Assembly (NCBI RefSeq): GCF_013283665.1
Contig: NZ_JABEKU010000001.1
Span: 2,170,001 to 2,234,000 of the forward strand
Source: Ensifer sesbaniae
Lineage (GTDB): Bacteria; Pseudomonadota; Alphaproteobacteria; Rhizobiales; Rhizobiaceae
DNA: 64,000 nucleotides
Direction: 5' to 3'
Shown here: positions 1-64,000 of the stretch, in pieces
Numbering within the stretch: the first letter of the stretch is position 1
How the letters are laid out: every line of letters starts with the position of its first letter
Program-made: the position numbers and the translations under genes
Notes under the pieces: generated by a model
Seen by the model: the letters and a program-made list of their open reading frames with translations, nothing else
What the model was told of the DNA's origin: nothing
The model's database searches: none

Positions 1-215
1 GCCTGGAATTGAACGACCGCATCCATCTGGTGGCGCAGTTCGTTTGCCACCAACCGCCGCTCCGCCGAAAGGCCGAAGCGATCCGCCTCGGCGACCGAAC
101 GATCAAGAACGAAGATGAGGCTCGCGATGATCAGGACGGCCACCAGAGTGCAGGCGGCATGAATCGCCCAAACCGTTCTGCTCCGCTTCGCCAACCGCAA
201 CGTCTTGTCCACCAC
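1..215 (-). CDS. Membrane sensor protein, N-terminal part only (gene runs off the left edge)
   Basis: Reading leftwards from a GTG at 213-215, the frame is open for 71 codons to the window edge. The start is preceded by an AGGGGGA ribosome site about eight bases upstream; a second GTG follows directly. The fragment has a basic N-terminus (VVDKTLRLAKRSR), one membrane segment at about residues 15-35 and then a charged helical stretch (AERRLVANELRHQMDAV). This is the usual beginning of a receptor with a periplasmic sensor domain. A CHASE4-type sensor of a diguanylate cyclase/phosphodiesterase is my guess from style only, because the output domain lies outside the window. Confidence 0.6.
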   Translation of the reverse strand, partial: MVDKTLRLAKRSRTVWAIHAACTLVAVLIIASLIFVLDRSVAEADRFGLSAERRLVANELRHQMDAVVQFQ

Positions 216-580
216 GCCAGTCCCCCTCACCCGTACCGGCCACGGCGAGCATTTTGGCACTCCTGCAAGCGCGATGCTCGGCGATGGCAGCCGAATACGT
301 GGGCACCCTAGCGACCAAATTAGAAGTTTGGCTTAAATAAGCTGGTGTTGAAATACTTAACGATTTCAACCGCCTGAATCGATCGACAATTCGACTGACA
401 ATCAGCAGTCGCAGGCGAAACCAAAAGGGGGCGCAAGCACCAGCCGACGCCCCATTCACCCATATTCGCGATCGCCTATCGATCGGCGCACGACGGTAGG
501 GATCGCGTGCCGTTTTGCGTTGGCGCGTGATCGAGCAACAGCTTCGCCATATCGACATTGCTGCCTAGTGCCGCCTCGTC
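216..580. other. Intergenic region, no gene seen
   Basis: This gap separates two leftward genes. It holds an AT-richer patch at about 310-400. I see no convincing coding frame with a ribosome site, no clear terminator and no repeat of the families found elsewhere in the window. Confidence 0.5.
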
Positions 581-1408
581 TCAGCTTTCCGGCTGATAAC
601 GCACGAAGGCGAAGCGGTCGCCGGCGGGAGACCAGTTGGGCACGTTCATCGTTCCCTGCCCGCCGAAGAGCTCGAACAGCACGCGCGCATTGCCGCCATC
701 CATGTCCATCAGCCGCAGGCGGACATCGAGGTCGCGCGGATGATCGAAGACGTCGCCGTCATAGGAGAGCACCAGCAGATGCTTCCCATCCGGCGACGGA
801 TGCGGGAACCAGTCGCCATAGGGGCTGTCGGTGATCCGCGTGACATCACTGCCATCGGGACGGACGCGCCAGATCTGCATGCGGCCGGTGCGGCTCGAGT
901 TGAAATAGATCCATTCCCCGTCCGCCGACCAGTCGGGCCCGTCATTGCGCCCTTCGCCGTGGGTCAAGCGCCTCTCCTCGCCGCCATCCACCGAAATCGT
1001 ATAGATGTCGAAGACCTGATCCCGGATGCCGCAATAGGTCACCGCCTGCCCATCGGGCGACCAGCCGTGCCAATAGGATGGCAGGTTGCGGGTGATAAGC
1101 CGCGGCGTTCCGCCTTCGGCCGGCAGCAGGTAGATCGCCGATTTGCCGAACTCGGTTTTGTCGCTGATCGCGATCGTGCCGCCATCGGGCGAGATGCCGT
1201 GATCGTTGTTGCAGAGCGTGGCAAAGCCGGTGTCGATCTCCATCGGCTCCGAACCGTCGAAGCCGAGGCGATAAAGGCGGCCATCGCCGTTGATGACCAG
1301 ATGCGCGCCATCCCGCGACCAGTTGGGCGCCTCGACCAGCCGATCCGTCTGCCAGACGACACGCGTTTCGCCGGTAACGATGTCATAGGTTTCGATGGAA
1401 CTGCGCAT
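581..1408 (-). CDS. TolB-like WD40/PD40 beta-propeller protein
   Basis: The 275-residue product carries repeated propeller motifs of the TolB/PD40 type: APNWSRDGAHL, HGISPDGGTIA, HGWSPDGQAVT, PDWSADGEWIYFNS, PHPSPDGKHLL and NVPNWSPAGDRF, spaced about 40-45 residues apart. This matches a single propeller. There is no signal peptide, so unlike true TolB it is probably cytoplasmic. The Pal/Tol operon is not nearby, which also argues against it being TolB itself. Such proteins often bind or hydrolyse carbohydrates or peptides, but no catalytic residues are recognisable here, so function is unknown. It lies alone between a sensor gene and nadE. Confidence 0.85.
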   Translation of the reverse strand: MRSSIETYDIVTGETRVVWQTDRLVEAPNWSRDGAHLVINGDGRLYRLGFDGSEPMEIDTGFATLCNNDHGISPDGGTIAISDKTEFGKSAIYLLPAEGGTPRLITRNLPSYWHGWSPDGQAVTYCGIRDQVFDIYTISVDGGEERRLTHGEGRNDGPDWSADGEWIYFNSSRTGRMQIWRVRPDGSDVTRITDSPYGDWFPHPSPDGKHLLVLSYDGDVFDHPRDLDVRLRLMDMDGGNARVLFELFGGQGTMNVPNWSPAGDRFAFVRYQPES

Positions 1409-1679
1409 ACCGTTCTCCCGCCGCAGCCACGAAGCTGTTTGCGTTCTTTCGCCCGCGCCGCCAGGACCTTGGCGCAGAGCGACTGCATCAAGATGGAATG
1501 GCGCTGCTCCCGCCAGATCGAGACGGTGCCCCGGGCCAACAGCAGCAGGATGCAGACGAAAGCTGCCTGGCAGCAGAAACGTCGCTTACCGACCACAGCC
1601 GGATCAGCCGGATTTCGTCAAACGTGAACGCGGGATGGCCGTGCTTGCCGTCCCGCCCGTCACCGAGGGCGTTCACTGA

Positions 1680-3362
1680 CTATCCCCGGTCGCGGAAGCG
1701 GTTGGTGATCGGGTAGCGGCGGTCGCGGCCAAAATTCTTCTTGGTGATCTTGACGCCCGGCGCCGACTGCCGCCGCTTGTATTCCGCGATGTAGAGCAGG
1801 TGTTCAACCCGGTGAACGGTTGCTTCTTCGTGGCCGCGGGCCACGATCTCGTCGGTTCCCATCTCCTTTTCGACCAGGCATTCGAGAATATCGTCGAGCA
1901 CCGGATAGGGCGGCAGCGAATCCTGGTCCGTCTGGTTGGGGCGAAGCTCTGCCGACGGCGCCTTGTCGATGATGTTCTCAGGAATGACGATGCCCGAAGG
2001 ACCCAGCGCGCCCGGCGGAACCGTCGTGTTGCGCCAGCGCGACAGCGCATAGACCTGCATCTTGTAGAGGTCCTTGATCGGATTGAAGCCGCCATTCATG
2101 TCGCCATAGAGCGTGGCATAGCCGACCGACATTTCCGACTTGTTGCCCGTCGTCACCACCATCGAGCCGAACTTGTTGGAGATCGCCATCAAGATCGTGC
2201 CGCGCGTACGGCTCTGGAGGTTCTCCTCGGTAATGCCCGATTCGGTGCCCTCGAACATGTCGGAGAGTGCGCTGAGGAAGCCTTCGACCGGTTCTGAGAT
2301 CGGTACGATGTCGTAGCGGCAGCCGAGCGCGGCCGCGCATTCCTTGGCGTCCTTCAGCGATTCCTGCGAGGTGTAGCGATAGGGCAGCATGACGGTGCGC
2401 ACCCGCTCCTCGCCGAGCGCATCGACCGCCAGCGCGGCGCAGATCGCCGAATCGATGCCGCCGGAAAGACCGAGCACGACATTCTTGAAGCCGTTCTTGT
2501 TGACGTAGTCACGGAAGCCGAGCATGCAGGCACGGTAGTCCGCCTCCTCCCGCTCCGGCAGGCGCGACTTCAGCCCGCTGTCGCAGTGCCAGCCGTTTTC
2601 GCCCTTCCTCCACTCGACGATGCTGATCGCGTCTTCGAACTGGCTCATCTGCAAGGCCAGCGACTTGTCGGAATTGAAGGCGAAGCTCGCGCCGTCGAAC
2701 ACCAGTTCGTCCTGGCCGCCGAGCTGGTTGGCATAGATCATCGGCAGGCCGGTCTCGATGACCTGCTTCAGCACCACCTGATGCCGCACGTCCACCTTGC
2801 CGCGATAGTAGGGCGAGCCGTTTGGCGACAGCAGGATTTCCGCGCCGCTTTCGGCCAGCGTCTCGCAAACGCCGAGATCGCCCCAGATGTCCTCGCAGAT
2901 CGGAATACCGATGCGCACGCCGCGGAAATTCACCGGCCCCGGCATCTCGCCCTGGTCGAAGACGCGCTTTTCATCGAACTCGCCATAGTTCGGCAGATCG
3001 ACCTTGTCGCGGACCGCGATGATCTTGCCGTCGTCGAGCACTGCCACCGAATTGTGCCGTCCGGTCTTGGCCTGCCGCGGGAAGCCGATGATGACGCCCG
3101 GGCCGCCGTCGACCGTCTCGGCCGCCAGCTTTTCGACCGCCTGGTAGCAGGCCTTCAGGAAGGCCGGCTTCAACACCAGATCTTCCGGCGGATAGCCGGA
3201 GATGAACAACTCCGTCAAAAGCAGGAGATCGGCGCCCTGGCGCGCCGCATCGGCGCGTGCCTCACGTGCCTTGGCCAGGTTTCCGGCGACGTCACCCACG
3301 GTCGGATTGAGCTGGGCGACTGCGATGCGGAGGAGCGAGGGGGCGGTCTTGTGAGCGGTCAT
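1680..3362 (-). CDS. nadE: Glutamine-dependent NAD+ synthetase
   Basis: The enzyme makes NAD+ from deamido-NAD+ and ATP using ammonia from glutamine, the last step of NAD biosynthesis. The 560-residue protein has two parts. The N-terminal nitrilase-type glutaminase domain (about 10-260) shows the Glu-Lys-Cys triad as E51 (LTELFISGYPPEDL), K120 (RDKVDLPNYGEFDE) and C156 (GIPICEDIWG). The C-terminal synthetase domain carries the ATP PP-loop SGGIDSA at 300-306 and TTGNKSEMSVGY further on. Length and domain order fit the two-domain bacterial form. The start ATG at 3360-3362 gives MTAHKTAPSLLRIAVAQLNP. It is divergent from the membrane transferase to its right. Confidence 0.97.
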   Translation of the reverse strand: MTAHKTAPSLLRIAVAQLNPTVGDVAGNLAKAREARADAARQGADLLLLTELFISGYPPEDLVLKPAFLKACYQAVEKLAAETVDGGPGVIIGFPRQAKTGRHNSVAVLDDGKIIAVRDKVDLPNYGEFDEKRVFDQGEMPGPVNFRGVRIGIPICEDIWGDLGVCETLAESGAEILLSPNGSPYYRGKVDVRHQVVLKQVIETGLPMIYANQLGGQDELVFDGASFAFNSDKSLALQMSQFEDAISIVEWRKGENGWHCDSGLKSRLPEREEADYRACMLGFRDYVNKNGFKNVVLGLSGGIDSAICAALAVDALGEERVRTVMLPYRYTSQESLKDAKECAAALGCRYDIVPISEPVEGFLSALSDMFEGTESGITEENLQSRTRGTILMAISNKFGSMVVTTGNKSEMSVGYATLYGDMNGGFNPIKDLYKMQVYALSRWRNTTVPPGALGPSGIVIPENIIDKAPSAELRPNQTDQDSLPPYPVLDDILECLVEKEMGTDEIVARGHEEATVHRVEHLLYIAEYKRRQSAPGVKITKKNFGRDRRYPITNRFRDRG

Positions 3363-3629
3363 GAGCGGGCCTGTCGGTCTCTTCTGAGCGATTGCATCTG
3401 GCTTTCGCAGTGTTCTTTAGCGCAATCCGCGGGAAAATACCCACAGGCAATCGCCGCTAGACGAAAAAATCCGAAAAATTCTGTCTTTCCCGGTTCTTAT
3501 CCAGGGCAGTTGCAGCGCCGTCACGCGGCGGAAAGCTGTTCCCAACTCCCGTTAAGAAACCATTCATCCCCTGTTCAAAATGACGAGCGTATGACAGTTA
3601 CACGACACATTTGTGAATTGGAGAATATA

Positions 3630-5561
3630 TTGGCTAGTATCGATTCCGCTGTCGCGAGAGGCTCGCGCGTCTATGTCGATAGACCCGGCTTCACCGCGCG
3701 GCACGCCAAGACGCTCGCGGGCACCCGCAGCGCATTGTTCTCCCTTTTCGTCGCAGCTGCTCTCGTGTTCGTCGTCGAACTGGTCGTGCGTCAGTCGATG
3801 ACCGATACGGTCGCCTATTTCCTCGACCCCATGCGTCCGGCATTGACCACGGTCGGCGCCTTCTTCCTCATCCTGCTCGCCATCGACGGCATTTTCGGCC
3901 GCGAGCACAAGTCGGCCGTGGTGATGGCGCCGCTTGCCGTCATACCGGCCGTCATCTGCCAGCAGAAGCAGGTCTTCCTGTCCGACCCGCTCTATCCGAC
4001 AGATTTCCTGTTCGGCCGCCAGATCATGGAATTGATGCCTGTTCTGGTGAAGGATCGGCCCTGGACCGCCGTCGGCATCGCCGTCGGCCTCGTCGCTGGG
4101 GTCATCGCGATCGCCCTCCTGCTGCGTTTTGCCTGGCGGAACTTCCCCAAGCTGACGACGCGCGAGCGCGTGGCTCGGCTCGCCTTTGCGCTGCCGCTGC
4201 TCGTCGCCTTCTGGAATATCATGGATTACAACCAGTTCTCCTGGATCCGTGACCGCCTGAAGGTCCTCCCCATCATGTGGGACCAGACCGAGAACTATAA
4301 GCACAACGGCTTCGCACTCGCCTTCGCCATCAATCTGCCGATGGCCAATGTCAGCGCGCCCGCCGGCTACATGGCCGATGCCATCGATCGCATTCCGGTG
4401 AAGCCGCTTCCGGCCGGCACCTCGCACCGCGGCAAGCCCGACGTCATCGTGCTGATGAGCGAGTCCTTCTGGGATCCGACCCGCCTGCCGAACGTCAAGC
4501 TCTCGCCCGATCCGATGCCGACGATCCGCGAGATGCAGTCGGGCAACGTCTTCTCGCCGGAATTCGGCGGCATGACCGCCAATGTCGAGTTCGAGGCGCT
4601 GACCGGCTTCTCCAACGCCTTCCTGCCCTATGGCAGCATTCCGTACCAGCAGTACATCCGCAACCCGATCCCGTCGCTTGCCACCTTCTTCCGTGGCGAA
4701 GGCTACGTCTCGCGCGCCATCCATCCCTTCCAGAGCTGGTTCTGGAACCGCACCGCCGTCTACAAGGCCTTCGGCTTCGACACGTTCAGGTCGGAGGAGA
4801 ACATGCCGCCGATGCAGAAGCGCGGCATCTTCGCCTCGGACGAGTCACTGACCAACGAGATCATCCGCCAGGCCGATGCGATGGACGACCCGTTCTTCTT
4901 TTTCGCCGTCACGCTCCAGGGCCATGGTCCCTATGAGGCGAACCGCTACGCGAAGAACACCATCAAGATCGAAGGCAACCTGCCGGAAGGCGACCGCCAG
5001 GTGCTCGCCACCTATTCGCAAGGGATCAAGGAAGCCGACGACAGCCTGAAGAAGCTGATGGACTGGGCGAAGAAGCGCGATCGCGAAACGATCATCGTGC
5101 TCTTCGGCGACCACCTGCCGCCGCTGAACACCGTCTATACCAATACCGGCTTCATGAAGGGCGTCACCGCGGAGCGGAAGGGTTCGAAGGACCAGATGAA
5201 GGCGCAGCATGAAACGCCGCTGGTCGTCTGGTCGAACAAGACAGGCCCGAAGAAGAACGTCGGCACGATCAGCCCGGCCCTCCTCTCCTACACGATCCTC
5301 AAGCAATCCGGCTACGAGCACCCCTACTACACCGGGTTCCTCGGCAAGGTTCACGACCAGTTCCGCGTCGTCGACCGCTACATGCTGATCCGCAAGAACG
5401 GCAAGGAAGTCGCCGAGTGGTCGCGCCAGCCGAAGGTGCCCGCTTTGCTGCGCGACTATCGCTTCCTGCAGCACGACATGATGTTCGGTAAACGTTTCTC
5501 GACCGACCGGTTCTTCAAGTCTCACGCCGAGCTCTTCGCAAGCGCGGCTGAAACCCACTGA
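3630..5561 (+). CDS. LTA synthase/OpgB-family membrane phosphoglycerol (sulfatase-fold) transferase
   Basis: The product is an inner-membrane protein with about five N-terminal membrane spans followed by a periplasmic alkaline-phosphatase/sulfatase-fold domain. The metal and nucleophile regions are visible as VLMSESFWD, FGGMTANVEFEALTG (likely nucleophile threonine) and FGDHLPPL. This family transfers phosphoglycerol to glycans. In Sinorhizobium the related CgmB decorates periplasmic cyclic beta-glucans, so this could be cgmB or a paralogue, but I cannot decide that here. I chose the TTG at 3630 (643 residues) because GGAG lies seven bases upstream. An in-frame ATG at 3591 adds 13 residues but has no good ribosome site. 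A strong hairpin follows the stop. Confidence 0.82.
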   Translation: MASIDSAVARGSRVYVDRPGFTARHAKTLAGTRSALFSLFVAAALVFVVELVVRQSMTDTVAYFLDPMRPALTTVGAFFLILLAIDGIFGREHKSAVVMAPLAVIPAVICQQKQVFLSDPLYPTDFLFGRQIMELMPVLVKDRPWTAVGIAVGLVAGVIAIALLLRFAWRNFPKLTTRERVARLAFALPLLVAFWNIMDYNQFSWIRDRLKVLPIMWDQTENYKHNGFALAFAINLPMANVSAPAGYMADAIDRIPVKPLPAGTSHRGKPDVIVLMSESFWDPTRLPNVKLSPDPMPTIREMQSGNVFSPEFGGMTANVEFEALTGFSNAFLPYGSIPYQQYIRNPIPSLATFFRGEGYVSRAIHPFQSWFWNRTAVYKAFGFDTFRSEENMPPMQKRGIFASDESLTNEIIRQADAMDDPFFFFAVTLQGHGPYEANRYAKNTIKIEGNLPEGDRQVLATYSQGIKEADDSLKKLMDWAKKRDRETIIVLFGDHLPPLNTVYTNTGFMKGVTAERKGSKDQMKAQHETPLVVWSNKTGPKKNVGTISPALLSYTILKQSGYEHPYYTGFLGKVHDQFRVVDRYMLIRKNGKEVAEWSRQPKVPALLRDYRFLQHDMMFGKRFSTDRFFKSHAELFASAAETH

Positions 5562-5567
5562 TCCGTG

Positions 5568-5601
5568 AGGGCCGGACCGGCTGCATCCGGTCCGGCTCTC
5601 T
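5568..5601 (+). terminator. Hairpin terminator after the phosphoglycerol transferase gene
   Basis: Arms at 5568-5581 and 5588-5601 pair over 14 positions with one G-T pair around a six-base loop, starting six bases after the stop codon. The downstream tract TGTATTTTCC is moderately T-rich, so it may act as an intrinsic terminator. Confidence 0.65.
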
Positions 5602-5678
5602 GTATTTTCCGGCCCCGCCTGATTTTCCTTGCGGCCCCTGCGCTCTAGATTGGCTTCCGGCCAACACCGGAGATCGCC

Positions 5679-6227
5679 ATGCCGCATTTCAACGACCTAT
5701 CAAAACAGCTTTTCGGCAAGCCGCTGAACGAGCTTGGCGAAATCGAACGTCGCATTCTTGCGCACGCCCGCGATCGGCGCACCCTTGCCACCGATTCACA
5801 TGCAGCCTTTACGGCCGGGCTTTCCTTCGGCGACAGGCTTGCCGACAGCATCGCCCGCGTCGGCGGCTCGTGGAGCTTCATCATCGGTTTCTGCGGCTTT
5901 CTCGTCTGCTGGGTCTTGGTGAACTCCGTGCTGCTCATCACCGGTGCGTTCGACCCCTACCCCTATATCTTCCTCAACCTGGTGCTTTCCATGCTTGCCG
6001 CGCTGCAGGCGCCGGTCATCATGATGTCGCAGAACCGCCAGGCCGAACGCGACCGCTTCGCCGCATCCAAGGACTACGAGGTCAATCTGAAATCGGAAGT
6101 CGAACTGATTGCTCTGCACCACAAGGTCGACGACGTGTTGCTACGCGAGATTTCGGAGCTGCGCGCTGACCTCGCAACCCTCAACCGGCAGCTCGAACAA
6201 TACCGTTCAGCACCCGGCCGGGACTGA
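5679..6227 (+). CDS. DUF1003 family membrane protein
   Basis: The 182-residue protein has the DUF1003 layout. A soluble N-terminus holds GDRLADSIARVGGSWSFI, two membrane spans follow at about 65-90 and 97-118 with NLVLSMLAALQAP in the second, and a charged amphipathic tail holds MMSQNRQAERDRFAASKDYEVNLKSE-type sequence and ends in a short coiled coil. Its length is usual for the family. No biochemical role is established for this family as far as I know. It appears to be transcribed alone. Confidence 0.88.
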   Translation: MPHFNDLSKQLFGKPLNELGEIERRILAHARDRRTLATDSHAAFTAGLSFGDRLADSIARVGGSWSFIIGFCGFLVCWVLVNSVLLITGAFDPYPYIFLNLVLSMLAALQAPVIMMSQNRQAERDRFAASKDYEVNLKSEVELIALHHKVDDVLLREISELRADLATLNRQLEQYRSAPGRD

Positions 6228-6517
6228 GCGCGAACCACGACACCCTGGATCCGCCCCCGGCGCGAGGCGAAACGCAGGCCCCGCGGATCAGTTTCGTTGC
6301 CATCCGCCCATCGGCCGTCCGGCTGCTTCGGGCCGGTAAAACGCGCCAATTTTCATAAACACTAATTCAACTCAAAATACATTTCTTGCAACATTTGCGA
6401 AATCTGCGCGGATTCAACAACTTATCAGAGTATGAAAAAATTAACGTTTGAGGGGCATCGTACGGGTGCAGGGACATTCGAAAAAATACAGCAACGTGGG
6501 TACGCGGAGATGCTGCA

Positions 6518-6940
6518 ATGTCCAACTTCAAGCGCCTTTTAGGCGGCCGAGACGGCGCCGCTGCAATCGAATTTGCAATCATAGCGCCGCTCTTCTTCCT
6601 TTGCGTGCTGACCTTGATCGCCTACGGCATCTATCTCAGCACAGCCCATTCCATACAGCAGATCGCCGCCGATGCCGCGCGCACAGCCATCGCTGGACTA
6701 TCGGAAAGTGAACGCGAACGCCTCGCGACCGACTATATCCAGCGCACGACCATGGATCAGGCCTTCATCAAATCCTCTCGCATGGTCGTCACCGTCAAGG
6801 ACGACGCCAACAACACCAACCAGTTCACCGTTCGGATCAAATACGACGCCGCAGACCTGCCGATTTTCAATCTTTTCACATTCGCGATGCCGAGCAGCGA
6901 GATCGAGCGCTTTGCAACCATTCGTGTCGGAGGGGTCTGA
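6518..6940 (+). CDS. TadE-like pseudopilin-related protein
   Basis: The 140-residue protein begins with a short basic leader ending GGRDGAAAIEFAIIAPLF. This is the TadE/TadG type N-terminus, with a glutamate five residues into the hydrophobic segment and a single membrane helix at about 18-42. The rest is a small extracytoplasmic domain (TMDQAFIKSSRMVVTVKDD). TadE-like proteins are minor pilins of the Tad/Flp secretion system. No other tad/cpa genes (cpaB-F, tadB/C) are in the window, so it is either an orphan pair with the next gene or works with a system encoded elsewhere. GGAG lies nine bases before the ATG. Confidence 0.85.
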   Translation: MSNFKRLLGGRDGAAAIEFAIIAPLFFLCVLTLIAYGIYLSTAHSIQQIAADAARTAIAGLSESERERLATDYIQRTTMDQAFIKSSRMVVTVKDDANNTNQFTVRIKYDAADLPIFNLFTFAMPSSEIERFATIRVGGV

Positions 6941-6941
6941 C

Positions 6942-8681
6942 ATGTCGTGGAAATCAACGCGACTGCGCGGGCTGCTCCGATCGCGGGACGCAAACATCGG
7001 CATCTCCGCCGCGTTGGTCATGCCGTTGGTCGTCGCCTCCATGGGGCTCGGCATCGACTACGGTTATCTGACCGTGCAGAAGCGCGAGATGCAGTCGACG
7101 GTCGACCTCGCCGCGATCGCGGCGGCGGCCAACATCTCGTTGGCCGAGAAGGCCGTGCTCAATCATTTCTCCAACAATGGTCTCAACTATGCCGTGGCAA
7201 CGCCGAGCGGGCTGATGACGGTCGACGGCAAGGTGCTGCCGCTGAGCGATGTCGGCTCGGGCAAGGTGGATGGCGTCGCGACGCTGACACGCGGCCGCTA
7301 CGTCCCCGACCCATCGGTCGACGCCGGGCAGCGTTTCGTCAAGGACGCGACGCCAACCGATGCCGTGCAGGTCCTGCTGGAAAAGAAGGGGGAAATCTTC
7401 CTTGCCTCCTTGTTCAGCGCGCCGCCGGATCTCAGCGTCATCGGCACCGCCGCGAGCTCCAAGATTGCCGCCTTCTCCGTCGGCTCGCGCCTCGCCAGCC
7501 TGAACGACGGACTGCTGAATTCGATCCTCGGCCAGATGCTCGGCACGACCATCTCCCTCAAGGTCATGGATTACGAGGCGCTGATCGATGCCGACATCGA
7601 CGTCCAGCCGTTCCTGAAGATCGTCGCGACAAAGCTCAACCTGACCGCGGCCTCCTATGAGGACGTGCTGAAGGCCGATCTGACCATGCCGCAGCTGCTC
7701 TCCTCGATGCGGCTCGTCCAGGGTCTGTCGGGAACCGTGACGGCGGCACTGAAGAGCATCGAGCTTTCGACCGCAAACAACAAGAAGACCGTGACGCTGG
7801 CGCAGATCCTCAACCTCGATCCCAAGAAGAGCCTGCAGATCGATGCCGGTTCCGACTGGGCGATGAAAGTCAGCGCACTGCAGATCGTCTCCGCGGCGGC
7901 AGCGATCGCCAATGGCGAGAACCAGATCGCGCTCAACGCCGTGACCGGGCTTCCCGGCATCGCTTCTGCCAAGGTCAAGCTCGCAATCGGCGAACCGCCG
8001 GTCGAAACGCCAAGCCATCGCCTTGGAACGCCGGGCGCGGCCGTCCGCACCGCACAAACCCGCCTCGCCGTCGAAGTCAACGTCGATGGCCTGGCGGCCC
8101 TCGCCGGCATCCGCATCAGACTGCCGATCTACGTCGAACTCGCCTATGCCGAGGCGAAGCTTGCCGACATTCGCTGCTACGGCGGCACCCCGGAAAACGC
8201 AGCGGTCAGCGTGGATGCGGTGCCGGGCATTGCCGAGATCGCCATCGGCGACGTCGATCCGACGGTGCTGTCGAACTTTTCGTCCGATGCCCGCGTGCAA
8301 AGGGCCCGCCTCGTCGATGCCCTCGTCGTCAAGATCGATGCGCTCGCTCATGTCGAGGCACAAAACCTGAAGGCCTCGCGTCTGAGCTTCAGCCCGTCCG
8401 AGATTGCCGCTCGCTCGATCAAGAGCGTCTCCACGAAGGATATTCTCACCTCCACGACCCAGACGCTGCTCAACAATCTCGACCTCAACATCCAGGTTCT
8501 GTTCCTGACGCTCGGCAGCCCGACGGTGGTCCAGCAGGCGCTGGCCCAGACATTGGGTTCCGTCACCAAGCCGGTGGACGACCTGCTCTACAACCTGCTT
8601 CTGTTGGTCGGCGTCCGGGTCGGCGAAGCCGATGTGCGCGTCACCGGCGTCAAGTGCCAGCCGCCCGTGCTGGTGCAGTGA
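6942..8681 (+). CDS. TadG-like extracytoplasmic protein
   Basis: The coding frame begins one base after the TadE-like stop, and its ribosome site GGAGGGG lies inside the end of the upstream gene, so the two are translationally linked. The 579-residue product has the TadG-type start (RSRDANIGISAALVMPLVV, then GLGIDYGYLTVQKREMQS) with one membrane helix at about 20-42. A long low-cysteine extracytoplasmic region follows, rich in alanine, leucine and valine. I do not see the MIDAS-type DxSxS motif of a von Willebrand A domain, which many TadG proteins carry. It may anchor or regulate a pilus. The pair ends in a strong hairpin at 8699-8738. Confidence 0.82.
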   Translation: MSWKSTRLRGLLRSRDANIGISAALVMPLVVASMGLGIDYGYLTVQKREMQSTVDLAAIAAAANISLAEKAVLNHFSNNGLNYAVATPSGLMTVDGKVLPLSDVGSGKVDGVATLTRGRYVPDPSVDAGQRFVKDATPTDAVQVLLEKKGEIFLASLFSAPPDLSVIGTAASSKIAAFSVGSRLASLNDGLLNSILGQMLGTTISLKVMDYEALIDADIDVQPFLKIVATKLNLTAASYEDVLKADLTMPQLLSSMRLVQGLSGTVTAALKSIELSTANNKKTVTLAQILNLDPKKSLQIDAGSDWAMKVSALQIVSAAAAIANGENQIALNAVTGLPGIASAKVKLAIGEPPVETPSHRLGTPGAAVRTAQTRLAVEVNVDGLAALAGIRIRLPIYVELAYAEAKLADIRCYGGTPENAAVSVDAVPGIAEIAIGDVDPTVLSNFSSDARVQRARLVDALVVKIDALAHVEAQNLKASRLSFSPSEIAARSIKSVSTKDILTSTTQTLLNNLDLNIQVLFLTLGSPTVVQQALAQTLGSVTKPVDDLLYNLLLLVGVRVGEADVRVTGVKCQPPVLVQ

Positions 8682-8698
8682 TCGAGATCCAGCGATCG

Positions 8699-8738
8699 AA
8701 ACGGGGCGTCTGACGGCTGAACGTCAGGTGCCCCGTTT
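8699..8738 (+). terminator. Long hairpin terminator after the TadE/TadG pair
   Basis: Two 17-base arms (8699-8715 and 8722-8738) match at 15 positions around a short loop. The outer part is AAACGGGGC paired with GCCCCGTTT. The position 18 bases after the stop codon supports a transcription terminator. Confidence 0.75.
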
Positions 8739-8773
8739 GAACAAAATCGGTTGTTCACACGTTATGCGCAAGC

Positions 8774-8793
8774 TACCCCTACTATAAGGGGTA
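8774..8793. promoter_or_regulatory. Perfect 7-bp dyad upstream of the gene at 8876
   Basis: TACCCCT (8774-8780) and AGGGGTA (8787-8793) are perfect inverted repeats around a six-base AT-rich centre, ACTATA. The element sits about 80 bases before the next start codon. It could be an operator for an autoregulating DNA-binding protein or part of a leader hairpin; there is no experimental support. Confidence 0.35.
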
Positions 8794-8875
8794 AGGCTGA
8801 GTGGCGGTTGGCGACCGGGAAACTTGAAATTCAAGCATCCGGCGCGCCGCGCAAGCATGGGGGTGAGCGCAGCAA

Positions 8876-9793
8876 ATGCGTGTCGTGGCAGAGCATGAGG
8901 GGCTCGCGCAAGCTGGTGCCCTTGCCTTCACCGCAGAAGATTTTCGCAATCATCCGAACTTCCGGGCGATCCTTCAGGCGAGCGGTCGCGATCTGATGTC
9001 GGTGTTTGACCTCTTCCCGCGGGTCGGCCGCCTCGTCGCCTCCCACCAAAAATGGACGCTGAGCCAGGCCGTCTACACGCTGCACCTCGAGCGCGATCCG
9101 ACCAATCCGGAGACCGGCATCACGACCGCGCGGCTCCTGAAGTTCATGCACGAAATGGGCGGCGCCAGCCGCAATACCGCTGCCGCCTTCATCGCCGAGT
9201 TGCTGACCTACAAGCTGCTTCGTGACGTCGATGGCGGCCGGGCCAGAAAGAAGGTGCGGCCCTTGGAGCCGACAGAAATCAGCGAAGGAGCAATGCTGCG
9301 CTGGTTCATGAGCCAGATGGGCACGCTCGATCGGTTCGACGGCAAGGGCCGCGTCCAGCGCGTCGAGGCGGATCGGACCATCTTCGAGCGCGCCCAGCCG
9401 ATCGCCACTCGCCTGCTGCTCGCCGACCAGCGTTGGAGCGAGCCACCGGAAGCCGTGGCCGCCTTCGTCTGGACCGAGTGCGGCGGCCTGCTGCTGGACG
9501 ATCTCATGTCGCGGCCGGCAAGTCTCGATCCCGTCGATGGCAAGGTCTGGCTCGAAGCGAGCCTCTCGGAGCTCGCCACGCACTACATGATTTCGAACAC
9601 GCATATCAGGCGCATCTTCACGCGCGCCCAGGATACGGGCCTCATCGGTCGCGCCGATGAGCGCCAGCGCGGGCATTTTTGGCTCAGCGAACGCCTGATC
9701 GACGAATATTGTCAGTGGCAGTCGGTCAAATTGGCCGGCCTTGCCAACGGCTTCGAACAGGCGGTTCGGCGGGCGAAGCATACACCGGAGTGA
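8876..9793 (+). CDS. Uncharacterised protein with possible winged-helix segments
   Basis: I do not recognise a named family for this 305-residue protein. It has no signal peptide or membrane span. Two stretches look like helix-turn-helix regions: about 80-120 (TTARLLKFMHEMGG, SRNTAAAFIAELLTYKLL) and about 225-265 (LSELATHYMISNTHIRRIFTRAQDTGLI). The second reads like a recognition helix followed by a wing (ADERQRGHFWLSE). A bacterial transcription regulator is therefore plausible, and the dyad upstream would suit autoregulation. The ATG at 8876 follows a GGGGTGAG ribosome site. It is transcribed towards the convergent GFA-family gene. Confidence 0.6.
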   Translation: MRVVAEHEGLAQAGALAFTAEDFRNHPNFRAILQASGRDLMSVFDLFPRVGRLVASHQKWTLSQAVYTLHLERDPTNPETGITTARLLKFMHEMGGASRNTAAAFIAELLTYKLLRDVDGGRARKKVRPLEPTEISEGAMLRWFMSQMGTLDRFDGKGRVQRVEADRTIFERAQPIATRLLLADQRWSEPPEAVAAFVWTECGGLLLDDLMSRPASLDPVDGKVWLEASLSELATHYMISNTHIRRIFTRAQDTGLIGRADERQRGHFWLSERLIDEYCQWQSVKLAGLANGFEQAVRRAKHTPE

Positions 9794-9797
9794 ACGC

Positions 9798-10196
9798 TCA
9801 ACCGCGCCCGGCCGCATATTTCGGCAAGTCGTCGCTGATTTGGTAGAAGTCGCCCTGGTCTTCGCAGAAAATGTGATAGCCGCCCTTCAGCTCGGTCGGC
9901 TTCTCGAAGGCACCGGCCAGGATCGAAGTATAGTCGAGCTCATCCGCCTTCCAGAACAGGGCCGATCCGCAATGGCGGCAGAAGCCGCGACTGGCGGTCT
10001 CGCTCGCCCGGTACCAGGTGAGGTTCTCCGCCCCCTCCACCTCGAGGTTCCGATCCTCCACATTGGTCGCGGCGTAGTAGAGGCCGGTCTGCTTCCGGCA
10101 CTGGCTGCAATGGCAATAGATCAGCTCGCGCAGCTCACCATGCGCAGCGAAGCGCACTGCCCCGCAAAGGCAGCTTCCCTTGTGAACGTCCGGCAT
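9798..10196 (-). CDS. GFA (glutathione-dependent formaldehyde-activating type) zinc protein
   Basis: The 132-residue protein has the zinc-binding cysteine pattern of the GFA/CENP-V fold: C9 and C11 (GSCLCGAV), C28, C30 and C33 (YCHCSQC), and C73 and C76 (GFCRHCG). Length matches the family. Named for a formaldehyde-activating enzyme, most members have unknown substrates, so the enzyme activity is not assured. I chose the ATG at 10196 because GGGGGGA precedes it; a longer frame to 10214 lacks support. Confidence 0.88.
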   Translation of the reverse strand: MPDVHKGSCLCGAVRFAAHGELRELIYCHCSQCRKQTGLYYAATNVEDRNLEVEGAENLTWYRASETASRGFCRHCGSALFWKADELDYTSILAGAFEKPTELKGGYHIFCEDQGDFYQISDDLPKYAAGRG

Positions 10197-10289
10197 TGTC
10201 CCCCCAAAGCGCAATCATCATGCGTCATCCTGCCGTGAGGTGGATACGGCGACCCGATCACGCGCGCCGCTTCCTGCTCCAGACACGAA

Positions 10290-10324
10290 AATGCCGGGCC
10301 AGCTTCGAGAGCCGGCCCGGCATT
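10290..10324 (-). terminator. Intrinsic terminator of the DAHP synthase gene
   Basis: The 11-base arms AATGCCGGGCC and GGCCCGGCATT at 10290-10300 and 10314-10324 pair perfectly. On the minus strand they are followed by TTTTCGTGTC. The hairpin lies about 80 bases after the stop codon of the leftward gene at 10402. Confidence 0.85.
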
Positions 10325-10401
10325 GTCAATTTCAAAACCGTCCGACGAGGTTCAGAAAAGCTGAACCACGCCTGCAGCACCGTCTTGTCGGCGCGGCGGG
10401 A

Positions 10402-11775
10402 TCAGCCGTTGACGACCATCTTCTTCTCGTCGCGGCCACCCTTCATGCGTTCGGCGAGCAGGAACGCCAGTTCCAGCGCCTGGTCCGCATTGAGGCGCGG
10501 ATCGCAATGCGTGTGGTAGCGGTCAGCAAGATCGTCACCGGAAAGCGCACGTGCACCACCGGTGCATTCCGTCACGTCGTTGCCGGTCATCTCGATATGG
10601 ATGCCGCCCGGATGCGTGCCTTCCGCGCGGTGGATCTGGAAGAAGCTCTCGACTTCCGACAGGATCCGCTCGAACGGACGGGTCTTGTAGTTGTTGAGCG
10701 TGATCGTGTTGCCGTGCATCGGATCGCAGGACCAGACGACATTCTTGCCTTCGCGCTCGACCGCACGGATCAGGCGCGGCAGATGCTCGGCCACCTTGTC
10801 ATGGCCGAAGCGGCAGATCAGCGTCAGGCGTCCGGCTTCGTTGGCCGGGTTCAGAATGTCGATCAGTTCGAGCAGGCCGTCGGCCGTCAGCGAAGGACCG
10901 CACTTGAGACCGAGCGGGTTCTTGATGCCGCGGCAGTATTCGATGTGGGCGTGGTCGGGCTGGCGGGTGCGATCGCCGATCCAGATCATGTGGCCGGAGG
11001 TGGCGTACCAGTCACCCGAGGTCGAATCGACGCGGGTCAGCGCCTGCTCGTAGCCGAGCAGCAGCGCCTCGTGGCTGGTGAAGAAGTCTGTTTCGCGCAG
11101 GCTCGGATGGTTTTCCGAGGTGATGCCGATCGCCTTCATGAAGTCCATGGTTTCGGAGATCCGGTCGGCGAGCTTGCGGTAACGTTCCGCCTGCGGGCTG
11201 TCCTTGACGAAGCCGAGCATCCACTGGTGCACGTTGTCGAGGTTGGCATAGCCGCCCATGGCGAAGGCGCGCAGAAGGTTCAGCGTCGCGGCCGACTGGC
11301 GGTAAGCCATGATCTGGCGTTCCGGGTTCGGGATACGCGCTTCCTCGGTGAACTCGATGCCGTTGATGATGTCGCCACGGTAGGACGGCAGCGTCACATC
11401 ACCCTGCTTTTCGACGCCGGAAGAACGGGGCTTGGCGAACTGGCCGGCGATGCGGCCGACCTTCACCACCGGCTGCTGCGCGCCGAAAGTCAGGACGACG
11501 GCCATCTGCAGGAAGGCGCGGAAGAAGTCGCGGATCGTGTCGGCGCCGTGCTCGGCGAAACTTTCGGCGCAGTCGCCGCCCTGCAGCAGGAAGCCGCGGC
11601 CTTCGGCGACATTGGCAAGGGCACTCTTCAGACGACGCGCTTCACCCGCAAACACCAGCGGCGGATACTTCGCGAGGCGCGCTTCGGTCGCCTCAAGCGC
11701 TGCCAGGTCCGGATAGTCCGGCACCTGCTGGATGGGTTTCTGCCGCCAGCTGTTTGGAGTCCAAGTCTGTGCCAT
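10402..11775 (-). CDS. aroF: 3-deoxy-7-phosphoheptulonate (DAHP) synthase, class II
   Basis: It condenses phosphoenolpyruvate and erythrose 4-phosphate, the first step of the shikimate pathway to aromatic amino acids. The 457-residue protein matches the class II (plant-like) family. Near the N-terminus it has [20 protein letters not shown] and [13 protein letters not shown]; later it has [29 protein letters not shown] and [11 protein letters not shown]. Near the end [11 protein letters not shown] and [17 protein letters not shown] supply metal and phosphate contacts. I chose the ATG at 11775, with AGGTGA five bases upstream, over a GTG three codons earlier. The gene stands alone and ends at a clear terminator. 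The symbol used varies between genomes. Confidence 0.95.
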
Positions 11776-12256
11776 TTCGTTCACCTGTTGTCTGCCGCGG
11801 ATCCATCCGCGCGGGTCGCGCCCTGACGGCCGAAGGCGGCCGCCCGGTATTCGGAAATTTCACTCACATCCGCGTGCCCTGCCCGGACGCTGAGCCTGGC
11901 CTCTGCGCCGGCCCCGGGCGGAAACGCCGCGGAATGCGGGCTTATAGACGTTAAGGAAACGCTTGGAAAGCCATCCTACCAGAATTCATTGCGTTGCAGG
12001 ACACATCCGGCGCAAGGATATGTCCAGGCAACGCACAATCCTGAAAAGCGAAGGCGACATCTCGAAAGAATTGTGCGCAGTTTCAACGAGATAGTGGCGC
12101 CACCTCGCCGCCGCCCTTTCTGCGTGGAAACAGCGACGAGATCGGCGACAGTCAGTTCATCAAACATGCCCGGCGGCTTCCGGCCCGCGGCAGGAGGCCC
12201 CTGCGTGCGACAGGTGGACTTTCGGGAGGGGTTGCAGGCGCATCCGCCAGAGGCGG
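11776..12256. other. Intergenic region between two leftward genes
   Basis: About 480 bases lie between the DAHP synthase start and the gor stop. A leftward frame of 63 codons (11976-12167) exists but has no good ribosome site and its product resembles nothing I know. The DAHP synthase promoter must lie here. I see no clear hairpin, attenuator peptide or repeat. Confidence 0.45.
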
Positions 12257-13645
12257 TCAGACCCGCTCACCCTTGCGGATGCGGTAGGATGGCGAATACA
12301 TCGTCACCAGTTCCTCGGCCGCCGTCGGATGCACCGCCATCGTCCGGTCGAAATCGTCCTTGGTGCAGCCGGCCTTGAGCGAGATGCCGAGCAACTGCGC
12401 CATCTCGCCGGCGTCGTGGCCGAGGATATGCGCGCCAAGCACCTTGCGGTCGGCGGCATTGACGACCAGCTTCATGATCATCTTTTCCTTGCGGCCCGAA
12501 AGCGTCGCCTTCATCGGCCGGAATTCGGCGCGGTAGACTTCCAACTCGTCGAAGCGGCGCGCGGCTTCTTCTTCCGTCAGACCGACCGTGCCGATCTCCG
12601 GCTGCGAGAAGACGGCGGTGGCGATCAGGTCGTGATCCGGCGAGACCGGATTGTTCTTGTACTCGGTCTCGATGAAGCACATGGCCTCATGGATCGCGAC
12701 CGGCGTCAGTTGCACGCGGTCGGTCACGTCGCCAAGCGCATAGATGCCGGGCGCGCTGGTGCGCGAGAACGCATCGACGACGATGGCGCCACGCTCATCG
12801 GTCTTCACACCGGCCGCTTCGAGACCGAGCCCCCTGGTGTTCGGCACGCGGCCGAGTGCCAGCATCACCTGGTCGACGGCGATGTCGCCGTGCTTCATCG
12901 TGTGCGCGACGCGCTTGCCGTCGGCATCGAGGGTGACCGACTGGATGATGTCTTCGCAGAGAATACGGATGCCCTTCTCCTCCATCGCCACGTGCAGCCC
13001 GCGACGCAGGTCGTGGTCGAAGCGCGAGAGAATTTCCTTGCCGCGATAGATCAGCGTCGTCTCGACGCCGAGGCCGTGGAAGATGTTGGCGAATTCGACG
13101 GCGATGTAGCCGCCGCCGGCGATCAGGATCGACTTCGGCAGCTCTGCGAGATCGAAAGCCTCGTTCGAGGAAATGCAGTGTTCGTGTCCCGGCAGCGCGT
13201 CATGTGGTGTGGGATGACCGCCAACGGCGATCACGATCCGCTCAGCCGTTACCGTCTTGCCGCTGTCGAGCAGGCGAACGGTGTTCGGGCCGACGAGCTC
13301 GGCGCGCGTATGCAGGATTTCGGCGCCGGCATTGTTCAGCCCCTTCTGGTAGAGCCCCTCGAGCCGGGTGATCTCCTGCTCCTTGGCGGCGACCAGTTTC
13401 TTCCAGTCGAACCGGCTCTCGCCGACCGACCAGCCGAAGCCGGCAGCGTCTTCGAAATGTTCGGAAAACTGCGACGCGTAGACATAGAGCTTCTTCGGCA
13501 CGCAGCCGCGGATGACGCAGGTGCCGCCATAACGAAACTCCTCCGCGATCGCGACCTTCTTGCCGAGGCTTGCCGCCAGGCGCCCGCTCCTGACGCCACC
13601 GGACCCGCCACCGATCACGAAGAGGTCATAGTCGAATGCGGGCAT
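12257..13645 (-). CDS. gor: Glutathione-disulfide reductase
   Basis: It is an NADPH-dependent flavoenzyme that regenerates reduced glutathione in the cytoplasm. The 462-residue protein has the N-terminal FAD-binding motif GGGSGG (12-17) and the redox-active cysteine pair C43 and C48 in GGTCVIRGCVPKK. The NADPH-binding fold is seen as IAGGGYIAVEFANIFHGLG, and the dimer-interface catalytic histidine in AVHPTAAEE near the C-terminus. The ATG at 13643-13645 has AGGAGA six bases upstream; the longer open frame to 13756 lacks such a site. The DUF2059 gene lies upstream on the same strand, but a terminator separates them. Confidence 0.96.
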   Translation of the reverse strand: MPAFDYDLFVIGGGSGGVRSGRLAASLGKKVAIAEEFRYGGTCVIRGCVPKKLYVYASQFSEHFEDAAGFGWSVGESRFDWKKLVAAKEQEITRLEGLYQKGLNNAGAEILHTRAELVGPNTVRLLDSGKTVTAERIVIAVGGHPTPHDALPGHEHCISSNEAFDLAELPKSILIAGGGYIAVEFANIFHGLGVETTLIYRGKEILSRFDHDLRRGLHVAMEEKGIRILCEDIIQSVTLDADGKRVAHTMKHGDIAVDQVMLALGRVPNTRGLGLEAAGVKTDERGAIVVDAFSRTSAPGIYALGDVTDRVQLTPVAIHEAMCFIETEYKNNPVSPDHDLIATAVFSQPEIGTVGLTEEEAARRFDELEVYRAEFRPMKATLSGRKEKMIMKLVVNAADRKVLGAHILGHDAGEMAQLLGISLKAGCTKDDFDRTMAVHPTAAEELVTMYSPSYRIRKGERV

Positions 13646-13771
13646 GGGCAGTCTCCTGAAAGCAAGCGGGCCGGAATGGCGAAATGGAAAGCTGGCCGAA
13701 CGATCTCGCGTCCGGCAGCCAGTCGCGGCCAGCCGAGGACCGCGCCGCAGGCACATATAGTGGTGCCCCCA

Positions 13772-13802
13772 GGCAAAAGAAAAGCCCGGATCACTCCGGG
13801 CT
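13772..13802 (-). terminator. Intrinsic terminator of the DUF2059 gene
   Basis: AGCCCGGA (13783-13790) and TCCGGGCT (13795-13802) form a perfect eight-base stem with a four-base loop. On the minus strand the stem is followed by TTTCTTTTGCC. It separates the DUF2059 gene from gor. Confidence 0.85.
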
Positions 13803-13837
13803 CCTCGAAACGTGATGACTGGCGCTGGCGCGCTCGA

Positions 13838-14383
13838 TTATTGCGCCGGCTGCTGGGCGGCGCCCTCGGCGGCCGGCTGGGTGCTGCCAACCTTGGCGTC
13901 GAGCGACTTGGTCGCTTCCTGGGTCAGGTCGCGGGAAACGCCCGCGGCCCAGATGTCGGCGGCCTTGAGCAGTTCGCGCGAAGCGATCGGGCCGTCGTTC
14001 AGGAGCTTCTTGCCGGCGGCGGAGCCGTAGAATTCGGTGATCGCGTTCAGTTCTTCCAGCGAAAAGGTCTTGGCGTAGATCGTCGCCGCTTCGTTTTCGA
14101 GGTCGGCGCGGCGGGCTGCAAGGCTGAGCGCCTTCCCGTCAACCGTTGCGGTGATCAGTTCCTGATGGTTCGGCGATGCCTGGATCAGCGTGTTCTTCAG
14201 CCGCTCGGCAAGATTCGGCAGAATATTGTCGAAGCTGTTGGTGACGCCAAGTGCTGCGATCGTCGCGCGCGCCGCCTTGATCTGCTCTTCGGAGACGTCC
14301 TGGGCCTGCACCGCCGGAACCGATGCGGAAAGCAGAACCGCGGTGGCAGCGAATGTGCGGACAAGACCTGCGAGTTTGTTCAT
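13838..14383 (-). CDS. Secreted DUF2059 domain protein
   Basis: The 181-residue protein starts MNKLAGLVRTFAATAVLLSA and has an AQA-type signal cleavage site near residue 28, so it is exported to the periplasm. The mature part is helical and contains the DUF2059 pattern FSLEELNAITEFYGSAAGKKLL followed by a proline/glutamine-rich tail. The family has no known activity. The ATG at 14383 was chosen because it opens a proper signal peptide and has GGAG upstream; the frame could extend 21 codons further. It lies between rpiA and gor, all leftward. Confidence 0.87.
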   Translation of the reverse strand: MNKLAGLVRTFAATAVLLSASVPAVQAQDVSEEQIKAARATIAALGVTNSFDNILPNLAERLKNTLIQASPNHQELITATVDGKALSLAARRADLENEAATIYAKTFSLEELNAITEFYGSAAGKKLLNDGPIASRELLKAADIWAAGVSRDLTQEATKSLDAKVGSTQPAAEGAAQQPAQ

Positions 14384-14505
14384 TTTTACCCTTGCTCCTG
14401 TGTTTGTCGCATGCTGCCCGGGCGATTGCCGCCGCCAGGCCCGCATGTATGGAAACCTGTTTGTCTTTGCCGCTCCCAGCCCGGTGCGGGCTGTCGGGAG
14501 CCGGT

Positions 14506-15201
14506 TCAGGACGCAGTCAGAATGCGTGCCTCTACCGGCCCTGCAATGATCGCCAGCGACGCGATGTCGATGAAAAGCCCGTGCTCGACGACGCCGGGAA
14601 TGGCATTCAGCTCTCCCGCGAGCGCATCTGCATCAGGAATACGGCCAAAAGATGCATCGAGAATGAGGTGTCCGCCGTCGGTCTTGAAGGCGCCGTCATG
14701 GGACTGACGCACGGCGATTTCGCCGGAAAGACCGAGGCGCGCGGCGACCTTCTCGATCGCGATCCGCGTTGCCACCTGACCAAACGGATTGACCTCGATC
14801 GGCAGCTTGAAGGCGCCGAGAACGTCGACCACCTTCGATTCGTCGGCAATCACGATCATGCGCTTCGAGGCGCTCGCGACGATCTTTTCACGCAGCAATG
14901 CGCCGCCGCCGCCCTTGATCAGCCGCAGCCGGCCATCGACCTCATCGGCGCCGTCGATCGTCAGGTCCAGTTCCGGCAGCTCGTCGAGCGACTTCAACGG
15001 CACACCGAGTTCGAGGCAGAGCCGCGCCGTGCGCTCCGACGTGGGAACGCCTTCGATGTGGAAGCCGGCCGCGACCTTCTCGGCCAGCAGCCGGACAAAT
15101 TCCTCGGCCGTGGAGCCGGTACCGATGCCGAGGCGCATGCCGTCTTCGACATATTCCAGAGCCGCAGCCGCGGCTTTGATTTTCATTTCGCGGGCGTCCA
15201 T
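14506..15201 (-). CDS. rpiA: Ribose-5-phosphate isomerase A
   Basis: It interconverts ribose 5-phosphate and ribulose 5-phosphate in the pentose phosphate pathway. The 231-residue protein shows the family motifs [12 protein letters not shown] near residue 30, [21 protein letters not shown] with the catalytic aspartates, [14 protein letters not shown] and the lysine in [11 protein letters not shown]. Length is normal. The ATG at 15201 ([11 protein letters not shown]) has GGGAG about nine bases upstream; the frame is open further to 15363 without support. It is divergent from gph, and both act on sugar phosphates. Confidence 0.96.
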
Positions 15202-15425
15202 GCGCCAGTCGCTCCCTTGTAATGCCGACGGACGGCTTCGCTTCGAACTGCGAACCGCGCGCCCGATTTCCGCTGAGACACTTACACGCCCGGCGACGCA
15301 AACAAAAGTCAAAATGAAATTGCCGCCAAGGATTCCGCACCGCTTGCGAGGTGTACTCCCCATTGCATTCTTCTGTCACTTCGCCTACCCGAACGGCAAC
15401 GTTTCCGGTGCCATGAGGTTTTTCG

Positions 15426-16103
15426 GTGTCATCTCCCATAGTCGTCTTCGATCTCGATGGAACGCTTGTCGATACCGCGCCGGACCTGGTCGCGAGCCTG
15501 AACCATGCAGTGACCCAGGCCGGCATCACGCCGGTCGGCTATGCAGATCTCACCCACCTCGTCGGCCACGGCGCACGCGCGATGATCGAGCGCACCTTCG
15601 CGCTCCGGGAAAAGCCGCTCGCTGAAGACGTGTTGGAATGGCAGCTCAGGGAGTTCGTCGATTTCTACCACGGCTCGATGCCCGGCGATTCGCTGCCCTA
15701 TCCGGGCCTCATCGACGCGCTCGACCGCCTCTCCGGCGCCGGGTTCAAACTGGCGGTCTGCACCAACAAGCCGGAAAAGCTGGCAAAGCGCCTGCTCGAA
15801 CGCCTGGGACTGATCGAACGCTTCGCCGCGATTTCCGGCGGCGATACCTTCGAAGTGCGCAAGCCGAATGCCGAACACCTCTTGAGAACCGTCACCAATG
15901 CCGGCGGCCGGGCCGAACGCTCGGTGATGGTCGGCGACAGCCTCAACGACTTCCTCGTCGCCCGCAATGCCGCGGTGCCGTCGATCGCGGTTCCTTTCGG
16001 CTACTCCGACGTCCCCGTCGAAAGCCTCGAGCCGACGAAGATCATCGGCCACTTCGATGAGCTGACGCCGGCACTGGTCTCGGCTCTGCTCGAAGCCCGA
16101 TAG
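15426..16103 (+). CDS. gph: Phosphoglycolate phosphatase (HAD family)
   Basis: It removes phosphate from 2-phosphoglycolate, a by-product of DNA repair or oxygenation chemistry. The 225-residue HAD hydrolase has motif I DLDGTLVDT (nucleophile D9, acid D11), a cap domain, motif II CTNKPEK, the lysine region RKPNAEHLL and motif III MVGDSLNDF. The start is a GTG at 15426 with GAGG about ten bases before it. Other HAD phosphatases look similar, so the exact substrate is less certain than the fold. A two-way terminator follows. Confidence 0.87.
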   Translation: MSSPIVVFDLDGTLVDTAPDLVASLNHAVTQAGITPVGYADLTHLVGHGARAMIERTFALREKPLAEDVLEWQLREFVDFYHGSMPGDSLPYPGLIDALDRLSGAGFKLAVCTNKPEKLAKRLLERLGLIERFAAISGGDTFEVRKPNAEHLLRTVTNAGGRAERSVMVGDSLNDFLVARNAAVPSIAVPFGYSDVPVESLEPTKIIGHFDELTPALVSALLEAR

Positions 16104-16112
16104 TCGCAAAGC

Positions 16113-16136
16113 AAAGGCCGCTCGAAGCGGCCTTTT
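16113..16136. terminator. Bidirectional terminator between gph and the L,D-transpeptidase gene
   Basis: AAAGGCCGC (16113-16121) and GCGGCCTTT (16127-16135) form a nine-base stem with loop TCGAA. T residues follow on the plus strand and A residues precede it. It lies between the convergent stops at 16103 and 16156. Confidence 0.88.
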
Positions 16137-16155
16137 CTGTTCTTATGCCGTATCC

Positions 16156-18054
16156 TTATCCTTCGGCCCTGCGGGCGCCCCGCGTCGCGTCGAAGGCGCG
16201 GTTCATGTACATGTCGCGCTCGTAGACGTCGTTGAAATATTCGACGACGCCATCCTTGTTCGGCCAGGCCGTGAAATAAGCGACATAAACCGGCACCTTC
16301 ACCGGAACCTGCAGCGCCTTGTTGCGGCCGTCGGCAATCTCCTTGCCAACATCCTCGACGCTGGTGCCGAGCACCGCGGCCGCCATGCGGCGCGGATCGG
16401 CAAGCCGCACGCAACCGTGGCTGAGTGCACGGTTATCGCGCTTGAAGAAGCTCTTCGACGGGGTATCGTGCATGTAGATCGCATGCGCGTTCGGGAACAG
16501 GATCTTCAGCTCGCCGAGCGCATTGTCGCTGCTCGGCGGCTGGCGCACGGCGATCGAAGCGGTCGAGCCGTTCCAGTTGACCGACGCCGACGGAACCGGC
16601 CGCCCGCCGATCTCGACCTGGTAGCCCATGCGATCGAGGTAGTTCGGATCGCTCCTGAGCTTCGGCAGCATCTCGTTGACGATGATCGACTGCGGCACGC
16701 CCCAATAGGGATTGACCTCGACGGTCTGGATCTCGTCCTGGAAGAAGTAGGTCTGGTTCGTCTTCGAGCCGACGACCACGCGCATCGAGAACTGCTCGGC
16801 GCCCTGGTCGGCGTAGGTGGCGGTGAAGGCCGGCTGGTTGATGAAGACGTAGCGGTCGCCAAGGCGATCCGGCAGCCAGCGCGCCTGTTCCATGGCGATT
16901 TCGAGCTTGTTGATCTTGTTCGCCACGCTGTCGCCGCCCGTCAGGATGCGCACCGACGCCTGGCCGACGACGCCGTCGGCCTTCAGCCCGTTTTCCTTCT
17001 GGAAGGCCTCGACCAGCGACACCAGTTCCGGCGTGTATTCCGGCGTGCCTTGATAGGCGGCAAGAACCGCCGCATGTTCGGCCTTCAGCGTTTCCGAACC
17101 CTTGAGGCGAATACCGGCAATGATATTGGCGAGCTCGGGATTGCTCTCTCCCGGCTTCAGCAGCGTGCCGGGCGCGATCTCGACGCGCTGCTCGGCGCCC
17201 GTTTCCGTCCTCAGCTTCTCCAGCTCGACCGAGAGTGCGGCGAATTGCGCGCTCTTCGGGTTCTGGTCGTTGAGAAGCGTGGCGACGTCGGCGCTCGCGG
17301 ACAGCTTGTCGAGAAGCGAGGTGAGGTCGACGGTCTTGCGCCTGAAATCGTGGTAGCCGGAAATCTTGTTCGGATCGATGCGGCCGCGCACTGTGTCCTG
17401 CGCGTAGGTCAGCGTTGCCGCCGACAGTGCGATTTCGAACTGCAGCAGTTCCTTTTCCCGCGCGATCATGTCGCCGCGGTCGAAGCTGTCGGCCGGTACG
17501 CTGACGGCATAATCCTGCGGATCGAGGCCGACCTTGGCGGCATCGGCGAGAACGGCGATCGCCGCCTTCGCCTTGGCATTCACGCCCTCGGCGCCGATCC
17601 AGATGTAATCCATGCGCGCGCCGTAATGGGCCTCGACCGCCTTTGCGACGTCGCCCGTGGCACGCACGTTGATTTTCGGAAGGAACTGCCGCGCATCGGC
17701 AAGTGGCATGCGCAGCATGGGCGGCAGTGCGCCGTTGCGCACGGAGCCGGTAACCACCGGGTCGAGCAGCTTGTCGGTGGCGATCCGGCGCAGCGCTTCG
17801 GCCTTGTAGGTATAGTACTTCGGCCCGGTGACCTTCGGCAGCGGCCTGGTGGCCATATTCTGCTGCGGGTCGATCATGGCGCCCATGCCGGGGAGCGGCT
17901 GGGCTGGCTGGGTCTGTTCGGCGGAACCCGGCTTCTTTCTGCCTGCCCGGATGAAATCCGCAAACGAGAAGGCCGAAGCCGGCCGCACATCCATGGTCGC
18001 GATCGCACAGCCGCTCATGAGCGCTACGATCGCTGCCGTCTTAATTACTCTCAT
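16156..18054 (-). CDS. L,D-transpeptidase, YcbB/LdtD-like
   Basis: Periplasmic peptidoglycan cross-linking enzyme that forms or edits 3-3 bonds. The 632-residue protein has an N-terminal signal or lipoprotein-like segment (MRVIKTAAIVALMSGCAIAT). A YcbB-type scaffold domain follows, then a peptidoglycan-binding segment (LVSLVEAFQKENGLKADGVV) around residue 355. The YkuD catalytic domain has an IYMHDTPSK histidine and the catalytic cysteine C548 in RALSHGCVRLADPRR. Length matches the large YcbB class. The start ATG is at 18052-18054. Rhizobiales rely heavily on L,D-cross-links in polar growth. A second, short YkuD protein is encoded at 21394. Confidence 0.92.
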   Translation of the reverse strand: MRVIKTAAIVALMSGCAIATMDVRPASAFSFADFIRAGRKKPGSAEQTQPAQPLPGMGAMIDPQQNMATRPLPKVTGPKYYTYKAEALRRIATDKLLDPVVTGSVRNGALPPMLRMPLADARQFLPKINVRATGDVAKAVEAHYGARMDYIWIGAEGVNAKAKAAIAVLADAAKVGLDPQDYAVSVPADSFDRGDMIAREKELLQFEIALSAATLTYAQDTVRGRIDPNKISGYHDFRRKTVDLTSLLDKLSASADVATLLNDQNPKSAQFAALSVELEKLRTETGAEQRVEIAPGTLLKPGESNPELANIIAGIRLKGSETLKAEHAAVLAAYQGTPEYTPELVSLVEAFQKENGLKADGVVGQASVRILTGGDSVANKINKLEIAMEQARWLPDRLGDRYVFINQPAFTATYADQGAEQFSMRVVVGSKTNQTYFFQDEIQTVEVNPYWGVPQSIIVNEMLPKLRSDPNYLDRMGYQVEIGGRPVPSASVNWNGSTASIAVRQPPSSDNALGELKILFPNAHAIYMHDTPSKSFFKRDNRALSHGCVRLADPRRMAAAVLGTSVEDVGKEIADGRNKALQVPVKVPVYVAYFTAWPNKDGVVEYFNDVYERDMYMNRAFDATRGARRAEG

Positions 18055-18564
18055 ATGAAACTACGTCCCCGTATCGCGTTGTCGCCGAATTCGGCTGAAG
18101 CCAGATTCTCGCCACGCCCTCGTGCACTGAAAGTTATAGAAAAGGATGGTGAATGAAAAGGAAACGCGCCTGCGAACATCGACCCTGAATCTCCTTCTTC
18201 CTCCCAGCAAACGCCTCGATTTCATAACGTTCGAAGGGGGATAAAAATTTGATCCATATGGATTTTATTTCAGCAGGAGGTCATGGGCCGGCCGCAATGG
18301 TCGATCGTCGCCCGAAAAGAACACCGCGCCTGTGACCGAAACATCACAACGGCGCCAGCGGGCCGGAAGCGTGCGAATCACGTTCGCTGCGCGGCTGCCT
18401 TATTGCACTGCAGCGTTTCAAACGATTGTAGCATGGCAAGCCGCGCCGCGCCCCTTTACAAGCTTCGGCAGGCGGGGCAGAGAGAGGCCCGGCACCTGGG
18501 GAGATGTGCCACCCGGCCCCCTCGCCCAGGCTTCATGAACCGCATGATCAAGGCAGGTATCACG
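18055..18564. other. Long divergent intergenic region, fumC leader
   Basis: About 510 bases separate the leftward transpeptidase from fumC. The stretch holds a perfect 12-bp palindrome (18252-18263) followed by an AGGAGG tract at 18275-18280. A tiny frame of 11 codons at 18153-18188 with a ribosome site also lies here. An in-frame extension of fumC to 18283 is open, but its sequence looks non-coding. I see no known riboswitch. Confidence 0.45.
18252..18263. promoter_or_regulatory. 12-bp perfect palindrome in the fumC upstream region
   Basis: ATCCATATGGAT is a perfect inverted repeat with no spacer in an AT-rich setting, about 300 bases before the fumC start. It could be an operator half of a dimeric regulator. 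A 12-bp palindrome can also occur by chance. Confidence 0.25.
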
Positions 18565-19956
18565 ATGACATCGACGCGCACGGAAACAGATACGTTCGGC
18601 CCCATCGAAGTGGCAAGCGACCGCTATTGGGGCGCTCAGGCCCAGCGCTCGCTCGGCAATTTCAAGATCGGTTGGGAAAAGCAGCCGGCCTCGATCGTCC
18701 GGGCGCTCGGCATCGTCAAGCAGGCTGCCGCCCGCACCAACCAGGCGCTCGGCCGGCTGGATTCGACCATCGCCGATGCCATCGTCAAGGCATCGCAGGA
18801 AGTGATCGACGGCAAGCTCAACGACCATTTCCCGCTCGTCGTCTGGCAGACCGGCTCGGGCACCCAGTCGAACATGAATGCCAACGAGGTGATTTCGAAC
18901 CGGGCGATCGAGCTGCTCGGCGGCGTCATGGGCTCGAAGAAGCCGGTCCATCCGAACGACCATGTCAACATGAGCCAGTCGTCGAACGACACCTATCCGA
19001 CGGCGATGCACATCGCCTGCGCGGAACGGGTGATCCATGACCTGCTGCCGGCGCTGAAGCACCTGCACAAGGCGCTCGAAGCCAAGGTCAAGGCCTTCGA
19101 CCACATCATCAAGATCGGCCGCACCCACACCCAGGACGCGACCCCGCTGACGCTCGGCCAGGAATTCTCCGGCTACGCTGCCCAGGTCGCCTCTTCGATC
19201 AAGCGCATCGAGATGACGCTCCCCGGCCTTTGCGAACTCGCCCAGGGCGGCACCGCCGTCGGTACCGGCCTCAACGCGCCCGTCGGCTTTGCCGAGAAGG
19301 TCGCCGAAGAGATCGCCAAGATCACCGGCATCGCCTTCACCTCGGCGCCGAACAAGTTCGAAGCGCTTGCCGCCCATGATTCCATGGTCTTCAGCCATGG
19401 TGCGATCAACGCAACGGCCGCAGCCCTCTTCAAGATCGCCAACGACATCCGCTTCCTCGGCTCCGGCCCCCGCTCCGGTCTCGGCGAGCTGTCGCTGCCG
19501 GAAAACGAGCCCGGCTCGTCGATCATGCCCGGCAAGGTCAACCCGACCCAGTGCGAGGCGCTGACCCAGGTCTGCGCCCAGGTGTTCGGCAATCACGCGG
19601 CGCTGACCTTCGCCGGCAGCCAGGGCCATTTCGAGCTCAACGTCTTCAACCCGCTGATGGCCTACAACTTCCTGCAGTCGGTGCAACTGCTCGCCGATGC
19701 GGCCGTGTCCTTCACCGACAACTGCGTCGTCGGCATCGAGGCACGCGAAGACAACATCAAGGCGGCCCTCGACCGCTCGCTGATGCTCGTCACCGCGCTT
19801 GCTCCGAAGATCGGCTACGACAATGCCGCCAAGATCGCCAAGACCGCACACAAGAACGGCACGACGCTGCGCGAAGAAGCCGTGGGCGGCGGCTATGTGA
19901 CGAACGAAGAGTTCGACGCGATCGTGCGCCCGGAAACGATGATCAGCCCGGCCTGA
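18565..19956 (+). CDS. fumC: Fumarate hydratase, class II
   Basis: It is the iron-free, oxygen-stable fumarase of the TCA cycle that hydrates fumarate to malate. The 463-residue protein has [19 protein letters not shown] near residue 100, the [21 protein letters not shown] region (129-149), [16 protein letters not shown] and the superfamily signature [11 protein letters not shown] at about 316-326. Length is typical. I chose the ATG at 18565 ([13 protein letters not shown]) with GCAGGT upstream. The frame is open well upstream of this but without coding character. It is monocistronic with a hairpin after the stop. Confidence 0.97.
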
Positions 19957-19970
19957 TCCATTTTGACACA

Positions 19971-19995
19971 CCACGGCGCCTCACCGGCGCCGTGG
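19971..19995 (+). terminator. Hairpin after fumC
   Basis: CCACGGCGCC (19971-19980) pairs perfectly with GGCGCCGTGG (19986-19995) around a five-base loop, 14 bases after the fumC stop. The following bases are only weakly T-rich. Confidence 0.65.
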
Positions 19996-20149
19996 CTTCA
20001 AGCCGCAAACGCAAGGGATAGATCGGCGAAAGCAGCCGCAATCGATCGAACTGTGGTGCAGCGGCGGCGGCAAATATTAAGACTTCGCAAATCATTTGCC
20101 CCTAAAAATCATAACCCGTAAGCAGTGATTAATATTAGGGGGTTTGCAC

Positions 20150-21220
20150 ATGCAAACGGCAAACTCGGGCAAAGCTCAGACGCCCGATATCGCAGCGCAA
20201 GTGACCCATGCCATGCGCATGATGGGTGTCGCGCCCATCCCCCGCAACTACGAGCTCTATTACGAAGCCTATCTCGGCTCCAACCCGCAACTCTCCAAGG
20301 AGCTTGCGGCCCTCGGCAGCCGCGCGACCCAGGAAGAGCTGGACGCGATCGGCGCACAATATTTCAGCCATATCCACCGCCCGACCGGCATCGAGCGCGC
20401 CCACACCACACTTGCCGCCAAGCTTGCCGAACTCGTCACGCTGCTGAAGGATGAGCAATACGCACTCGAGAACTACAACAAGGTTCTCGACGAGGCCTAT
20501 GTCAACATCATCAGCAAGAGCGCTTCCAGCGCCGATATCCTGCGCCATGCGATCGGCATCCTGACCGAAGCGACGGCCGAGACGATGAGCCAGGGCAAGG
20601 AGCGTGTGCAGACGGTCGTGCAGAAATCCTTCGAGATGGAAGTCATCCGGCAGGAGCTCGACGAGTACAAGCGTATCGCCAACACGGATTCTTTGACGCG
20701 CCTCGCCAACCGCCGCGCCTTCGACGACAATCTGGCGGCCGTCTACAACAGCGAGCACCTCAGGAACTACACTGGCCTGCTCGTTGCCGACATCGACCAT
20801 TTCAAGAAGGTCAACGACACCTTCGGTCATCCGGTCGGCGACAAGATCCTCGCGACCGTCGGCGGCGTGCTGCGCGCCAACCTGCGCCGCGAGGCCTTCG
20901 TGGCCCGCACCGGCGGCGAGGAGTTCGCCATCATCCTCGGCGACAGCACCCAGGAAGAATGCCTGCAGATCGCCGATCGCATCCGCACCGTGCTTGCGGC
21001 AACGCCCTTCCGCAACTCGAAGACCGGGGTCAATTACGGTCCGATCACGCTTTCCGTCGGCGTCTGCATGGCGACCGCGGCCGAAGACCCCGTCGATCTC
21101 TACAACAAGGCGGATATCGCGCTCTATTCGGCCAAGAATGGCGGGCGCAACAAGACCGTTCTCTTCGAGGACGGCATGCGCAAGGAATCCGGCCGCAACT
21201 GGCTGATCTATCGGCGCTGA
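20150..21220 (+). CDS. Cytoplasmic GGDEF diguanylate cyclase
   Basis: It is predicted to make cyclic di-GMP from two GTP. The 356-residue protein has no membrane span. The N-terminal 170 residues are helical with a possible coiled coil running into the catalytic domain (about 178-345). The catalytic part shows DSLTRLANRRAF, DIDHFKKVNDTFGH and the active site as GGEEF (255-259), a form compatible with activity. No RxxD inhibitory site sits five residues before it, so product inhibition through that site is unlikely. The ATG at 20150 has AGGGGG seven bases upstream. No EAL domain or partner gene is adjacent. Confidence 0.93.
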   Translation: MQTANSGKAQTPDIAAQVTHAMRMMGVAPIPRNYELYYEAYLGSNPQLSKELAALGSRATQEELDAIGAQYFSHIHRPTGIERAHTTLAAKLAELVTLLKDEQYALENYNKVLDEAYVNIISKSASSADILRHAIGILTEATAETMSQGKERVQTVVQKSFEMEVIRQELDEYKRIANTDSLTRLANRRAFDDNLAAVYNSEHLRNYTGLLVADIDHFKKVNDTFGHPVGDKILATVGGVLRANLRREAFVARTGGEEFAIILGDSTQEECLQIADRIRTVLAATPFRNSKTGVNYGPITLSVGVCMATAAEDPVDLYNKADIALYSAKNGGRNKTVLFEDGMRKESGRNWLIYRR

Positions 21221-21244
21221 TCCTTATCCCGGTCCTCCACTTAC

Positions 21245-21268
21245 AATGGCGCCGCCCCGGGCGCCATT
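21245..21268 (+). terminator. Hairpin after the GGDEF gene
   Basis: AATGGCGCC (21245-21253) pairs with GGCGCCATT (21260-21268) around a six-base loop, followed by TGCGTTT. It lies 25 bases after the stop codon. Confidence 0.7.
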
Positions 21269-21393
21269 TGCGTTTAAGAGCCGCGTTCCTTCGGAAACAG
21301 CCGCCCTTCGCCACAACCGCTAGAACTGTCCTCAACCGGGAACAACCGCGCGAGGACAGGCGCGGACGGTTCCCGCAACCGAGGGGGACCACC

Positions 21394-22038
21394 ATGAAGA
21401 CCATTCTCGCAGCGCTTATTGCCACCAGCTTCCTCGCAGGCGTCACGACATCGGCGAAGGCCGCGGACGACGCGCCGATCACCGTCGCCTCGCTCGACAG
21501 CGCCACCGTCAAGACGAGTTCGCTTCAGATCCTGTCAAAGGGCGGCGCGAAATCGAAAGCCGCGCGCCGCGACATCAGCCAGTCGCCGATCCCACGCCAA
21601 GTGGTTGCCTTCAACGAAGCGGCCGCTCCGGGCACGATCATCGTCGACAATTCCGAGCGCCGGCTGTACCACGTCCTCGGCGGCGGCGTTGCGGTCAAAT
21701 ACGCCGTCAGCGTCGGCCGCAACGGCTTTCTCTGGACTGGCACCAACACGGTCAGCCGCAAGGCCGAATGGCCGACCTGGACACCGCCGGAAAAGATGCG
21801 CGCCCGCGAGGCGAAGAAGGGCAAGATCCTGCCGGCCCGCATGAAGGGCGGCATCGACAACCCGCTCGGCGCGCGCGCCATGTATCTCGGCTCCACCATC
21901 TACCGCATTCACGGCACGAACCAGCCATCGTCGATCGGAAAGGCGATGTCGTCCGGCTGCATCCGCATGGCCAACGAGGATGTCGAACACCTCTATGCCA
22001 GCGTCGAGATCGGCGCCACGGTCATCGTTCGCGATTGA
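21394..22038 (+). CDS. Short periplasmic L,D-transpeptidase (YkuD/ErfK type)
   Basis: The 214-residue protein has a signal peptide (MKTILAALIATSFLAGVTTSAKA, cleavage about residue 23), a variable linker and a YkuD domain from about 75. The catalytic site is seen as H173 (RIHGTNQPSSIG) and C189 (SSGCIRMANEDVEHLY). Such enzymes attach lipoproteins to peptidoglycan or make 3-3 cross-links. The ATG at 21394 follows GAGGGGGACCACC. It converges on the M15 peptidase gene with only 30 bases between stops. Confidence 0.93.
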   Translation: MKTILAALIATSFLAGVTTSAKAADDAPITVASLDSATVKTSSLQILSKGGAKSKAARRDISQSPIPRQVVAFNEAAAPGTIIVDNSERRLYHVLGGGVAVKYAVSVGRNGFLWTGTNTVSRKAEWPTWTPPEKMRAREAKKGKILPARMKGGIDNPLGARAMYLGSTIYRIHGTNQPSSIGKAMSSGCIRMANEDVEHLYASVEIGATVIVRD

Positions 22039-22068
22039 GTTCGCAGCGAAACCACCACCGAACACCGG

Positions 22069-22875
22069 CTAACGGCCGCAGGCGTCCGCGCCTGCCGCCC
22101 GGGCGATCGCGACCAACTCCGGCCGATACTCGAAGTGCATCGTGTCGAAATGATACCAGCGGCCACCCCAGATGAAGCCGTGACGCTCGAAAATCTCGAC
22201 GATTTCAAGCGGATAGCGGTTGCGATATCGCAGCGCGCCGCCACTCGCCCTCCGGGCCCAGCGCCAGTAGTCGGCAAAGTCCGTGTTGAGATCGATGGCC
22301 GCACCGAAGCTATGGACCGAAAGCGTGGCAGCCCCGGCAATCGGCCGCCAGTTGAAGGTGCCGGCGCTTGGGCCGAGATAGCGCTTCAGATCGGCATGCC
22401 GCGAGAGGTCGGCGGCGACCGCTTTCAGTGCCTCTGCGGCGCCGTGCTTGCGCGTGACCCGCAGCCGCTCGCCGAACCAATCAACGGTGACGAGGTCTTG
22501 GCTCACCGCCTTGGCCGTGCCGCCATAGAGCCGTTTCAGGAGCACCTCGCTGCGGATGCGCCCCGGTTCGAAATCGACGGCCGGCGGTTTCGCGCAGGCA
22601 CCCAGCGGATAGATTTGCGAGAGGCTGTCCTCGACATCGGCAGCGGCCAGCTTTTCGGCGTGGCTCTTCTTCCTGCCGTCGTCGAGCGCAAGCGGCGGCC
22701 CGCCATCGCTGAGGATCAGGGTATTGGCGTCGATGCGCTCGATAGCACCAGGATAGGCGGCAGCCAGCAGGCGCAGTTTCTCCGAAAGCGTGGGGTCGGC
22801 AGCCGTCGCCATGTCGGCCACGAGAGCGAGCGCAAAGAGGATGGCAGATGCACCTGTCAGACCTTGCCGCCGCAC
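22069..22875 (-). CDS. Periplasmic M15-family peptidase (D-Ala-D-Ala carboxypeptidase type)
   Basis: Probable zinc peptidoglycan carboxypeptidase. The zinc motif is visible as SVHSFGAAIDLN (H188 and D195) together with YHFDTMHFEYRPE near residue 245, as in VanY/M15C enzymes. I chose the GTG at 22875 because GGAG lies six bases upstream and the frame then opens with a good signal peptide (RRQGLTGASAILFALALVAD, cleavage near ATAA). This gives 268 residues. It sits beside, and convergent with, the short L,D-transpeptidase, so both ends of peptide stem processing are encoded here. Confidence 0.87.
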   Translation of the reverse strand: MRRQGLTGASAILFALALVADMATAADPTLSEKLRLLAAAYPGAIERIDANTLILSDGGPPLALDDGRKKSHAEKLAAADVEDSLSQIYPLGACAKPPAVDFEPGRIRSEVLLKRLYGGTAKAVSQDLVTVDWFGERLRVTRKHGAAEALKAVAADLSRHADLKRYLGPSAGTFNWRPIAGAATLSVHSFGAAIDLNTDFADYWRWARRASGGALRYRNRYPLEIVEIFERHGFIWGGRWYHFDTMHFEYRPELVAIARAAGADACGR

Positions 22876-22936
22876 CCTCGCCTCCACCCACGTGCCTCGC
22901 TGATGGGCGACACTACGGGTCAGCCCAGACGGCAGC

Positions 22937-23545
22937 CTACCACATGGTCTTGGCGGCGCGCTCCGGCCATTCGCGGTCATAGGTGTCGCGGTCGAAATCC
23001 GCCTTGGCAGCCTTCAGCAGCGTGCCGGGCGTCGGCAGCGTTGCCGGATCGAGGAAACGATCGGGGTTCCAGAGCTGCGCCCGCATCACTGCGCGCGCGC
23101 ACTGGAAATAGACTTCGCCGATGGTCACGACGATGATGCTGCGCGGGTGTCTGCCATCGACCTCGAAGCTATCGGTAAGCGCCGGGTCGATGCTGAGCAC
23201 AGCCGTGCCGTTGATGCGCATCGTCGTGTTCGAGCCCGGAATCAGGAACATCAGCGCCACCCGCGGATCGCGCACGATGTTGGCAAGCGAATCGACCCGG
23301 TTGTTGCCGCGCCAGTCGGGAAGCAGCACCGTCTTGTCGTCGGCGATCCGGACCACGCAAGTGTCGTCACCGCGGGGCGAACAATCGAGCCCCTCCGGCC
23401 CGACGGTTGCGAGCGCACAGAAGGGCGAAGCCTCGATCATCAGCCGATACTCCGCCGTCAGCGTCTTGGTGACCTTGGCCACCGAAGCTTCGCTGACACC
23501 GCCATAGAGCGCGTTGAGTTCCTCTACCGAGGTGATGACCGACAT
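22937..23545 (-). CDS. Pyridoxamine 5'-phosphate oxidase-family FMN-binding protein
   Basis: The 202-residue protein has the split-barrel flavin reductase fold typical of the MSMEG_1061/PPOX class. Recognisable stretches are LMIEASPFCALATVGPEG, CSPRGDD, LLPDWRGNNRVDSLANI and RVALMFLIPGSNTTMRINGTA. It lacks the full set of residues for pyridoxine oxidation, so the substrate is unknown and PdxH activity should not be assumed. The ATG at 23545 follows GGAGGACGGC. It may be co-transcribed with the M15 gene, 61 bases further on. Confidence 0.85.
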   Translation of the reverse strand: MSVITSVEELNALYGGVSEASVAKVTKTLTAEYRLMIEASPFCALATVGPEGLDCSPRGDDTCVVRIADDKTVLLPDWRGNNRVDSLANIVRDPRVALMFLIPGSNTTMRINGTAVLSIDPALTDSFEVDGRHPRSIIVVTIGEVYFQCARAVMRAQLWNPDRFLDPATLPTPGTLLKAAKADFDRDTYDREWPERAAKTMW

Positions 23546-23631
23546 GCCGTCCTCCAATACCGAAAGATCTCGCCAAAGCGACCCTTCGACCGATAGCATG
23601 ACAGTCTGATGACGGCAGCAACGAAAAAGTG

Positions 23632-24540
23632 TCAGGCGGCGGCTTTTTGATCTTCCGCGTGTATGAAGGCGTTGATCCGCGCGATCACGGGGGCAGCGGA
23701 AACGATGCGGCGATGGCCGAGGCCGTTTGCCCAATGGATCTCGACATTCGGCCCCGCGGCCGCATAGCGGCGCGCATGATCGGCCGCCACCTCCTTGTCG
23801 TCCTCGGCATGAATGATCAGCGTCGGCACGGCCAGGACGCCGATGATCCGCGCGGCGTCGAATTCCTCGAGCCGGCGGCCGGAGAGACGCTCGACGACAC
23901 CTTCGAAGGCAGCCTGCGTCTTCGGCGCCAGGCGAAGAACCTTCCCGAAGCCTTTGAAAAGCCAGGTCATCTCGCTCGGCGCGCCGATCAGCACCAGCTT
24001 CTTCGCCACATGGCTGCGCACGTCACAGACGATCCCACCCGCCGCACAGGCAAGGCTCGCGCCGCCGAAGGAATGTCCGACGCAGACGTCGAAATTGCCG
24101 AAATGCCGCCAGGCGGCGTCGATGGCCCTGACCGCCGCGGGCATGGTGAGCGTCCGTCCCGGCGAGCCGCCATGCCCCGGCCAGTCGAGCGTCACCACCT
24201 CGGCGCCGCCTTTGACCAGGCCATCGATCATCGCGGCTAGGTAGTCGCTCCGCGAACCCCAGCCATGCACGAGCAGGATGCGCTTGGCGTTAGCCGCACC
24301 GTGCGGCGCCGCGAACTGCCGCGCCAGCACCCAGCCTCCGGCATAGGAAAGCGTCACCGGCCTTGCCCTGGCGATCACCGGCTCTGCCGCGGCGAGTGCT
24401 GCCTTTTCCTTGGCGTTTTTCGGCTTTCGGCCGGGTGTGACGCTGAAAAGGTTGAAAGCCAGGCTGCCGGCGGCCTCCGGCGAGAGCGCTGCCACGCCTT
24501 TCAGCGCGTGACGGATGACCTTGATCGCAAAGGATGCCAT
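23632..24540 (-). CDS. Alpha/beta hydrolase
   Basis: The 302-residue cytoplasmic protein has the full hydrolase pattern: oxyanion region LLVHGWGSR (about 89-97), nucleophile elbow GHSFGG with S157, an acid in HAEDDKE near 245 and a histidine in GLGHRRI near 277. The substrate cannot be read from sequence; esterases and dehalogenases share this pattern. It is divergent from a MarR-type regulator with only 17 bases between the two annotated starts. Those bases and the next few contain a clear operator. The regulator most likely represses this gene and itself. Confidence 0.88.
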   Translation of the reverse strand: MASFAIKVIRHALKGVAALSPEAAGSLAFNLFSVTPGRKPKNAKEKAALAAAEPVIARARPVTLSYAGGWVLARQFAAPHGAANAKRILLVHGWGSRSDYLAAMIDGLVKGGAEVVTLDWPGHGGSPGRTLTMPAAVRAIDAAWRHFGNFDVCVGHSFGGASLACAAGGIVCDVRSHVAKKLVLIGAPSEMTWLFKGFGKVLRLAPKTQAAFEGVVERLSGRRLEEFDAARIIGVLAVPTLIIHAEDDKEVAADHARRYAAAGPNVEIHWANGLGHRRIVSAAPVIARINAFIHAEDQKAAA

Positions 24541-24555
24541 AGTGGGAATCTCTTA

Positions 24556-24595
24556 TTATGTTCAATGATGAACATAATTGTACAACGTTGAACAA
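24556..24595. promoter_or_regulatory. Double operator between hydrolase and MarR regulator
   Basis: Two inverted repeats lie side by side. The first has perfect nine-base arms, TTATGTTCA (24556-24564) and TGAACATAA (24569-24577). The second has arms TTGTACAA (24578-24585) and TTGAACAA (24588-24595), near-complementary with one mismatch. Both share the half-site TTGAACA/TGTTCAA type and are AT-rich, as MarR-family operators usually are. They cover the first 13 codons of the longest regulator frame, which argues either for a downstream start or for an operator inside the coding region. Confidence 0.75.
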
Positions 24596-25070
24596 AAATC
24601 AAGTGACGACTGAACACCATTTTCCCTGGGATCATCCCCGCTTCCGTAGCTGGATCGCCGTGGCGCGCGCCTGCCAGCTCATGCAGCAGACGTTGACGCG
24701 CGAGATCGCCCATCTCGACATCAAGCCGCCGCATCTCGACATCCTGATCAATCTCTATCGGTTCGATGGCATCTCGCAGCAGGAGCTGGCCCGCAAGCTG
24801 CTGGTCGGCCGCTCCAACATGAGCATGCTGCTGCCGCAACTGGAGAGGCGCGGACTGATCCTGCGCCGCGGTGACGAGAAGGACAAACGGGTGCTGCGGC
24901 TGTCGCTGACGCCGGAAGGACGCACGCTGACCGAGGCGGCCATGGAAATCCACACGGCGCTGATCGAGAAATCGATGGTCGGCGCGCCGATCGAGGAATG
25001 CATGATCGTCGCCCAATCCATGGAGCGGCTGATCGGCATTCTGCTCAAGGAAGAAGGCGAGCTGGCCTGA
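24558..25070 (+). CDS. MarR-family transcription regulator
   Basis: The protein has the MarR winged-helix core: helix pair HLDILINLYRFDGISQQELARKL, recognition helix region VGRSNMSMLLPQLERRGLI, and wing LRRGDEKDKRVLRLSLTPEGRTL. The longest frame begins at an ATG (24558) inside the operator, giving 170 residues with an unlikely N-terminus (MFNDEHNCTTLNKNQ). A GTG at 24603 would start VTTEHHFPWDHPRF and leave the operator free; it has no ribosome site, so a leaderless message is possible. It probably represses itself and the divergent hydrolase, responding to a small aromatic or lipophilic ligand. Confidence 0.9.
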   Translation: MFNDEHNCTTLNKNQVTTEHHFPWDHPRFRSWIAVARACQLMQQTLTREIAHLDIKPPHLDILINLYRFDGISQQELARKLLVGRSNMSMLLPQLERRGLILRRGDEKDKRVLRLSLTPEGRTLTEAAMEIHTALIEKSMVGAPIEECMIVAQSMERLIGILLKEEGELA

Positions 25071-25079
25071 CCTGCCCGC

Positions 25080-25183
25080 AGCATGTTTCCTTGATTCGTA
25101 ACCGATTTAAGGACAAAAACATACAGCATTCAAAGTGCTACAGCGACCTTTGCGCGTCTGATAAGACGCGCGGCGCTGTAGTG
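25080..25183 (+). repeat. Rhizobial intergenic palindromic repeat, copy A
   Basis: The element has two hairpins. The left one is built on CATGTTTCCTT and AAGGACAAAAACAT. The right one has CTACAGCG and CGCTGTAG as outer arms and GCGCGTCT and AGACGCGC as inner arms. The spacer carries TTCAAAGTGCTACAG. It resembles the mosaic RIME-type elements described in Rhizobiaceae; that identity is from memory. A near-identical copy in opposite orientation lies at 25577-25680. Confidence 0.8.
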
Positions 25184-25184
25184 G

Positions 25185-25559
25185 TCAGCGCGGCTTCTCC
25201 GCCTTGTCGCGCGACATGCCCTTGTCAGTGAGCTCCTGTTCGTAAGCGGCGAACAGCTCTTCACCCTTCTCGCCGAGTTCACGCAGATAGCTCCAAGTGA
25301 AGATTCCGGTGTCGTGGAAATCGTCGAAACCGATGCGGACCGCGTAATTGCCGGTCGGCTGCACCGAAATGATCTGCACGTTGCGCTTGCCGGGCACCGT
25401 CACCCGCTGCCCGGGGCCGTGCCCCTGCACTTCGGCGGACGGCGAAAGCACCCGCAGCATCTCCGCCGAGAGATCGAAGGATACGCCATCGTTGAAGGTA
25501 ACGACGAGCCGATGGCGATCCTTGGAGACACGCAGTTCCGTCGGCCAGATTTCACTCAT
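25185..25559 (-). CDS. DUF971 domain protein
   Basis: The 124-residue protein matches the DUF971 (gamma-butyrobetaine hydroxylase-like N-terminal) domain: PTELRVSKDRHRLVVTFNDG, AEMLRVLSPSAEVQGHG and the end pattern GIFTWSYLRELGE. Members occur near Fe-S and molybdenum cofactor genes, and moaA is the next gene to the right, though on the other strand. No catalytic residues are known. The ATG at 25559 (MSEIWPTEL) has CAGGAG upstream. The gene is bounded on both sides by inverted copies of the palindromic repeat. Confidence 0.87.
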   Translation of the reverse strand: MSEIWPTELRVSKDRHRLVVTFNDGVSFDLSAEMLRVLSPSAEVQGHGPGQRVTVPGKRNVQIISVQPTGNYAVRIGFDDFHDTGIFTWSYLRELGEKGEELFAAYEQELTDKGMSRDKAEKPR

Positions 25560-25576
25560 ATTGCCTGCTCCTGTTT

Positions 25577-25680
25577 CTACAGCGCCGCGCGTCTAATCAG
25601 ACGCGCAAAGGTCGCTGTAGCACTTTGATTTGCTGCATGTCTTAGTCCTTAAATCGAGGTCGATTTAAGGAGACATGCAG
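25577..25680 (-). repeat. Rhizobial intergenic palindromic repeat, copy B (inverted)
   Basis: Read on the minus strand this element gives the same order as copy A. First comes a hairpin with CCTTAAATCG and CGATTTAAGG arms, then the AATCAAAGTGCTACAG spacer, then the GCGCGTCT/AGACGCGC hairpin. It lies immediately upstream of the DUF971 start and so could also influence its transcript. Confidence 0.8.
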
Positions 25681-25868
25681 TAGGCTGCAAAGGCAGTGCC
25701 TTGTTTCGCCGTCTATTTCATCTTCAAACTGATTCCGGCCCAGGGATAAAGTGACGCACCGCATTGCCGCGTGAATTACCCTGCTCTTCCGATCAACACT
25801 TTGCGACAGTATGCGCCTTGACGCGACCATTCTCAGCAACGACATTGATAGGGCTGGGAGAAAGACGC

Positions 25869-26918
25869 TTGAACACAGCCACCATCGACAGGATCGGCGC
25901 AATGCCGATCGAGCAGAAAACCGCTCCGATGATCGACCCCTTCGGTCGGGCGATCACCTATCTGCGCGTGTCCGTCACCGATCGCTGCGATTTCCGCTGC
26001 ACCTATTGCATGGCGGAACACATGACCTTCCTGCCGAAGAAGGATCTGCTGACGCTCGAAGAATTGCAGCGGCTCTGTTCCGCCTTCATCGCCAAGGGCG
26101 TGCGTAAGCTTCGGCTCACCGGCGGTGAACCGCTGGTGCGCAAGAACATCATGTTCCTAGTGCGCGAGCTCGGCAAGGAGATCGAGGCCGGCCGGCTCGA
26201 CGAGCTGACCTTGACCACGAACGGTTCGCAGCTTGCGAAATACGCGACCGAGCTCGTCGATTGCGGCGTCAAGCGCATCAACGTCTCGCTCGACACGCTG
26301 GACCCCGCGAAGTTCCACCAGATCACCCGCTGGGGCGAACTCGCCAAGGTCATGGAAGGCATCGACGCGGCCCAGGCCGCCGGCCTCAAGGTCAAGATCA
26401 ACGCGGTGGCGCTGAAAGGTTTCAACGACGCGGAAATCCCCGATCTCATGCGCTGGGCCCACGGCCGCGGCATGGACCTGACGTTGATCGAAACCATGCC
26501 GATGGGCGAGGTCGAAGAAGACCGCACCGACCACTACATGCCGCTCTCGGAAATGCGCCGGCAATTGGAAGAGCAGTTCACCTTCTCGGACATTCCCTAT
26601 CGCACCGGCGGCCCGGCCCGTTACGTCGAGGTCGCCGAAACCGGCGGACGCCTCGGCCTGATCACGCCGATGACCCATAACTTCTGCGAAAGCTGCAACC
26701 GCGTCCGCCTCACCTGCACCGGCACGCTCTACATGTGCCTCGGGCAGAACGACGCGGCCGACCTGCGCACGGCGCTCCGTGCCTCCGATGACGATGCCTA
26801 TCTGAGCCAGGTGATCGACGAAGCGATCGGCCGCAAGCCGAAGGGCCACGACTTCATCATCGATCGGGAGCACAACCGCCCCGCCGTCGCCCGCCACATG
26901 AGCGTCACCGGCGGCTGA
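25869..26918 (+). CDS. moaA: GTP 3',8-cyclase MoaA
   Basis: Radical SAM enzyme that, with MoaC, converts GTP to cyclic pyranopterin monophosphate in molybdenum cofactor synthesis. The 349-residue protein has the radical SAM cluster ligands C40, C44 and C47 ([10 protein letters not shown]) and the substrate-binding C-terminal cluster ligands C273, C276 and C290 ([13 protein letters not shown]...MC). It also has the conserved terminal GG needed for activity. The start is a TTG at 25869 with GGGAG eight bases upstream; no in-frame ATG is better placed. mobA and mobB, which act later in the pathway, lie 4 kb downstream. Confidence 0.96.
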
Positions 26919-26939
26919 GTTTTCCCTTACAGATTTTAC

Positions 26940-27200
26940 TTTGCCGGCAGGCGGACCCTCATCCGAGCGGTGAGGCCGATTAGCCCCTCATCCGCCTGCC
27001 GGCACCTTCTCCCCGCGCGCGCGGAGAAGGAAACCTGAGGTGACGCTCTCGTTCCCTCTGACGGTGTTTCGCGTGAATGCGGGGACGACCTGTGGCTGAT
27101 CGCAGTCAATGCGGGCAAAATCGTCCCTTCGGGTACGTCCCCTCGCCCCGCTTGCGGGGAGAGGGTTAGTCCTCGGGTTAAACCCGAGGAGAGGGGCTGA
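26940..27200. repeat. Second type of intergenic palindromic repeat, two units
   Basis: The gap between moaA and the chemoreceptor holds inverted repeats: TGCCGGCAGGCGGA (26942-26955) against TCCGCCTGCCGGCA (26990-27003), then CTTCTCC/GGAGAAGG around a CGCG core. A second unit contains CCCCGC/GCGGGG and TCGGGTT/AACCCGA arms at about 27140-27195. It differs from the 104-bp family. Similar CTCATCCGCCTGCC sequences are common between genes in rhizobia. No gene is present here. Confidence 0.7.
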
Positions 27201-27255
27201 TCCGCACGGGGTTGCCTTAAAAGAATGACCGTCGTACCCAAGGACGAGCCAAAAC

Positions 27256-29799
27256 CTAAGCCGCGTAGCTACGGCCCCTCTGCCCCTGCGCACCGATGCC
27301 ATCCGTACCCGTCCGGAAACGCTCGATCTTCTCGTTGAGCATTTCCACCTGCCGGCGCAGCCCGTGGATCTCGGCGGTGTTTTCTTCGACCATCGCGGCA
27401 TTCTGCTGGGTGATCAGCTCGACCTCGTGCACGGCCGAATTCACCTCGTTGAGGCCGGTATACTGGTCGGCCGCCGAAGCCTCGATGTTGCTGACGAGTT
27501 CGTGGATCGTGGTGATGTGGCTGTTGATGACGGTGAGCGCATCGCCCGTTTCCTGCACCAGAGCCACGCCGCTTCTCACCTGTGCCGAGCTCTCGGAGAT
27601 CAGTCCCTTGATCTCGCGGGCCGCACCGGCGCAACGCTGGGCAAGCTCGCGCACTTCCTGCGCCACGACGGCAAAGCCGCGTCCCGCCTCGCCTGCCCGT
27701 GCCGCCTCGACGCCGGCGTTGAGCGCCAGAAGGTTGGTCTGGAAGGCGATTTCGTCGATGACGCCGATGATCGTGCCGATCTTTTCAGAGGACCGGTTGA
27801 TCTCCGCCATCGCATCGATCGCCTTGGCCACCACCTGGCCGGAATGCTTGGCATAGGAGTTGGTCTCGCCGACGGAGACGGTCGTCTTGCGCGCGCTTTC
27901 CGCGGTGGCGCGGACGATCTCCGTCAATTGGCGAAGCGCCCGCGAGCTTTCCTCAAGTGCTGCCGCCTGCTGCTCGGTGCGGCGCGCCAGGTCGTCGGCC
28001 GACGACGCAAGGTTGCCGGTGCCGCCGGTGATCTCGCCGGTGACGACACGCACGTCGGCAAGCGTCGCCCGCAGCGCCTCGACCGCATTGTTATAAGTGC
28101 GCGCCATGATCACGTAGTCGGCGGGCAGATCTTCGGCCATGCCTTCCTCGAGATTGCCGTCGGCAAGCGCCGCCAGGACATCCGAAAGCGCATTCAGCGC
28201 CTGCATCTGCTCGGCCTCGACCCGGGCACGCTCCGCGGCGCGGCGCGCTTCCTCCTCGGCCGAAAGCGCGCGTGCCGCCTCCGCCTCGCGCCCCAGCCGC
28301 ACGTTCTCGACGGCATTGTCGCGGAACACGGCAACGGAGCGCACCATGTCGCCGATCTCGTCGCCGCGGTTGCGGCCCTCGATGGCGACGTCGAGATCGC
28401 CGCTGGCAAGCCGCGTCATCGTTTCGGTCACGCGCTTCAGCGGCCCGCGCAGGGTTTCGACCAGCATCAGGCCACCGATGATTGCAAGCAGCGTCCCGGC
28501 GATCATGGCGACGATCGAGACGTCGGCCGAACGCTGGCTGTCGACCTTGCCAGCTTCCTGCGCGCTGCTGACGAAGCTTTCGAGCGTGGCGCTGGCGGCA
28601 GCGACGAGCGCCGAGGCTTCCGCCTTCGCGGCTTGCCAGCGGCTGCCGACGTCGATCAGCGCTGCCGTGTCCTTGGCGATATCGTCGAGCGAGGGGCCGA
28701 GCTTCGCCGGCAGGTCACGGAGTGCCGCGTTCTTGCCGCCGAGTTCGCCGAGCTTGGCCGCCGTTCCGCGAACTGCCTCGATGTCGGCCATGACCGGCTC
28801 GCGCCCGGCAGCATCGAGCTTGCGATGCAGCTCGCTGATATGCAACCGTGTGCTGTCGAGCCTCTTGAAGGTGTCGCCCATCAGCGTGATCAGGGTCTTG
28901 AGCTGCGAGATCTCGGCGTCCATGCCGACGAAGCGCTTGGCGGCCGTGTCCGAGTTCTTGGCGGCCTCCTTGGCAAAGTCCGCTTCATATTTGGAGAACT
29001 TGCCGAGAATCGGCACCAGCGCATTCTTCTTTGCCTCGCTGTCTTCGGCGCCGGCAAGGATCGCCTGAACCTTGAGCGCCTGATCCTTCACGTCGGCGAT
29101 CGGCGCCTGCACCTTTTCCGAGGCGATCTTTTCCGCCTCGTCGATCTGCTTCAGGAGATGCGGCAGCAACTTGCCGGCCTGGTCGATCTTGGCATCCGGA
29201 TTTACGGCCATCGTTACCGGCAGGCGGAACTTCTTGATGCGCTCAGCGAGGCCCTGATAGGCGGCGGCGTCGAACAGAAGCGCCTTGGCGAAGGCTTCCT
29301 TCTCACCGGATTCCTTGCGGATGAAATCGATCTGCTTATAGGCGCCGTTGCCCTGCTCGGTCATGTCGGCGAGTGCCGCTTCCAGTGATGCCGTCACCTG
29401 GTCCCGTTCGACCTTGATCGCCCAGAGCTTTTCCGTCTGGCCGCGCATCGCCTCCCCCAGCGCCAGAACGGAGGCGATCTCCGCCTTGTCCTCATCCCGC
29501 GTCAGCAGGCTGTCGAGCGCCTTCACGCCGCTTTCCTGCTCGTCGATCTGAACCGCGAGTGCTGTTTTCGTTTCCTCGCTCGGCGCATCCGAGAAGGCCT
29601 GCAGCGCGCTGCGCAGCGCCTGGAAATCCGAGAGATTGTTGATGGTTTCGCGCGTCACGGTCATGTGGCCGTTGAGCGTGCGGGCGGTGAAGAAGCCAAT
29701 GAGACCAATACCGGCGATCAACGCCACCAGCGGAACCACGAAAAGCAGAACCTTGGTGACGATCCGCAAGCGTTGCAGCAGGCGATCGATGAAAGACAT
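27256..29799 (-). CDS. Methyl-accepting chemotaxis protein with large helical sensor
   Basis: Chemoreceptor that signals to CheA/CheW. The 847-residue protein has an N-terminal membrane span (about 13-36) and an unusually long extracytoplasmic helical region of roughly 430 residues. A second span near 480 ([19 protein letters not shown]) leads into a HAMP domain ([22 protein letters not shown]). A second HAMP-like part with ALADGNLEE follows, and then the signalling hairpin with [20 protein letters not shown]. The tail has no CheR-docking pentapeptide. The ATG at 29799 ([11 protein letters not shown]) has AGGGGT upstream. The ligand is unknown. It is not next to other che genes. Confidence 0.93.
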
Positions 29800-30208
29800 T
29801 GCGCACCCCTGAATTATTCTTATGGGAAGCAGGCCCGCGCGGCGGCTTTTCTTGGTGAAAACACCGATGGGACGATTGCCGCAGGCTCTCCCAAGCCTTG
29901 GGCAGACATCCCTGGAATGGCCACCCTGCAAGGTTTGCTGCGGCGCCACCCCGCCGATCGCGTCATGCGAATGGATGCGGAATTGTGGCGACGATAGGCA
30001 GCGAAACTTAAGATTCCGCGAATAAACTCAGGTTCGTCCGCTGCCGGTTCCACCGTTCTACTTGCGCTGAAAGAAAAACGGTTGGCGCATGCGAACCCGT
30101 TTGCACAAGACCGCGGCCAATGCTTAAACATTGGGCGATCCCATCCCGTGGATTCGCCTCCCCATCCGTCGGCAGCGCCCCGCTCGCCGGCGCCGCAGGA
30201 CAGCAAGC
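29800..30208. other. Divergent intergenic region
   Basis: This 409-base gap separates the leftward chemoreceptor from the rightward EamA operon and must hold both promoters. An in-frame extension of the EamA gene to 30131 is open but lacks a ribosome site. I see no strong hairpin, repeat or regulator site. Confidence 0.4.
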
Positions 30209-31117
30209 ATGCAAGCCTCCACCAATTTCCGCGGCATTCTGTTCATGTGCCTGGCAATGGTCACGTTCTCCTGCAACGACGCACTCGTCAAATCGGTCAC
30301 CGGCGCGATGAATGTGGGCCAGATCATCTTCGTGCGCGGGTTGCTGACGACCGCGATGGTCGTGCTCGCCGCCTGGCAGTTCCGTGCGTTCAGGCCGCTC
30401 GGCACCCTGATGAAGCCGGTGATCCTGCTGCGCATCGCCATGGAGGCACTGGCCTCGGTCACCTATATCTCCGCCCTCGGCCAGATCCCGCTCGCCAACG
30501 CCTCGGCGATCATGCAGGCGCTGCCCTTGGCGGTAACCCTCGGCGCCGCACTCTTCCTCGGCGAGCCGGTCGGCTGGCGGCGCTGGACGGCGATCATCGC
30601 CGGCTTCATCGGCGTGCTGATCGTGCTGCGCCCCGGCCCCGAGGGTTTTACACCGGCGGCGCTGACCGTCGTCGCCTGCGTGTTCGTAACGGCCACGCGC
30701 GATCTCTGCACCCGCCGGATCGGCCATGAGGTGCCGTCGCTTTACATCACGGTATCGACCTCCCTCGTCACCACCATCGTCGGCGCCGTGCTCATCCAGC
30801 CGATGGGCGGCTGGCAGCCGATGTCGGCGACGACGTTCAGTCACATCGCCGCCGCGAGCATCCTGCTGATGCTCGGTTACCAGACGATCGTGCTGGCGAT
30901 GCGCGCCGGCGACATCTCCGTCATCGCCCCCTTCCGCTACACCAGCCTCATCTGGTCGATCGCGATCGGCATCTTCTTCTTTGCGGAAGTGCCGGATACC
31001 TGGATGCTGGTCGGCGTCGCGGTCATCATCGGCTCCGGTCTCTACACCTTCTATCGCGAGACGCAGCGCGGCAGGAAAGCCGTCGCCCGGCGCTCACTGA
31101 CCGGCCCGCTGGAATAG
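30209..31117 (+). CDS. EamA/DMT-superfamily transporter
   Basis: Inner-membrane metabolite exporter of the drug/metabolite family. The 302-residue protein has about ten membrane spans in two EamA halves, including FRGILFMCLAMVTFSCNDA, ALGQIPLANASAIMQALPL and FRYTSLIWSIAIGIFFFAEVPD. The substrate is unknown. I chose the ATG at 30209 (MQASTNF) with AGGA upstream. mobA follows after ten bases, so EamA, mobA and mobB likely form one operon, but this is not evidence that the transporter handles a molybdenum compound. Confidence 0.9.
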   Translation: MQASTNFRGILFMCLAMVTFSCNDALVKSVTGAMNVGQIIFVRGLLTTAMVVLAAWQFRAFRPLGTLMKPVILLRIAMEALASVTYISALGQIPLANASAIMQALPLAVTLGAALFLGEPVGWRRWTAIIAGFIGVLIVLRPGPEGFTPAALTVVACVFVTATRDLCTRRIGHEVPSLYITVSTSLVTTIVGAVLIQPMGGWQPMSATTFSHIAAASILLMLGYQTIVLAMRAGDISVIAPFRYTSLIWSIAIGIFFFAEVPDTWMLVGVAVIIGSGLYTFYRETQRGRKAVARRSLTGPLE

Positions 31118-31127
31118 GAGCATCCCG

Positions 31128-31793
31128 ATGCCGGAAACCAGATACCCATCGCTGATCAGCGCGCCGCGACCAGCGGTCATCCTCGCCGGCGGATTGTCGC
31201 GGCGCATGGGAAGCCCGAAGTTTGACCTTCAACTCGGCGGCCAAGGGATGCTTTCGCGCATCGTCGAGCGGCTTCGACCGCAGGTCACGAGCATCGCGGT
31301 CAACCTCAATGCCGAACCAGCGGACGCGATCGTCGGCGATATCCCCGTCATTGCCGACACGGTTCCGGGTTTTCTCGGCCCGCTCGCCGGCGTGCTGACG
31401 GCCATGCGTCACACGGCGGCGACCACGCCGGAGGCAACCCATGTCGTTGCCGTCCCGACCGACACGCCCTTCTTTCCGGGCGATCTCGTCGCGAGATTGG
31501 CCGGCGCCTTGACCCAACGTCAGCAGATCGCCGTAGCGGCATCCGCCGGCCAGATGCATCCGCTGTTCGCACTCTGGCCGGTCGCGATCGCTGACGATCT
31601 GGAGAACTGGCTGACGAACGACCCGAAACGCCGCGTCCGTGCCTTCATCGAACGCCATGCCTCGGTAACGGTCGATTTTCCTGTCATCATGACGTCGAGG
31701 GGCGCATTCGACCCCTTCTTCAACATCAACACGCCTGAGGATCTCGTTGAGGCGCAGGAATGGTTGAGCTTGTTCGAGGATAGCAAAGCATGA
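31128..31793 (+). CDS. mobA: Molybdenum cofactor guanylyltransferase MobA
   Basis: It attaches GMP to molybdopterin cofactor to form the bis-MGD needed by enzymes such as nitrate reductase and formate dehydrogenase. The 221-residue protein has the nucleotidyltransferase signature LAGGLSRRMG (19-28) with K31, PTDTPFF with the metal-binding aspartate, and the C-terminal FNINTPEDL motif. AGGAG lies about seven bases before the ATG. Its stop overlaps the mobB start by four bases. Confidence 0.95.
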   Translation: MPETRYPSLISAPRPAVILAGGLSRRMGSPKFDLQLGGQGMLSRIVERLRPQVTSIAVNLNAEPADAIVGDIPVIADTVPGFLGPLAGVLTAMRHTAATTPEATHVVAVPTDTPFFPGDLVARLAGALTQRQQIAVAASAGQMHPLFALWPVAIADDLENWLTNDPKRRVRAFIERHASVTVDFPVIMTSRGAFDPFFNINTPEDLVEAQEWLSLFEDSKA

Positions 31794-32317
31794 GCGCCAT
31801 GAAGATCTTCGGCATCGCCGGCTGGAAGAACTCCGGCAAGACCGGACTGATGGTACGGCTCGTCAGCGAGCTGACGCAGCGCGGCTACGTCGTGTCCACG
31901 GTGAAGCACGCGCACCACGACTTCGACATCGACAAGGTCGGCGCCGACAGCTACCGCCACCGCGAGGCCGGTGCCCATGAGGTGACGATCGTCTCCGGCA
32001 CGCGTTTTGCGATCATGCACGAATTGCGCGGCGCGCCGGAGCCCAGCTTCGAGGACATCCTTGCGCGGCTCGCCCCTTGCGATCTGGTGCTCGTCGAGGG
32101 CTACAAACGCGAACCGATCCCGAAGATCGAGGCCCGCCGGCTGGAATCGGCAAACCGCGAGCCGCTGGCGCCCACCGATCCGCACATCTGCGCCATTGCC
32201 GCCGACCACCCGGTCACCGACACCGATCTGCCGGTGTTCGATCTCGACGACACCGTGGCAATCGCCGATTTCGTCGAAAGGGTCACTGGCCTGCAGCGCA
32301 AGGCCGACGCTCGCTAA
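31790..32317 (+). CDS. mobB: Molybdopterin-guanine dinucleotide adapter MobB
   Basis: GTP-binding partner of MobA in MGD formation. The 175-residue P-loop protein has GWKNSGKT at 11-18, the STVKHAHHDFDIDK region, and LVLVEGYKREPIPKIE, all typical of MobB. It overlaps mobA by ATGA, so the two are translationally coupled. Confidence 0.95.
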   Translation: MSAMKIFGIAGWKNSGKTGLMVRLVSELTQRGYVVSTVKHAHHDFDIDKVGADSYRHREAGAHEVTIVSGTRFAIMHELRGAPEPSFEDILARLAPCDLVLVEGYKREPIPKIEARRLESANREPLAPTDPHICAIAADHPVTDTDLPVFDLDDTVAIADFVERVTGLQRKADAR

Positions 32318-32533
32318 GCCCGCTGCGGGACAACAGATCGTCGCGCATCATTGCCTCGGCAGCGAATCGAGCGTCTGTTCCGCCTCGACCGTGCCATTCA
32401 GCGCTCGCGTCATACGTTGTGCCGTCGGTTTTCGGCTTGGCACCGATCAACGGGCGTCCGCCTTGCGGAAACGAAGCTCCGCTCAAATGTCGTGATCCGT
32501 GGGCGTTTGTTCGCCCTGCGCGGCAAAGAATCA

Positions 32534-33277
32534 TCAGTTCGTCGCGCCTACGGTCATTTCGTCCGGAATGTCGTTGAGACGGACGAAGCTGTAGCCCTTC
32601 GCCTTGAGGTCGAGGATGCCGCGCGCGACGCCGGCGCCGGCGGAATGGGTCGGCTGGTTGATATGGGCGATGATGACGTCGCCATCCTTGGCTGCGCGAA
32701 TCCGTTTCTCGGCAAGAGCAGCGCCCAGCAGCGAACCGCCATCGCCGTTCACCGAATAACCGGCGATGCGATACCCCATCGCACGGATCTGGCCCATCGA
32801 CGAATGGGTATACTTGGCGGTCGCGCCGCGGAACCAGCGCGGCGCCGGCAGGCCTTGCGCCTTGATCGCCGTCGCACCGCCATCGACTTCGGCCGCAACC
32901 GCCGCCTCGGAACCGGCCGCCGCCAGACCATAGACGGAGACCTTCACGTCGATCGGCGGCACGTGCATCGCGCCGTGATCCTCGATCTCGAAAAGGTCCG
33001 GATGCGCCTTCATCACCTCGACGACGAGGCCGTTGCGCTTCAGCCAGCGCGCGGTGACGAAGATGGTCGCTGGGATGTGGTTTTCAATCAAGGTGCCGAG
33101 GATGCGCATGTCGGTCGCGCCGCTGCAGGCGTCGAGCGTCAGGGCCACGCGCGGCGCCGCTCCCTTGCCATCCGGGTTTGTCGGCAGCCGCAGATCCGGC
33201 TCGACGAGGCCGGCCGCCGCGCTGGCCGAGTGTGCAAGCAGGGCGAAGGCGAAGTATGGGAGGGCAGCGGCTTTCAT
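32534..33277 (-). CDS. Periplasmic polysaccharide-deacetylase-like (CE4/NodB-fold) protein
   Basis: The 247-residue protein has a signal peptide (MKAAALPYFAFALLAHSASA). The NodB-fold is seen in VALTLDACSGATD (in place of the usual TFDDGP), IPATIFVTARWL, a loop EIEDHGAMHVPP, and the C-terminal DVIIAHINQPT. The first metal aspartate (TLDAC) is kept, but the second aspartate of the DD pair is alanine, and the HSxxH motif is not obvious. It may therefore be a divergent deacetylase or an inactive binder. It lies downstream of the OmpA-family gene, separated by a terminator. Confidence 0.8.
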   Translation of the reverse strand: MKAAALPYFAFALLAHSASAAAGLVEPDLRLPTNPDGKGAAPRVALTLDACSGATDMRILGTLIENHIPATIFVTARWLKRNGLVVEVMKAHPDLFEIEDHGAMHVPPIDVKVSVYGLAAAGSEAAVAAEVDGGATAIKAQGLPAPRWFRGATAKYTHSSMGQIRAMGYRIAGYSVNGDGGSLLGAALAEKRIRAAKDGDVIIAHINQPTHSAGAGVARGILDLKAKGYSFVRLNDIPDEMTVGATN

Positions 33278-33319
33278 GGCAATCCGGGGAAACGAAAAAG
33301 TGAGACCTGTGAAACGACG

Positions 33320-33347
33320 GAAACCCGCCTTTGGCGAGGCGGGTTTC
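33320..33347. terminator. Terminator between the OmpA-family and deacetylase genes
   Basis: GAAACCCGCC (33320-33329) and GGCGGGTTTC (33338-33347) form a perfect ten-base stem with an eight-base loop. It lies about 60 bases after the stop of the leftward OmpA-family gene, and its arm ends are A/T-rich on both strands. Confidence 0.8.
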
Positions 33348-33403
33348 TTGGATGTAGCCGGGCAGTCCTGCCCGAAACTTGATCAGCGCTGCGCGAAGCT
33401 TAA

Positions 33404-35679
33404 TTAGCGCTGCGCGACCGGGCGGACCAGCGGTGTGACGCGGCGGATGGTGACGCGGCGGTTCTGCTGCTCGGCTTCCTGCGTGCGAACTTTCAGGAAG
33501 CGCTCGCCGTAGCCCTGGGTCACCAGGTTTTCCGGCGGGATGCCGTAGACCTCGGTCAGCAGCGACGCGACCGATTCGGCGCGCTTGTCCGAAAGCACGA
33601 GGTTCGAGCGGTCCGAACCGACGGCATCGGTGTGACCTTCGATGAAGAAGGTTTCACCCGGATCCTTGGCAAGGATCTTCTCCATCGCGGCCGCGACCTT
33701 GCGCATGGTCTTGGCCTGCGACATCGACACCTCGGCGCTGCCCGTCGGGAAGGTGATCGTGTCGAGGTCGACACGGCGAACCTTGTCGCGCAGGCGGGCG
33801 GAGTGACGGACCTCGTCGATCGTGTAGACGCGCTCGACGGGCTCCACCGGCGGCTCGGCCAGGAACTCGTAGTAGTCGCGATCCGGATCGTCCGAAACGT
33901 CGGCGATATAGTCACGCACCGGGATGCGCAGGCGCATCGGCGGCAGTTCGTAGCCGACGTCGATAATCGCCGGGCGTGGACCTTCGTCACGCTCGGGAGC
34001 ATAGATCATCAGGTACTCGTTGCCGTCGCGGTCCACGCGCGAGCGCTGCAGGATGTCGCCGTAACGGTTGTAGACGGTGACGATCCGGTAGCCGCCGGGG
34101 CGCAGGATGGTTTCGCGGGTGCGGCCGCGCGGAAGCTGATCATAGTAGGTCTCTTCCGCATCGTGACGCAGGCGCGGACGATCGTCGCCTCGGTCACGTT
34201 GTTGGTGATGTTGTTGACCGTCGTGTTGTTGTTGATCACCGTGTTGTTGATGACGGTGTTGTTGACGATGTTGGTCGTCTCCGGAACCACGAAGACCGGC
34301 GCCTCGTCGACACGTGTGCCCTTTTCGTTGAGGTTGGCCTCGATCTTCTGCGGCAGGTCGGCCGGGATTTCCGCGGCGATCGCAGCCTGGGCTGCGGCAT
34401 CGTCTGCCGGCGGCGCTACGTCTTCTTCCTTGGCGCGCAGTTCCTCGCGCAGCTTCTGGCGCTGTTCGCGCGCCTGGTTGCCGCCCGAATTGTCGGCGTC
34501 CTTGTCGCTGTCGAGCACGGCGGCACCGTTTTCAACCGGCAGAACGACGGTCTCGTCGGTCGCCGCCGGGTCTTCGGCGATCTTCACCTTCTCTTCTTCC
34601 GTGCGGGTGTCGACCACTTCCGGAACCGGCTGCTGCACCTGCGGCTGCTGCTCGGCGGTCGCCGGCTGCTCAGTGCCCGGGACCGGCTGACCTTCGCCGG
34701 TTTGCGGCTGTTCCGTACCAGGCACAGGCTGGCCCTCGCCGGTCTGGGGCTGCTCCGTGCCGGGCACGGGCTGACCTTCGCCCGTCTGAGGCTGCTGCTC
34801 GGTGCCGGGTACAGTTTCCGTCGGCGCAGGCTGTTCGCCCGCCTTCTGCTCTTCGGTCACGGGCGGCTGCTCGCCGGCCTTCTGCTCCTCAGTGGTCGCG
34901 GGCTGCTGAGCCGCCTTGCCCCCTTCCGGCGGGCATGCGGTGGATGCATCCTGACCTTCCGGAACGACACAGTCGCCGGGCTGAGCCTGTTCCGCAGCCT
35001 TCTGCTGTTCTTCCGCGGCCTTCTGCTGCTCGGCGGCTTGACGGGCTGCCTCTTCTTCCGCAGCCTTCTGCTGTTCAGCGGCTTGGCGCGCAGCCTCTTC
35101 CTCGGCAGCCTTCTGCTGCTCGGCGGCCTGGCGCGCTGCCTCTTCTTCCGCGGCCTTCTGCTGCTCAGCGGCCTGGCGCGCTGCCTCTTCTTCCGCAGCC
35201 TTCTGCTGTTCGACGGCTTGACGGGCCGCCTCTTCTTCCGCGGCCTTCTGCTGCTCAGCGGCCTGGCGCGCTGCCTCTTCTTCCGCAGCCTTCTGCTGTT
35301 CAGCGGCTTGGCGCGCAGCCTCTTCTTCCGCAGCCTTCTGCTGTTCAGCGGCCTGGCGCGCTGCCTCTTCTTCCGCAGCCTTCTGCTGTTCAGCGGCTTG
35401 GCGCGCTGCCTCTTCTTCCGCAGCCTTCTGCTGCTCGGCGGCCTGGCGAGCAGCTTCCTCTTCAGCGGCCCTCTGCTGTTCGGCCGCCTGACGCGCAGCC
35501 TCTTCCTCGGCCTGGCGCTGCTTCTGCAGCAGCAGCAGCTCTTCGTCGGACTGGCCACCGCCCTCCTGTGCAACCTCGAATGGCTTCATCAGGCTATCGG
35601 CGACGGCCGGCGGAACCGCGACGGACACCGACAGCACCGGCAGCGCGACGGTCGCAAACAGTTTGGATCGAATCGACAT
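33404..35679 (-). pseudogene. OmpA-family outer-membrane/peptidoglycan-binding protein, frameshifted
   Basis: Two leftward frames together make one protein. The first (35679 down to 34009) has a signal peptide (MSIRSKLFATVALPVLSVSV), about eleven 15-residue Ala/Glu/Gln repeats and proline/glutamine-rich repeats with VPGTEQPQTGEGQP. An Asn/Thr-rich stretch (NNTVINNTVINNN) follows. The second frame, continuing to 33404, contains RPRLRHDAEETYYDQLP and the OmpA domain (DTITFPTGSAEVS, FIEGHTDAVGSDRSN, VTQGYGERFLKV, RRVTIRR). The switch lies near 34175-34210. The span of 2276 bases is one short of a multiple of three, so a single lost base restores about 758 residues. It could be a real mutation, an assembly error, or less likely a recoding event. 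Confidence 0.8.
34990..35530 (-). repeat. 45-bp tandem repeat array inside the OmpA-family gene
   Basis: About eleven tandem copies of a 45-base unit encode AAEEEAARQAAEQQK with few changes (one copy has V for A, the first ends in R). Neighbouring units differ mainly at third codon positions. The product should form a long alpha-helical, probably coiled, rod. Repeat number may vary between strains. Confidence 0.9.
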
Positions 35680-36095
35680 TTGTCTTCCTTCCTCTTCCTG
35701 GGAGGTCCTGGTCCCGCATCCTCTTCCCGGTCTATGACGCGCCGAAGAATGATGCGTACGCGAATGCTCACCGGGCCTTGACCCAAGCTTCCGGCTTTTT
35801 TGTGTTGCCCGCGACGCATGCCGTCACGCGCAAAGGCCGAACCACGCGCAGGTTTCTTGATAAGGGCTAACGGAGGCAAGATTAACCGCCGCTGAACGCG
35901 CCGTTCATGTTCATTGCCAGGGCCGCCATCGCAATCTGCGGTCGAAATCCGATTCCCGGTGAGCACCCTCGCTTTCCTGTTGATTTTTACAGGAAAAGAG
36001 TACGAATATCGCCGCAACCGGAGGCAGACGCCCCGGCCGAAATCGGTGTCCGTGAAGAAGAAAAGACCGGGTACCGACCAACAGAGAGGACTATC
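35680..36095. other. Divergent intergenic region with one hairpin
   Basis: The 416-base gap lies between the leftward OmpA-family gene and the ABC transporter operon. It contains a perfect eight-base hairpin, TTTCCTGT and ACAGGAAA (35973-35996), with an AT-rich loop about 100 bases before the binding-protein start. An in-frame upstream extension of that gene is open but has no coding look. No riboswitch class is recognised. Confidence 0.45.
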
Positions 36096-36878
36096 ATGCG
36101 TATTTCCAGACGGCTGGCAGCCGCCGCATCGGCTGCCGTTTTCGTGCTCATGGCAGGCTCGGCCATGGCCGACGGCGAAAAGGTCGTTATCGGCACGGAA
36201 GGCGCCTATCCGCCCTTCAACAACCTCGAAGCAGACGGCACGCTGACGGGCTTCGACATCGACATCGCCAAGGCGCTGTGCGCGGAAATGAAGGCGGAGT
36301 GCACCTTCGTCACGCAGGACTGGGACGGCATCATTCCGGCGCTGATCGCCAAGAAGTTCGACGCCATCGTCGCGTCCATGTCGATCACCGCCGAGCGCAA
36401 GGAAAAGGTCGACTTCACCAACAAGTACTACAACACGCCGCCGGCCATCGTCGTACCGAAGGATTCGCCGATCACCGAGGCGACCGAGGCAGCGCTTGCC
36501 GGCAAGGCGCTCGGCGCGCAGGGTTCCACCACCCACTCCAACTATGCCGAAGCGCATATGAAGGGCGCGGACATCAAGCTCTATCCGACGGCTGACGAGT
36601 ACAAGCTCGACATCGCCAACGGCCGCATCGACGCCGTCATCGATGACGTCGTCGTGCTCTCCGAATGGCTGAAGACGGCTGACGGCGCCTGCTGCAAGCT
36701 GCTCGGTACCCTGCCGATCGACCCGGTCATCAACGGCGAAGGCGCCGGCATTGCCGTGCGCAAGGGCGACGACGCGCTGCGCGAGAAGTTCAACAAGGCG
36801 ATCGAAGCGATCCGCGCCAACGGCAAGTACAAGGAAATCAACGAAAAGTACTTCCCGTTCGACGTTTATGGCAGCTGA
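36096..36878 (+). CDS. Amino-acid ABC transporter, periplasmic binding protein (Lys/Arg/ornithine/octopine type)
   Basis: The 260-residue protein has a signal peptide (MRISRRLAAAASAAVFVLMA, cleavage after AMA) and the SBP family 3 fold. Visible features are VVIGTEGAYPPFNNLEADGTLTG-type ligand entry, DIDIAKALCAEMKAECTFV, SMSITAERKEKVDFTNKYY and the hinge GSTTHSNYAEAH. The closest named relatives I recall are HisJ/ArgT and the octopine binding protein OccT, so a basic amino acid or opine is the likely ligand. AGAGAGGA precedes the ATG. An intrinsic terminator follows, so the permeases are probably made at a lower level. Confidence 0.93.
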   Translation: MRISRRLAAAASAAVFVLMAGSAMADGEKVVIGTEGAYPPFNNLEADGTLTGFDIDIAKALCAEMKAECTFVTQDWDGIIPALIAKKFDAIVASMSITAERKEKVDFTNKYYNTPPAIVVPKDSPITEATEAALAGKALGAQGSTTHSNYAEAHMKGADIKLYPTADEYKLDIANGRIDAVIDDVVVLSEWLKTADGACCKLLGTLPIDPVINGEGAGIAVRKGDDALREKFNKAIEAIRANGKYKEINEKYFPFDVYGS

Positions 36879-36945
36879 TTGACGGGTTCCGGCGCGATTT
36901 CCTAGTGAATCATGCCGGAAAAACGTCAGTTCATGCGAAAAATGC

Positions 36946-36977
36946 AACGGCGGATGGCTTGCCCTTCCGCCGTTTTT
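36946..36977 (+). terminator. Intrinsic terminator between binding protein and permease genes
   Basis: AACGGCGGA (36946-36954) and TCCGCCGTT (36966-36974) form a perfect stem that runs into TTTTT. It sits between two genes of one transporter and probably acts as a partial terminator that lowers permease expression. Confidence 0.85.
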
Positions 36978-37046
36978 GTTTGACAAGAGCCTAAAACAAG
37001 GCGCGATCGGTACACACAAAAACGGCGCAAAGGGGAAACTTCTGAC

Positions 37047-37850
37047 ATGAGCGGGTTGTTTGCCGGCTTCTATTCCATCCTCTCCTGGATCGGATCGATC
37101 GTCGATCCATTCTGTGGCCCGGTCGGGGTCTTTCGTTGGCTGGCGCCCGGCACCTTGCTGGCCTGCGGCGACACGGGCTGGGGCGACGATATCGCCTACG
37201 GCTTCGTCGTTACCGCGAGCCTTGCCCTCGCGACGCTGCCCGTCGGCCTGCTGATCGGCTTTTTCGTCGCTCTCGGGAAGCAGTCCGAGGAGCGCACCGT
37301 GCGGCTCGCCGCCAATATCTACACGACGATCTTCCGCGGCCTGCCCGAACTGCTGACGCTTTTCATCGTCTATTACGGCCTGCAGATCCTCGTTCAGCAG
37401 TTGCTGGGGACGTTCGGCTATGGGGGCCCGGTCGAGATCAACGCCTTCTTCGCCGGCATGATCGCGCTCGGCGTCGTCTTCTCCGCCTATTGTTCGGAAG
37501 TGCTGCTCTCCGCCTTCAAGGCCATTCCGCATGGACAGTATGAGGCCGGCGACGCTCTTGGTTTCCATCGCAACAGGACCATGCGCCTCATCATCCTGCC
37601 GCAGCTCGTGCGCATCGCGCTGCCGGGTCTCGGCAATCTCTGGATGGCGCTGCTCAAGGACACGGCCCTCGTCTCGGTCGTGGGCCTGACGGACATCCTG
37701 CGCCAGACCGGCGTCGCCGCCCGAGTGACGAAGCAAGCCTTTGAATTCTATGGTGTGGCCTGCGTGCTCTTCCTGATCCTCGCGATGATCTCCTCGATCG
37801 TCTTTGCGAATCTGGAACGCTGGACCAAACGTGCGGAGATGGGCCGATGA
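37047..37850 (+). CDS. Amino-acid ABC transporter permease (HisQ/OccQ type)
   Basis: The 267-residue inner-membrane protein has about five spans. The HisM/GlnP-type permease core shows FRGLPELLTLFIVYYGL and the EAA loop SAFKAIPHGQYEAGDALGFHRN. A TTGACA sequence at 36979-36984 downstream of the terminator might serve as part of its own promoter. AGGGGA lies upstream of the ATG. Its stop overlaps the next permease start by four bases. Confidence 0.92.
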   Translation: MSGLFAGFYSILSWIGSIVDPFCGPVGVFRWLAPGTLLACGDTGWGDDIAYGFVVTASLALATLPVGLLIGFFVALGKQSEERTVRLAANIYTTIFRGLPELLTLFIVYYGLQILVQQLLGTFGYGGPVEINAFFAGMIALGVVFSAYCSEVLLSAFKAIPHGQYEAGDALGFHRNRTMRLIILPQLVRIALPGLGNLWMALLKDTALVSVVGLTDILRQTGVAARVTKQAFEFYGVACVLFLILAMISSIVFANLERWTKRAEMGR

Positions 37851-38677
37851 GCGCCGTTGCAACGATGATCCCGCCGCAGGCCCCGCCTCCGGTTCCGCCA
37901 AAACCCTATACGCTCGCCCGCTTCGTCGGCAGCGTTGCGCTCGGCATCTGGCTCGCACTTGGCGTCGGCATCTTCCTGACCGTCGTCAGCGGCTGGGACC
38001 CGGAGAAGTTCGCGAAATACGGTCCGCGTTTCCTCTCCGGCCTCGGCGTCACGCTGATGCTGGTTTCTATCTCAATCGTGCTGGGCGCCATTCTGTCGCT
38101 GCCGATCGCCTTTGCCCGCATGTCGAAGAACAGGCTCTGGTCGTGGCTCGCCTATGGCTATGTCTATTTCTTCCGCGGTACGCCGCTGCTGGCGCAGCTC
38201 TTCCTGATCTATTACGGCCTCGGCAGTTTCCGCCCGCAGCTCGAAGCGGTCGGCCTGTGGTGGTTCTTCCGCGATGCCTGGAACTGCGCGCTCTTCGCCT
38301 TCACGCTCAACACCGCAGCCTACCAGGCGGAAATTCTCCGTGGCGCGATCCAAAGCGTGCCGCGCGGCCAGCGCGAAGGTGCCGCCGCCCTCGGCCTGCC
38401 CGAGCGCGTCGCCTTCTGGAAGATCATCCTGCCGCAGGCGATGATCGTGGCGCTGCGCCCCTATGGCAACGAAATCATCCTGATGATCAAGGGCTCGGCG
38501 ATTGTCGCGATCGTCACCGTCTTCGACCTGATGGGCGAAACCCGTTACGCCTTCTCGCGCACCTTCGACTTCCAGATGTATATCTGGGCAGCCATTCTCT
38601 ACCTGATCATGGTCGAGATCCTGCGCAACATCTGGAGCGCGCTGGAAGCGCGGCTGACCCGTCACCTCAAGCGCTAA
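37847..38677 (+). CDS. Amino-acid ABC transporter permease (HisM/OccM type)
   Basis: The second permease subunit has 276 residues and a proline-rich cytoplasmic N-terminus (PPQAPPPVPPKPYT). It shows FFRGTPLLAQLFLIYYGLG and the EAA-type loop GAIQSVPRGQREGAAALGLPE. It would pair with the previous permease. The ATP-binding subunit expected next in such operons is absent from this position and from the whole window, so an ATPase encoded elsewhere must serve. A strong terminator closes the operon. Confidence 0.92.
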   Translation: MSAVATMIPPQAPPPVPPKPYTLARFVGSVALGIWLALGVGIFLTVVSGWDPEKFAKYGPRFLSGLGVTLMLVSISIVLGAILSLPIAFARMSKNRLWSWLAYGYVYFFRGTPLLAQLFLIYYGLGSFRPQLEAVGLWWFFRDAWNCALFAFTLNTAAYQAEILRGAIQSVPRGQREGAAALGLPERVAFWKIILPQAMIVALRPYGNEIILMIKGSAIVAIVTVFDLMGETRYAFSRTFDFQMYIWAAILYLIMVEILRNIWSALEARLTRHLKR

Positions 38678-38736
38678 AACACGTCACGCAAAGTGCGCAG
38701 CAGCTTTGCGATGACGACATGCGATATCAAGGACTG

Positions 38737-38775
38737 AGCTTGGCAGCACTCTCCGTGAGGTGCTGCCAAGCTTTT
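38737..38775 (+). terminator. Terminator of the amino-acid transporter operon
   Basis: GCTTGGCAGCA (38738-38748) pairs with TGCTGCCAAGC (38761-38771) around a short loop, and TTTTGTTATTT follows. It lies about 60 bases after the permease stop. Confidence 0.88.
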
Positions 38776-38877
38776 GTTATTTCTTACGAAAGTTTCATTT
38801 CGGGGCAAACATTAGCCCTTGATTAAGAAATCAGGCGTTTCATCATAGGGACCAGCTTTGCGAGAAGTGAGGTCCTC

Positions 38878-39144
38878 ATGACAAACGAGATGGAACTTCA
38901 GCTTAAGGGCTACGGCCTGACGACGGCCCAGATCCTCTATCACATGCCGGATCATCCGACCTTCCTCCAGACCTATGTCTGGCAGCACTACGACATCGCG
39001 CCCGACTTTCCGGAGATGCGCAGCTTCCTTAAATTCTGGCAGGAAAAGCTGGATGGGCCGCTGCATTCGGTGCGCTATGTGCACCGCAAGCTGATCTCGG
39101 CGACGGAATGGCGGGCGCTGAAGGGCGAGTTCATCCTGCACTGA
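38878..39144 (+). CDS. usg: Usg family protein
   Basis: The 88-residue protein matches the Usg family of alphaproteobacteria (MELQLKGYGLTTAQILYHMPDHP, LQTYVWQHYDIAPDFPEM, GPLHSVRYVH). The name comes from its place near trpF in some genomes; its function is not established. GAGG lies about seven bases before the ATG. It stands alone here with no trp gene in view. Confidence 0.88.
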   Translation: MTNEMELQLKGYGLTTAQILYHMPDHPTFLQTYVWQHYDIAPDFPEMRSFLKFWQEKLDGPLHSVRYVHRKLISATEWRALKGEFILH

Positions 39145-39257
39145 ACCGCCGATCGAAACTGACGAGCCTAAGTAGCCGGTCAGGCTACCCGCATTGCGAT
39201 CGGCATGCCTGGACTACCGCGATGGCGCAGGCGTCCGGAACCTTCCAGGCGACGCCC

Positions 39258-39983
39258 TCAAACATGCACCTCCCCATGCGCCAATTCACCTTCGGTCGGC
39301 TCCCTGTGCAACGAGCCGTAGAGCACCAGCGCATAGAACAGCAGAACGCCAACGATTACCGGCCAGCCGGATACGGGACCCAGCGCCGCATTCTGGGCGA
39401 CATCGGTCCAGGAGCGCACGTGACCGAAGGGTTCGCCATTGGTCGAGATCTTCGGCGAGGAAATCTTCAGGGTCCAGGCAAGCAACAGGATCAGATACAT
39501 CCAGCAGTAATTGCGCTGCAGCCGCCGGCAGAAAGCCTCACGGTAACTCATCAGGAAGGCCGGCTTGCGCAGGCTTTTGGCGATTGCCACCGCCCAGTTG
39601 AGGTTCGGCGTTCCGTCCGGTGCGAGAATCTGCGCAAAATACCCGCGCTCCAATTGCCTGACCCGCGCGCGGTAGACATCGAAGAAGCGATAGCGCCGCG
39701 CTTCGATGAGCAGCAGCAGCGTGATCAGCAGCATCGCGAAAAGCAGCACGCTATGGTGCGACGACGGGGTCGACAGGGAAACGGAGAGCAGCGCGGCGAC
39801 GACGGTGATCGCCCAGTTCGAGGTCCGGTCGATGCGGTCGCGCCAGCCGGCCATGCGGCCCAATTCGCCGCGGTAATAATGCACGACCGCGTTGATCTGT
39901 TCCTGCGACGACTGCGGCAGCGGCGGGCCCTTCGGCTCCTTGACCTCCGCACTGATGATCAGCGGACCGAGCTCGGCGGACAT
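39258..39983 (-). CDS. DUF2270-type integral membrane protein
   Basis: The 241-residue protein has a cytoplasmic N-terminus with INAVVHYYRGELGRMAGWRDRIDRTSNWAI-like sequence and paired membrane spans at about 60-95. A loop holds EARRYRFFDVYRARVRQLERG, and two more spans lie near 160-180 and 210-230. This corresponds to what I recall of DUF2270. No function is known. GGAGG lies upstream of the ATG at 39983. The gene stands alone. Confidence 0.75.
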   Translation of the reverse strand: MSAELGPLIISAEVKEPKGPPLPQSSQEQINAVVHYYRGELGRMAGWRDRIDRTSNWAITVVAALLSVSLSTPSSHHSVLLFAMLLITLLLLIEARRYRFFDVYRARVRQLERGYFAQILAPDGTPNLNWAVAIAKSLRKPAFLMSYREAFCRRLQRNYCWMYLILLLAWTLKISSPKISTNGEPFGHVRSWTDVAQNAALGPVSGWPVIVGVLLFYALVLYGSLHREPTEGELAHGEVHV

Positions 39984-40186
39984 CGGTATTCCTCCCGTCT
40001 TTTCTTATGCTTGCGATGATGACTCCTTTCCGTCCGCCGATAAATCCCGACGGCGTCGCGCGGCGCCGTTTTTCGTTCAAAAGGCCAATGAAATCCTGTC
40101 TCTCGTGTGGATAGCAATTCATCCGCCGCGGCAAACGATCACCGACGGCGATTGCCAAAGCCCCTTCGTGGACGTAAGAAGCGGCG

Positions 40187-41014
40187 ATGACCCAGAAGAG
40201 CACGAAAATCGACGAGGAAGCGCTGGCGGAAGCCTATAACCGCGCCCTCTCCCTGGAAAAATCCGGCAACTTCGATGCCGCTGCCGACGCCTATGCCGAA
40301 GTGCTGGCACTCGACCCGGAAGACCACGGCGGCGCGGCCGTGCGGCTGGCTTCGATGGGGCGCGGCGAAACGCCGGTGAAGGCGCCTGACGCCTATGTCG
40401 CCACCCTCTTCGACCAGCATGCCGAGGTCTTCGACAACGTGCTCGTCGACCAGCTCGGCTATTGCGTACCCTTGCTTGTTCGCCAGCGGCTGCAGGCGCT
40501 CGAGCTCGGTCCGTTCGATCGCGTGCTCGATCTCGGCTGCGGTACAGGCCTCACCGGCGGCGCGCTTCGCGACATGGCCGACGATATCACCGGCGTCGAC
40601 CTCTCGGAAAACATGGTCGAGATCGCGCATGAGAAGGATCTCTACGAGACGCTCTACGTCGCCGAAGCGGTCGATTATCTCGACGACAACGACGACGAGC
40701 CCTTCGACCTGATCGTCGCGACCGACGTGCTTCCCTATATGGGCGCGCTCGAAGCGCTGTTCTTCGGCGCCGTCGACAATCTCGTGCCGGGCGGCCTGCT
40801 GATCTTCTCCAGCGAGACGCTGCCCGCCGAAACCTTCGCCGGCCGCGATTTCATGGTCGGCCCGCACCAGCGCTTCGCCCATGCCGAAAGTTACCTGCGC
40901 GACCGTCTCGCTGCCACCGGCTTCGAGATCGTCGAGGTCGGCGACATCACCGTGCGCATGGAAGAAGGCGAACCGATCGCCGGCCATCTGGTGATCGCCC
41001 GCTTCAAGCCCTGA
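40187..41014 (+). CDS. SAM-dependent methyltransferase with N-terminal TPR segment
   Basis: The 275-residue protein joins a TPR-like helix pair at about 8-45 (AYNRALSLEKSGNFDAAADAYAEVLALDPEDHGG) to a class I methyltransferase. Motif I is VLDLGCGTGLTGG (around 110), an acidic strand end is ITGVDLSENMVEIA, and motif IV is DLIVATDVLPYMG. TPR-linked methyltransferases of this kind are found in alphaproteobacteria, and the acceptor is unknown. The sequence after the SAM domain matches no acceptor class I recognise. Confidence 0.87.
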   Translation: MTQKSTKIDEEALAEAYNRALSLEKSGNFDAAADAYAEVLALDPEDHGGAAVRLASMGRGETPVKAPDAYVATLFDQHAEVFDNVLVDQLGYCVPLLVRQRLQALELGPFDRVLDLGCGTGLTGGALRDMADDITGVDLSENMVEIAHEKDLYETLYVAEAVDYLDDNDDEPFDLIVATDVLPYMGALEALFFGAVDNLVPGGLLIFSSETLPAETFAGRDFMVGPHQRFAHAESYLRDRLAATGFEIVEVGDITVRMEEGEPIAGHLVIARFKP

Positions 41015-41029
41015 ATGATCTCAGGCCAC

Positions 41030-41133
41030 TTGCATAATTCCTTAGATCGAAATCGATTCGAGGATGAAATTATGCAGCAGATTTAAAGCGTTACAGCGTC
41101 CCTTGCGCGTCTTGAAAGACGCGCGGCGCTGCA
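41030..41133 (+). repeat. Rhizobial intergenic palindromic repeat, copy C
   Basis: Same two-hairpin plan as copy A: GCATAATT with AATTATGC arms around a TCGAAATCGA core, then TACAGCG, GCGCGTCTTG and AAGACGCGCGGCGCTG. It lies between the methyltransferase and the dehydrogenase genes and has diverged in the left hairpin. Confidence 0.75.
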
Positions 41134-41223
41134 GGCGGGCATCGAATGATGCCGCCCTTCGCTCTTTTCCCCATCCGCGCCATCGGCTACACCAAATGCG
41201 AAAGCAATGGGAGTATTTGAAAA

Positions 41224-42093
41224 ATGGCAAAGGTCGCATTCATCGGTCTCGGCGTCATGGGTTATCCCATGGCCGGCCACCTCAAGGTCCGCGGCGGACA
41301 CGAGCTGACGGTCTACAACCGTACCTTCGCCAAGGCCGAGAAATGGGCCGCCGAGTTCGGCGGCCGCGCGGTGCGCACGCCAGCGGAAGCCGCCGATGGC
41401 GCAGAGTTCGTATTTTCCTGCGTCGGCAACGACGACGACCTGCGCTCGGTAACGACGGGCAAGGATGGCGCTTTTGAAACGCTTGGCGCCGACGCCGTCT
41501 TCATCGACAACACCACCGCTTCCGCCGAGGTCGCCCGCGAACTCTACGAAGCAGCGAAGGCGCGCAACGCCCACTTCATCGATGCCCCGGTTTCCGGCGG
41601 CCAGGCCGGCGCCGAAAACGGCGTGCTGACGGTGATGTGCGGCGGCGACGAGCCGGTCTTCGATCGTGCCAAGCCCATCATCGAAGCCTTTGCCCGCATG
41701 GTCGGCCTGATGGGCCCGGCCGGCGCTGGACAGATCACCAAGATGATCAACCAGATCTGCATTGCAGGTCTCGTCCAGGGGCTTGCTGAGGGCATTCACT
41801 TCGGCAAGAAGGCCGGCCTCGATATCGAGAAGGTCGTTGATGTCATCTCCAAGGGCGCGGCCGGCTCCTGGCAGATGGAGAACCGCCACAAGACGATGAA
41901 CGCCGGCAAGTATGACTTCGGTTTCGCCGTCGACTGGATGCGCAAGGACCTCGACATCGTGCTCGCGGAAGCCCGCCGCAACGGCGCCAAGCTGCCCGTG
42001 ACCGCCCTCGTCGACCAGTTCTACGGCGACGTTCAGGCCATGGGCGGCAATCGCTGGGATACATCCTCCCTGCTCGCCCGCCTCGAAAAATGA
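41224..42093 (+). CDS. NAD(P)-dependent 3-hydroxyacid dehydrogenase-type oxidoreductase
   Basis: The 289-residue protein belongs to the 3-hydroxyisobutyrate dehydrogenase/tartronate semialdehyde reductase superfamily. It has the Rossmann motif FIGLGVMGYPMAGHL (6-20), the substrate motif FIDAPVSGGQAGAENGVLT and the catalytic lysine region GAGQITKMINQICIAG, with DLDIVLAEA near the C-terminus. NRT after the second strand (VYNRTFAKA) suggests NADP preference. The natural substrate is open. Its stop overlaps the AlkD-like gene by four bases. Confidence 0.9.
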   Translation: MAKVAFIGLGVMGYPMAGHLKVRGGHELTVYNRTFAKAEKWAAEFGGRAVRTPAEAADGAEFVFSCVGNDDDLRSVTTGKDGAFETLGADAVFIDNTTASAEVARELYEAAKARNAHFIDAPVSGGQAGAENGVLTVMCGGDEPVFDRAKPIIEAFARMVGLMGPAGAGQITKMINQICIAGLVQGLAEGIHFGKKAGLDIEKVVDVISKGAAGSWQMENRHKTMNAGKYDFGFAVDWMRKDLDIVLAEARRNGAKLPVTALVDQFYGDVQAMGGNRWDTSSLLARLEK

Positions 42094-42800
42094 GCCTCGG
42101 CCCGTCCTCGACCGCAGACGAGATCATCGCTCACCTGCGGTCTCTCGGGTCTGAAGGCAATCTCGCCGGCATGGCGCGCTTCGGCATCGTCACCGATGCC
42201 GCCCTCGGCCTCTCCAATGTCGAGCTGCACAAGCTGACGCGCCAGGTGAAAGCCGATCACCGCCGCGCGCTGGAACTCTGGCGATCCGGCATCCGCGAGG
42301 CGCGCATCCTGGCCGCCTTCACGGCCGAGCCGAACATGCTGACGCTGGAAGAGGCTCGCCGCTGGGCGGACGATTGCAATTCCTGGGAAGTCGTCGACAC
42401 CGTCGCCGACCTTTTCGTCGCCGCCCGCTTCGAGCGCGAACTGGTCCCGGAATTCGCGGCCGACGAACGCGAGTTCGTCCGCCGCATCGCCTTTGCGATG
42501 GTTGCGACCGCTGCAGTCCACCTGAAGAAGGAACCGGACGCGACGCTCCTCAACTGGCTGCCGCTGATCGAAGAGCACGCAACCGACGAGCGGAATTTCG
42601 TCAAGAAGGCAGTCAACTGGGCGCTCAGGCAGATCGGCAAGCGCAATGCCGCCTGCCACGGGCCGGCACTGGCGCTGGCGGAACGCCTGGCCGCAAGCAC
42701 GAACCGCGCCGCCCGCTGGACGGGCAAGGACGCGGTTCGCGAACTTAGGAGCGACAAAGTGCTTGCGCGCCTCGGCCTCGGTGAAAGCCGCGCCGGTTAG
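42090..42800 (+). CDS. DNA alkylation repair protein (AlkD-like HEAT repeat)
   Basis: The 236-residue protein matches AlkD-type DNA glycosylases for bulky or N3/N7-alkylated bases. HEAT-like repeats are visible around LSNVELHKLTRQVKADHRRAL, LWRSGIREARILAAF, WADDCNSWEVVDTVADLF, FVRRIAFAMVATAAVHL and RNFVKKAVNWALRQIGKRN. The WEVVD and KKAVNWALRQIG stretches correspond to the DNA-binding concave face. It is translationally coupled to the dehydrogenase, an unusual partner. Confidence 0.9.
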   Translation: MSLGPSSTADEIIAHLRSLGSEGNLAGMARFGIVTDAALGLSNVELHKLTRQVKADHRRALELWRSGIREARILAAFTAEPNMLTLEEARRWADDCNSWEVVDTVADLFVAARFERELVPEFAADEREFVRRIAFAMVATAAVHLKKEPDATLLNWLPLIEEHATDERNFVKKAVNWALRQIGKRNAACHGPALALAERLAASTNRAARWTGKDAVRELRSDKVLARLGLGESRAG

Positions 42801-42810
42801 CGCGGCTGCC

Positions 42811-43299
42811 TCAGTCCTCGGAGGATTTCGCCTGGTCGATTACCATGTAGTCGAGCGGAAGCTCGGTCGTGTACTTGATCTGCTCCATGGCGAAGGCGGA
42901 AGAGACGTCGCGGATCTCGATCTTGGCGATCATGCGCTTGTAGAACGCGTCATAGGCAGCGATATCCGGCACGACGACTCGCAGAAGATAGTCGACGTCG
43001 CCGCTCATGCGGTAGAATTCGACCACCTCGGGAAACTCCGACACCACCTCGGAGAAGCGGCGAAGCCATTCCATCGAGTGCGAGTTCGTGCGGATCGACA
43101 CGAACACCGTGACCTTGGTGTTGATCTTCACCGGATCGAGAAGGGCGACGCGACGGCGGATGACACCGTCCTCTTCCATCTTCTGGATGCGCCGCCAGCA
43201 CGGCGTGGTCGAAAGTCCCACCTTCTTGGCAAGGTCGGCAACGGCCAGCGTGGAATCCTCCTGCAGCAGGCGCAGGATTTTGCGGTCTAGGCGGTCCAT
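42811..43299 (-). CDS. Lrp/AsnC-family transcription regulator
   Basis: The 162-residue protein has an N-terminal helix-turn-helix (LDRKILRLLQEDSTLAVADLAKKVGLSTTPCWRRIQ) and a C-terminal RAM ligand-binding domain (VVEFYRMSGDVDYLLRVVVPD). Lrp-family proteins respond to amino acids. No obvious target is divergent; the upstream neighbour is the UDG-like gene on the same strand. It converges on the alkD gene with a ten-base gap. Confidence 0.95.
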   Translation of the reverse strand: MDRLDRKILRLLQEDSTLAVADLAKKVGLSTTPCWRRIQKMEEDGVIRRRVALLDPVKINTKVTVFVSIRTNSHSMEWLRRFSEVVSEFPEVVEFYRMSGDVDYLLRVVVPDIAAYDAFYKRMIAKIEIRDVSSAFAMEQIKYTTELPLDYMVIDQAKSSED

Positions 43300-43364
43300 G
43301 AAACTCCCTCTCGAATTATTTTTCCTTCTATAGCGCGAAATTAGTGAAGATAAAGAAAATTGTT

Positions 43365-44003
43365 TCAGGCCGAGAGCATAACCACCCGCTCCCGCAGGAA
43401 TGGCAGGACATCGGCCTCGAACCAGGGATTACGCTTCAGCCAGCCGGTATTGCGCCAGCTCGGATGCGGCAGCGGCAGGATGGCGGGATCCCTATTGCGC
43501 AGCGCGTAGCGGCGCCAATCCTTCACCGTCTCGGTCATCGATTTCGGGCAATCGGGCCCGATATGCCAGCGCTGCGCATAGTGGCCGATCGCCAGAACCA
43601 GCTCGACCTGCGGCATCAGATCCATCGCCCGTTGCCGCCACAGCGGCGCGCATTCCCGGCGCGGCGGCAGGTCGCTGCCGTGGGCGTCATAACCCGGAAA
43701 GCAGAAGCCCATCGGCACGATCGCAAATTTCCCCGGATCGTAGAAGGTCTCGCGGTCCACCCCCAGCCATTGCCGGAGCCGATCGCCGGACGCATCGTTG
43801 AAGGGCAGCCCGCTGTCATGCACGCGAAGCCCGGGCGCCTGCCCCGCGATCAGGATGCGCGCGGTCGTCGAGATCACCGCCACCGGTCGCGGCTCATGCG
43901 GCAGCCGGTCGTCATCGCCGCTCATCGGACTGTCGCGACAGATGCGGCAGGCGGCAATCGCAGCCCGCAGCCGCTCCAGGTCCGGGAGATCGTTCTCAGA
44001 CAT
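43365..44003 (-). CDS. Uracil-DNA-glycosylase superfamily protein
   Basis: The 212-residue protein fits the family 4/5-like UDG fold. Motif A is ILIAGQAPGLRVHDSGLPFNDASG and the late motif is LPLPHPSWRN, with VELVLAIGHYAQRW between. Of the four possible Fe-S cysteines of family 4 only C24 and C27 (ACRICRD) and a few others are present, so cluster binding is uncertain. It starts at an ATG that overlaps the end of the SNase gene by eight bases, so both are likely translated from one message. Confidence 0.82.
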   Translation of the reverse strand: MSENDLPDLERLRAAIAACRICRDSPMSGDDDRLPHEPRPVAVISTTARILIAGQAPGLRVHDSGLPFNDASGDRLRQWLGVDRETFYDPGKFAIVPMGFCFPGYDAHGSDLPPRRECAPLWRQRAMDLMPQVELVLAIGHYAQRWHIGPDCPKSMTETVKDWRRYALRNRDPAILPLPHPSWRNTGWLKRNPWFEADVLPFLRERVVMLSA

Positions 44004-44616
44004 CGCCAATACTCGCAAACAATGCGGTCAGCCGCTCCAGCAGCCAGCGCCTGATCGTCTCCAGCCAACCGTCGACCAGAGGCGGGCCTTCGTCCGGATG
44101 GCCGTTCGTCCGGCGCCATTCCTGCGGCGTCGTGAATTCGCCTCCCCAAAGGCCGCGCCGCTCCTTCTCCGCCCGTGCCTCTTCCGCCTGGTAGCGCCCG
44201 TAGCTGACCGCATAGCCGGAGAGCACCATCTCCCGGCCGACATCGCGCCCGCCTGCCTCACAGGTGCCGAGGTCGCGGCCATAGCGGTCGCGTCCGTGAA
44301 AGCGGCAGCGCACATCGCCCGCCGAAATCAGCGTTCTCAGGCGATCACGCGCCTCGCGGCCGCAATCCCAGGTCCCGCCGTCGCGCTCGCAGCTCTGGTC
44401 CAGTTCCGGCGCGTCGATCCCCTCGATGCGGATGCGCTTGCCATCGAGGCGAAGGCTGTCGCCATCGCTTGCGGTGGCGAGGCCACGCGCCTCGCCGGTC
44501 GCCGCGCGCTCCGCGACGGGCAGTTTGTCGGCGAAATAGGCGCCGACCGAAAGCAACAGAAGAAAGATCCACCCGACGAGCATGCCGCTGCGCCCGGCTG
44601 GTCGCGATCGGTCCAC
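43996..44616 (-). CDS. Membrane-anchored thermonuclease (SNase-like) protein
   Basis: The product is a staphylococcal-nuclease-fold protein of 206 residues. A membrane anchor or uncleaved signal lies at about 12-30 (MLVGWIFLLLLSVGAYFAD). The nuclease core has IRIEGIDAPELDQ (catalytic arginine and metal aspartate region) and FHGRDRYGRDLGTC. The usual catalytic pattern is kept, so activity is plausible outside the cytoplasm. I chose the GTG at 44616 because GGAGG lies four bases upstream; an ATG at 44583 is also possible. Confidence 0.85.
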   Translation of the reverse strand: MDRSRPAGRSGMLVGWIFLLLLSVGAYFADKLPVAERAATGEARGLATASDGDSLRLDGKRIRIEGIDAPELDQSCERDGGTWDCGREARDRLRTLISAGDVRCRFHGRDRYGRDLGTCEAGGRDVGREMVLSGYAVSYGRYQAEEARAEKERRGLWGGEFTTPQEWRRTNGHPDEGPPLVDGWLETIRRWLLERLTALFASIGDV

Positions 44617-44892
44617 AGGGCCTCCGCCTCTCCCGCCGGTGAAGCGGTATCTCGTCCGGCCCGATTTCACGTTTCCTGCACCTCTATCGTTACGCGCGTG
44701 CCCGGCAGACCCGGCACACCATAAATACACATGATTCCAGGAGCTTGTAGGCGAAATCTCATGCGCCGGCTCTCGCTTTCGACCGGAAGCCACCCCGGCG
44801 CCACAATGGTTGTCGAATCCTTCACACCCGGCAGCAACTTCTTAAGGATTGCTCACTAGACTGCAAGGAAACCATAACCTTCGCATAAGAGC

Positions 44893-46428
44893 ATGAGTAT
44901 CGCCGCCAGCACCTCGACAGATAAGATCATTGTCGACAAGTCGCGAAACCATCGAAACAAGGCCGTTTCGAGGACGGTCCGCGCGACGCGTGAACGGCTG
45001 CAAACGGGCTCGTCCGTGCCTTCGGGCTTCGAGCGCGAGATGCTCAATCTCTACATCGGTTCGGCCCTGCACAGCGCCATTGCCGTCCCGGTGCTCGTCA
45101 GCCTGATTGCCGTCGTCGGGGTCTATCTCTCCGGCAATCTCACCATCGTCCTCTGGGCCGTCATGACCCTCTCGGCGCATGCGGTGACGCTCATGCTGGC
45201 GAGGAAGGCGCGCAAGAAGGACATCAGCGCGGAAAAGGTTCCGGTCTGGCGCCGACGCCTGCTGCTCGCCCAGCTGTTGATGGGTCTCTGCTGGGCGGCC
45301 CTCGTTGCTCAGGATTGCGCCACGTGCGGCGATGTCCGCCTCGGCTTTTTCGTCGGCACTGCACTACTCTTTGCGCTTGCCGTCACCGCCATGGGCACAT
45401 TCCTGCTGCGTAATGCCCTGCTGTGCACGTTCACACCTGTCATCGCCGCATTGGCCTTCGTCTCGCTGACGACGGGCAACCAGATCTATATCGGCCTCAG
45501 CGGCATCATTTCGTTGTCTCTGCTTTTCCTCGTGGTCATGACCGACCGCATGAACCGCGCCAATGTCCACATTCTCTCGGTTCAATCGGAAAAGGACGAC
45601 CTGATCGCCGAGCTCGAAGTGGCAAAATCGATGTCGGATGAAGCGCGGCGCCGGGCGGAGGAAGCCAATCTCGCCAAGTCGCGCTTCCTGGCATCCATGT
45701 CGCACGAGTTGCGCACGCCCCTGAACGCCATCTTGGGCTTCTCCGAGGTCATGTCGACGGAAGTCCTGGGTCCACTCAGCAACCCGACCTACAAGGAATA
45801 CACCAACGATATCCATCGTTCCGGCGAGCACCTGCTGAACCTGATAAACGAGATCCTCGACCTGTCGCGCATCGAGGCCGGCCGCTACGACCTGAACGAG
45901 GACGCAGTCAGCCTTGTCGAGATTGCCGAGGACTGCGTCGGCATGGTGCAACTGAGGGCGCGCGCCAAGAACATCACCATCCACTCGCAGTTCGAAGCCG
46001 GCATGCCCTCGGTCTGGGTCGACGAGAAGTCGATGCGGCAGGTCATCCTCAATCTGCTGTCGAATGCGGTGAAGTTCACCAATGCGGGCGGCGAAATCAC
46101 CTTCAAGTGCGGCTGGACTGCCGGCGGCGGACAATATCTCTCGATCAAGGACAACGGTCCGGGCATTCCCGAAGAGGAAATCCCGATCGTTCTGTCGGCC
46201 TTCGGCCAGGGCTCGATCGCGATCAAGAGTGCCGAACAGGGCACCGGCCTCGGCCTGCCGATCGTCCAGGCCATCCTCGCCAAGCACAATGGCGAATTCA
46301 TCCTGCGCTCCAAGCTCCGGGAAGGCACGGAGGCGATCGCCATCCTGCCGGCCCGCCGTGTGCTCGAAAGCCTGCCGCCGGTCGAGGACGTGGCAGCCCC
46401 GGTCCGTCGCCGCAAGAGCTTTGCCTGA
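44893..46428 (+). CDS. Membrane sensor histidine kinase of the PdhS/PleC/DivJ type
   Basis: The 511-residue protein has about six membrane spans (residues 55-215). A short coiled coil (DEARRRAEEANLAKSRF) leads into a HisKA domain with phospho-acceptor H271 in ASMSHELRTPLNAILGFSEVM. This sequence and YTNDIHRSGEHLLNLINEILDLSRIE-type continuation are typical of alphaproteobacterial kinases that act on DivK. The ATPase domain has N-, G1- and G2-type motifs (LLSNAVKF, DNGPGIPEEE, GTGLGLPI). No response regulator is adjacent. A role in cell-cycle or polarity control is inferred by family, not shown. Confidence 0.9.
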   Translation: MSIAASTSTDKIIVDKSRNHRNKAVSRTVRATRERLQTGSSVPSGFEREMLNLYIGSALHSAIAVPVLVSLIAVVGVYLSGNLTIVLWAVMTLSAHAVTLMLARKARKKDISAEKVPVWRRRLLLAQLLMGLCWAALVAQDCATCGDVRLGFFVGTALLFALAVTAMGTFLLRNALLCTFTPVIAALAFVSLTTGNQIYIGLSGIISLSLLFLVVMTDRMNRANVHILSVQSEKDDLIAELEVAKSMSDEARRRAEEANLAKSRFLASMSHELRTPLNAILGFSEVMSTEVLGPLSNPTYKEYTNDIHRSGEHLLNLINEILDLSRIEAGRYDLNEDAVSLVEIAEDCVGMVQLRARAKNITIHSQFEAGMPSVWVDEKSMRQVILNLLSNAVKFTNAGGEITFKCGWTAGGGQYLSIKDNGPGIPEEEIPIVLSAFGQGSIAIKSAEQGTGLGLPIVQAILAKHNGEFILRSKLREGTEAIAILPARRVLESLPPVEDVAAPVRRRKSFA

Positions 46429-46489
46429 TACACATATCCGCTGAAGCAACTCATGCCGCCGTCTTCGAGCAGCGGGTGGTCATCCAAAG

Positions 46490-46527
46490 CCTTAATTCCG
46501 GAGCGAATTAAGGATAAAATTGCAGGA
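46490..46527. repeat. Truncated copy of the palindromic repeat (left hairpin only)
   Basis: CCTTAATTC (46490-46498) and GAATTAAGG (46505-46513) form the same kind of hairpin as the left arm of copy B, followed by ATAAAATTGCAG. The GCGCGTC hairpin is missing. It lies between the kinase and petA. Confidence 0.5.
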
Positions 46528-46647
46528 TGAAAGTCGGTATCGCCACGCTTGCATTGCAACCACGATAGCCGAAGGTCGGACGTCCCTTCTGCCCTCGCCG
46601 GGGCCATGTCGCTCGACCGCGTGGCGTGACGGAAGGAGCGCTGTGGC

Positions 46648-47217
46648 ATGAACATATTCACTGACGAAACCAGGGAGCCGACGAGGCGTGAATTCCTCTA
46701 TCTTTCAACCGGTATTGCGGGCGCCGTCGGAGTGGCTGGCGCTTCGTGGCCGTTCCTGAACCAGATGAACCCTGACGCCTCGACGCTGGCGATGGCCTCG
46801 ATAGAGGTCGACGTAGCCTCGCTCGAGGAGGGAGCGTCGATGACGCTCAGGTGGCGCAGCCGCCCGATCTTCATCCGCAACAGAACGCCCAAGGAGATCG
46901 AGGCGGCGAAAGCGGTCGCGATGGACGAACTCAAGGACCCGGTGGCGCGTAACGCCAATCTTCCCAAGGACCAACCGGCCACCGATCTTGCGCGCTCGGC
47001 CGGAGAAGGCCGAGAGAACTGGCTCGTGATGGTCGGCGTCTGCACCCACCTCGGCTGCATCCCGCTCGGTCAGGCCGGCGACTACGGCGGCTGGTTCTGC
47101 CCTTGCCACGGCTCGCACTACGACACGGCCGGCCGCGTTCGTAAGGGGCCAGCCCCGGAGAACCTGGCGATACCGCCGATGACGTTTATCTCCGATACCG
47201 TCATCAAGATCGGCTAG
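46648..47217 (+). CDS. petA: Rieske iron-sulfur subunit of ubiquinol-cytochrome c reductase (orphan petA)
   Basis: Subunit of the cytochrome bc1 complex that carries the 2Fe-2S centre. The 189-residue protein is full length: a twin-arginine signal anchor (TRREFLYLSTGIAGAVG), then cluster ligands C132 and H134 (GVCTHLGCIPL) and C151 and H154 (CPCHGSHYD), with the C137-C153 disulfide pair. Normally petB and petC follow petA, but here two insertion sequences and then an unrelated region follow, so this is probably an extra Rieske copy. The stop TAG is formed by the target TA plus the first base of the IS630 element. A ribosome site GGAAGGAG lies upstream. Confidence 0.93.
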   Translation: MNIFTDETREPTRREFLYLSTGIAGAVGVAGASWPFLNQMNPDASTLAMASIEVDVASLEEGASMTLRWRSRPIFIRNRTPKEIEAAKAVAMDELKDPVARNANLPKDQPATDLARSAGEGRENWLVMVGVCTHLGCIPLGQAGDYGGWFCPCHGSHYDTAGRVRKGPAPENLAIPPMTFISDTVIKIG

Positions 47218-48392
47218 TGTCCTGATCGATAAATTTGTGCGATCATTTTCCCTGTTTGAGAAGGGGATGATCGATGGGCAAAGCGGCGGTTGCGATTGTC
47301 TTGACGGGTGAGGAGCGCGGTGAACTGGAGACATTGGTTCGCCGCCGCGGCACGGCGCAGGGCCTGGCGCGGCGGGCCCAGATCGTGCTGATGGCCGCGG
47401 ACGGCGTTGAGAACAAGGAGATTGCCACGCGGCTTGGCACGATGCCGAACACGGTGGCCAAATGGCGACGGCGTTTCGCCGAGCAGCGGCTCGATGGGCT
47501 TTACGACGAGCCGCGTCCCGGCGCGCCGCGCCAGATCGGCGACGAAGAGATCGCCGAGACGATCCGGTTGACGCTGGAGACGACACCGCCGGACGCCACC
47601 CACTGGAGCCTGCGTTCGATGGCACGGGCGGTCGGACATGCGCCCTCGACGATCCATCGCATCTGGACGGCCTTCGGGCTGCAGCCGCATCGCGCCGAAA
47701 GTTTCAAGCTGTCTTCGGATGCGCTATTCGTCGAGAAGGTGCGCGACATTGTCGGCCTTTATCTCAACCCGCCCGAGCGGGCGCTGGTGCTCTGCGTCGA
47801 TGAGAAGAGCCAGATCCAGGCACTCGATCGCAGCCAGCCGGTGTTGCCGATGCGGCCCGGCCAGATCGAGCGGCGCAGCCACGACTACACCCGGCATGGA
47901 ACACTTTCGCTCTTCGCCGCGCTCGACGCTGCCACCGGCAAGATCATCGGTCGCTGCTTCAAGCGTCACCGCGCGCAGGAATTCCTGAGATTCCTGCGCG
48001 AAATCGAAGCCAACGTGCCGCCAGACCTTGATATCCACATCGTCATGGACAACTACGCCACCCACAAGACCAGCGCCATCCGCAGCTTCTTTCTCAAGCG
48101 GCCCCGCTGGCACATTCATTTCACCCCGACGGCGGCGTCATGGCTCAACCAGGTCGAGCGCTTCTTTGCCAACCTGACCGAAAAGCAAATCCGGCGCGGC
48201 GTGCACCGCTCCACCGCTGAATTGGAGGCGGCAATCACCGCCTATATCGACGCCGTCAACACCGATCCCAAACCGTTCCGATGGACCAAATCGGCAGACG
48301 ATATCCTCGCCACCATCAAACGCTTTTGCCTGGCAACCCTGCAAATCGCCGATGTGCAAAACAAATCGGCAGAAACTTCTGAATCAGGACAC
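47217..48392 (+). mobile_element. IS630-family insertion sequence
   Basis: The element is 1176 bp long with perfect ten-base terminal inverted repeats GTGTCCTGAT and ATCAGGACAC; similarity continues imperfectly for about 30 bases inward. It is flanked by TA at 47215-47216 and 48393-48394, as expected from IS630/mariner target duplication. It carries one intact transposase gene and looks recent and potentially active. Its left target TA belongs to the petA stop codon. Confidence 0.93.
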
Positions 48393-48395
48393 TAG
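47274..48395 (+). CDS. IS630-family transposase
   Basis: The 373-residue DDE transposase has two N-terminal helix-turn-helix regions ([41 protein letters not shown]). The catalytic core is seen as [28 protein letters not shown] and [20 protein letters not shown], matching the D-D-E/D order of IS630. The stop TAG again uses the flanking TA, at the right-hand end of the element. GGGGA precedes the ATG. Confidence 0.96.
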
Positions 48396-49235
48396 GGTTA
48401 AAACTCAATCAGCCTATTGATGGCGTTTGATTTCCATGATTCTGTTCCGAGTAAATTGGAGTTTGGGATCATGGGAAGTGAATTCTGGTTGAGCGATCAG
48501 CAGTGGTCCGTCATCGAGCCGCTGCTGCCGAAGAACCGGCCCGGTGCCCGCCGGGTCGATGACCGCCGCGTCATCAGCGGCATTGTCCATGTGTTGCGCG
48601 TCGGGTGCCGTTGGCAGGATTGCCCGGCCGTCTATGGCCCGCCAACCACCATTTACAACCGCTTCCATCGCTGGGCCGGTCGCGGCCTGTGGCAGAAGCT
48701 GTTTTCGGCCCTGGTCCAAGCCAGCCCGTGCGACATGCAGATGATCGACAGCACGACGGCGAAGGTTCATCGCTCGGCCGCCGGCGGAAAAGGGGGGCGC
48801 AAACGCAAGCGATCGGTCGCTCCCGCGGCGGCCGGACGACGAAAATCCACGCCGTCGTAGACGGACGCGGTCGTCCGCTCGGCCTGCAGATCTCGCCCGG
48901 CCAAATGGGCGATGTGCGCGCCGCCGTGCCGTTGCTGCAACCGCTGCCGGCCGCCTATTTCCTGGCGGCCGACACCGCCTACGACAGCGATGCCTTGCGC
49001 CAGTATCTGACCAGCCGCGGCACCATTCCGGTCATTCCCAACAACCCGACTAGAAAACGCCGACATCCCTTCGACCCAACAGCCTATCGCAACCGCAATG
49101 TCATCGAGCGCATGTTCTGCCGCCTCAAAGATTGGCGGCGGATCGCGACCCGCTACGACAAGCTCGCCACAAACTTCCAGGCAGCCGTCCACATCGCTGC
49201 GATTGTTATCTGGTGGGCCAATTGAGTCTGGAGCC
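48395..49235 (+). mobile_element. IS5-family (IS427-like) insertion sequence
   Basis: The 841-bp element has imperfect terminal inverted repeats: the left end GGGTTAAAACTCAATCAGCC and the inverted right end GGCTCCAGACTCAATTGGCC match at 14 of 20 positions. It is flanked by TA at 48393-48394, shared with the IS630 element, and by TA at 49236-49237. Its two overlapping frames are joined by a -1 shift. Removing both elements would leave petA ending in TAG followed directly by a repeat remnant. Confidence 0.88.
48471..49225 (+). CDS. IS5-family transposase made by -1 frameshifting
   Basis: The first frame (48471-48860) encodes the N-terminal part (MGSEFWLSDQQWSVIEPLLP, RVISGIVHVLRVGCRWQDCP, and a catalytic aspartate in MQMIDSTTAKVHR). 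The second frame, one base back, continues GGRTTKIHAVVDGRGRPLGL, ADTAYDSDALR and the glutamate-containing NVIERMFCRLKDWRRIATRYD to the stop at 49225. The likely slip site is AAAAGGGGGG at 48788-48797. The joined protein has 251 residues, normal for the IS427 group, so this is programmed and not decay. Confidence 0.88.
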
Positions 49236-49236
49236 T

Positions 49237-49275
49237 AGAGCGCCGTGCGTTCAAACGCACGCACAAAGATGTGTC
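49237..49275 (-). repeat. Degenerate fragment of the palindromic repeat
   Basis: AGCGCCGTGCGTTCAAACGCACG followed by CACAAAG has the layout of the inverted GCGCC-GCGCGTC-GACGCGC-AAAG core of the 104-bp family, with changed stem bases. It lies between the IS5-like element and the end of dgkA. Confidence 0.45.
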
Positions 49276-49278
49276 GCC

Positions 49279-49692
49279 TCAGTTCATGAAGCCGTCGAAG
49301 ATCACGACGTAACCGGCATAGACGGCGTTGGCGATGATCAGGCAGAGGCAGGCGAAGGACCCGAGGTCCTTGGCGTTCTTGCCCATTTCCGAGATTTCCG
49401 GCGATACGCGGTCGACGATCTCCTCGATCGCCGTGTTGATGGCCTCGAAGGCCATCATCAGGAGAAACAGGATCGCCATCGCCACGAATTGGAAGAAGGT
49501 CGCGCCGACGATGACGAAGGCAACCATGGCAATGCCGAAGGCGATCAGCTCATGACGGAAGGCTGCTTCGCTGATCAGCCGTTTCGCGCCGCCCAGCGAA
49601 TAGCTGGCGGCGGCGAAGAGATGGCGAATGCCCGTCTGCTTCTCGACAGGACTCGTCTGGCCGATGCGGTGCGTGGTGTTCTTGGCGTCCAT
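49279..49692 (-). CDS. dgkA: Diacylglycerol kinase (DgkA type)
   Basis: Small integral membrane lipid kinase that recycles diacylglycerol to phosphatidic acid. In rhizobia diacylglycerol is released when periplasmic glucans receive phosphoglycerol, which links it functionally to enzymes such as the one encoded at 3630. The 137-residue protein has three membrane spans and the signature [14 protein letters not shown] followed by [10 protein letters not shown]. The ATG at 49692 follows GAGAAGAA; an upstream extension lacks support. Confidence 0.92.
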
Positions 49693-49775
49693 TTCTTCTC
49701 GACAGGGCTTGAAACTGCGCTTGCTTCGACATCGCGAATGAGGCGAATGCAAGGCGTTCCCGGTTGCAGCGGCCT

Positions 49776-49879
49776 GCTGCATGTATCCTTGGATCCTACC
49801 CGATCTAAGGACAAAACATGCAACACTTCAAAGTGCTGCAGCGACCTTTGGGCGTCTGACGAGACGCGCGGCGCTGTCA
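49776..49879 (+). repeat. Rhizobial intergenic palindromic repeat, copy D
   Basis: Full two-hairpin copy: GCATGTATCCTTGGATC with GATCTAAGGACAAAACATGC, spacer ACTTCAAAGTGCTGCAG, then GGGCGTCT and AGACGCGC with GGCGCTGT. It lies upstream of dgkA, in the gap between dgkA and cobT, which otherwise holds no gene (49693-50021). Confidence 0.8.
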
Positions 49880-50021
49880 GACGATAGTTAGGGCTGCATG
49901 TGCGCTTTGGATAGGCGAGAAGCACGTGTCCATCAAGGCCCGCCATGAGCGGGAGTGGCGCCTGCGACAGGCTTTGGACAGCAATCGGCCGGCTTTGCTG
50001 CGAAAGCCGGCCGTATCTTGA

Positions 50022-51038
50022 TCATTCCTTGTTGCTGACGCCAGCCTGCGCGAAGGTCGCCATGCCGCTGTGGCAGGCGGCGGCCGCCTTGACGATGCCG
50101 GCGGCAAGGGCAGCGCCCGTGCCCTCGCCGAGCCGCATGCCGAGCGCCAGCAGCGGCGTCTTGCCGAGCTTCTCGATCGCGCGGATATGGCCCGGCTCGC
50201 CCGAGACATGGCCTATGAGGCAGTGGTCGAGGGCCGATGGATTGGCCGCCTTCAGGATCGCCGCAGCCGCGGTCGCCACATAGCCGTCGATGATGACGGG
50301 CACCTTCTGCACGCGGGCGGCGAGGATGGCACCCGCCATCGCCGCGATCTCGCGGCCGCCGAGGCGGCGCATCAGTTCCAGCGGATCGGAAAGGTGATCG
50401 CGATGCAGCGCCACCGCCTTCTCGACGGCAGCGATCTTGCGCTTCAGCACCTCGCCTTCGGAACCGGTACCCGGACCAACCCATTCCTCGGCCGTGCCGC
50501 CATAGAGGCCAAGATTGATCGCGGCCGCGATCGTGGTGTTGCCGATGCCCATTTCGCCGATGCAGAGCAGATCCGTGCCGCCGGCGATCGCCTCCATGCC
50601 GAAGGCCATGGTTGCAGCGCAATCCCGTTCGGAGAGCGCTGCTTCCTCGGTGATGTCGCCGGTCGGATATTCGAGCGCCAGGTCGAAGACCTTGAGGCCG
50701 AGGTCGTGGCTGACGCAGATCTGGTTGATCGCCGCGCCGCCGGCGGCGAAGTTTTCGACCATCTGCGCAGTGACGGACGACGGGAACGGCGTCACGCCCT
50801 GACGGGTGACGCCATGGTTTCCGGCAAAGATCGCCACCAGGGGTCGGTTGACCGCCGGCGCCTTGCCGGTCCAGGCGGCGAGCCAGAAGGCGATTTCTTC
50901 GAGACGTCCGAGCGCGCCCGGCGGTTTCGTCAGCTGTGCGTCCCGTTCCCGTGCGGCAACCAGCGCTGCCGAATCCGGCCCCGGCAGGTTACGCAACAAT
51001 TCGCGGAAATCATCAAACGGCAGGCCGCTGGCACTCAT
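50022..51038 (-). CDS. cobT: Nicotinate-nucleotide--dimethylbenzimidazole phosphoribosyltransferase
   Basis: It makes alpha-ribazole phosphate, the lower ligand of cobalamin, from dimethylbenzimidazole and nicotinate mononucleotide. The 338-residue protein shows TKPPGALGRLEEIAFWLAAW, FAGNHGVTRQGVTPFPSSVT, the GEMGIGNTT motif, LDHCLIGHVSGEPGH, and the late catalytic glutamate region RLGEGTGAALA. I chose the ATG at 51038 (MSASGLPFDDF) with AAGGAT upstream. It is divergent from cobS, the next enzyme in the same branch. In Pseudomonas denitrificans naming this gene is cobU. Confidence 0.96.
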   Translation of the reverse strand: MSASGLPFDDFRELLRNLPGPDSAALVAARERDAQLTKPPGALGRLEEIAFWLAAWTGKAPAVNRPLVAIFAGNHGVTRQGVTPFPSSVTAQMVENFAAGGAAINQICVSHDLGLKVFDLALEYPTGDITEEAALSERDCAATMAFGMEAIAGGTDLLCIGEMGIGNTTIAAAINLGLYGGTAEEWVGPGTGSEGEVLKRKIAAVEKAVALHRDHLSDPLELMRRLGGREIAAMAGAILAARVQKVPVIIDGYVATAAAAILKAANPSALDHCLIGHVSGEPGHIRAIEKLGKTPLLALGMRLGEGTGAALAAGIVKAAAACHSGMATFAQAGVSNKE

Positions 51039-51250
51039 GCTGGATATCCTTGCATATCGTGAATCTACGCTCCTCATAGAGGGCGTCGAATTTTCGGGCA
51101 ACGGCATTTGCGCCAAACCGCGTCGCCGGAGCATGATCCGCCACGGGATGGACGATTCGACGCACCGCGATCCTGCGCGCTCGTCATGCCCTCACTTGCG
51201 GGCCGCCGGGACATCTGCGATGCGGCTGGGGGCAGATCTTTGGAGGGGCC

Positions 51251-52039
51251 ATGGGCTTTGTGGGCGATTTCTATGACGACGTGGCGCGCTCGGTCGGCTT
51301 CCTGAGCCGCATTCCCATGCCGGGACGCCATTTCGTCGGATATGATGGACGGCTGAGCCGGGCCGTGCGCGCCTTTCCCCTTGCCGGCATCGTAATCGTC
51401 CTACCCTCCGCTGCCGCGGCCAGCGCGATGAACGCGCTGCAGGTCAGTTCGCTTTTTGCCGCCTTCGTCGTCATCGCTCTCCAGACGCTGCTGACCGGTG
51501 CGCTGCATGAGGATGGGCTCGGCGATACGGCCGATGGCTTTGGCGGCGGCCGCGACCGCGACGCGGCGCTCGAGATCATGAAGGACAGCCGGGTCGGCAC
51601 CTATGGCGCCGTCGCGCTCATTCTCTCCTTTGGTTTGCGCGTATCGGCGCTGGCCTCGATCCTGCCGCTCTTCACGCCGCTCGGCGCCGGCATGGCGATC
51701 CTTGGCGCCGCCGCGCTCAGCCGGGCGGCCATGGTCTGGCATTGGTCAAGCCTGCCCCCCGCCCGCAACGGCGGCGTTGCGGCTTCCGCCGGGACACCGG
51801 ACCCGGTCGCCGCGCGCTTCGCCCTCGGCTTCGGCCTGCTTGCGGCCATGCTGCTCTTCTATTTCGCCAAGGCCCCGGCCCTTGGCGTGGTCGCTACGAT
51901 CGTCGCCTTCCTCGTCGCCGTCAAAGGTTTCGGCCGGGTCGCGACGCGCAAGATCGGCGGACATACGGGCGACACCATCGGCGCCACGCAGCAACTCACC
52001 GAAATCGCAGTGCTCGGAACCCTTGCGCTGACGGTCTGA
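51251..52039 (+). CDS. cobS: Adenosylcobinamide-GDP ribazoletransferase (cobalamin synthase)
   Basis: Inner-membrane enzyme that joins adenosylcobinamide-GDP to alpha-ribazole phosphate, the last assembly step of cobalamin. The 262-residue protein has about six spans and the family motifs FLSRIPMPG, ALHEDGLGDTADGFGGGRDRD, ALEIMKDSRVGTYGA and IGGHTGDTIGATQQLTE. It is called cobV in P. denitrificans naming. GGAGGGGCC precedes the ATG. The 212-base gap to cobT shows no cobalamin riboswitch box that I can recognise. Confidence 0.95.
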   Translation: MGFVGDFYDDVARSVGFLSRIPMPGRHFVGYDGRLSRAVRAFPLAGIVIVLPSAAAASAMNALQVSSLFAAFVVIALQTLLTGALHEDGLGDTADGFGGGRDRDAALEIMKDSRVGTYGAVALILSFGLRVSALASILPLFTPLGAGMAILGAAALSRAAMVWHWSSLPPARNGGVAASAGTPDPVAARFALGFGLLAAMLLFYFAKAPALGVVATIVAFLVAVKGFGRVATRKIGGHTGDTIGATQQLTEIAVLGTLALTV

Positions 52040-52075
52040 AACATCGATATATTCAGGGAAAAATAGAGCAAGGCC

Positions 52076-52297
52076 ATGGAATCTCCCTGCATTCTCGTCT
52101 GTTCGATCGATGACAAGACCGGCTACTGTTTCGGCTGCGGCCGAACGCGGGATGAAATCGGCCGCTGGACGCTCTACACCGATGCCGAACGCCGGGCGAT
52201 CATGACCACATTGCCCGACCGGCTCGAGACGGTCGAACGCAAGCCCCGGCGCGAAACGCGCCGCAGCCGCATGGCGAGGGAACGCGGCCAAGCATGA
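52076..52297 (+). CDS. DUF1289 small cysteine protein
   Basis: The 73-residue protein has the DUF1289 pattern: SPCILVCSIDDKTGYCFGCGRTRDEIGRW with four cysteines likely to bind zinc or an Fe-S centre, then a basic tail. The function is unknown. It starts 36 bases after cobS and overlaps the aspartic protease gene by four bases, so cobS, DUF1289 and the protease may be one transcript. Confidence 0.9.
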   Translation: MESPCILVCSIDDKTGYCFGCGRTRDEIGRWTLYTDAERRAIMTTLPDRLETVERKPRRETRRSRMARERGQA

Positions 52298-52995
52298 CCC
52301 GTCTCGCCATCCTGCTCTCGATCCTGGCCATCGGCCTCATTCTGCTGATCGTCAACCATGACGCCGGCCGCACCATGGGCCTTGCCAATGACGATTTCGG
52401 GCAACTGGTATCGCTGGGCGCCATCGCCACGCTGATCGGCGCCGGCATTCTGCAAAGCCGCCGCCGTTTCGGCGAAGGGCTGCGCCTGATCGCTATCTGG
52501 CTCCTCATCACGCTCGCCCTCGTCTCGGCCTATGTCTATCGCTTCGAACTGCAGGCATTCGGCAATCGCCTGCTCGCCGGCCTCGTTCCCGGCCGCGCGA
52601 CCGTGGTCACCGACAGCGAGGGCCGGCAGGAAGTGGTGCTGCACAGGATGCTGAACGGCCATTTCGAGACCGGCGTGACCGTCAACGGCAAGGACATCAA
52701 CATGCTGGTCGATACCGGCGCCAGCAGCATCGCGCTGACCTATGAGGACGCCGAGCGCATCGGTCTCGATCCGGAAAATCTCAGCTACATCGTCACCGTC
52801 ATGACGGCCAATGGCCGGGCGCAGGCCGCCCCCGTCATGCTCGAGGAAATCTCCGTCGGCCCGATCAGCCGCCGCAACATCGGCGCAACGGTTGCCGCCA
52901 AGGGGCGGCTCGACCAGAGCCTGCTCGGCATGAGCTTCCTGTCGACGCTCGATATGCTGCAGATGCGCACCGACGAGCTGCGCCTGCGCGACTGA
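52294..52995 (+). CDS. Membrane-anchored retropepsin-like aspartic protease (TIGR02281 type)
   Basis: The 233-residue protein has three N-terminal membrane spans in the first 85 residues and a periplasmic retropepsin-like domain. The active site is LVDTGASSIALT (about 145-156) and the flap-side ends in SLLGMSFLSTLDML. The single DTGA motif per chain implies action as a dimer. Substrates are not known. It is coupled to DUF1289. Confidence 0.9.
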   Translation: MTRLAILLSILAIGLILLIVNHDAGRTMGLANDDFGQLVSLGAIATLIGAGILQSRRRFGEGLRLIAIWLLITLALVSAYVYRFELQAFGNRLLAGLVPGRATVVTDSEGRQEVVLHRMLNGHFETGVTVNGKDINMLVDTGASSIALTYEDAERIGLDPENLSYIVTVMTANGRAQAAPVMLEEISVGPISRRNIGATVAAKGRLDQSLLGMSFLSTLDMLQMRTDELRLRD

Positions 52996-53034
52996 GCCAC
53001 ACGCTTCACAACGAACCGCAGTGGCGGCCCGCCG

Positions 53035-53792
53035 TCAGTTTCTGAGCCGGTAGCCAGTGCGGAAGATCCAGGCGAGGATCGACATGCAGGCCGTCAGGAA
53101 GACGAGGATGATCGCGGCGCTGAAGATCGGGTTGACGTCGGATACCTCGAAGAAGCTCCAGCGGAAGCCGCTGATCAGATAGAGCACCGGGTTGAAGTGA
53201 CTGACCGCCTGCCAGAAGGGCGGCAGCATCTTGACCGAATAGAAGCTGCCGCCAAGGAAGACGAGCGGCGGGATCACCAGCATCGGGATCAGGTTCAGCT
53301 GCTCGAAGTCCTTGGCCCAGATGCCGATGATGAAACCGAACAGGCTGAAGGAAATCGCCGTCAGCACGAAGAAGAAAATCATCACGAACGGATGGGCGAT
53401 CGTCAGGTCGACGAACAGCGAGGCCGTCAGCAGGATGATCGTCCCGATCATGATCCCCTTGGTCGCTGCCGCGCCGACATAGCCGAGCACGATCTCGGCC
53501 ATCGAGACCGGCGAGGACAGAACTTCGTAGATCGTGCCGGTGAATTTCGGGAAATAGATGCCGAAGGAACCGTTGCCGATGCACTGCGTCAACAGCGTCA
53601 GCATCATCAGCCCGGGTGTGATGAAGGCGCCATAGGAGACGCCGTCGATCTGCTGGATACGCCCGCCGATCGCCGCGCCGAAGACGATGAAATAGAGCGA
53701 TGTGGAGATGACCGGCGACACCACGCTCTGCAGCAGGGTGCGCCGGGTCCGCGCCATCTCGAAGAAATAGATCGACTTGATCGCTTCGATGT

Positions 53793-53796
<4 letters not shown>
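53035..53796 (-). CDS. ABC-2 type exporter permease (YadH-like)
   Basis: The 253-residue protein has about six spans and the ABC-2 pattern: [60 protein letters not shown] and [19 protein letters not shown]. YadH-type permeases pair with YadG ATPases, and the cargo is unknown. The ATG at 53796 overlaps the ATPase stop by four bases and follows GAGGGCAGG. Confidence 0.92.
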
Positions 53797-54719
<923 letters not shown>

Positions 54720-54824
54720 GAAGCTTATCCGGATGCGGGGGGCGAAGTCGGCAGGTTTCGCCTATATGGGGCAACTGATCGCGATTTGCAGCCTTCCCCA
54801 TGGAAAAAACAAGGTGACGCTTTG

Positions 54825-55307
54825 TCAATGCGGCTGCGACAGGCGGGTCTCCGCCCCGGCGCCGCCGCCCATTCGAGACGATCTGCGCGCCACCAGCCGG
54901 TCATGGATGAGCATCCCGGCAACCATCGCCGCCACGAAAAGCATCGTCGCCGGCAGACCGAGCGACAGCGAGGCAAGCGCCGGGCCCGGGCAAAGCCCCA
55001 CCAGCCCCCAGCCGATGCCGAAGATTGCCGAGCCGACAATCAGTCGCCTGTCAATGACCTGATTGTCCGGCAAATGGAAGGATTCGTCGAACAAGGGCCG
55101 CTTGAGCCGGCGCGTCAGCAGGACACCGAGCGCGGAAACCGAAACGGCGCCGCCGAGCACGAAGGCGAGGCTCGGGTTCCAATTGCCGGCAATATCCAGA
55201 AACGCCCGCACGCGAGCGGGATCGAGCATGCCGGACAGCGAAAGGCCGAAACCGAAAACGAGGCCGGAGACGAGCGTCGCCGCGAGGCGGAAGAAAGCGC
55301 CGTTCAT
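54825..55307 (-). CDS. YeeE/YedE-type membrane protein (second half)
   Basis: The 160-residue protein has four spans and the YeeE/YedE signature FGFGLSLSGMLDPARV near 20-35 and IGWGLVGLCPGPAL near 100-113. The cysteine in GLCPGP is conserved in the family, which moves thiosulfate or other sulfur species into the cell. It forms the last gene of the bigR operon and overlaps its partner by four bases. Confidence 0.88.
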   Translation of the reverse strand: MNGAFFRLAATLVSGLVFGFGLSLSGMLDPARVRAFLDIAGNWNPSLAFVLGGAVSVSALGVLLTRRLKRPLFDESFHLPDNQVIDRRLIVGSAIFGIGWGLVGLCPGPALASLSLGLPATMLFVAAMVAGMLIHDRLVARRSSRMGGGAGAETRLSQPH

Positions 55308-55711
55308 CCAAGCAATCCCATGACGAAGACCGTGACGATCGCCGCGGCCATGAAAGTGGCAACCGCAGCTATCGAGCGTCGCGACAGCCTTGCAAGGCCG
55401 ACGACGCCGTGGCCGCTGGTGCAGCCGGAGCCCATGCGGGAGCCGAAGCCGACCAACAGCCCGCCGGCCACCAGAAGCGGCCAGGAGGACGTGACCGTCA
55501 CCCCGGGCCAGGCGCCGAAGACGAGACGAAATAGCAGCGGTCCTGCCATCAGCCCCAGTACGAACAATGCGCCGGTGGAAGCCTGCACGCCCTGCAGCAG
55601 GCGTCCGGCGATACCGCTGATCCCGGCCACACGGCCAGTGGCCACCATCAGGATCGCTGCGGAAAGGCCGATCAACAGCCCACCCGCCAGCGCATTCCCG
55701 TACTCATTCAT
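55304..55711 (-). CDS. YeeE/YedE-type membrane protein (first half)
   Basis: The 135-residue protein has four spans, an early [19 protein letters not shown] stretch and the key [22 protein letters not shown] motif with the conserved cysteine. With the following gene it makes a two-part transporter equivalent to one full YeeE. The start overlaps the BigR-like repressor stop by four bases. Confidence 0.9.
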
Positions 55712-56040
55712 GTCCTAGAACCATCCCGACAGAAGATCTGATAGAGCGCGCCGACCAGACGCGCCACCTTGTCGTGGCTCAGCCGATAGAACACCTGCTT
55801 GGCCTGCCGACGCGTCGAGACAATGCCGGCATCGCGCAGCACCGTCAATTGCTGCGAGAGGGTTGGCTGGCGAATGCTCAGGCTTTCTTCGAGCGCCGCC
55901 ACCGAGTGCTCGCCCTCCAGCAAGGCGCTCACGATCAACAGTCGATTTCGGTTGGCGAGGGTTCTCAAGATTTTCGAAACTTCGGCGGCATGCGCAGCCA
56001 TGTCGGTGCGCACCCCCGGAAATTGCATAACAGTTCCCAT
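55708..56040 (-). CDS. ArsR/SmtB-family repressor, BigR/SqrR-like
   Basis: BigR-type repressors sense sulfide-derived persulfides and control sulfur detoxification genes. The 110-residue protein has the ArsR core with VAALEESLSIRQPTLSQQLTVLRDAGIV as the DNA-binding helices and a wing RRQAKQVFYRLS. Known BigR/SqrR proteins use two cysteines. Here only the C-terminal one is present (QIFCRDG), while the N-terminal position in the second helix reads LLIVSALLEG without cysteine. The ATG at 56040 has AGGAGGAAGCA upstream. It heads an operon with the two YeeE genes; no sulfur dioxygenase gene is attached. Confidence 0.9.
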   Translation of the reverse strand: MGTVMQFPGVRTDMAAHAAEVSKILRTLANRNRLLIVSALLEGEHSVAALEESLSIRQPTLSQQLTVLRDAGIVSTRRQAKQVFYRLSHDKVARLVGALYQIFCRDGSRT

Positions 56041-56134
56041 TGCTTCCTCCTGTCGTTGCCCTAGGAGTGAGTGGAGCCCCAATGCTTGCTGTGGTTTGCC
56101 GGACCACTATCCATGATTGTTATATCAAACAGTA

Positions 56135-56147
56135 TAATATCGTATTA
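56135..56147. promoter_or_regulatory. AT-rich dyad upstream of the BigR-like operon
   Basis: TAATA (56135-56139) and TATTA (56143-56147) form a short inverted repeat inside a strongly AT-rich tract about 100 bases before the repressor start. ArsR-type BigR operators are AT-rich dyads, so this is a candidate autoregulatory site. The match is short. Confidence 0.35.
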
Positions 56148-56499
56148 CTTATTGATTAACCAGACGAAACAAAAGCACGTTACTGCCGCCAGTACCGGAT
56201 ACCTGTCCGTTGACTTTAAAATCATATAGAAAATTCAGATCGTTACAACGCGATCACGGCAGAGGGGAAAACGCCATATTTGGGGCAACCGTCCGGACGA
56301 TATCGGGCAACCATAAAACTTGTGGTATAGTGACCTCAAACAGGAACATGCGATAACGCCCCGGGGTCGACGGCCCGCACACCGGATACTGGTGTTTCGA
56401 CGCCGGCTCGCCGCCGGCGCGAACGCAGGCTTCGACCGTTATCCGGCGAAATATCTGCAAATGAATCGTCGCCAATCCCGTTCCCCTGTCACGAAACGG

Positions 56500-56631
56500 T
56501 GATGCTCTTCGAGCAATTTGCTCGCGCGGCGCGATATCGCCCTTTGATTTGCGCTCGTGATTTGCACGCCGGAGCCTCCCTCGTTTGCTCCGGCCGTTGG
56601 GCCGGCCTCCCCGCCGGCCTCTTTTTTTTTT
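56500..56631 (+). ncRNA. Candidate trans-acting small RNA with C/U-rich loops (5' end unknown)
   Basis: The gap between the bigR operon and the extensin-like gene, both leftward, holds three hairpins in plus orientation. The first has CGAGC (56510-56514) and GCTCG (56520-56524). The second has GCCGGAGC (56568-56575) and GCTCCGGC (56587-56594) with loop CTCCCTCGTTT. The third has GGCCGGC (56600-56606) and GCCGGCC (56613-56619) with loop CTCCCC, followed by a run of T (56620-56631, one C). No plus-strand protein gene precedes this terminator. Loops CUCCCU and CUCCCC could pair with Shine-Dalgarno sequences, as in several alphaproteobacterial small RNAs. The 5' end is a guess. Confidence 0.55.
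56600..56631 (+). terminator. Strong plus-strand intrinsic terminator with no upstream protein gene
   Basis: A seven-base all-GC stem (56600-56606 with 56613-56619) is followed by TCTTTTTTTTTT. This is among the best terminators in the window. Since the flanking genes both run leftward, it implies a rightward non-coding transcript. Confidence 0.88.
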
Positions 56632-56649
56632 GCCGCTTGGCGCCCGACG

Positions 56650-57906
56650 TCAGTCGCAGTGACGATAACCGGTCTTGCGGGTCCTGAGATCGAAGTGGAA
56701 ATGGTCCTTGTGGAAGGGATCGCTGCCCGGACCGAGCACGGTGTTGAAATACTTGCAGCTATCAGAGCGCACGGCCTTCAGGAGCCCGCGTTCGCGGAAG
56801 GCGAAGAAGCCTTTCTTTCGGACATCGATTTCCTTGCCGTTCTTCAAGACGAACTTGCCGACGTCGATGGCGTTGCCGCGTGCGTGTTCGGACATCGGGT
56901 TGCCGCGGCGCGAATTCATCGTGCGGCAGGAATAGCCGCCGAGCGGCTTGATGGTCTTGACGCCCGACCAATAGCGATAGCGGGACGATGGCGCGAGTTC
57001 GTACTTCACCCACTTGGCGAAGGCTTCCGTCACCTCGCAATTGAGCTTGACCGCCGGCTTGACGCCGATATTGCCGGAGAGACCGCTGAGTTCGATCGGA
57101 TAATCGATACCGCAGGACGGACCGTTGCTGATGCGCGGAATGTCACGGAAAACGACGCCGAGCTTCTTCAGGCGCTGGCGGCAGGCGATCTCCGAAGCCG
57201 GCATTTCGCCGGTATAGTCCGGCGTCGACATCGGATTGCGTACACGCGGCAGGAAGGCGACCTGCTGCGGCTCCTGGGCCCGCTGCATGGCGCGCTGCTC
57301 TTCCATCGCCCTTGCGCGTTGCGCCTCTTCCGCGGCGATCTTCTCGGGTGAGAGCGGCGGCAGGTCTGGATCGTAGCCGAGGTTGGCTTCGGCCTGGGGC
57401 GCGGCTCCGGACGCTCCGCCGAGCTGGCGTACGTTGTCTTCGCCGATACCGCCGACCACCGGCTGGCTGGCATTACCCTCGGCGATCTCGTTGCTCTGCT
57501 CCTCCGCCAGGCCGACGACCGGCTGCTCGACGCCGAGCATGGCATCCATGTTGACACCTTCATCGGGAATGGCCGTCGATCCCGCATTCGCCGGCTGGGC
57601 GCCGGAGGAAACCGCTTCGTCGCTATCGATCATCGGCAGCGTGCGCTGCGCTTGCTGAGGCGCCGCCCGTGCGGGCGCGACATAGCCGGGATTGCCGCTG
57701 CCTGTCGAAGCCGATGTTGCGGCGGGATAGGCGGCGACCTCTTCTTGCGGCACCGCATCGACCGGGACCGGGCCGATCGAACCGACCCGGGAGCCGCCAT
57801 CGATGCGGCCGGGCGGCGAAAGCGCGTCGTCGGTCGAGCAGGCGACGAGCGATAGCGACAGAACGAGTGCCGTCAGCGGGCGATGGAGACGAGTAACATA
57901 CGCCAT
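56650..57906 (-). CDS. Extensin-like C-terminal domain lipoprotein
   Basis: The 418-residue protein has a lipoprotein signal (LVLSLSLVACSTDD, lipobox LVAC) and a long low-complexity linker rich in Ala, Pro, Gln and Glu (about 30-235). The C-terminal extensin-like domain resembles M15 peptidases. Visible sites are CRQRLKKLGVVFRDIP, SCGIDYPIELSGLSG, MSEHARGNAIDVGKF and KDHFHFD, in line with zinc binding (SxHxxGxAxD and HxH). A peptidoglycan-modifying role is plausible. I chose the ATG at 57906, which gives a proper lipoprotein signal; an earlier TTG at 57936 is possible. Confidence 0.88.
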   Translation of the reverse strand: MAYVTRLHRPLTALVLSLSLVACSTDDALSPPGRIDGGSRVGSIGPVPVDAVPQEEVAAYPAATSASTGSGNPGYVAPARAAPQQAQRTLPMIDSDEAVSSGAQPANAGSTAIPDEGVNMDAMLGVEQPVVGLAEEQSNEIAEGNASQPVVGGIGEDNVRQLGGASGAAPQAEANLGYDPDLPPLSPEKIAAEEAQRARAMEEQRAMQRAQEPQQVAFLPRVRNPMSTPDYTGEMPASEIACRQRLKKLGVVFRDIPRISNGPSCGIDYPIELSGLSGNIGVKPAVKLNCEVTEAFAKWVKYELAPSSRYRYWSGVKTIKPLGGYSCRTMNSRRGNPMSEHARGNAIDVGKFVLKNGKEIDVRKKGFFAFRERGLLKAVRSDSCKYFNTVLGPGSDPFHKDHFHFDLRTRKTGYRHCD

Positions 57907-57984
57907 ACCGAACTGCGCCTTCCCTAGGGCGATCAAGAAAGACCGCCATCATCACCCCGCCGCCCCGCAGCGGCGCGCCAACCG

Positions 57985-58025
57985 GCACGCAAAGCTCGCT
58001 ACAGCACTTCGAATTGCTGCCTTCC
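57985..58025 (-). repeat. Degenerate copy of the palindromic repeat
   Basis: GCAAAGCTCGCTACAGCACTTCGAATTGCTG follows the inverted spacer region of the 104-bp family (AAAGGTCGCTGTAGCACTTTGA). The hairpins on either side are mostly lost. It lies in the 321-base gap between the extensin-like and Kazal genes, which otherwise holds only the terminator at 58169-58199. Confidence 0.5.
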
Positions 58026-58168
58026 GCCTGTGTCGCAAACCGGGCACAGCAGCCGAAAGACCTGATTTCGGAGGCATTTTATTCAAATACGGTAAACGAA
58101 GCCTTGAGGCCGACACCCGCGATCAAGGGTGCGGGAGGCTTGCCGCCCTGGCGGACTGCAGACAACAA

Positions 58169-58199
58169 GAAGCCCGCGTCTTCGTCAGACGCGGGCTTC
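58169..58199 (-). terminator. Terminator of the Kazal lipoprotein gene
   Basis: GAAGCCCGCGTC (58169-58180) pairs perfectly with GACGCGGGCTTC (58188-58199) around a seven-base loop. On the minus strand TTGTTGTC follows. It lies about 30 bases after the stop at 58228. Confidence 0.85.
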
Positions 58200-58227
58200 G
58201 CGTTTTCAGCGATCGATCCGCTGGATG

Positions 58228-58779
58228 TCAGCGGCACTCGCCGCGATGCACGACCCGGAAACCCGCACCGCCGGCCTCGCAGGCATTCGGGAAGGTTTCC
58301 ATGCGACCGCCGCGCTGGCCGCAGACCGGGGCGAATTCGCGGGTGCAGAACTGCCCTTCCGACGGGCGGTCGTCGCCGCGACGGCATTCGCCGCGGCCGA
58401 TCACCTGGAAGCCCTCCGAACGGGCTTGGCAGGCATTGGGGAAGGTGCGCGTGTTGCGGCCGCGCTGGCCGCAGACCGGCATGTACTCCATGGTGCAGGC
58501 CTGCGGCGGCCGCGCCGGCGGACGATTGCCGGGGCGGCACTCGCCGCGATGGACGACATTGAAGCCATCGGCGCGGGCCTGGCAGGCGTTCGGGAAGCTG
58601 CGCAGGCGATTGCCGCGCTCACCGCAAACCGGCGCATACTCCATCGTGCAAACCGGCGGACGGATCGGCCGGGGACCCGGGCGCGGCTCGTCGACGACGA
58701 CGGTACAGGCGGAGAGAAACCCGAGCGCCAGCATCAGCGCGGCGACCGGGCGCGTCAGAAGAAGTTTGAGAAGTGCCAT
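58228..58779 (-). CDS. Lipoprotein with three Kazal-type protease inhibitor domains
   Basis: The 183-residue protein has a lipoprotein signal (ALMLALGFLSACTVVV). Three Kazal-like repeats of about 50 residues follow, each with the pattern CTMEYAPVCGERG...SFPNACQARADGF...HRGEC. The repeats share six-cysteine-type spacing reduced to four visible cysteines per unit (C..VCG..AC..EC), the compact Kazal form seen in bacteria. Linkers are proline- and arginine-rich. Predicted role: surface inhibitor of serine proteases, from host or predator. The ATG at 58779 follows AGAGGGGAC. Confidence 0.9.
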   Translation of the reverse strand: MALLKLLLTRPVAALMLALGFLSACTVVVDEPRPGPRPIRPPVCTMEYAPVCGERGNRLRSFPNACQARADGFNVVHRGECRPGNRPPARPPQACTMEYMPVCGQRGRNTRTFPNACQARSEGFQVIGRGECRRGDDRPSEGQFCTREFAPVCGQRGGRMETFPNACEAGGAGFRVVHRGECR

Positions 58780-59016
58780 GGATGTCCCCTCTAAAGAAGC
58801 GGTCGGCAACCGGAGCGACGCCCCGTCAAACACCTCGCGCATTTCGCGTATCTATCCGCGGCTATCATCAGGTCAAGGCCGAGCATCCTGCTTTGCACGT
58901 CAATCGGACGCATGCTGGGTGCACTGGCACCGCTTTGTTCCAGAGGGCCGCTCGCGCGGACGCTCGCTCAAGACCGAGTACGATGGAGGGAGGAACCCGG
59001 TGCCCTTGCCATAAGA

Positions 59017-59048
59017 CAAGACCCGCGCGGCAGGCCACGCGGGTCTTG
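59017..59048 (-). terminator. Terminator of the second chemoreceptor gene
   Basis: CAAGACCCGCG (59017-59027) and CGCGGGTCTTG (59038-59048) form an 11-base stem. On the minus strand it runs into TCTTAT. It lies just after the stop at 59070. Confidence 0.82.
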
Positions 59049-59069
59049 CTCAATTCCCGGCTATCGTGC

Positions 59070-60884
59070 TCAGGCGGCGCGGCCGTAGGCCGAATGCGAT
59101 GTCGAGGACCGCAGCCGGAACTTCGCCAGCAGCGACTTCAATTCCCGACTTTCCTCGGCCAGCGTCTGGCTCGCCGCCGTGGTTTCCTCCACCATCGCCG
59201 CGTTCTGCTGGGTCATCTGGTCCATACTGTTGACCGCGACGTTGACTTCCTGCAGCCCGGTCGCCTGTTCGCGTGCGGCGGTCGCGATCGAGGCCACCTG
59301 CTCGTTGACCCGGTTGACCAGGGTTTCGATCTCAGCCAGCGCTTCACCCGTCGAGCGGACCAGCTCGACCCCGGCCCCGACCTCACGCACCGACGCGCCG
59401 ATCAGATCCTTGATCTCCTTGGCGGCGCCCGCCGAGCGCTGCGCCAGTTCCCGGACCTCCTGCGCGACGACCGCAAAGCCGCGGCCCGCCTCTCCGGCGC
59501 GCGCCGCCTCGACGCCGGCGTTCAGCGCCAGCAGGTTGGTCTGGAAGGCGATCTCGTCGATCACCCCGATGATCTGGCCAATCCGGCCGGACGAGGTCTC
59601 GATGCGGCCCATGGCGTCGACGGCATTGCGCACGATGCCGCCGGATTTTGCCGCACTCGCCTTGGTCTCGTTGACCATGTCGCGCGCCTCGTTCGCCCGT
59701 TCGGAGGCGTGGCGGACCGTCGAGGTGATCTCGTCCAGGGCTGCAGCGGTCTCTTCGAGGGCGGCCGCCTGCTGCTCCGTCCGGCGCGAGAGATTGTTCG
59801 CCGCTTCCGAAATGTCGCCGGCGCTGGCCGTGACGATCTCGGTCGAGTGCGAGATGGAACCGATGACATCCCGAAGTGCTGCGACCGCCGTGTTGAAGTC
59901 CTCTCTCAGCTTGCCGTATTCGGGCGCGATATGGCTGATCTCGGCGGTCAGGTCGCCGCTGGCGAGAAGCTCGAGCGCGGCACCGACGGTCTCCATCGCA
60001 TCCGCCTGCGCTTCCGCCGTCGCCCGCTGGCGCTGCTCGTTGCCGCGGCGCTCGGAATCGAGCCGTTCCTGCTGCTCGGCTTCGCGCGAGCGCAGTTCCA
60101 GCCGTTCGCGGACGGAATCACGCAGCACCACCAGTACCTTGGCCATCTGCCCGATCTCGTCGCCGCGGTCGGTCTCCGGCACCTCGGACGAAAGGTCCTC
60201 ATCGGCAATCGCCCGCATCGAGGCCTTCAGCTTCTCGACCGGCCTGACGACGCTGCGCACGATCGCCAATGCCGCCATCAGAATGGCAAGAGCGGCGGCG
60301 GCGAGGATGCCGGCGGCCTGCCACGCCCGCTCGCGGAACATCGCCGCCAGATCGTCGGAATAGACGCCGGTGCCGACCACCCAGCCCCAGGGCTTGAAGC
60401 CGGCCACGTGGGAGTATTTCAGCACCGGCTCGTCGGCGCCCGGCTTCGGCCAATAGTAGTCGACGAAACCCTGGCCGCTCTTTTCCACCGTCTTCACGAA
60501 CTCGACGAAGAGATGCTTGCCGTTGGCATCTTTGTTGCCCGTAAGATCCGCTCCGTCCATCTCCGGCTTGATCGGATGCATCACCATCGTCGGATGCATG
60601 TCGTTGATCCAGAAGTAGCCGCTGCCCTGGTAGCGCATCGCCTTGATCGCCTCGAGCGCGCGCTTCTGCGCCTCCTCGCGCGAAAGCGAGCCGGCCTGTT
60701 CCTGCTTGAGATAGGCGTCGAACACCGCGATCGCGTTCTCGTTCATTGCCGAAAGCATCGCCTTGCGTTCGCCGACGAGCTTGTCCTGCGCCTGGAACAG
60801 ACCAAAGGTCAGCGCCGCTGCCATGGTCAAAAGCGCAAACGCCACCAGCGCGTAGAGACGCGCCGAGATCCTGAATTTCTTCAT
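59070..60884 (-). CDS. Methyl-accepting chemotaxis protein with single Cache sensor
   Basis: The 604-residue receptor has a membrane span at about 11-32 and a periplasmic Cache_2-type sensor ([64 protein letters not shown]). A second span near 190-212 is followed by HAMP ([25 protein letters not shown]). The signalling domain has [20 protein letters not shown]. Cache_2 sensors bind small organic acids. No CheR pentapeptide ends the chain. The ATG at 60884 ([11 protein letters not shown]) follows AAGGGA. Confidence 0.95.
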
Positions 60885-61155
60885 TGCCAATCCCTTGCCC
60901 CTTCGGCGCTCCCCGCGCCGCCCCTTTAGAACCTGGCGCCGCCGGCATCGCCGATGGCAGTCCAAGAGCCTGCAGAATGGAGGGAGGTCTTTGCAAAGCC
61001 CCTAACAACCGACCCCTAAATTTGACATGTCTCAAGCAACATTTTCGAAAGCCCAAAGGGCCCGTGTGGCTTTCCATCCGGATTTGTGTTGCGGCGGTCT
61101 TCCCTCAGGAAGCGCGGTCGGGTTACATCTTTCCTCCAACAGGGAGACAGGCGGC

Positions 61156-61545
61156 ATGACCGAACAGACCAAACCGACCGGCGAACTGACCTTGCGCACG
61201 CTCGCCATGCCCGGCGACGCCAATGCGGCCGGCGATATCTTTGGCGGTTGGGTGATGGCGCAGATGGACCTTTCCTGCGGCATCCGCGCTGCAGAACGCG
61301 CCCGCGGCCGCGTGGTGACCGCGGCGGTCAAGGAAATGGCCTTTGCCCTGCCGGTCAAGATTGGCGACACGCTCTGCATCTATACGGACGTCGTGAAGGT
61401 CGGCCGCACCTCCATGACGCTCAAGGTCGAGGCCTGGGCGCAGCGCTATCTCTCGCACCTGATGGAAAAGGTGACCGACGCGATCTTCGTCATGGTCGCG
61501 CTCGACCAACACGGCAAGCCCAAGCCGGTACCGCCGGAGGAATAG
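61156..61545 (+). CDS. Acyl-CoA thioesterase, hotdog fold (YciA-like)
   Basis: The 129-residue protein hydrolyses acyl-CoA. It matches YciA: LRTLAMPGDANAAGDIFGGWVMAQMDLSCG with the catalytic aspartate, VVTAAVKEMAFALPVKIGDTL and RTSMTLKVEAWAQR. Length is typical for this small single-domain class. The ATG at 61156 follows GGGAGACAGG. The next gene begins 11 bases after its stop, so they are probably co-transcribed. Confidence 0.93.
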   Translation: MTEQTKPTGELTLRTLAMPGDANAAGDIFGGWVMAQMDLSCGIRAAERARGRVVTAAVKEMAFALPVKIGDTLCIYTDVVKVGRTSMTLKVEAWAQRYLSHLMEKVTDAIFVMVALDQHGKPKPVPPEE

Positions 61546-61556
61546 GAGCGGCCGCC

Positions 61557-62147
61557 TTGGAGCAGGTTCCGACCAATCCGGAAATCTTCCCGCATATTCG
61601 CACCGTCATGGGCATGATCGTCAGCCTGAGCCTGGCGCGCCTCCTCAGCGGACTGGCGCTCTTCGTGCAGCATCCCGGCAAGACGCGTGTCTACTGGATC
61701 CACCTCGGCTGGGTCCTGTTCATGTTCGTCTTCCTGGTGCATTTCTGGTGGTGGGAGTTCCACCTGCATTCTCTGGCCGTGATCGATGTCAGCGTCTACC
61801 TGTTCGTCGTCCTCTATTCCTGCGTCTTCTTCTTTCTCTGCGTGATGCTGTTCCCGACGACGATCGAGGACTACAGCGACTACGAACATTATTTCATGTC
61901 GCGCCGGGCCTGGTTCTTCGCCTTCCTCGCGCTTGCCTTCGCCGTCGACCTCGTCGATACCGCACTGAAAGGCAAACAGTATTTTGCCTCCTACGGTCTC
62001 GAATACCCCGTCCGCAACGCCGCCTATATCCTCTTCTGCATAGCCGCCGCATGGACACCGAACCGGCGCTTTCACGCCGCTTTCGTCGTTATCGCGGTCG
62101 CCTATCAGCTCCTGTGGATGTATCGAGCCTTCGATCTGCTCGATTGA
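61557..62147 (+). CDS. Uncharacterised membrane protein
   Basis: I do not recognise the family. The 196-residue product has about five or six membrane spans, with MGMIVSLSLARLLSGLALFV, GWVLFMFVFLVHFWWWEF, SVYLFVVLYSCVFFFLCVML, FFAFLALAFAVDLVDTAL and a last span AFVVIAVAYQLLWMYRAF. Aromatic residues are abundant. The start is a TTG at 61557 with AGGAG nine bases upstream; an ATG at 61608 would drop 17 residues. It is probably in an operon with the thioesterase. No function can be named. Confidence 0.75.
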   Translation: MEQVPTNPEIFPHIRTVMGMIVSLSLARLLSGLALFVQHPGKTRVYWIHLGWVLFMFVFLVHFWWWEFHLHSLAVIDVSVYLFVVLYSCVFFFLCVMLFPTTIEDYSDYEHYFMSRRAWFFAFLALAFAVDLVDTALKGKQYFASYGLEYPVRNAAYILFCIAAAWTPNRRFHAAFVVIAVAYQLLWMYRAFDLLD

Positions 62148-62279
62148 GACGGCGATCCGCGCGGCTGCGAAGGTTTTCCGCCTGCCGCGCGCCTCGGCCC
62201 TTGATCCCAGGGCGAGGCGGTGCTTTATCCGTTAGGCATATTTGAATCGCATCATGGCACGTCGGGGGACTGTCGCATC

Positions 62280-62915
62280 ATGGAAATCTTTACCGCTGCC
62301 GGTCTGGCAGCGCTTCTGCAAGTCATCGTCATCGACCTCGTTCTCGCCGGCGACAACGCCGTCGTCATCGGCCTTGCTGCGGCCGGGCTGCCGACCGCGC
62401 AGCGCAAGAGGGTCATCCTCGTCGGCATCATCGCGGCAACCGTGCTGCGCGTGGCACTCGCCAGCGTCACCGTGCAACTCCTCGAAATCATCGGCCTGCT
62501 GCTGGCCGGCGGCATCCTGCTGCTCTGGGTCTGCTGGAAGATGTGGCGCGAAATCCGTGAGCAGCAGGCAGCCAACGCCGCCGGCGAAAGCGGTGAAGCC
62601 AGCGAAGCGCCGAAGAAGACTTTCATGCAGGCGGCCATCCAGATCGTCGTCGCCGACGTGTCGATGTCGCTTGACAACGTGCTCGCCGTCGCCGGCGCCG
62701 CCCGCGAGCACCCGACGATCCTCGTCGTCGGCCTGGTTCTTTCGATCGCGATGATGGGCGTTGCCGCCGGTTTCATTGCCCGGCTGCTCAATCGCTACCA
62801 CTGGATCGCCTATGTCGGTCTGGCGATCATCCTCTATGTCGCGCTCGACATGATCTATCGCGGCTCCGTCGAGGTCTGGCCGCATCTGGCGCCGGTCGTG
62901 GCGTCGATGATCTAG
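62280..62915 (+). CDS. TerC-family (YjbE-like) membrane protein
   Basis: The 211-residue protein has about seven spans and the TerC hallmark acidic motifs within membrane helices: DLVLAGDNAVVIGLAA near 20-35 and DVSMSLDNVLAVAGAA near 125-140. YkoY/YjbE-type relatives export manganese or load metalloenzymes, so metal export is a fair inference but not proven. No yybP-ykoY riboswitch is seen upstream. GGGGGAC precedes the ATG. A two-way terminator follows. Confidence 0.92.
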   Translation: MEIFTAAGLAALLQVIVIDLVLAGDNAVVIGLAAAGLPTAQRKRVILVGIIAATVLRVALASVTVQLLEIIGLLLAGGILLLWVCWKMWREIREQQAANAAGESGEASEAPKKTFMQAAIQIVVADVSMSLDNVLAVAGAAREHPTILVVGLVLSIAMMGVAAGFIARLLNRYHWIAYVGLAIILYVALDMIYRGSVEVWPHLAPVVASMI

Positions 62916-62949
62916 CGCCGGACCGTAACGGTCCAGCCGCTACGCATAG

Positions 62950-62979
62950 AAAAGGCAGGGCCCCGTGCCCTGCCTTTTT
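62950..62979. terminator. Bidirectional terminator after the TerC gene
   Basis: GGCAGGGC (62954-62961) and GCCCTGCC (62967-62974) form a stem flanked by AAAA on the left and TTTTT on the right. It separates the convergent TerC and DUF486 genes. Confidence 0.9.
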
Positions 62980-63033
62980 CTTTTGCGACCGTTCGGGCGC
63001 CGCAAAGATTGGCGCCTAAATGACCGGCGCCGG

Positions 63034-63387
63034 TCACCCCTTGAAGATGAAGGAAGCGCCGGCCGCGATCAGGGCGAAGCCGACGAGATGGTTCCAGCCG
63101 ATCGACTCCTTCAGCCAGAACACCGAAAAGGCGGCGAAGACCAGGAGCGTGATCACCTCCTGCATCGTCTTCAACTGCGCCGCCGAATAGACCTGCTGGC
63201 CGATACGGTTGGCCGGCACCGCCAGGCAATATTCGAAGAAGGCGATACCCCAGCTTGCCACGATCGCCGTATAGAGCGGTGACGCGGTGTATTTGAGATG
63301 CCCGTACCAGGCGAAGGTCATGAAGACGTTGGAAATCAGGAGCAGAAGGATCGGCCAGAGATGGGCCGGAGACAGGGTGAAGGACAT
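63034..63387 (-). CDS. DMT-superfamily DUF486 membrane protein
   Basis: The 117-residue protein has four spans and the DUF486 sequence pattern: LISNVFMTFAWYGHLKY, SWGIAFFEYCLAVPANRIG, AQLKTMQEVITLLVFAAFSVFWLKE and the end LVGFALIAAGASFIFKG. Small four-span DMT proteins pair as dimers to form an exporter, though the substrate is unknown. GAGG precedes the ATG at 63387. A longer frame upstream (63411 or beyond) is less supported. Confidence 0.9.
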   Translation of the reverse strand: MSFTLSPAHLWPILLLLISNVFMTFAWYGHLKYTASPLYTAIVASWGIAFFEYCLAVPANRIGQQVYSAAQLKTMQEVITLLVFAAFSVFWLKESIGWNHLVGFALIAAGASFIFKG

Positions 63388-63967
63388 CGAGAACCTCGGC
63401 TTGCGAATCATGCGCCGACGATGCGCCGTCGTCCCGTGCGGGTGCAAGTCCCGCAAGCCTTCCGCCGGCACATCGATTTCCTGCGGCGCCGCGGTCCTCG
63501 TTGGGCGCGCAAAGTTCGCTGCAGCACTTTGAACTGCCGCATGCCCTTCGATCGGTTACGTCCAAAGGAAACATGCCGTAGAGACTGCCGAAATGGCATG
63601 TTTTGGCTGGCTAGAGTGTCGAATCGACAGCGAAACGGCACCTTTTCCGGCAAATAGCAACCCATGCCCGAATTTTTTACGGGTTTTGCCACAATTTTGT
63701 ACTGGCGCATGAGCAATGTCGCTCGACTGTCCGACGGGACAGGCAGGGGAATACCACACTTCGAAACGGCGGTTGCCGTGAAGTTGGCTCCGCGTTGAGC
63801 GCGGTTCGCCGACACGCCGATGCTGCGTATCAGACGCTGGGCACGCGCATGTCCGCCGAAATTTCCCAACGGAACATTGGAAACAGTTGAGCACCCGGGT
63901 GCCATGCCGGCGATTGCCAGGCCGCCCCGACCGTTCGCACCCAGCAACTTGTCAAGGAGACCTGACC
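63388..63967. other. Divergent intergenic region
   Basis: The 580-base gap holds a truncated copy of the palindromic repeat (63505-63577) and an AT-rich part near 63670-63710. A likely ribosome site for the gene starting at 63968 (AAGGAGACCTGACC) ends it. No other coding frame with a good ribosome site is seen. Confidence 0.45.
63505..63577 (-). repeat. Truncated copy of the palindromic repeat
   Basis: Inverted orientation: GCGCGCAAAGTTCGCTGCAGCACTTTGAACTGCCGCATG then GGTTACGTCC and AAACATGCC. The right part of the core hairpin is missing on the GCGCGTC side. Confidence 0.6.
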
Positions 63968-64000
63968 ATGAAGGTCCTGGCGTTTCTTGCGGCTGCCTAT
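63968..64000 (+). CDS. Start of a gene running off the right edge
   Basis: An ATG at 63968 with AAGGAG about eight bases upstream opens MKVLAFLAAAY, a typical signal-peptide beginning. Only 11 codons are in view, so the product cannot be named. Confidence 0.55.
   Translation, partial: MKVLAFLAAAY

Follow-up and report, generated by a model that had tools for sequence, protein, structure and literature searches.

Among the described small RNAs of rhizobia, alpha-r14 (NfeR1 / Smr14C2) comes close in design to the RNA predicted here. In the available portions of the sources it is a rhizobial trans-acting RNA of comparable size with three hairpins and a terminator, and it likewise has C-rich loops and a promoter of its own with a conserved motif (PMC10746234, PMC3927594). 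According to similarly partial sources, alpha-r8 (MmgR, SisA-D) is small, ends at a terminator and has a C/U-rich segment (PMC12559287, PMC7143759), AbcR1/2 (alpha-r15, partly SuhB-like) combines three stem-loops with CU-rich unpaired parts (PMC7143759), and PmaR of Agrobacterium pairs through a C-rich sequence that is not an anti-Shine-Dalgarno sequence (PMC6234868).

The phosphate response of S. meliloti offers the closest described promoters. Excerpts of the sources report that orfA-pit has a Pho box just upstream of its translation start and is repressed upon phosphate starvation (PMC3131613), and that 16 of the 33 S. meliloti PhoB boxes with mapped starts lie 22-25 nt before the start (PMC3616915). 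Five small RNA candidates with predicted PhoB sites (sm3', sm14, sm25, sm30 and smA5), as well as four transcripts raised by phosphate starvation without an evident PhoB site, are given for S. meliloti in the accessible part of PMC2573895.

The locus described below lies in a window of 64,000 nucleotides (the whole stretch of DNA that was analysed) and looks, from its sequence, like the gene of a regulatory small RNA some 105 bases long on the Ensifer chromosome, conserved in related soil bacteria.

Predicted small RNA gene downstream of an extensin-like gene

The elements of the locus are as follows.

55708-56082, minus strand: ArsR-type gene (PF01022)
Between the ArsR-type gene and the extensin-like gene, both leftward: intergenic region of 567 bp
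56486..56503, plus strand: Pho-box-like 18-mer CTGTCACGAAACGGTGAT, conserved upstream of the RNA as CTGTCAYNAAACSGTGAY
56514..56519, plus strand: predicted -10-like element CAATTT, 10 bp downstream of the box
56526..56631, plus strand: predicted small RNA, ~105 nt, with a predicted start (+/- a few bases) and its end at the T run
56526..56558, plus strand: stem-loop 1, variable in sequence, based on the fold and on helix 1 covariation
56556..56567, plus strand: linker CGTGATTTGCAC, near-invariant and mostly unpaired, the proposed pairing seed
56568..56594, plus strand: stem-loop 2 with C-rich loop CTCCCTCGTTT, based on helix 2 covariation
56599..56631, plus strand: stem-loop 3, the intrinsic terminator, with loop CTCCCC and ten T
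56650-57936, minus strand: extensin-like gene (PF06904)

The sequence confirmed the perfect eight-base stem and the strong rightward terminator that the earlier note had described between two leftward genes. In stem-loop 2, GCCGGAGC (56568-56575) pairs with GCTCCGGC (56587-56594) around the loop at 56576-56586. The terminator stem (56599-56606 with 56613-56620) consists of seven G-C pairs and one G-T, encloses CTCCCC (56607-56612) and is followed by a C and then by ten T (56622-56631). Hairpin and terminator both exceeded chance: the fold of 56557-56631 had a z of -3.81, equalled by 0 of 200 shuffles, and a strict scan for terminators (perfect stem of at least 7 bp with at least six T) on both strands of the whole window had the terminator of the predicted RNA as its sole match. 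The predicted RNA in full (56526-56631) had a fold z of -3.48, equalled by 0 of 200 dinucleotide shuffles. A simpler terminator scan, covering 2 kb, gave three sites against 1.9 expected and is uninformative alone; a simple scan of 2 kb of the plus strand found no sigma-70-like promoter.

With the end of the conserved promoter at 56519, the transcript is predicted to be ~103-106 nt long, and the 130-170 nt originally proposed are probably an overestimate. Its start was set from the -10 element and the box-to-start distance of 22-25 nt found in the accessible part of PMC3616915; as the box ends at 56503, such a distance would put the start at 56526-56529, consistent with the predicted one.

Two further features of the locus were observed. 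The E. adhaerens-type RNAs carry TGATTTGC in two copies (window 56545-56552 and 56558-56565), the upstream copy belonging to stem-loop 1 and the downstream copy to the linker. The extensin-like gene is adjoined by a gene for a Kazal-type protease-inhibitor domain protein (PF07648, PF00050; window 58228-58842, minus strand).

Occurrence of the RNA in relatives

Of 16 genomes of the genus, its own included, 15 contained the region according to a DNA search; the nearest named loci are those of Ensifer sp. Root278 and E. adhaerens. An extensin protein query led to 80 named loci; after 11 from distant alphaproteobacteria (L085-L088, L090-L096) had been set aside, the remaining 69 were examined downstream of extensin. 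A covariance model, R1, was built from seven Sinorhizobium-group sequences and run on 75 sources; it begins after the box, so the promoter is excluded from it. R1 recovered 30 Ensifer/Sinorhizobium sequences at E <=3e-8 (seven being the model's own) and 14 Pararhizobium/Rhizobium-type sequences at E 2e-7 to 3e-3, all antisense to extensin. Although absent from the model, the box was present upstream of all 14 (15 to 18 of 18 bases). A second model, R2, made from these 14 sequences, gave strong matches in three of 16 further genomes (G313, G315 and G317; E 1e-26 to 2e-30), and their coordinates suggest that they share a contig with extensin, a few kb away from it. Homologues antisense to and 3' of the same extensin-like gene were found in Ensifer, Sinorhizobium and Pararhizobium-type genomes.

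Matches of R1 in Mycoplana and Shinella loci (E 4e-4 to 0.15; mainly to the terminator) were excluded from the RNA counts, including four such loci within the E range of the 14 Pararhizobium-type sequences. Fourteen family genomes had R1 matches, and six of them (L109-L114) were excluded on inspection as resembling unrelated terminators.

A strict pattern of box plus linker occurred in 17 of 394 family genomes and in three of 109 genera, with a single copy in each genome, and its reversed control in none. With a slightly looser linker the pattern was found at 36 of the 69 extensin loci, always antisense and never in the opposite direction. Two loci, L017 with a divergent box and L026 with an insertion, fail the strict pattern yet carry the RNA, and in five others (L065-L068, L075) the form is divergent, with GTGGTTTGCAC and just the first half-site of the box preserved. 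The insertion in L026 (Ensifer sp. MPMI2T; 3832-4033, minus strand) measures ~100 bp, contains repeat-like hairpins and lies between box and RNA body.

In the window 18 bp separate the end of the T run from the stop codon of extensin, which would suit a cis element alone, either a terminator or a short antisense transcript protecting the convergent extensin gene. This explanation is very unlikely: the terminator stem has no T run after it on the leftward strand, and across the 36 pattern loci the distance from box to extensin stop ranges from 143 to 2382 bp, yet linker, stems and box are kept.

Five genomes keep the extensin gene and do not have the RNA (S. meliloti 4H41, S. medicae, S. saheli, S. 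kostiense and Ensifer sp. USDA 6670). At E <=1, four of the five gave no match to R1 and two gave none to R2; the remainder had E >=0.11, and the eight weak model matches inspected in RNA-less genomes contained neither box nor linker. S. kostiense (L041) has a box with one change and a decayed RNA body. Hairpins that are not conserved in relatives with the same flanking genes had been named in advance as evidence against an RNA gene, and these five species or strains, which keep extensin, bear this out in part. Losses from genomes that keep extensin count against an essential role. As S. meliloti is without the RNA by both models, small RNA catalogues built on S. meliloti would omit it.

Compensatory changes and the conserved linker

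When 42 sequences were aligned to R1, an alignment that leans to the model and whose structure was hand-written for one group and then tested on others, 97.7% of cells were paired and two-sided changes were found in 14 of 18 pairs. These are the compensatory base changes in related genomes that the earlier note had proposed to look for. None of 500 shuffles matched the real alignment on any one of the five measures used, and shifting the structure by 1 to 3 columns left at most 52.5% of cells paired. Two-sided changes occurred in all five pairs of helix 1 (91.9% of cells paired) and in all six pairs of helix 2 (100%). At the 14 Pararhizobium-type loci stem-loop 2 is formed by a wholly different stem, GAACC/GGTTC, and the closing pair of the terminator alternates between C-G and T-A among relatives.

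The region contains short open frames (e.g. 56499-56687), as a short mRNA for a small protein would. Such an mRNA is nevertheless extremely improbable, given that the body lengths of close relatives differ by non-multiples of three and that conservation tracks the stems and the linker.

The linker is the best-kept part of the RNA. Among 27 Ensifer/Sinorhizobium sequences the mean column identity was 98.8% for the linker CGUGAUUUGCAC, 63% for the loop of stem-loop 2 and 57% for the 5' part, and TGATTTGCA was exact in 45 of 47 RNAs. Forty-five of the 47 RNAs were folded from their predicted start, L046 and L143 being left out since they are truncated at a T run, and the unpaired probability of AUUUGCA was 0.73 on average and 0.36 at its lowest.

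The loops bear on a different account, in which the RNA mainly masks ribosome-binding sites by anti-Shine-Dalgarno loops, as is thought for alpha-r14 (NfeR1) or alpha-r8 (MmgR). The two C-rich loops of the window fit such masking, as does CCCC in the loop of stem-loop 2 or 3 of 41 of the 45 RNAs, but CTCC is present in 19 and CCTCC in only seven, the alpha-r14 and alpha-r8 motifs are present in none, and the 63% identity of the loop contrasts with the 98.8% of the linker. The C-rich terminator loop was retained in one of 15 Pararhizobium-group RNAs. Masking as the main function is accordingly rated unlikely, and the weight that had been placed on anti-Shine-Dalgarno loops is shifted to the linker. 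The C-rich loop could pair with G-rich ribosome sites, though this is not the best-kept feature under selection. A search for anti-Shine-Dalgarno loops alone can mislead where, as here, the linker is the best-kept part.

Apart from its length and the anti-Shine-Dalgarno emphasis, the proposal of a plus-strand small RNA gene held, with conservation and compensatory changes in extensin-keeping relatives and with no Rfam family. The locus has the marks of an intergenic trans-acting small RNA: a promoter of its own, as judged by conservation and position only, an intrinsic terminator, no co-directional neighbour gene, no conserved open frame, and a conserved structure with compensatory changes.

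Pho-box-like promoter

The earlier note had not mentioned a Pho-box-like promoter. The box of the window agrees with 11 of the 14 positions of the CTGTCAT-N4-CTGTCAT consensus, a score of at least 11 being reached at five places in the window, and the form found in many relatives, CTGTCATGAAACGGTGAT, agrees with 12. The second half-site reads SGTGAY, against the canonical TGTCAY. In most homologues CTGTCAYNAAACSGTGAY lies 10 bp ahead of CANNTT, and in the same genome the phoC (phnC-like) promoter reads CTGACATTTCGCTTTCAT-N10-TATGGC, with a spacing from box to -10 equal to that of the RNA gene. With at most one mismatch, the box had two further matches in its own genome, one at orfA-pit and one between genes that we take to be acyl-CoA-dehydrogenase-like and CorA-like; the canonical form had one match, ahead of a secreted-protein gene.

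The degenerate 18-mer YTGTCAYNAAACNGTSAY occurred exactly 27 times in 18 genomes, at 16 RNA genes and at 11 other places, and the reversed pattern did not occur; the 16 matches at RNA genes are expected because 16 of the 18 genomes were chosen for carrying the RNA. Eight of the 11 other matches lay at the start of orfA-pit (the other three, L257, L263 and L268, being unassigned), so the box is common to known Pho genes. At those eight sites the orfA start codon, located by tblastn, lies 25-43 nt after the first box base. The motif there is on the strand opposite to orfA, which was counted against the PhoB reading, as were the three unassigned places, the five divergent loci with half a box, and the window's non-canonical half-site and modest score.

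The same small RNA gene could be under another regulator, its likeness to a Pho box being incidental. This would accommodate the non-canonical second half-site SGTGAY of the homologues and the commonness of a score of 11/14, but would account poorly for the eight matches at orfA-pit and the phoC-like spacing from box to -10, and we regard it as rather improbable. Control of the RNA gene by PhoB is likely on these comparisons.

Two other places in the window have Pho-box-like sites. At 3580-3608 on the minus strand, two overlapping 18-mers, 11 bp apart and each with 12/14 positions, overlap the start (3592) of a plus-strand gene whose product we take to resemble a membrane sulfatase or LTA-synthase-type protein. 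At 23598-23615 on the minus strand, a site with 13/14 positions lies upstream of the probable start of a minus-strand gene, presumably for a protein resembling the pyridoxamine-phosphate-oxidase type.

Same box ahead of a different, possibly transcribed stretch

The same box was found 3' of extensin and in the same direction at five Mycoplana/R. subbaraonis-type loci (L071, L073, L077, L078, L083) and at three Shinella loci (L069, L070, L072). Behind it, on the minus strand, these Mycoplana-type and Shinella loci have a different stretch with C-rich segments and a terminator 238-258 bp after the box; a fourth Shinella locus, L074, has neither box nor C-rich stretch. The three-hairpin RNA with the UGAUUUGCA linker, ~90-120 nt long, is behind the box in Ensifer, Sinorhizobium and Pararhizobium-type loci. 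The Mycoplana-type and Shinella loci possibly encode a second RNA under the same promoter. It is conceivable, as a tentative extension, that the rhizobial Pho regulon has a base-pairing RNA arm in which the promoter is older than the RNA and the transcript has been replaced. If true, RNA bodies would have been replaced rapidly behind a phosphate-starvation promoter that stayed the same, and the S. meliloti line would have lost the RNA.

Search for targets

The exact complement of the linker, TGCAAATCA, occurred 28, 16 and 33 times in three genomes, and once the three RNA genes were removed 74 places remained, covered by 73 stretches. Two complement sites had counterparts in each of the three genomes, one preceding ctaA and the other next to a LysE-like gene (we presume ctaA to encode heme A synthase, and the LysE-like identity is likewise our own reading of the protein); a transposase-like gene had a corresponding site in two of the three. 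The site at the LysE-like gene is on the wrong strand. The ctaA site was kept in 13 of 15 genomes examined, including three of the five RNA-less ones (G308 S. meliloti, G310 and G311), the ctaA element of G309 and G312 being without a strict-pattern match. As evidence for a target, ctaA thus failed this control, and it was rejected because its site persists in genomes without the RNA. The linker-complement search of three genomes yielded no supported target.

The ctaA site sits inside a separate conserved element. This element is ~70 bp long, has the dyad TTTTGCA...TGCAAA, precedes ctaA by ~70-80 bp, in S. meliloti as well, and is located around 545-625 (oriented) in L176, L203 and L224; it had no Rfam match.

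Proposed mechanism

The gene, its promoter and its fold are conserved, with compensatory changes, and its box is common to orfA-pit. Taken together, the evidence makes it probable that the locus encodes a PhoB-activated trans-acting small RNA of ~105 nt, undescribed in the sources searched. The course of events that we infer is the following. At low phosphate, phosphorylated PhoB would bind the box at 56486-56503, which would replace a -35 element, and transcription would begin near 56526. The RNA would fold into three stem-loops, the last of which, as its terminator, would leave it with a long U tail. Long U tails are of the kind usually held by Hfq, and the ten-T tail suggests that Hfq would hold and protect the RNA there. 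The near-invariant linker UGAUUUGCAC would most likely be the part that pairs with target mRNAs, possibly joined by a second contact at the C-rich loop of stem-loop 2, and this pairing would presumably repress the targets. By these means the RNA may help the bacteria to adapt to scarce phosphate. If it is PhoB-driven, Ensifer, the S. fredii group and Pararhizobium would have a post-transcriptional arm in their phosphate response.

Comparison with known RNAs and promoters

Neither the window nor any of 20 homologous loci matched an Rfam family at the gathering score, so the search proposed in the earlier note placed the RNA in no family. With E up to 10, the region 56100-56700 gave SorY, a viral pseudoknot and a snoRNA, all far under their gathering scores; the best of the region, SorY of Rhodobacter (RF02651), matched mainly the terminator and scored 15.4 bits, where the gathering score is 111, with an E of 1.7, which is chance level. 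In the available text of open-licence papers, which comes without supplements and is weak evidence, no description of the Ensifer RNA was recognised, and the word "extensin" is absent from the available portions of PMC4414408, PMC6234868, PMC3927594, PMC2245857 and PMC5596092.

The RNA differs from each of the systems named at the outset. As its partial sources describe it, alpha-r14 is defined by CCUCCUCCC in each of its three hairpin loops, a sequence present in 0 of the 45 RNAs here, and is multi-copy with a promoter bound by LsrB/NtrC, whereas the Ensifer RNA is single-copy and has a Pho-box-like promoter and a conserved linker. The mark of alpha-r8, in the same kind of source, is the unpaired 10-mer UUUCCUCCCU after a weak hairpin, again found in 0 of the 45. 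With AbcR1/2 the region shares no AbcR/SuhB match in Rfam at the gathering score or at E 10. PmaR is reported, in the accessible part of its source, to be confined to species of Agrobacterium and a single Rhizobium strain (PMC6234868).

The likeness to the S. meliloti Pho promoters (phoC, orfA-pit) is closer. To judge from the available parts of the sources, half-sites spaced by 11 bp, a phoC-like spacing to the -10 element and a near-identical motif at orfA-pit are shared (PMC3131613, PMC3616915); the promoter here is unlike them in its second half-site, SGTGAY, and in driving an RNA gene. On this comparison of sequences and descriptions, the predicted RNA is taken to represent a lineage-restricted family of trans-acting small RNAs, probably in the Pho regulon.
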